Counted from the stretch's first letter, positions 1 through 21,227 are shown. The stretch is 21,227 nucleotides of DNA from a virus (IMGVR_UViG_3300042923_001207:1-21227), one strand, 5' to 3'. A program made the numbers and translations. The notes: a model not told the origin generated them from the sequence alone.

Positions 1-2
1 CC

Positions 3-1460
3 GGAATCCCAGAGGATACCTTTATTGAGTACGCCGGGATGAACGACAATGTCCCCACCTACCGGAGTTTGCTGAACAACAACCGGGAAGTGGACACGGC
101 CAAGTTCGGGGCGTACGGCAAAGTGCAAGTCACTGCCGAAGACACGGTGATTGAAGACCGGTTGATGTCGACTCCGTTCACCTACAACGAGAACAAGGTT
201 ATCTGGCGGGACCGGCAACGGGGCATTGCCCTGCAACCGTATTACGAACAAACCGAAGTCCGCCTGAACTTCCGCTACCGTGCCGTGGACCAGAACGATG
301 CGATGGACTGGCAGACCCGCATGAAGCGCCGCATTATGGAGAAGTGGTTCGATGCGTCCTACCAGACCTCCTACAACTTTGTGGTGCCGAAACTGATTCT
401 GGCGTTTTACCAGCAGTTCTACAAAATGAAGGAAGCGGTCGCTGGGGAAGGGGATACCTTTGAAGCGTGGATGAACAAACACGCCATCCAGCCCAACACC
501 ACCCTGACCATGCTCAACGGCCAGGAACCGGAGTGGGCGTTTGAAGAAATCCAGTTGGACGTGTTGGGGAACTTTGATTTTACCGCCCCGCCCAAGGAAG
601 AGAAGAACGCCGAGAACACAACCTGGCAAGTAGAGTTCGCTTACACCTTCCGTTACGACCGTCCCCTGGGCTTTATGTTGACCTACCCGTTGGTGTTGCA
701 TAACCAGCTGATGCCGAAGAAGTACCGACCGGACAACGTTATCTACGACCCGTATGCCTACTACGGCCTGGGCCTGAAAGCCCGCAGCCGGTATGACCGC
801 CTGTTGTCGTCCCTGGGCTTGCCGCGGACCCCTCAGCGGGCCGGCAGCATTATCCCGTGGTTCGATGACTTCTGGCCCGACGTCGAAGTGGGGAGCACCA
901 CCAACCTGGCGCAATTCCTGGTGCAGGTGGATGCGGCGAACCCCACACGGGTGCTGGACCTGAAAACCATCCCGGGCTATTACTTCCACCCAGACCTGGT
1001 GGCGTACATGACCCAGGTGCATGACAAGCTCACCCAGCGCAGCGGTGCCGCGGTGAACGTTTCGTTGTACACCAACGACAGCCTGTGGGATTCCCGTGCC
1101 TTGTACGTGGATGAGGACCTGGTGGTGCACACCCGTTCCCCGATGAAGCTGACCAACGTGCACCATGTGCGGGTGAGTCTGTTCAACCAACTCTTTATGC
1201 TCCAGCCCGCGGCCGAGGATACCCTGCGCTCCAACCCGGAGTGGGCGTACCTTATCTTCGACGGCTTAGCCCCCGAGATGCGTCCTCAGGGCTTGTTGCC
1301 GAAATCGCTGAAAGGCTTGTACATTGGGAAACCGGAATGGGACAAGGCGGTGCGCTACCTGAAACAAACCGACCCCCACTTTAAACTGAACAAACGGCTG
1401 ATGCGCCCGACGGTTATGTCGACCCTGTTTGTCAAACACGAGAAGGAGAAGGCGTCATGA
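3..1460 (+). CDS. Virion structural protein, unrecognised family (5' partial)
   Basis: No function recognised. The first in-frame ATG is at 39, but the frame stays open to the left edge and encodes a plausible GIPEDTFIEYAG just before it, and no good ribosome-binding site precedes 39. The true start is therefore probably outside the window and the gene is 5' partial; from the ATG at 39 it would be 473 aa. The protein is soluble, rich in aromatic residues, Pro and Arg/Asp, with no membrane segment or signal peptide, as is common in phage virion proteins. Its last codons overlap the next start in ATGA fashion, so the two are probably translationally coupled. A tail or baseplate role is inferred from the downstream hub-like gene. 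Confidence is high for the gene and low for the role. Confidence 0.75.
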   Translation, partial: GIPEDTFIEYAGMNDNVPTYRSLLNNNREVDTAKFGAYGKVQVTAEDTVIEDRLMSTPFTYNENKVIWRDRQRGIALQPYYEQTEVRLNFRYRAVDQNDAMDWQTRMKRRIMEKWFDASYQTSYNFVVPKLILAFYQQFYKMKEAVAGEGDTFEAWMNKHAIQPNTTLTMLNGQEPEWAFEEIQLDVLGNFDFTAPPKEEKNAENTTWQVEFAYTFRYDRPLGFMLTYPLVLHNQLMPKKYRPDNVIYDPYAYYGLGLKARSRYDRLLSSLGLPRTPQRAGSIIPWFDDFWPDVEVGSTTNLAQFLVQVDAANPTRVLDLKTIPGYYFHPDLVAYMTQVHDKLTQRSGAAVNVSLYTNDSLWDSRALYVDEDLVVHTRSPMKLTNVHHVRVSLFNQLFMLQPAAEDTLRSNPEWAYLIFDGLAPEMRPQGLLPKSLKGLYIGKPEWDKAVRYLKQTDPHFKLNKRLMRPTVMSTLFVKHEKEKAS

Positions 1461-2848
1461 GTCTTTTCGAAGAAGACCCGCAGAAACCCCCGGTGCAACC
1501 CGAACCGGTCAAGGTGAACCCGACCCCGTATAAAGGGCAACCGGTCAACAGCAAGATTAACCCGGTGGGGACCTTACTCACCGCGGTCGCGGGCAGTCGC
1601 TGGATAGTCACCTGGTTCTCGCAGGTGCTGGGGGAAGACGATGAGTGGACCGGGTTCCAGCGGAGTCGTCTGGCCATCAACCAGCAGTACCGCAAAATCA
1701 ACGAGCTGGAACTGAAGGTCACTACCCCGCTGCCGCGTAACCCGTCCTTGCAGCAGGAAGGGCAAGAGTTCGATGTCCGGGGTGAAGCCAACATGTACCC
1801 GGGGGTGATCCCGAATCCGGGCGACATGTTCACCGCAGACACCGGTGATGGCCGTCGCGGTTTGTACATGGTGATTCCACCGGTGCAGACCCGCAGCATC
1901 TATACCCAGACCACCTACACCATCGAGTATGTGCTCGTGGCGTACTGGAACGAAGACTTCGCTCGCCGCTTTGCCAAAAAGACGGTGCAGGAGTATTACT
2001 TCGTCCGTGACTTCCTCGACACCGGGATTAACCCGCTGATTACTGTGGAAGCCGATGGGTTGTACCAGAAGTTGCTGGACATCCGTGACACGTTACCCCG
2101 CCACTACCTCGGAACCTTCTTTGACCGGGAGTATGCCACCCTCACGTTACCGGGGCAGGATGAAACCATCTATGACCCGTTCTTCGCTTACTTTGCCACG
2201 GCGTTGTTTGCCAGCATTGCTGAGGGTACCGTCAATGGCATGAACCACATTGCGGTGATGGACGGGGCCCGCCATGGGTACCGCACGTTCCTGAATGCCC
2301 TGATGGACCAGGACATCAGTTACATGGACAACTGCGAGACCAAGATTCCGATTGTGGACTCCGCCTCGTTCCTGAAAGAGCCGTACTACGGCGGGATTCG
2401 GTACTCCGGGATTCCGTGGGTGATTTACCCGGTGAACCGGGAAGTCTACGCCAATATCCGTTACGGTTTACGCTGGCCGGATACGATGGGCTTACGCGGC
2501 GGGGAACGGGCCGAGTCTCGCTTCCGCTTGCCGTTGAGCTACATCTTCCCGAACCCGACCTTTGGGGCGATGCTGACCCTGACCAAACCGGCGCAGGAGT
2601 CACGGGACATCAAACCGGTCACGGAGGACAGCTACTACATCTTCACGGAATCGTTCTACGCCCGTATCGAGGGAGAACTGTCGTTGCTGGAGAACATGGT
2701 GTGGCAAGCCCTGGAGAGTGACACCGTCGACCCGAAAGAGGTGTTGCGTCTGCTGGAAGAATCCCGGACCTGGCCCCTGCTGGAACAGTTCTATTATCAA
2801 CCCATCCTTTATGCGTTAATCCCGTCGGCCTTCCGGGGCCTTCCTTAA
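1457..2848 (+). CDS. Virion structural protein, unrecognised family (463 aa)
   Basis: A complete 463-aa gene whose start overlaps the preceding stop, with a purine-rich ribosome-binding site (GAAGGAGAAGG) just upstream. The N-terminus (about residues 8-30) is Pro-rich and probably disordered. Around residues 117-160 there is a Gly/Asp turn-rich beta region (NPGDMF...GDGRRGLYMV...YTIEYVLV) that resembles the small beta-barrels of baseplate and tail-completion proteins. The rest is mixed and rich in Tyr and Pro, and there is no transmembrane segment. Second of five co-directional genes, so most likely a tail or baseplate part, but I do not recognise the family. Confidence 0.72.
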   Translation: MSLFEEDPQKPPVQPEPVKVNPTPYKGQPVNSKINPVGTLLTAVAGSRWIVTWFSQVLGEDDEWTGFQRSRLAINQQYRKINELELKVTTPLPRNPSLQQEGQEFDVRGEANMYPGVIPNPGDMFTADTGDGRRGLYMVIPPVQTRSIYTQTTYTIEYVLVAYWNEDFARRFAKKTVQEYYFVRDFLDTGINPLITVEADGLYQKLLDIRDTLPRHYLGTFFDREYATLTLPGQDETIYDPFFAYFATALFASIAEGTVNGMNHIAVMDGARHGYRTFLNALMDQDISYMDNCETKIPIVDSASFLKEPYYGGIRYSGIPWVIYPVNREVYANIRYGLRWPDTMGLRGGERAESRFRLPLSYIFPNPTFGAMLTLTKPAQESRDIKPVTEDSYYIFTESFYARIEGELSLLENMVWQALESDTVDPKEVLRLLEESRTWPLLEQFYYQPILYALIPSAFRGLP

Positions 2849-2858
2849 CGCACCCAGC

Positions 2859-2884
2859 GCTTCGCTACGCGGTTGTAGCGAAGC
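2859..2884 (+). other. Perfect 10-bp intergenic hairpin without U-tract
   Basis: GCTTCGCTAC (2859-2868) pairs perfectly with GTAGCGAAGC (2875-2884) around a GCGGTT loop. It is followed by AATGAGG rather than a run of T, so it does not look like a normal intrinsic terminator. It lies between two co-directional genes, immediately before the ribosome-binding site (GAGGAA) of the next one. An RNA processing site, a barrier to 3' decay of the upstream message, or a translation-tuning element are all possible. Confidence 0.6.
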
Positions 2885-2899
2885 AATGAGGAAACGCCA

Positions 2900-3508
2900 A
2901 TGACCAGAGTAACGAACGCCTTACAGAGCGTCTCAGAGCGCCATACGCCGGAATACAAGATTTTCAAGAAACCGTTTTGCTGTCAGACCCCGGATTACGA
3001 GCTGATTTCGGATGAGGCGGTGGAAAAGTTCGGTACCTTCACCACCGGTGACCGGTCGATGGACATGCAACGCGCCCGCATGACGTCGAACTGTTGGTTG
3101 TCCATTAACCAGATACTGGAAATCTTTCAGGGCGGGGGCTATGTCCGGCTGGTGAACTACAGCACTGACGTGGCCATTATCCACAAAATCATTCAGGAGT
3201 ACCTGGAGAAGTTTGTGGGTTGGCAGAATGAAAAGAACCGCGGGGGTCTGGGGATTCACGACGAGGCGAAGTTTCGTAAGGTGGCGGACTATTGTCGGCA
3301 GCTGGACGAACTCGGCAAGATGATTCACGGCCGTGCTGCTTCCCGTCGTATTGAACGCACCCCACAGAAAGTCCTGAACCGGGCAGAACTGTTGGAGCGC
3401 AGCCTGATTGACCGCATGACCGACCGTGACCAGGCAACCACCCCGGACTACGTGCCGTTTACCGAACGCATCAACTACGCGGCTTTGCGCAAACCCAAAC
3501 GTTACTAA
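2900..3508 (+). CDS. Small virion-operon protein, unknown (202 aa)
   Basis: Unrecognised. The start is supported by GAGGAA about 8 bases upstream. The protein is basic and probably mostly helical, with a predicted amphipathic helix pair around residues 75-110 (TDVAIIHKIIQEYLEKFVGW) and a second helical stretch around 125-175. The C-terminus is Arg/Lys-rich. There are no membrane segments, and its few Cys residues (CC near residue 27) do not form a zinc motif. It sits 51 bp after the preceding gene, across a hairpin, and 9 bp before a hub-like gene, so an accessory role in tail or baseplate assembly is plausible but unproven. Confidence 0.65.
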   Translation: MTRVTNALQSVSERHTPEYKIFKKPFCCQTPDYELISDEAVEKFGTFTTGDRSMDMQRARMTSNCWLSINQILEIFQGGGYVRLVNYSTDVAIIHKIIQEYLEKFVGWQNEKNRGGLGIHDEAKFRKVADYCRQLDELGKMIHGRAASRRIERTPQKVLNRAELLERSLIDRMTDRDQATTPDYVPFTERINYAALRKPKRY

Positions 3509-3517
3509 GAGGCGACC

Positions 3518-4864
3518 ATGAACCCAACGCTGCTGTACGATGCCGTGCAGAAGATTGTAACCCGCCAGGGGCAACTGCGTTACATGCACAAGGTGACCTT
3601 TGCCACGGCCAACGGCAACATTGATGCCCTGGCGGTGGTGGAGAAGTACAGTACCGCGGACTATGCCACGAGCTTTTGTGAAGAGGTGTCAATCAGGGTG
3701 ACGATGTCGGTCTACAACTACCGGCGTTACCTGTACCAGAACCGGGACAACCTGCGGGCGATTGTGCAGAAAATTCCCATTGACCCGGTCAGTGACATTC
3801 CCCAGCCCCAGGCCGGGGTGGATGTGCGGGTGTACAGGGCGTTCCTGGTGGACAATGAAGACCCGGCGATTACCCGCGGCAGTCCCATGACCTCCGGCAC
3901 CTACGTGGACGGCAAGGACGACATGCGCTACTTTACCGTGCAGCTGGTTGACCAGGTTGCCGAGTACGCCAGTGTGCGCCAAGGGGGCGGGGTGTTCCGG
4001 TTCACCAAGACCGAAGATATCCTGAAGTCCTTTATCCTCAGCAGCGCCAAAACCGAGGAAGGGGACCAGGGGGTGTTCCTCAAGGCCCTGGACGTGGTGC
4101 CGCCGGATGTCGGGGAGAGTAACAAGCTCGACCAGGTGCTGATTCCCCACGACCAGCTACTGATTGAGGTACCGGGGTTTCTGCAAGAGTATAAAGGAGG
4201 GCTGTACAACCACGGGCTGGGGTCCTTTATCCTGAACGGCACCTGGTACGTCTACCCGCTGTACAACACCCAACGCTTTAAGACGGCCCAACGGCGCATG
4301 GTGTTGTACCAGGTCTCGACCAACGTGATTCCGGTGGCCGACAAAACCTACACCTGGGATGGCTCGACGTTAACCGTGGTCTGTTCGGGGTCGGCGAAGA
4401 TTCAGGACATCTCGGTGAGCGGTACCTTCCAGGGTGGCACCGGGACCCGCTTTACCCGCGCCAGTGAGTTTCTGTCAGAAGCCACCACCGATGAGGGTAA
4501 CCAGGGGCAAATCAACCGCAGCAAGACCATGGCGGAGTTTCAGACCAGCCAACGGGCGGATGGCTTTAACATCGGCAAGTTCTCGGACACCCCTATCACC
4601 GACAACGTCCCGAACGAGCTGTCGAAGATTGCGGCCCGCAGTGGGCAAATCATGGTCACCACCTGGCAGAACTCGGACACCAGTTACCTCTTCCCGGGGA
4701 TGCCGATTCGGGTCTACCAGGATATCGGGGGCAAGGTCACCTGTCGGGATGGGGTAGTGTTGCAAGTGGATGAGCAGTGGGCACTGGAACGTCCGGGGTT
4801 AAACGGCAAGACCATGGTCAGTACCGCGGGCTTGGTTATCTTTTTATCGAAGGAAGAGGTGTAA
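3518..4864 (+). CDS. Probable baseplate hub / central tail protein (T4 gp27-like architecture)
   Basis: A 448-aa protein with AGAGGCG just before its ATG. Three regions recall contractile-tail hub proteins (T4 gp27, P2 gpD type). There is an N-terminal beta domain (about residues 20-125). A middle segment (about 205-255) has the pattern LLIEVPGFL...GGLYNHGLGSFILNGTWYVYPLYNT. A C-terminal beta domain (about 370-448) has the pattern SGQIMVTTWQNSD..LFPGMPIRVYQD..GKV....GVV, typical of late-control/OB-like hub domains. If correct, it would form the central ring joining tube to spike. The call rests on remembered fold patterns rather than an alignment. Alternatives are another baseplate wedge or tail-tube-adaptor protein. 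The neighbours are all virion-like genes on the same strand. Confidence 0.5.
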   Translation: MNPTLLYDAVQKIVTRQGQLRYMHKVTFATANGNIDALAVVEKYSTADYATSFCEEVSIRVTMSVYNYRRYLYQNRDNLRAIVQKIPIDPVSDIPQPQAGVDVRVYRAFLVDNEDPAITRGSPMTSGTYVDGKDDMRYFTVQLVDQVAEYASVRQGGGVFRFTKTEDILKSFILSSAKTEEGDQGVFLKALDVVPPDVGESNKLDQVLIPHDQLLIEVPGFLQEYKGGLYNHGLGSFILNGTWYVYPLYNTQRFKTAQRRMVLYQVSTNVIPVADKTYTWDGSTLTVVCSGSAKIQDISVSGTFQGGTGTRFTRASEFLSEATTDEGNQGQINRSKTMAEFQTSQRADGFNIGKFSDTPITDNVPNELSKIAARSGQIMVTTWQNSDTSYLFPGMPIRVYQDIGGKVTCRDGVVLQVDEQWALERPGLNGKTMVSTAGLVIFLSKEEV

Positions 4865-4865
4865 G

Positions 4866-5675
4866 ATGGTGTACCCAGAAAACCCGGGCAACGTGGACTT
4901 CATCACCCAGGCCGTGGCCGCAGAAGTGGCGCTCTACCCGGCCCACACGGTCACGGTCCTGCCGCGCTATGAACGTAACCCGTTTGTGGGTGTGGCAGAG
5001 ATAGCCCACGGTGATGCCCACGTCATTCAGTTAAACAGCCATTACATCGGGTACCCACCTGTATTGAAAGGGTTGCCGGTGAGTGACGAAGCCACCTTGA
5101 TGGCGCTGGAGGGGGCGAAGGAGAGTCGGATGGCCCTGGCACACCTGGACGTCACGTTAGGTGGGGGTGAGAACGGCCCGGCGTACGATTACTTCTTTCG
5201 CCTGTACCAGAACAACCAGTCTCCCCTGACCCTGAACCGCTACCGCCCCGAGGACCTGTTGTACTGGGTGTTGTTTGGCACGGCACCACTCAACATCAAA
5301 ACCCGTATCGACCGGACCCTGCGTAAGGATGACAATTTCCTCAGTGGTATCCTGGTTAGTGACCTCCCCACCCTGAAAGCCAAATTCGCCACCCACAGCG
5401 CACTGGATAGCGACCAGGTCATTATCGGGGATAAGACCCTCCGCTTCCTGGGCGACTTTCCTGTGGTGCCTACAGGCCGGTATACGCAGCATGACCAGGA
5501 GATGGAGCGCAGTATCGGCTACCTCTACCAGGGGGTGTTGTCAGCGAACCTGTCTGCGGCGGAACAGGCAACCTGGCGCAGCAGTAAATGGGACCTGCGT
5601 CTGGATAACCTGATTCGCTCGATTTACCGGGCACCGTGGTTCTGGGCGTATTACTACAGCCGGGCAACATCATAG
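4866..5675 (+). CDS. Virion-operon protein, unknown (269 aa)
   Basis: Unrecognised protein starting one base after the previous stop; its ribosome-binding site (AAGGAAGAGGTG) lies inside the upstream gene, so expression is probably coupled to the hub-like protein. It is soluble and mixed alpha/beta, with a His/Tyr-rich middle and an aromatic C-terminus (about residues 250-265, RAPWFWAYYYS). The segment around residues 125-150 (RYRPEDLLYWVLFG) looks like a buried amphipathic helix. It is the last gene of the left operon; a 13-bp hairpin follows directly. A small baseplate component is a reasonable guess from position only. Confidence 0.65.
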   Translation: MVYPENPGNVDFITQAVAAEVALYPAHTVTVLPRYERNPFVGVAEIAHGDAHVIQLNSHYIGYPPVLKGLPVSDEATLMALEGAKESRMALAHLDVTLGGGENGPAYDYFFRLYQNNQSPLTLNRYRPEDLLYWVLFGTAPLNIKTRIDRTLRKDDNFLSGILVSDLPTLKAKFATHSALDSDQVIIGDKTLRFLGDFPVVPTGRYTQHDQEMERSIGYLYQGVLSANLSAAEQATWRSSKWDLRLDNLIRSIYRAPWFWAYYYSRATS

Positions 5676-5678
5676 GTG

Positions 5679-5708
5679 AGACTGGAGAGGCTCACGCCTC
5701 TCCAGTCT
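5679..5708. terminator. 13-bp hairpin between convergent genes (atypical terminator)
   Basis: AGACTGGAGAGGC (5679-5691) and GCCTCTCCAGTCT (5696-5708) form a perfect 13-bp stem with a TCAC loop. It starts 3 bases after one stop codon and lies 21 bases from the stop of the convergent helicase gene. No T-run follows on either strand, so it is not a classical intrinsic terminator. Its place suggests a shared, bidirectional 3' end or transcript-stabilising structure. Confidence 0.6.
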
Positions 5709-5729
5709 GTATGCCGGTCACCCGACACC

Positions 5730-7289
5730 TCAGTTAATCGTAAAGCCTGTCTCGCCGTCAGATTGTTCCCACCACGGAGTCCCGCCCCCTTCACCGACGG
5801 CACCGCCACCCGGTGCCTTCATGCTCAGGTCAACCCCGTTGATGTCATCCTGGATACCGAACTCGGTGAACTCCAGGGTAAAGCGTTGGTCTTTCATCGG
5901 GGTGTCATCGACCCCACGGTGTTTACCACGCCCCACGTTCAGGTAGGTGCGGCCGTCTTGCTCAATCTTTTGCAGGTTACACTCCCAATCCACTTCTTGC
6001 GCCAGCGTCTTACAGTCGTGGTAGTAGGCCCGGTTCAGAACCTCGTTCATAAAGCTCTTCGGCCGGTCACGGTGAATCGCCAGGGCTTCGGTCGACAACT
6101 GGTGCGGGGTAATCATCAGGTAGTTGTGACGCAGCATCAGGTTACGGCTACGGTTGAACAACGCCTGCTTGTCACGGCCGGTGATACCACTGTGGGTCAG
6201 TCCCTTGGTGGAACACATCCCCAGGTAGTCGATGGTCATGACGATAATCTCGTACCCCATCGCCTCGCACTTGAGCACCAGGGCCTGGAGTTCGTCGTAA
6301 CCGAAGTACTCGGGGTCGACCTGGGCCATCAGGAAGTGCCAGCCGTTCTCCATGAACTTTTCTTTCATGTAGGCCGCTGCGGATGCCGGGTCGATATCGG
6401 CCACGCGAATCTTCTTGTGAATCACCGGTTCCAGTGCTTGCTTGTACATGGTACGCAAGTTGACGGTCAACTGGTTCTCGGTGGAAATCATCAGAATCGC
6501 GGCTTTCTTGTTCGGGTCCTTGGGTTTCGGGATGTTGTACATCGCCGCCCCACGGGTCATCATCATCGCCATGCCCGATTTGAAGTGGTGTTGTAACCCC
6601 CCAATCATGCACTGCTCACCACGACGACCCCCGCCCTGTTCCCCGAACATGCGGTTCAGTGCCTGGATACCAAACTTAATGATTTCATCGGGGGCAACGG
6701 ACTTCTTCGCCTCCAGGAAGAGTTTACGCAGCCCCTCTAAGTCGTCGAAGTCCACGAAGTCACTGACGCCACGAATCGAGCGCAGGTCTTCGCCTTCCAC
6801 TTCGGCAAACTTCTCAAACTCGGAGACAATGGACCGTGCCTGGGTCGGCAGGTCGTACTCTTCCTGTCCGTATAACACCCGCTTGGCCACGTCTTGCAGG
6901 GACTTGGTAAACTCCACCTTACGCTGGTAGGTCTTCAGTTCCCGCATTAATGTGAGACAATAGTTCTTGATGGCCTTCTGGTCCATTTCCTGGCGCAGAC
7001 CATCGAGAATGATTTCCAGCGTATCCTGGTCTTCTTTACAGATAATCTTTATTTGCTGAATCAGGTACTCTTTGAGAATCTTTTCATTATAGTGGTTGAG
7101 CTGTTTGGCGATGAGCACCATCAGTCCGTTGAACATCGCTTTCGTATCGTCCGCGTCCACCGCATCACGTTGGGGACGCAGCTCCTTTACGATACTCTTA
7201 ATCAAGGTGGAGTTGTCAGCACCCGATTCAAGCTGTTGTTCCCAATACAGCAGTAATAGTGTGTTTATGACAACGAGCTTATAGTTCAT
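5730..7289 (-). CDS. DnaB-like replicative DNA helicase
   Basis: A 519-aa protein with the layout of a DnaB-family helicase: a helical N-terminal part (1-200) and a RecA-like ATPase domain (about 205-480). The Walker A position is GGLQHHFKSG (230-239), with K237 and S238 present but Phe at 236 where GxxxxGK[ST] has Gly. A catalytic Glu follows the next strand (STE, E271), as in DnaB. Walker B is IIVMTIDY (D354). The sensor-like Gln is in MITPHQLS (Q397). A C-terminal GRGKHRG (453-459) matches the arginine-finger region. The C-terminus is Gly-rich and probably disordered. It would unwind the phage replication fork as a hexamer. It is the only - strand gene in the left half, set among virion genes. 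Start at 7289 has a GGTAGG-like site; no better in-frame start is evident. Confidence 0.82.
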   Translation of the reverse strand: MNYKLVVINTLLLLYWEQQLESGADNSTLIKSIVKELRPQRDAVDADDTKAMFNGLMVLIAKQLNHYNEKILKEYLIQQIKIICKEDQDTLEIILDGLRQEMDQKAIKNYCLTLMRELKTYQRKVEFTKSLQDVAKRVLYGQEEYDLPTQARSIVSEFEKFAEVEGEDLRSIRGVSDFVDFDDLEGLRKLFLEAKKSVAPDEIIKFGIQALNRMFGEQGGGRRGEQCMIGGLQHHFKSGMAMMMTRGAAMYNIPKPKDPNKKAAILMISTENQLTVNLRTMYKQALEPVIHKKIRVADIDPASAAAYMKEKFMENGWHFLMAQVDPEYFGYDELQALVLKCEAMGYEIIVMTIDYLGMCSTKGLTHSGITGRDKQALFNRSRNLMLRHNYLMITPHQLSTEALAIHRDRPKSFMNEVLNRAYYHDCKTLAQEVDWECNLQKIEQDGRTYLNVGRGKHRGVDDTPMKDQRFTLEFTEFGIQDDINGVDLSMKAPGGGAVGEGGGTPWWEQSDGETGFTIN

Positions 7290-7304
7290 CTACCTACCCC
7301 AATG

Positions 7305-7314
7305 AAATGATATG
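7305..7314 (+). promoter_or_regulatory. Candidate TATG-type phage promoter (AAATGATATG)
   Basis: AAATGATATG lies in the 55-bp gap between the divergent helicase and 193-aa genes, 30 bases before the latter's ATG. The same decamer recurs upstream of the capsid gene at 7944-7953. Late promoters read by the phiKZ non-virion RNA polymerase have a short TATG core; these elements end in TATG at the right distance. The assignment is by analogy. Confidence 0.42.
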
Positions 7315-7344
7315 TACAGCTAACCCACGCGGAGACCCCTGCGA

Positions 7345-7926
7345 ATGGCCATCATGCAAACTCTCACGCTCGGAATCGTGCCATCATGGCTCGCCGAAAT
7401 CGTGACGCGTCATCCGACCGCCAGTTACAAAGACCTGCTTGATTTCTCGTCACTTGACGGGTTAGAAGGTGATTCGTCTATACTAACCCGCGACGAATTA
7501 ATTATTTACATCCTGGCCCAGGGACTTCAGCCCTCGCTCATGAAAGGTGCGTTTACCGACATCCATAATATTGCGCTGTCGGAAGCCAACCGTAATTTCT
7601 GTGCAACGTTCAAATCTGAACTGAACCGCCTTCAGAAAGAGCTGGAGACCCGCAGCCGCGTGGACGCCTTGTTACGTGACCATGATAATAATATGTCACA
7701 CTACATCGCTGAAGGCGGTAGTCCGCTTACCAACGAGTATTATGTACCGGTTGTGGTTGACCAAAACACCCTGTTTCTTATAGGGAGTCCAGAGCCAGCG
7801 TACAAAGATGACCGCGCATTCTATAACGCCGTTCTCGAGCAACTTGCCACGATAACCGAGTTTACCGAATTCAAGCAATCGCTTGTCTTCAAGCAGTACC
7901 TCCGTCATGCCGTGTCGGACCGATAA
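7345..7926 (+). CDS. Unknown 193-aa protein upstream of the capsid gene
   Basis: Unrecognised. The start is supported by GGAG 10 bases upstream; an in-frame ATG three codons later is an alternative. The protein is acidic to neutral and largely helical, with a charged helix around residues 80-115 that could be a short coiled coil, and no membrane segment. Its codons are more AT-rich than those of the left operon. It lies directly before the major capsid gene with the same candidate promoter motif, but separate from it (92-bp gap containing a hairpin). A head-assembly or regulatory role is possible; nothing in the sequence decides it. Confidence 0.65.
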   Translation: MAIMQTLTLGIVPSWLAEIVTRHPTASYKDLLDFSSLDGLEGDSSILTRDELIIYILAQGLQPSLMKGAFTDIHNIALSEANRNFCATFKSELNRLQKELETRSRVDALLRDHDNNMSHYIAEGGSPLTNEYYVPVVVDQNTLFLIGSPEPAYKDDRAFYNAVLEQLATITEFTEFKQSLVFKQYLRHAVSDR

Positions 7927-7940
7927 CGCCGTCACGGCGT
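7926..7940 (+). other. Short hairpin at the gene end, no U-tract
   Basis: ACGCCG (7926-7931) pairs with CGGCGT (7935-7940) around a TCA loop, overlapping the stop codon of the preceding gene. A run of A, not T, follows on the + strand, so it is not a standard terminator. The candidate capsid promoter motif begins only 4 bases further on. Confidence 0.45.
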
Positions 7941-7943
7941 AAA

Positions 7944-7958
7944 AAATGATATGGTATG
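7944..7958 (+). promoter_or_regulatory. Candidate capsid promoter (AAATGATATG plus second TATG)
   Basis: AAATGATATG (7944-7953) repeats the element at 7305 exactly, and a second TATG follows at 7955-7958. It lies in the only gap before the most codon-biased gene in the window and leaves a leader of about 60 bases, ending with a good AAGGA ribosome-binding site at 8006-8010. Proposed as a late promoter of the phiKZ non-virion-polymerase kind. Confidence 0.48.
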
Positions 7959-8018
7959 TGATAATGTCACAGTCACGTGATTGCAACCAACCTTTCTCAA
8001 CGTTGAAGGATTGAAAGA

Positions 8019-10322
8019 ATGGCTATTTTGAAGAAAAACTCCGGGGCGGATGCTTCTGGCTACCGTAAACTGTTTACTCACGTTAACAATGCCGTGGCAA
8101 ACTCCCTGACCATGTTACCGTCGAAAGAACACGCGAAGGCGGTTTCTGTATCCGTTGAGTCCTTCGGCGAGCTCTCTGGTTTTGACCGCGACAGCTACCA
8201 GAACAACTTCGAGCAGGTTGAATCTGCACTGAGCACTGCGGCGGTTGAAGCATTCAGCCTGGGCGATGAGCAGGACAAACAGGGTACTGGCGGCGCTTAC
8301 GGCTTCGCGGTTCCGCACATGGCTGCCAACATGCAGCGCGTAGCGACTGAAGCGGCTGCGGTCCTGATGCAGGGTCACAACAACGTCCGTGCTTACTACG
8401 GTGAGCAGAAGATGGATTCGTTCAACGCGTCTGACGTGGTGAAACATCAACAGGTTACTGTTGGTGGCGCGGGTGCTATCCCGACTATCCCTTCTACGGC
8501 GCTGCCGTCAATGGAATCGTTCGATGAGAAAGTCACCGACGAATGGCGTGAGCACTCTTACTCCATCGCGATGACCGCGGCTAAACAGCACGCGTTCAAC
8601 GAACTGTTCTACAAAACCCAAATCCTGACGCCGGACAATGCAGGTTTCATCCTGACTATCCGTCGTAACGTGGTCTGGGACGGTTGGACCTCTACCTCCC
8701 TGGATGGCAACGCGGTGAAGAACACCAAGCGTAACATCATGGAAGGTCTGCTGGACCACGAAGTGCTGGAAACTGAAACCACCGATCTGATTCCGGTACT
8801 GCGCGACGAAAACGCCAAGTACTTCGTTGATGACGCGCTGCTGCAACCGCAGAAAGTCGTGCAGAACGGCGAAGAGTTTGAAACCAACTACCTGAAGTTC
8901 GGTGTTGGCGCATTCAACCTCATCAAACTGGCGCAAACGCCGTCTCGTCTGTCTAAAGGTTCACCGAACCACACTGACTCACTGGACAGCCGTATTGCCC
9001 TGGACCACCTGCTGATTTCTGCTGGTAAAGGTTCAGCGACTGAAGTGTTTGACTACAACGTCAACCGCTCTAACTTCGCGCAGTTCCTGGCGACCCGTGA
9101 ATACAACTTCCGTGACACCACGGTCAAGTTCCATCACGATGACCTGGACCTGTCTGCGAACAAACAGACCATTGCCGGCGTTGACTCTGCTATCCTGGGC
9201 GCAGCCTATGCAGCGGGTTACACCTTCAAACTGGGTCTGAAAATCGACGGTGAGATGAACGTCGAATTCGGTAACGGTAACGTGCGTGTGGCCGAAGTTG
9301 GCATCGTGCGTGCATTCAAAGCGGGTAAAGAAGTTGCCCTCGACGATGCGACCCTGGCGCCACTGCTGAACGGTGTTACCTTCAAAGCTGAAGGCTTCAC
9401 GCTGGAATCTCGTCTGACCAACCTTAACCAGTTGGAACGCGGCCTGCTGATTGACTCCGACGTCATGAAACACGGCTTCATGATTCCTACTCTGTCTCCG
9501 CTGTGCATCCAGAAACCTGCACTGACCGAAGAAGAGAAAGTGTATCCGAAGATGGAAGCGCTGCAAAACGCCTACCGTCTCCAGCTGCGTAACGCCGGTG
9601 TGACCGCGCTGCTGAACCGTGCTGAAACCCTGGAAGACTTCCTGGGCAACGACACGCCACATCCGCTGGAATCACAGACGGGTCTGGAAGGTCTGGGTCA
9701 GTACTGGGTGAAACCGTACTTCATCCGCCGTGAAGTGGACGTGCTGGCTGAACTGAACAGCACCAACTCTTCTGGCCGTGTGGAAGATATCCAGGGTCTG
9801 TTCACGGGTATCATCCAGGAAACCATCTACCGCGCTGACCTGAAAACCGGTTACTCTTCTGCGCTGGAAATGGCCTTCCCAGGCTCTAACCCGAAACCAC
9901 ACGTAGCCATCGGTACTGACAAACGTCTGCCGACCTACCTGATGACTCAGGGTGATGACCGTACTGCGGGCATCGGCTTCAACTACACTATCGCGTCAAT
10001 CTCTGACCTGCGTATGTTGAACAAAGTCATCATGACCTTTACCCTGCCAGGCGAGAATGAAATTCATCCGCTTGACCACGGTATCCTGGGCATGATTCCG
10101 GAGTACATCGTGAACTTCGCGATGATTCGTGAGCAGCGTATCGCGAACGAAATCCGTCTGACGCCGCGCTACCGTCACTTCCACTTCCTGCCTATCATGA
10201 TGGTGCTGGACGTGGTTAACCTCGAAGAAGCTATCGCACTGCGTACCCATTACGCTGTCGATGCGACCATCGAGAACACTGTTAAAACGGAAGAGCAGAC
10301 CACCGCGCCTGTAACGCCGTGA
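8019..10322 (+). CDS. Major capsid protein, jumbo-phage (phiKZ-like, HK97-fold)
   Basis: A 767-aa protein close in length to phiKZ gp120 (about 750 aa). Codon use is the most biased in the window (CTG, CGT, GGT, AAC, GAA), as expected of the most abundant virion protein. The first ~165 residues are Ala/Ser/Glu-rich and look like a scaffold-type propeptide. They end at SME (164-166) followed by SF, which fits the S/A/G-x-E cleavage rule of phiKZ-type prohead proteases; further such sites are SVE at 45-47 and AVE at 75-77. After residue 167 the segment DEWREHS...LFYKTQILTPDNAGFILTIRR recalls the N-arm and start of the HK97 fold in jumbo-phage capsid proteins. It would form the icosahedral shell. 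Start is secured by AAGGA 8 bases upstream; a strong terminator follows 165 bases after the stop. Confidence 0.82.
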   Translation: MAILKKNSGADASGYRKLFTHVNNAVANSLTMLPSKEHAKAVSVSVESFGELSGFDRDSYQNNFEQVESALSTAAVEAFSLGDEQDKQGTGGAYGFAVPHMAANMQRVATEAAAVLMQGHNNVRAYYGEQKMDSFNASDVVKHQQVTVGGAGAIPTIPSTALPSMESFDEKVTDEWREHSYSIAMTAAKQHAFNELFYKTQILTPDNAGFILTIRRNVVWDGWTSTSLDGNAVKNTKRNIMEGLLDHEVLETETTDLIPVLRDENAKYFVDDALLQPQKVVQNGEEFETNYLKFGVGAFNLIKLAQTPSRLSKGSPNHTDSLDSRIALDHLLISAGKGSATEVFDYNVNRSNFAQFLATREYNFRDTTVKFHHDDLDLSANKQTIAGVDSAILGAAYAAGYTFKLGLKIDGEMNVEFGNGNVRVAEVGIVRAFKAGKEVALDDATLAPLLNGVTFKAEGFTLESRLTNLNQLERGLLIDSDVMKHGFMIPTLSPLCIQKPALTEEEKVYPKMEALQNAYRLQLRNAGVTALLNRAETLEDFLGNDTPHPLESQTGLEGLGQYWVKPYFIRREVDVLAELNSTNSSGRVEDIQGLFTGIIQETIYRADLKTGYSSALEMAFPGSNPKPHVAIGTDKRLPTYLMTQGDDRTAGIGFNYTIASISDLRMLNKVIMTFTLPGENEIHPLDHGILGMIPEYIVNFAMIREQRIANEIRLTPRYRHFHFLPIMMVLDVVNLEEAIALRTHYAVDATIENTVKTEEQTTAPVTP

Positions 10323-10486
10323 CTACAAGAAATCTTCGCGGATGAAGTGATGAATGGGTTCGGCCTTCCGGCTAGCAACCTGGTCGAACTCAGTAGTAAG
10401 GTCAAGACGACCGTGCTTACTGGTTTTCGATATCCGAATGGATTTGGGCCCGTGAGTTAATCTTGTAGCAACCGTGTAGCACAAGC
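10323..10486 (+). other. Structured non-coding 3' region after the capsid gene
   Basis: About 165 bases between the capsid stop and its terminator, far longer than other gaps here. No supported coding frame on the + strand. It can fold: AGTAAG (10395-10400) pairs with CTTACT (10416-10421), enclosing GTC/GAC (10401-10403/10409-10411), and CTTGT (10462-10466) pairs with ACAAG (10481-10485) beside the terminator stem. It could be a structured 3' UTR or a small RNA processed from it. No tRNA features (anticodon arm, GTTCRANNC T-loop) are seen. Confidence 0.4.
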
Positions 10487-10518
10487 CAGAGGGAGCCTTC
10501 GGGCTCCCTCTGCTTTTA
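10487..10518 (+). terminator. Intrinsic terminator of the capsid unit (UUCG loop)
   Basis: CAGAGGGAGCC (10487-10497) and GGCTCCCTCTG (10502-10512) form a perfect 11-bp stem closed by a C(TTCG)G tetraloop, followed by CTTTTA. A strong rho-independent terminator ending transcription of the capsid gene. Confidence 0.85.
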
Positions 10519-10542
10519 TGCTGTCTTAAAATAAGTCGAGTA

Positions 10543-10550
10543 TATATTAC
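10543..10550 (+). promoter_or_regulatory. Candidate early promoter (exact TATATTAC)
   Basis: An exact TATATTAC in an AT-rich stretch, 25 bases after the capsid terminator and 45 bases before the next ATG. TATATTAC is the conserved core reported for phiKZ early promoters used by the virion RNA polymerase. I noticed no second copy in the window. A chance match to 8 bases in ~21 kb is possible, but the position in the only intergenic AT-rich stretch is right. Confidence 0.45.
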
Positions 10551-10595
10551 CCAAGTGATTGTGTTATCTGTAATCAAACAATCTGTAGGTGAGTA

Positions 10596-11675
10596 ATGGA
10601 ATCTTCAACCCGAAAACTGCCGACTCATGCTCCACGGACTCGACGGTACTACACGGCGACAACGGGGGAGATTTGTGAGGACGACGTTCATTCTGCCAGA
10701 ATGCCACGCTTTACCGTGGCGAACAGCGTGGTCAACAATACCGGGTATGACCTCTATATCCGTGGACGTGACAACGTGACCCATTGCATTCGCGGTAACG
10801 TGGTGAACACCGAGTTACGCAAAGGCATCTATTATACGGCAGGGTATTTTTCAGACGACAAAGTGGAGTTCGATGTGCGCCGGGAAGTGCACAACAACTT
10901 AAACCGCGGCGGGTCTGCCATTGTACAAAACGTCCCAAAGAGCCGACCGCATGGCACCGGGATACGCCCAGGAGAACTGACCAAACACTATTACATTGCT
11001 TACGAAGATATTGCCGCCCGGGGCGGCTGTTTGTACTTACGGGAAATCGACGTGATGGTTTCCTTAAACGAGCTTCGGCATATGCCGGACCATATCGCCA
11101 ACAGCGAAGGGTATCTGGATGTGCTGGAGGAGATGGTAAAACAGATGGAGGATAACAGCGCGGGCATCATGATAGGGGTGATAGACAACGCCAATGTCTG
11201 GGGCACGCATTACATGAACCTGAACGGCGATGTGCAGCGGATAACGCCGGTAACCAACTCGATGCGCGCCGACGGCGTGTACATCCTGCGCAAGGGGCTG
11301 AATGACCATCCCAATGAGGTGAAGGTCGATTTCTACGCCCTCGACAAATTAAATGAGTCAGCATACTGTCCGGTGAAGTTTTTCCGGACGCCCGCAGAAG
11401 CGATTAGCTTCGGTGATGTTTCGACTCAAGCGGCACGGTTATGGGAGAAAGAGAAAGCGGAGTACGAGCGTGAAATCTTTCGCCTGAAAGCGGAGTCAGA
11501 AAGAGAGGGTTTGCTACGCAAAGACTTCTACGAAGAAAAGAGCCTGAACCGCAAAGACGACAGCGAGAACCTGAAAATGTTCGTCGCCTCAGTCGGGGTG
11601 GTTGGGGGGATTTTTACGTTGGTCAGCAAACTCGGGAGTGTACTTCGCCCTGCCAGTTTACTAGGGCTTCTGTAA
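10596..11675 (+). CDS. Unknown protein with C-terminal coiled coil and hydrophobic tail (359 aa)
   Basis: Unrecognised. AGGTGAG precedes the ATG closely. Residues 1-30 are Arg/Thr-rich; about 40-270 look like one or two mixed alpha/beta domains (YDLYIRGRDNVTHCIRG; GVIDNANVWGTHYMNLNG). Residues about 280-327 are highly charged and heptad-like (ARLWEKEKAEYEREIFRLKAE), consistent with a coiled coil. The last ~32 residues, beginning MFVASVGVVGGIFTLV, are hydrophobic and could anchor the protein in a membrane or pack in a particle. First gene after the capsid terminator and a candidate early promoter, 11 bp before the next gene, so probably heads a transcription unit. Could be a membrane-associated infection protein or a head/tail structural protein; the sequence does not decide. 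Confidence 0.68.
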   Translation: MESSTRKLPTHAPRTRRYYTATTGEICEDDVHSARMPRFTVANSVVNNTGYDLYIRGRDNVTHCIRGNVVNTELRKGIYYTAGYFSDDKVEFDVRREVHNNLNRGGSAIVQNVPKSRPHGTGIRPGELTKHYYIAYEDIAARGGCLYLREIDVMVSLNELRHMPDHIANSEGYLDVLEEMVKQMEDNSAGIMIGVIDNANVWGTHYMNLNGDVQRITPVTNSMRADGVYILRKGLNDHPNEVKVDFYALDKLNESAYCPVKFFRTPAEAISFGDVSTQAARLWEKEKAEYEREIFRLKAESEREGLLRKDFYEEKSLNRKDDSENLKMFVASVGVVGGIFTLVSKLGSVLRPASLLGLL

Positions 11676-11686
11676 TAGAGGGTGTT

Positions 11687-13333
11687 ATGGACGCAGAGTT
11701 ATTCCGTATGATTCAGGCCGACCAGCCACAGTTTAATCCGCGCATCTGCGAGGGTTATGTGATGGAAGCCATGGAAAAGGATCTGGACTATCTGGACCGT
11801 ATTCTGAAATGTGCGGACGAGGGGTTTCCATCTTACTTCCGGTATGTCGATATCCGACGGGTCTCGGTGGAAGAAGATTTACGTGAGACGTTTGGGAAGA
11901 AAGGGAACAACGATGGCCGCCGTGAATTTGACATTGCGGAGTCGGACCTTTATCCCGTGGACATCCACTTCATTTATAAGCAGCAATCGCCAGCAATGGA
12001 TATCCCGATTGTTAAGCGTATGTATTTACCGTATGTCGGGGAAGCCGGGAAGTTAATGTTGGCCGGTACGGTCAACGTCATTAACGCCGTACTCGGTGAC
12101 CCCATCATCAGTCCGTCTGACCGTGAAGTGTTTGTCATGGTGAACCGGGCGAAGTTCTCGCTGGAACGTATGCCCTACCCGGTGCACGTTAACCGCGAAA
12201 CCATCCACACCTATTGTGTCACCGCCCCGGTGTACAACGGGCAGCCGGATAAGACCCCGGAGAGCCGCTTCTTACCCAAGACGCGCGCCACCACCGGACA
12301 TTACCTCTTCTGCAAGTATGGCGTAACGGAAGCCTTTAAGCGCTTCTACGACGTGACCGTGCAGATTATGGAAACGGATGCCGCGCAGGACCAGTACGAT
12401 TCTGCCGAGTACACCATCATCACCTCGAAGTTTGAATCCGGCCGCGTTAAGCCACCGGACTACAAGCGCAAAGGCGATTACTTCCCGAACCGTCTGGCGT
12501 TAGTGTTTTCCACCGAAGACATCGTACGCAAGCCGGGCATCACGGTGTTGGCCGCACACTTCTTCTACGTGCTGGACCACTACCCCGAAATGGACCTGGA
12601 GTTTATTGACCAGACGGACACCTGGCGTGTCACGATGGGCTATGTACTCTTTCGTTCAACCGAGTCCGAAGGGAAACTGTTGAACAAGGTGGACGGACAC
12701 CTCGAGTCGCTCGACACGTATGTCGATGCGGAAGCGCGTGTGATTCTTCAGGACATGGGGATTAACACCGGTAACATCTACGACCTGTTCTCATACATGA
12801 ACGACCACATCACCGACCTGATGACGTCGTCAGACCCCGGCAACATGTGGGAGAAATATTTGCTGGTCTTGCGTTATGTCCTCTCGGGGGTAACGGAAGG
12901 TATCTTTAATCTGACCTGGAACCTGCAACGCGAGAAAGGCGTCGTTCCACTCAAGAAGTTACAACGCATCCTGGCCCTGCGGCTGAAACCACACGCGTTT
13001 CTGCACACCCGTCAGGGACATGGCGAAATCACCAGCGTCCAGTACCCGGGCGACTGTTACTTGTTGAAGTTTACCTGTAATGCCATTCGCCAGACCAACG
13101 CCGTGGTGCAACCAGGCGGGAAACGTAAAGTCATTAACACCAATGACAAAGCGTATCACCTGCACCCGAGTATCCTCCAGTGTGGTTCCATGTGGAACTT
13201 CCCGAAAGGCTCACCGGATGGTCGTACCAAGATTAACCCGTTTGCCATGATTGACGGCTATGGGAAATTCCTCGAGAACATGCAGTTCCGTGTCCTCATG
13301 CAGTTGGTCGCCGAAGAAACATCGACGTATTAA
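11687..13333 (+). CDS. Unknown 548-aa protein
   Basis: Unrecognised. GAGGGTG precedes the start. A soluble, mixed alpha/beta protein rich in Asp, Tyr and Val, with no signal or membrane segment. A beta-rich region (about residues 80-215; YPVDIHFIYKQQ, GDPIISPSDREVFVMVNRAK) is followed by a helical middle (about 345-440) and a C-terminus with basic, Gly-rich loops (QPGGKRKVI; GSPDGRTKINPFAMIDGYGK). I considered a phage multisubunit RNA-polymerase subunit because of its size and basic Gly loops, but saw no NADFDGD metal motif or other diagnostic element. It lies 11 bp after the coiled-coil gene and before the RS-rich gene, so is probably co-transcribed. Confidence 0.7.
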   Translation: MDAELFRMIQADQPQFNPRICEGYVMEAMEKDLDYLDRILKCADEGFPSYFRYVDIRRVSVEEDLRETFGKKGNNDGRREFDIAESDLYPVDIHFIYKQQSPAMDIPIVKRMYLPYVGEAGKLMLAGTVNVINAVLGDPIISPSDREVFVMVNRAKFSLERMPYPVHVNRETIHTYCVTAPVYNGQPDKTPESRFLPKTRATTGHYLFCKYGVTEAFKRFYDVTVQIMETDAAQDQYDSAEYTIITSKFESGRVKPPDYKRKGDYFPNRLALVFSTEDIVRKPGITVLAAHFFYVLDHYPEMDLEFIDQTDTWRVTMGYVLFRSTESEGKLLNKVDGHLESLDTYVDAEARVILQDMGINTGNIYDLFSYMNDHITDLMTSSDPGNMWEKYLLVLRYVLSGVTEGIFNLTWNLQREKGVVPLKKLQRILALRLKPHAFLHTRQGHGEITSVQYPGDCYLLKFTCNAIRQTNAVVQPGGKRKVINTNDKAYHLHPSILQCGSMWNFPKGSPDGRTKINPFAMIDGYGKFLENMQFRVLMQLVAEETSTY

Positions 13334-13348
13334 ACATTTTAGTTTTTC

Positions 13349-13360
13349 ATAAGGGGTTTT
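13349..13360 (+). promoter_or_regulatory. Repeated leader element ATAAGGGGTTTT (copy 1)
   Basis: ATAAGGGGTTTT precedes the 703-aa gene. Near-identical copies precede the 136-aa gene (ATAAGGGGTCTT, 15509-15520) and the 175-aa gene (ATAAGAGGTTTT, 15981-15992), all 4-6 bases before ATG. The AAGGGG/AAGAGG part serves as ribosome-binding site; conservation of the flanking ATA and T-run suggests an extra role. Confidence 0.5.
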
Positions 13361-13366
13361 AGTATC

Positions 13367-15478
13367 ATGCCAGATATCCGCCAGTTAGAAGACGACATCA
13401 TCGACATCCTGAAAGACGAGTCCCGTGACAGTGACTTGTTTGACATCTATCGGGAAGAGGTGGCCGAAGACAATTACACCAACCGCGAGTTTGACTCGTT
13501 ACTGAAGTTCGTGAACGACGGGTTGGAATTTTATCTCGAACTGAAACCGCGTGCACGGCCTGATGACGTGATTTACCAGCTGATTCGCATGAAAGCCGGT
13601 GACTATGTCCTGGCTGACCGTAAGCTGGAAGAGGAACTGAGTGACCGTGACTACCGGGAAGCGAAAGCGGCCCGTGATGAAGCGGACATCTTCCTGGAAG
13701 CCATGGAGAAAGACCGCGGTGGTCGCGGACGTTCACGTGGCCGGGGTCGCGATGACCGGGATGACCGTGGGCGTTCAGGTGGCGACCGCAGCTTTGACCG
13801 GGGTGGTCGTAGCAGCAGCCGTTCCAGCAGCCGCAGCACGGGTGGGCGTTCGTCTCGCCGGGAAGAGCCGGTGGACCGCAGTTCCCGTCGTCAGTCTCGT
13901 GGTCGGGGAACCGATACCCAGTTCGAAGCCCGTCGTCAGGAAAAACAGTCGACGCCGGTTATCGTCGGTGAAGGGAACCAGTTGGCGGCATTACGCGCCC
14001 AGCTTTCGTCTCGTCCGGTAGAAGAACCGCAGGCGCCTGCTGCACCGGTTAATGATGGGCGTGCACCGCGCGGGTTTGAACGGGCCAGTCGTCAGGAGAT
14101 GCCGAACCCGGAAGAAGTGAACACCGTCGCAGAACGTCGTCCTGCCGTGGAGATGAAGTACCAGGATACGCCACAACGTGCGCCAGAAGAAAGCGATGTG
14201 GTGCGCACGCGTCAGCAATGGCTCGACGACGGCTTTGATGTGGAAGACGAAGCCTTTATCCTGGACCTGCCGGTGCGTCCCTACAGTTTCGAGAACCCGA
14301 CACATCTCCCTTTCTTTTATGAACCGGACACTAAACGTCCGAAGTGGCGCTGTGCAGCAGACGGCTACCGTGAACTTACCTTCAGAGAAGTGGATATGAA
14401 CTACGACGACGCCATGATTCCGGACTTCGGTCGTCCGGCAGCGCTGGATAAAGGCGTGAAGACTGCGGTTGCCCTGTTAAAGGGCACGGCTGCCTCGTAC
14501 CGTTATCAGCCGCTGGATGTTGCGGCGGACATCGAGAACCAGAAAGCCCAACACCAGAAAGACGTGGAAGCGTGGGAGCAGGAAAACGAAGGGAAACCGG
14601 ACGAGGAGAAATCACCGAAGCCGTTACTGGTGCTGGAAGGCATCGAAGTGAACCACGCGACCATTACTCACCCCGGGACCGTGACCAGCTTCAGCCTGAA
14701 TGAAACCCGTGTCAAAGTGGCCACCACCTTGGCCGAACTGGGTACGGATGGTGCAGCCTCTACCAACATCGAAGTCGACGCCCGTGAGCTGGAACTGGTA
14801 TACCAGGTCAGCGACGAAGCCGAGTACCTTGAGCTGATTGATGGCCTGCGTCTGTTCTCTCAGTCTGCGGTGTCTGAAACCACCAGTTACAAAGCGTACC
14901 ACGACCGCCTGCTGACCTTACGGGGTCAAATCCCAGCGGCACTGTGGATTGCCATCAACAAACGCCTCACAGCCGTTGTCAACGATTGTCTGCGCGGTAA
15001 CATGGCGATTCCTGCGTCGATTGACGACTTCTCCGCTGACGGCCTGACCTTTATCGCTGAGCTGGACAAAGAGTTCGGTCGGACCACGATTGAGCGTTTT
15101 GACCGTTATGGCCGGGAGATGATGCGTCAGTTCCATTTCGTGACCTTCAAACCGTCTGACCTGGAAGGCTTGCCACCACGTTGTGTGTACTTTATGGAGC
15201 GTCAGCACCTGGTGTTCATGCCGTTCTCAGCGCCAGAGCTGGGTGTCATGTCACCGGTGGGGTATAGCGATGTGCCGTCTCGGGCCGCGCGTGTGACCCG
15301 TGCTGCGTCACCGATGCTGCACAAAGCTCTCCTGGGCTTCACCAATCAGGAAACCGCCACCGACGCCCACTTCGGTATCACCCGTAAGCTGGTTCTGGCT
15401 GACGGGACGGTACTGGACGTGTTCCGCAGCTGGTACGACATCAACGAATCAGAGTACCTGGTTCGCATCGCCAAGTAA
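13367..15478 (+). CDS. Unknown 703-aa protein with an Arg/Ser/Gly-rich (RS/RG) tract
   Basis: Family not recognised. Residues 1-115 are acidic and helical. From about 117 to 180 the protein is almost only Arg, Gly, Ser and Asp, with RGRGR, DDRDDRG, SSSRSSSRS and RSSRR runs, resembling eukaryotic RGG and RS domains. A Pro/Glu-rich linker (about 190-300) leads to a folded region of about 400 residues (300-703; PVRPYSFENPTHLPFFYEP; FDRYGREMMRQFHFVTF). RS/RG tracts usually bind RNA or DNA and drive condensation, so this is probably a nucleic-acid-binding or scaffold-like protein; that is inference. It could also be an internal head protein. AAGGGG precedes the start and a terminator follows the stop by 8 bases. 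Confidence 0.7.
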   Translation: MPDIRQLEDDIIDILKDESRDSDLFDIYREEVAEDNYTNREFDSLLKFVNDGLEFYLELKPRARPDDVIYQLIRMKAGDYVLADRKLEEELSDRDYREAKAARDEADIFLEAMEKDRGGRGRSRGRGRDDRDDRGRSGGDRSFDRGGRSSSRSSSRSTGGRSSRREEPVDRSSRRQSRGRGTDTQFEARRQEKQSTPVIVGEGNQLAALRAQLSSRPVEEPQAPAAPVNDGRAPRGFERASRQEMPNPEEVNTVAERRPAVEMKYQDTPQRAPEESDVVRTRQQWLDDGFDVEDEAFILDLPVRPYSFENPTHLPFFYEPDTKRPKWRCAADGYRELTFREVDMNYDDAMIPDFGRPAALDKGVKTAVALLKGTAASYRYQPLDVAADIENQKAQHQKDVEAWEQENEGKPDEEKSPKPLLVLEGIEVNHATITHPGTVTSFSLNETRVKVATTLAELGTDGAASTNIEVDARELELVYQVSDEAEYLELIDGLRLFSQSAVSETTSYKAYHDRLLTLRGQIPAALWIAINKRLTAVVNDCLRGNMAIPASIDDFSADGLTFIAELDKEFGRTTIERFDRYGREMMRQFHFVTFKPSDLEGLPPRCVYFMERQHLVFMPFSAPELGVMSPVGYSDVPSRAARVTRAASPMLHKALLGFTNQETATDAHFGITRKLVLADGTVLDVFRSWYDINESEYLVRIAK

Positions 15479-15486
15479 TATACCGC

Positions 15487-15510
15487 AGGGAGCTTCGGCT
15501 CCCTCTTTAT
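15487..15510 (+). terminator. Intrinsic terminator after the RS-rich gene (UUCG loop)
   Basis: AGGGAGC (15487-15493) and GCTCCCT (15498-15504) form a 7-bp stem with a C(TTCG)G tetraloop, followed by CTTTAT. The hairpin core closely matches the capsid terminator at 10487, a shortened version of the same design. Confidence 0.75.
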
Positions 15511-15520
15511 AAGGGGTCTT
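15509..15520 (+). promoter_or_regulatory. Repeated leader element ATAAGGGGTCTT (copy 2)
   Basis: Second copy of the leader seen at 13349, here directly after the terminator hairpin and 4 bases before the ATG of the 136-aa gene. It contains that gene's ribosome-binding site. Any promoter for the gene must lie in or upstream of the terminator. Confidence 0.45.
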
Positions 15521-15524
15521 TTTC

Positions 15525-15935
15525 ATGAGCTATAAAGGTACCGTGTTGTTGTCACTGATTGATGACAAGCACAATGTCATTCCCAGCATCACCCCGGAAG
15601 GGTGCACCATCATTGCGGCCCCGCCTGAAATGATTCGCGCGTTCGACCAGTACGTGGTGGATGCCCGCTCTTTCCACAAAGTGATTGAGGGGTACACCAA
15701 CCTCTTCCACAGCATCGTGGCCTTTGAACGGGAAGCCATCAAAGACTACCCGGACCATGTTCGCTTTGACGGCATTCTGCTGCGCAACCGCAACATCAAC
15801 TCGTCGGTCATCTATTACCTGACCAGCAAGTTAAAAGAAGCCGGCTATCGCCTGGTCTTCTCGGAACAGAAACGCCTGGCCAAGAGCAGTCCGGCCGAAT
15901 ACGTTCCCAGCTATTTCATCACCTTCGATTTCTAA
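15525..15935 (+). CDS. Small unknown protein (136 aa)
   Basis: Unrecognised. A compact mixed alpha/beta protein of ordinary composition, without membrane segments. It opens with a beta-like stretch (KGTVLLSLIDDKHNVIPSI), has helical middle parts (about residues 33-70 and 88-108) and ends in a beta-like stretch (PSYFITFDF). Start supported by AAGGGG in the repeated leader. It is flanked by intrinsic terminators on both sides, an isolated unit between the RS-rich gene and the 175-aa gene. Confidence 0.65.
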   Translation: MSYKGTVLLSLIDDKHNVIPSITPEGCTIIAAPPEMIRAFDQYVVDARSFHKVIEGYTNLFHSIVAFEREAIKDYPDHVRFDGILLRNRNINSSVIYYLTSKLKEAGYRLVFSEQKRLAKSSPAEYVPSYFITFDF

Positions 15936-15944
15936 CCCCCCCGA

Positions 15945-15973
15945 CAGAGAGGCTGCGGTCTCTCTGCTTTTTA
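15945..15973 (+). terminator. Intrinsic terminator after the 136-aa gene
   Basis: CAGAGAGGC (15945-15953) pairs with GTCTCTCTG (15958-15966), 9 bp with one G-T pair, around a TGCG loop, followed by CTTTTTA. A clear rho-independent terminator. Confidence 0.78.
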
Positions 15974-15980
15974 TATCTTA

Positions 15981-15992
15981 ATAAGAGGTTTT
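15981..15992 (+). promoter_or_regulatory. Repeated leader element ATAAGAGGTTTT (copy 3)
   Basis: Third copy of the leader, differing from copy 1 at a single base, placed 4 bases before the ATG of the 175-aa gene and just after a terminator. It includes the AAGAGG ribosome-binding site. Confidence 0.45.
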
Positions 15993-15996
15993 CATC

Positions 15997-16524
15997 ATGA
16001 GCACAACCACTACCCCTATCAGCACCCGTTTTCGTCACCTGCTGTTAAAGAGCACCCACTTCACTCGCAAAGAGAAAAACGAAGTGGTGGCGGCTGAACC
16101 GTTTGTCTACCAGCGTGACCCGGAAGCGGACGAGCGCTACATCAACTTCGGTAAGTTCTGGGAAGTGAACTACGAAGGGTTACGGGAAATCTTCTACACC
16201 CTGCACGACGACGTAACCCGTGGTGACGTGGTGCCTACCCGGTTGTTTGAACTCACGGATGGCCTGAACGACCGCCGTCCGCCAGAAGACGTCAGTGCGC
16301 ATTGGGGCTTTCTCCAGTGGACCCTGTGGGTTACTTACCTTAATGCCCCGCAATCGCACCTGGATGCCGTACAGACCGCCTGGGTTGCCCCAACCGAAGG
16401 TGACATCACGGTCCCACCGCTGGATGTTCTGCTGACCAAGCTGCGTCGCGAAGTGGTGGACATCCAACCCCTGGTGCGCAGCTTTGACCTGCTGACCCGT
16501 GGCGAATACGACGTCCCGGCATGA
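15997..16524 (+). CDS. Small unknown protein (175 aa)
   Basis: Unrecognised. The N-terminus is Thr/Ser-rich, then basic (about residues 10-30); the remainder is acidic with several Trp (around residues 49 and 103-111), probably a compact helical domain. No membrane segment. Its last codons overlap the start of the 56-aa membrane protein (ATGA), which suggests translational coupling and a shared task. A terminator precedes it and the pair ends in a bidirectional terminator, so the two form a small transcription unit. Confidence 0.65.
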   Translation: MSTTTTPISTRFRHLLLKSTHFTRKEKNEVVAAEPFVYQRDPEADERYINFGKFWEVNYEGLREIFYTLHDDVTRGDVVPTRLFELTDGLNDRRPPEDVSAHWGFLQWTLWVTYLNAPQSHLDAVQTAWVAPTEGDITVPPLDVLLTKLRREVVDIQPLVRSFDLLTRGEYDVPA

Positions 16525-16691
16525 GTCCGCGCGGCTTTGGTCACGCCATGACCCTCACCGGCATCAGTCTCCCGGTGAGTTGGGCATTTCTGCTACTCCC
16601 TAACCTCTCCATGTGGGCGGTGGGGTTGTTAGCCGGCGGGATTCCGCTGTTGGTCTTACTCCTTACTACCGCGCTGTTCTGGCGGTGGTGA
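16521..16691 (+). CDS. 56-aa double-spanning membrane protein
   Basis: A short gene overlapping the end of the 175-aa gene by ATGA. The product starts MSPRGFGHAM and has two hydrophobic segments: about residues 11-29 (TLTGISLPVSWAFLLLPNL) and 31-54 (Gly/Leu-rich, ending ALFW), with a C-terminal Arg-Trp. The Arg and His near the N-terminus and the Arg at the end fit a helical hairpin with both ends inside. Two-helix membrane proteins of this size include class II-type holins and other phage membrane proteins, but no lysis gene lies nearby, so function is open. Coupling to the 175-aa gene and the terminator 13 bases later support it as real. Confidence 0.55.
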   Translation: MSPRGFGHAMTLTGISLPVSWAFLLLPNLSMWAVGLLAGGIPLLVLLLTTALFWRW

Positions 16692-16700
16692 GGAAGATAC

Positions 16701-16736
16701 AAAAAGAGAGGGCTTTGCGCCCTCTCTTTTTTTTTT
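16701..16736. terminator. Bidirectional intrinsic terminator between convergent genes
   Basis: AGAGAGGGC (16705-16713) and GCCCTCTCT (16719-16727) form a 9-bp stem with a TTTGC loop. A run of about ten T follows on the + strand, and the five A before the stem give a T-run on the - strand. It can therefore stop transcripts of both the small + strand unit and the convergent portal gene. Confidence 0.88.
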
Positions 16737-16743
16737 GCTTCTT

Positions 16744-19533
16744 TTACGGGGTCAGGTTATCCCCCGCGGGTGCATCTCCTGTGTCCGCTGGGTTGGCTGG
16801 TTCAGCCGGTTCAGCGGGTTGTTCAGGTTCCGCAGCAGGTTCTGCCTCCGGCTCAGGCGGGGCGTCATCCGGGACCGTATCGTCCGGTGGCGTCTCGTCA
16901 AAGTCCGGTGGGTTAAACATGTCATCGTTCAAGTCGTCGTCCGACGCGTTGGCATCATCCGTGTTGGTGGAAGTCGACGTCGTGCCGTTGTTGATAGCTT
17001 CGGCGTACTCCGGGTTGTTCGCTTCCAGCCACTCCTTACGCTTCTTACGGCGCAACTGCACGGCCGAGCCCCAATCACCCAGGTTGTTCATCAGGTTGTT
17101 GAGGTGGAGCGCGTGTTCCTTCGCCAGGTTCATTCCCGGGTTGTCTTCCGTGCCTTTACGGGTAAACTCACCCAGTTCTGGCAGGATTTCTTCACGGGCC
17201 ATGTAATCACGCATCAGTTTCGCTTTCGCGGCGTTCATCAGCATGTTGACGTTTTCCTGGTCGCCGTCATCCATGATGCCGTCTTCCAGTTCTTGTGAAA
17301 TGGTCCAGCGCAGGCCAGCATCCACAATCGCTTCGTACTTCTGCATCTCTTCGAGCTGGGTCGTGAACTTGGTGCTGCTTGGGGTTGGCAGTTCCAACTC
17401 CAGCTTGTCCATGAACTCTTCCAGCACGGCCTGATACAGCAGCGGCTCTTCCTTGGCGGTCAGGTTACAGTAGTTCTCCGGCAGCTTGTCTTTCACGTCC
17501 TCGATGGCTTTCTGCATCTTTTGGATGAGGTAGCCGGATGAGAAGGTATACGCCCGGACAAACTTCTTGGCGTGACGACAGGTAATCACCTGCAACTGCT
17601 TGATACGTTTCGCAAACAGTTGGTTAGACGTCCAGCGGGTAATCGCGAAATCACCTTGCTGGGTCATGTCCACCATGTCCGGGGTCACAAACAGGCCCAT
17701 GTACTGCTGGTTCTTCAGCTCGTTCATGAACTCCGGGTCAATCATCTGTTTGTTCGACTGGTAGCTGTCCACCTGCACCGAACTGTTCGGGATGCGGTCG
17801 TTGCCCTGGGTCTCAAAGCTCACGCCCATCTGACGCAGGGTACGGAACATCTCGGCCGCTGACGTAACATCCGTTGGCGAGGAGTTACTCTGGCCACGCA
17901 TGTACTCGTCCATCATGATGTGCACATCTTTCTCCGGGTCCGGGGACCGCGGGTCAATGTTCAGCGTCACTTTGGTGCGACCCACGGCGTTGGCCACTGC
18001 CGACATGAAGTTGGCAAAGGTGGTCATGATGCGCAGGGTACTGACCTGCTTCACGTCATCCAGCAGGGACTTACCCATCCCGTTGCTGTCGTATTCGTAA
18101 GCAAAGTACGCCACCTGTTCAGCCGGCACGAAAATCAGGTGAATGTTTTGGTTCGCCCAGTTACGTGCCAACATCACGTTGATGAAGTCCTCGTTCTCCC
18201 CCAGCTTCACGTTGTGACCCATGATACCGTTCTGGATACGCTTCAGGATGTTCTCTTCAAACACCTGGGTGTAGAGCTTGAGACGTTCTTCCGCCGACAT
18301 CTTGTCGTTCCCGGCGCAGTACCCGGATGACATAATCTGGGTTTGCTGAATCAGGGACGAGGTGAGGTTCATGGCCTGGCTGTTATCCAGGGACCCCATG
18401 CCGCGCGAGATGTTGTCCTTCATCTCTTCTTTCACGTTGATGATGTGCCCGCTGTTCGGGTCCAACGGAAAGATGTAGCCCAGGTGTTTCTTTTCATTGC
18501 CCGGCACGTAACACGGAATGCCAGACTCTGAGGCCGCCCGTAAGACTGACGGGTTACCAATCGAACTGCGCGATGCCTGCGACGCACTTGGCATGATATC
18601 AATGGTGCGGCCACCGGCCCGGTTGTGGTTACGGGTGGTGTACAGTGCACTGGTCAGGGTTTTGATTTCCCCCTGTCGGGCTTCGGTGCTGACGCCCGGA
18701 CGGCGCAAGGTCTGGTAAATCCCAGCGTTGACCCTTTGCTTAACAAATTCTGTCTTTACCCGCTCTTTTAGTATGGGGAGATTAAGAATCTCAATGTTGT
18801 CAGTGATGCTGACGTGGTCATTGACGCGGGTGCTCATGCTCGGGATGGTGAAGGTAAAGGCCGACTCCATACTGACCTTGCTGCCGGCGGTGTTACGCCC
18901 CTGGGCACCCTTCTTCTTCGCCTCGTCGACGGTTTCCACGCCCCCCAGAATCCCGATGGGTCGGTAGGTGCGTTTGTCGTCATCCAGCAGCGAGTTTAAG
19001 TACTCCTCGTTACTGACGCGGGTCGCGCCGTTAATCATGTCATCGGCCGACGCTTCCGGAACGATAATACGAATCCCGGCACCCTGGTCGAACAACGCAT
19101 CCCCCAGTAAGTCCGGGAGCTCTTCGTCCAGGTTATAATAGCTGCTGAAGTGTTCGCGGATAATGTCGAGCAACGGGTTGGTGATGAAGCCGGGTAAATC
19201 GGTCTCACCCATCTTGTACGACAGGCCACCGCTGTCCATGTCCATAGGCGACATGATGATACTGACAATCAAGCTCTTGATGAGTTTGATGTCCGGCGAC
19301 AGTTTAATAATGGTTTCGGCGTCCAGGTTCTTTTGGGCGCGGCGGTTAATCAGTGCCGAGAAGATACTTTCGTTTGGAACGTCGACACCCGTCCCCGGGG
19401 TGTTAGTGCGTCCCCAGTGGTCTCTCACCATTTTTGACGCGTACGCGCCTGCCACCGGGTTATTCCGGAAGAAGTCAGAGTTCTGACTCCGGACACGCCC
19501 AGTCGGGGCGGGCGATGCGGTTTTCTTGAACAT
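16744..19533 (-). CDS. Portal vertex protein, jumbo-phage type
   Basis: A 929-aa protein, long for a portal but near the size seen in phiKZ-like phages. The central part has a portal-like pattern reminiscent of T4 gp20: VPAEQVAYFAYEYDSNGMGKSLLDDV (468-494, read in parts), then a helix and VGRTKVTLNIDPRSPDPEKD (517-536). The first ~450 residues carry further mixed domains; a basic segment (RRKKRKEW, about 815) precedes an acidic, Pro/Ala/Glu-rich disordered tail (about 845-929). It would form the dodecameric ring at the head vertex through which DNA is packaged and to which the tail joins. Its start has AGAGGA just upstream. It is on the opposite strand from the capsid gene, convergent with the small-gene unit. 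Confidence 0.72.
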   Translation of the reverse strand: MFKKTASPAPTGRVRSQNSDFFRNNPVAGAYASKMVRDHWGRTNTPGTGVDVPNESIFSALINRRAQKNLDAETIIKLSPDIKLIKSLIVSIIMSPMDMDSGGLSYKMGETDLPGFITNPLLDIIREHFSSYYNLDEELPDLLGDALFDQGAGIRIIVPEASADDMINGATRVSNEEYLNSLLDDDKRTYRPIGILGGVETVDEAKKKGAQGRNTAGSKVSMESAFTFTIPSMSTRVNDHVSITDNIEILNLPILKERVKTEFVKQRVNAGIYQTLRRPGVSTEARQGEIKTLTSALYTTRNHNRAGGRTIDIMPSASQASRSSIGNPSVLRAASESGIPCYVPGNEKKHLGYIFPLDPNSGHIINVKEEMKDNISRGMGSLDNSQAMNLTSSLIQQTQIMSSGYCAGNDKMSAEERLKLYTQVFEENILKRIQNGIMGHNVKLGENEDFINVMLARNWANQNIHLIFVPAEQVAYFAYEYDSNGMGKSLLDDVKQVSTLRIMTTFANFMSAVANAVGRTKVTLNIDPRSPDPEKDVHIMMDEYMRGQSNSSPTDVTSAAEMFRTLRQMGVSFETQGNDRIPNSSVQVDSYQSNKQMIDPEFMNELKNQQYMGLFVTPDMVDMTQQGDFAITRWTSNQLFAKRIKQLQVITCRHAKKFVRAYTFSSGYLIQKMQKAIEDVKDKLPENYCNLTAKEEPLLYQAVLEEFMDKLELELPTPSSTKFTTQLEEMQKYEAIVDAGLRWTISQELEDGIMDDGDQENVNMLMNAAKAKLMRDYMAREEILPELGEFTRKGTEDNPGMNLAKEHALHLNNLMNNLGDWGSAVQLRRKKRKEWLEANNPEYAEAINNGTTSTSTNTDDANASDDDLNDDMFNPPDFDETPPDDTVPDDAPPEPEAEPAAEPEQPAEPAEPANPADTGDAPAGDNLTP

Positions 19534-19576
19534 TACGGGTCCTCTTTTAAATACCTTTACGCATCAGGAGTCTGCA

Positions 19577-21227
19577 ATGGCTGACACCACCCAGACGCTT
19601 TATCTCAACGACATAAAGCGCTTAACGAGCTCGATCATTCTTAAACACAAAGCCACTGCTGATGCACAAAACCGGTTTTACTTGCAGTGGCACGGTGTCG
19701 ATTTCAGTCCTGAACTAGAAACCGAATGGCCGTACTATAAGCATCTGGCAGGCGAGTATGTCGGCGGCGTAGACAACGTCATGAAAGTGACCTCGCTCGA
19801 CACACGCGAAGAAATCGAATTCACATATGATAATTTGCTTATTCACACCGCTACTGCTAAGGCGTACCGTGGTGACAGCGTTTATTACCGTGAATTGCTG
19901 GCCCGCTACCCGGACTACGAGAACCTGATTCGGGGTATCCTGAACCCGGTGCCCAAAGAGACCAGCACCGTCGCCGATGATTTCCAGATTCTGGCCTGGG
20001 ACAGCAGCGTGATTGAAGGCAACGAATCGAACCTGATTCACGGCCTGCAAACCTGGGTGGATAACTTTGTTCACCGCTATTACAATCCCCGCTGGGCCAC
20101 GACCCAGTCTCTGTACGAAGCCGGGTTCATCTACCAGCTGTTTAACCAGATGCCGGTACGCATCATGCTGCTGCGCCTACGCAACTGCGGGACCCAGTAT
20201 GTGCACAGTTACCACCTCTGGGGCAAGCTGGGCAGCCATGGCCGGTTGAACAAGTACAAGGACTTCCTGACCCTGAAGCAAGCGTTGACCTTGTACCGGA
20301 ACATTGACTACTACGAGAACAACGCCGGGCAGAACACCACCTACCGGGAATTGGTGGACGTGATTCTGACCGACCGGGGGATTCCGTTAACCGCCTACCA
20401 GATTTGGCATGACGTCTCCAACATCGAGGAAGACCTGACGCCACGGCCAGAGATTGCGAAGGTGCCGCAGAACGCCCCGGCGGTCCTCAGCACCGGGATT
20501 GAGAAAGGCACTATCCCGGACTTGCTCGACCGGGAAATCCCGATGGCCAAGGACAACATCTATTACTACGATTCCCAGGTGACTCGGGTGCCGTTAAAAG
20601 CCCGACAGAGTTACACGTCGGTGCTGGCGACCAAAGCCCTGGAATCGGAGATGATTGACCGCACGGATGCCACCCCGGTGAAGTTACTGGACACCATCTA
20701 CAACCAGTGGGTGTACCTGGCCACCGACAACCGGTATGTGGCCACCGTGGTGGTGGAGAACCCGAAAACCCAGGACCCGATTTCCCTGACCAGTCGGGAA
20801 GCGTTGGTGTTGTGGATTTACGCCCTGTTACGCAGTTACGATGTCACCCCGGGTGTGATTCCCAAAGTCTGGGCACAAGGGGTGTCCCGACCCAAGGCAC
20901 CGGGGTACCTGGAGTTGCGGCGCAACAGTGACCCGGCCTTTATCTCAGACACGATGATTATGCTGGCGCTCAGTGAACACACCCCGGTAGGCAAACTGGT
21001 TTCCATCGAAACCTTCTACCGGACCTGTGTGGACATTCAGGGCCACCGGTTAGCGCACCGTATCCTTTATAGCACCCAGGAAGACCACCGCACCCGCGGG
21101 TACCTGGAAGGCCTGACGTTGCGGTTCTACCTGGACAAGCTCTGTTCCCTGGTCGACTACGACAGCCAGACCTTCGACCAGTGGCTGGCACAGCGGGAAC
21201 TGAACTTCACGGCGTTCTCGGCCACCG
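19577..21227 (+). CDS. Large unknown, probably virion, protein (3' partial)
   Basis: The frame opens at ATG 19577, with AGGAG 6 bases upstream, and stays open for 550 codons to the right edge, so the gene is 3' partial. The product begins MADTTQTLYLNDIKRLTSSI. It is soluble, rich in Tyr, Asn and Arg, with no membrane segment; stretches such as FVHRYYNPRWATTQSLYEAGFIYQL and VHSYHLWGKLG (about residues 164-220) are mixed alpha/beta. Composition and position resemble the virion proteins of the left operon. The first ~100 codons are more AT-rich than the rest. It is divergent from the portal gene with only 43 bases between starts, so the promoters probably overlap. Family unknown. Confidence 0.72.
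   Translation, partial: MADTTQTLYLNDIKRLTSSIILKHKATADAQNRFYLQWHGVDFSPELETEWPYYKHLAGEYVGGVDNVMKVTSLDTREEIEFTYDNLLIHTATAKAYRGDSVYYRELLARYPDYENLIRGILNPVPKETSTVADDFQILAWDSSVIEGNESNLIHGLQTWVDNFVHRYYNPRWATTQSLYEAGFIYQLFNQMPVRIMLLRLRNCGTQYVHSYHLWGKLGSHGRLNKYKDFLTLKQALTLYRNIDYYENNAGQNTTYRELVDVILTDRGIPLTAYQIWHDVSNIEEDLTPRPEIAKVPQNAPAVLSTGIEKGTIPDLLDREIPMAKDNIYYYDSQVTRVPLKARQSYTSVLATKALESEMIDRTDATPVKLLDTIYNQWVYLATDNRYVATVVVENPKTQDPISLTSREALVLWIYALLRSYDVTPGVIPKVWAQGVSRPKAPGYLELRRNSDPAFISDTMIMLALSEHTPVGKLVSIETFYRTCVDIQGHRLAHRILYSTQEDHRTRGYLEGLTLRFYLDKLCSLVDYDSQTFDQWLAQRELNFTAFSAT

Follow-up and report, generated by a model that had tools for sequence, protein, structure and literature searches.

The phiKZ gp122-gp123-gp124 counterpart in a phage fragment: an early operon with a non-virion RNA polymerase subunit and a divergent JADA protein

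The protein JADA has been described in the Pseudomonas phage Pa36, where it is early and essential, is abundant at 10 min and localises to the EPI vesicle, a membrane-bound compartment containing the phage DNA (PMC12931631). Its gene lies directly downstream of the one encoding a subunit of the non-virion RNA polymerase (nvRNAP), the protein is sensed by the Avs5 defence, which it triggers, its C-terminal domain alone appears to be toxic, and its function was given as unknown by its discoverers (PMC12931631). In phiKZ, phiKZ122 clusters with the phage RNA polymerase subunits in Grad-seq gradient profiling (PMC10914614), and phage transcription at 30 min is strongly affected when either phiKZ122 or phiKZ124 is knocked down (PMC12571901). 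The effect of gp122 knockdown on plaques is only weak (+/+; PMC12571901), so that gp122 may be accessory. The nvRNAP acts inside the phage nucleus, and in 2023 it was described as unknown how transcription passes from one gene class to another (PMC10612078). In phage SPN3US, gp78 is essential and absent from the virion, and its amber mutant has no detectable virion proteins (PMC5105663).

We analysed a window of 21,227 nucleotides, which is the whole of an IMG/VR fragment; the rest of that phage genome lies outside the record. The source is probably a nucleus-forming jumbo phage of the phiKZ type, and the nearest named phage is Erwinia phage PhiEaH1 (78% identity in the DNA of the capsid gene). 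Three genes of this window, separated by 11 nt (359-aa and 548-aa genes) and 33 nt (548-aa and 703-aa genes), are the counterpart of phiKZ genes 122-123-124, that is, a divergent copy of a known module, which is an early operon common throughout the phiKZ-like giant phages. A previous reading made from the DNA alone (the sequence-only reading) had given the coordinates of the three same-strand ORFs exactly (Table 1) and had proposed them as an undescribed system. This novelty is not borne out, given the homology and synteny with gp122-gp123-gp124 and the structures of gp123 and JADA that are already solved. The trio is placed between the major capsid gene and a portal-like gene. One neighbour encodes a DnaB of divergent sequence (PF20307), another the major capsid protein, which is of the PhiKZ type (PF25620, PhiKZ_MCP). 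Further on, a structural protein of the virion with a match to PHROG 3004 occupies a slot annotated as portal-like in Moabite. Weak Pfam matches below the cut-off, such as Nsp2_AV and TraM, were set aside.

Table 1. Features of the three-gene operon and its flanks, in coordinates of the window
Feature	Coordinates	Strand	Basis
Rho-independent terminator (11-bp stem, TTCG loop) after the major capsid gene	10487..10512	+	strong hairpin
Candidate early promoter for the virion RNA polymerase, TATATTAC(CCAAG)TG core at 10543-10557	10529..10566	+	motif
phiKZ gp122-family protein, 359 aa: beta-rich head, long charged helix, hydrophobic C-terminal tail	10596..11675	+	profiles, model
Predicted helix of 76 residues (275-350) that continues into the hydrophobic tail	11418..11645	+	AlphaFold2 model
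C-terminal hydrophobic tail-anchor-like segment, residues 326-344, LKMFVASVGVVGGIFTLVS	11571..11627	+	hydropathy
nvRNAP subunit, PHIKZ123 family (RNA polymerase beta part), 548 aa	11687..13333	+	7ogp_E, E 3.5e-40
JADA-family protein (phiKZ gp124 / Pa36 gp316 ortholog), 703 aa	13367..15478	+	profiles, model, fold match
JADA helical N-terminal domain, residues 1-117, pLDDT ~97	13367..13717	+	model
RS/RG-rich tract, residues 116-175, within the disordered linker 120-273	13712..13891	+	composition, model
JADA C-terminal domain, residues 281-703	14207..15475	+	PDB 9rp3 fold
Terminator-like hairpin GGGAGC-TTCG-GCTCCC then TCTTTATA, closing the trio	15488..15511	+	read directly in sequence

Residues 5-527 of the product of the middle gene match chain E of 7ogp (PHIKZ123) in the solved phiKZ non-virion RNA polymerase, and the protein also matches PHROG 2943, annotated as 'polymerase' (E 1.4e-140); it had earlier been taken for a protein of unknown kind, and this description is refuted. 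The homology with PHIKZ123 extends over the full length and the neighbouring genes are the same, although the two proteins are only about 24% identical and the one in the window is known here from its sequence alone. We also considered this gene as a sigma-like gp68, flanked by the import factors gp67 and gp69, and rejected the assignment, since the protein matches PHIKZ123 and the slot is that of gp122-124. None of the other subunits of the five-subunit non-virion polymerase was found on the 21-kb fragment.

The 703-aa protein, noted before for its RS/RG-rich composition, is a divergent JADA. Direct comparison of the two sequences by phmmer gave a weak signal (E 0.78 against JADA alone). A profile built from six phages, relatives infecting hosts other than Pseudomonas, matches the Gp316/JADA entry 9rp3 of the PDB (E 5e-10). 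The AlphaFold2 model of the 703 residues has a helical part (4-116), a disordered part (120-273, pLDDT mostly below 50) and a folded part (282-701), and this three-part layout is that of the published JADA architecture (PMC12931631). When the C-terminal domain of the model was superposed on 9rp3, a Z score of 24.5 was obtained over 333 residues at 4.5 A, the next-best entry reaching 4.6, and Foldseek gave an E-value of 7.6e-14 for the same pair. The gene lies directly downstream of the polymerase gene and in the same direction, and likewise in the annotated genomes. The window protein is thus like Pa36 gp316 and phiKZ gp124 in its slot, its helical N-terminal domain, its long disordered linker and its C-terminal fold, while it is only about 14% identical to phiKZ gp124 in the family alignment and has an RG/RS-rich linker where that of phiKZ gp124 is rich in G, Q, P and M. 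Matches of the JADA profile to SERBP1 were discounted as low-complexity.

For the first protein of the trio the relationship is with phiKZ gp122 and 201phi2-1 gp202, with which it shares the sequence family and the slot before the nvRNAP subunit; it also matches PHROG 7286 and 7727. Its hydrophobic C-terminal tail, already noticed by the sequence-only reading, is real, the maximum of the 19-residue Kyte-Doolittle profile falling on the tail segment of Table 1 and the uncharged run measuring 17 residues. It is also conserved: if a tail is scored wherever the 17-residue hydropathy attains 1.5 within the C-terminal 45 residues, the gp122-like protein has one in 84% of 80 genomes, whereas JADA has one in 4% and the polymerase subunit in 0%. 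The tail is preceded by a charged region in which the motif RKDxSExxK recurs, and it belongs to a single long helix in the AlphaFold2 model (pLDDT ~95 over most of its length). The coiled coil that had been proposed for this protein stands as far as the long helix is concerned; the heptad a/d enrichment of the stalk (0.12) is not above that of shuffled sequences (mean 0.21), and we therefore speak of a long charged helix. No convincing relative of the head fold was found in the PDB (best Foldseek E 0.13), the VIA-align rows for the 359-aa model were chiefly matches of the long helix, and the clear structural relatives of the head were only other viral proteins, mostly from jumbo phages. From its hydropathy, the window protein may be expected to sit in a membrane. 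It should be noted, however, that the tail is broken by charges in phiKZ and 201phi2-1 (uncharged runs of 7 and 9 residues), so that membrane anchoring, if real, would not be universal in the family.

To extend these relationships, profiles were seeded with the window proteins and widened using sequence alone. With phiKZ excluded, the profile of the 359-aa protein matched phiKZ gp122 (E 1.9e-9) and that of the 703-aa protein matched phiKZ gp124 (E 7.4e-41). Among 1,040 control ORFs, the gp124-family profile scored on 3, all of them genuine JADA-family genes missed by the ORF caller, and the gp122-family profile gave one control match. The order gp122-like gene, nvRNAP subunit gene, gp124-like gene is identical in all 24 annotated genomes examined (among them PhiEaH1, PCH45, SPLA10, Goslar, phiKZ and 18 others), and the capsid gene precedes the trio wherever the record extends far enough. 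A scan of viral contigs with single sequences gave no match; alignment queries gave 102 loci. In the uncultivated viral loci (about 100) the order is kept in nearly all. In these loci, fetched by means of the polymerase gene, a large ORF adjoins this gene upstream in 97 of 101 and downstream in 93 of 101, and most of the missing flanking ORFs correspond to contig ends or failures of ORF calling. Linkage of the trio in relatives, whose absence the sequence-only reading had named as a refutation, is kept across very divergent phages.

Signals of transcription are also shared. The strong terminator that follows the major capsid gene is predicted to isolate the trio from its transcription, and just past it the early promoter suggested by the sequence-only reading found support: TATATTAC occurs at 10543-10550, 53 nt ahead of the ATG, and a TG follows 13-14 nt from the first base of the motif. 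This motif agrees with those tabulated for phiKZ, 201phi2-1, OBP and N1M2 (PMC7058600), and such motifs are early promoters wherever transcripts have been profiled (PMC7598289). TATATTA[CT] was found upstream of the gp122-like gene in 18 of 78 genomes, where 1.1 were expected, compared with 0 and 1 of 78 for the other two genes; similarly, in 28 of 77 genomes a terminator-like hairpin lies in the 360 nt preceding the gp122-like gene, against 2 and 0 of 77 for the other two genes. In phiKZ the same motif is found ahead of gp121, and gp121-124 are therefore likely to be the unit there. Sigma-70-type promoters at the locus were at chance level. At the end of the trio, where a terminator-like hairpin was read directly, the terminator scan gave a different, overlapping weak hairpin (15502-15516).

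The RS/RG tract of the JADA linker is real as well. Its 60 residues include 20 R, 12 G and 14 S, and this count of 46 was reached by none of 200 shuffles of the 703-aa protein (mean 21.2). As many synonymous codons are used, the tract is not a simple DNA repeat, and with a pLDDT below 50 in the model it is an Arg/Gly/Ser-rich disordered tract. Across 80 dereplicated genomes the linker is Arg-rich (RG, RS or RD type) in about 23, that is, in about a quarter, and mostly G-, Q-, P- or M-rich in the remainder, so that the disorder is conserved and the arginine is not. A role of the tract in nucleic-acid binding or condensation is suggested by its composition.

The function of the module can be approached also through SPN3US, whose gp76-gp77-gp78 occupy the same three-gene slot after the capsid gene. 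The amber position 77022 lies in the gene at 75564-77240, which is the JADA slot, right after the nvRNAP subunit. When gp78-type proteins were aligned with JADA over the full length, hhalign gave 96% (E 2e-9), while unrelated controls gave E-values between 0.02 and 0.97; with the C-terminal domain alone the signal was weak (41%, E 4.5e-5). With moderate strength, we infer that SPN3US gp78 is a JADA protein, the link being a remote one. It is essential, non-virion and required for the production of virion proteins, and it differs in being shorter (558 aa), in its Gly-rich linker and in its remote homology. The JADA paper does not mention SPN3US (PMC12931631), and the link is therefore offered as new. 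It would also mean that the gp78 amber mutant is an existing JADA mutant in a genetically tractable phage. The gp78 gene and its relatives in this slot (L128:6001-7677, L022:6161-7831 and L021:6145-7698; 517-558 aa) are much shorter than the JADA proteins and only remotely similar to them.

Three independent published data sets, namely Grad-seq, the knockdowns and the SPN3US gp78 amber mutant, point to a role in transcription. The three proteins appear to act as one module, and the explanation that we favour, which we consider probable but far from certain, is that this early module assembles or delivers nvRNAP and in this way moves expression on from the early genes to later ones. The virion RNA polymerase, once injected, would read the operon early from the TATATTAC promoter, and three products would result: a beta-type part of the second, non-virion polymerase; JADA, an essential dimer with a helical domain, a long disordered RG/RS-rich linker and a C-terminal dimer domain; and the gp122-family protein, in which a long charged helix with a membrane-type tail would present the beta-rich head. 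Together they would assemble nvRNAP and bring it to the phage genome at the stage between early vesicle and nucleus, and with this delivery early transcription would give way to later transcription. The nvRNAP module is possibly tethered to a membrane. Against this explanation, nvRNAP works in the phage nucleus whereas JADA was seen at EPI vesicles, which leaves a joint site of action in doubt; the plaque phenotype of gp122 is weak and its tail is charge-broken in phiKZ and 201phi2-1; the direct phmmer comparison with JADA is weak and the SPN3US link is remote. The idea put forward earlier, of an early structure tied to the membrane and to nucleic acid, gains from the early-promoter motif, from the presence of the JADA family at the EPI vesicle and from the conserved tail, and loses its claims of an undescribed system and of a coiled coil.

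A strong form of this earlier idea is a membrane-tethered transcription hub, in which the gp122 tail would lie in the EPI-vesicle or inner membrane, the head would hold JADA and newly made nvRNAP, and the disordered linker of JADA would gather phage nucleic acid. It is a special case of the favoured explanation, and the probabilities that we give to the two overlap. The architecture of the tail anchor, conserved across most of the gp122 family, the location of JADA at EPI vesicles (PMC12931631), the co-sedimentation of gp122 with phage RNA polymerases (PMC10914614) and the Arg-rich linkers of part of the genomes speak for it. However, the tail is degenerate in phiKZ itself. Neither phiKZ nor Goslar has an Arg-rich linker, and RNA binding based on arginine is therefore not a trait of the family; we regard the hub as rather unlikely. 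Doubtful, too, is the proposal that the gp122 family are tail-anchored RNA polymerase partners by which JADA and newly made nvRNAP are tethered to the membrane of the early vesicle, with the JADA linker acting in part of the family as a eukaryote-like RGG/RS nucleic-acid-binding tract; if true, it would amount to a virus-encoded, membrane-bound site of transcription hand-over in bacteria.

A different explanation is that the three genes form an operon of convenience, sharing an early promoter, with gp122 and JADA serving roles outside transcription such as host take-over. The apparent toxicity of the JADA C-terminal domain alone (PMC12931631) would suit it, and phiKZ gp058, gp124 and gp287 are cited among early proteins that bind the host's DnaX and FtsZ (PMC11849849). 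Strict three-gene synteny over very divergent phages, the Grad-seq clustering of gp122 with RNA polymerases and the transcription phenotypes of the knockdowns argue against it, and we hold it to be unlikely. That the trio encodes late-expressed internal head or virion proteins, the alternative named by the sequence-only reading, would fit an operon lying between capsid and portal-like genes, but is very improbable given that SPN3US gp78 is not in the virion (PMC5105663), that 201phi2-1 gp202-204 carry no virion mass-spectrometry note, unlike gp198 and gp200, that phiKZ gp121-124 likewise lack the virion note of their neighbours, and given also the early-promoter motif and the abundance of JADA at 10 min (PMC12931631).

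Returning to the favoured explanation, JADA, its upstream neighbour and the nvRNAP subunit seem to form a single early module. What is new here is the clues on the membrane-type tail and on the Arg-rich linker, the module itself being already known. The gp122 family gains a conserved and testable feature, a hydrophobic C-terminal tail on a long helix, and the linker of JADA is seen to range from RG/RS-rich to G/Q-rich.

Some further observations concern the surroundings of the trio. An ORF of 269 aa (4866-5675, +) amid conserved structural-type genes had no match in the PHROG search. Between JADA and the structural gene, an ORF of 175 aa (15997-16524, +) is lineage-specific: it matched no family and does not resemble the PhiEaH1 gene found at that position. 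An ORF of 136 aa (15525-15935, +), also with no match in the PHROG search, is 47% identical to the PhiEaH1 gene of the same slot (E 2e-38), and in Moabite this slot holds a small gene annotated otherwise ('putative fatty acid binding protein'). In PCH45 (L002:6807-8781), phiKZ (gp121, L006:3709-4161) and Ea35-70 (L012:2742-2918), small extra genes separate the capsid gene from the gp122-like gene. The trio is contiguous despite such insertions, the exception being Ea35-70, in which one small ORF stands ahead of the gp124-like gene.
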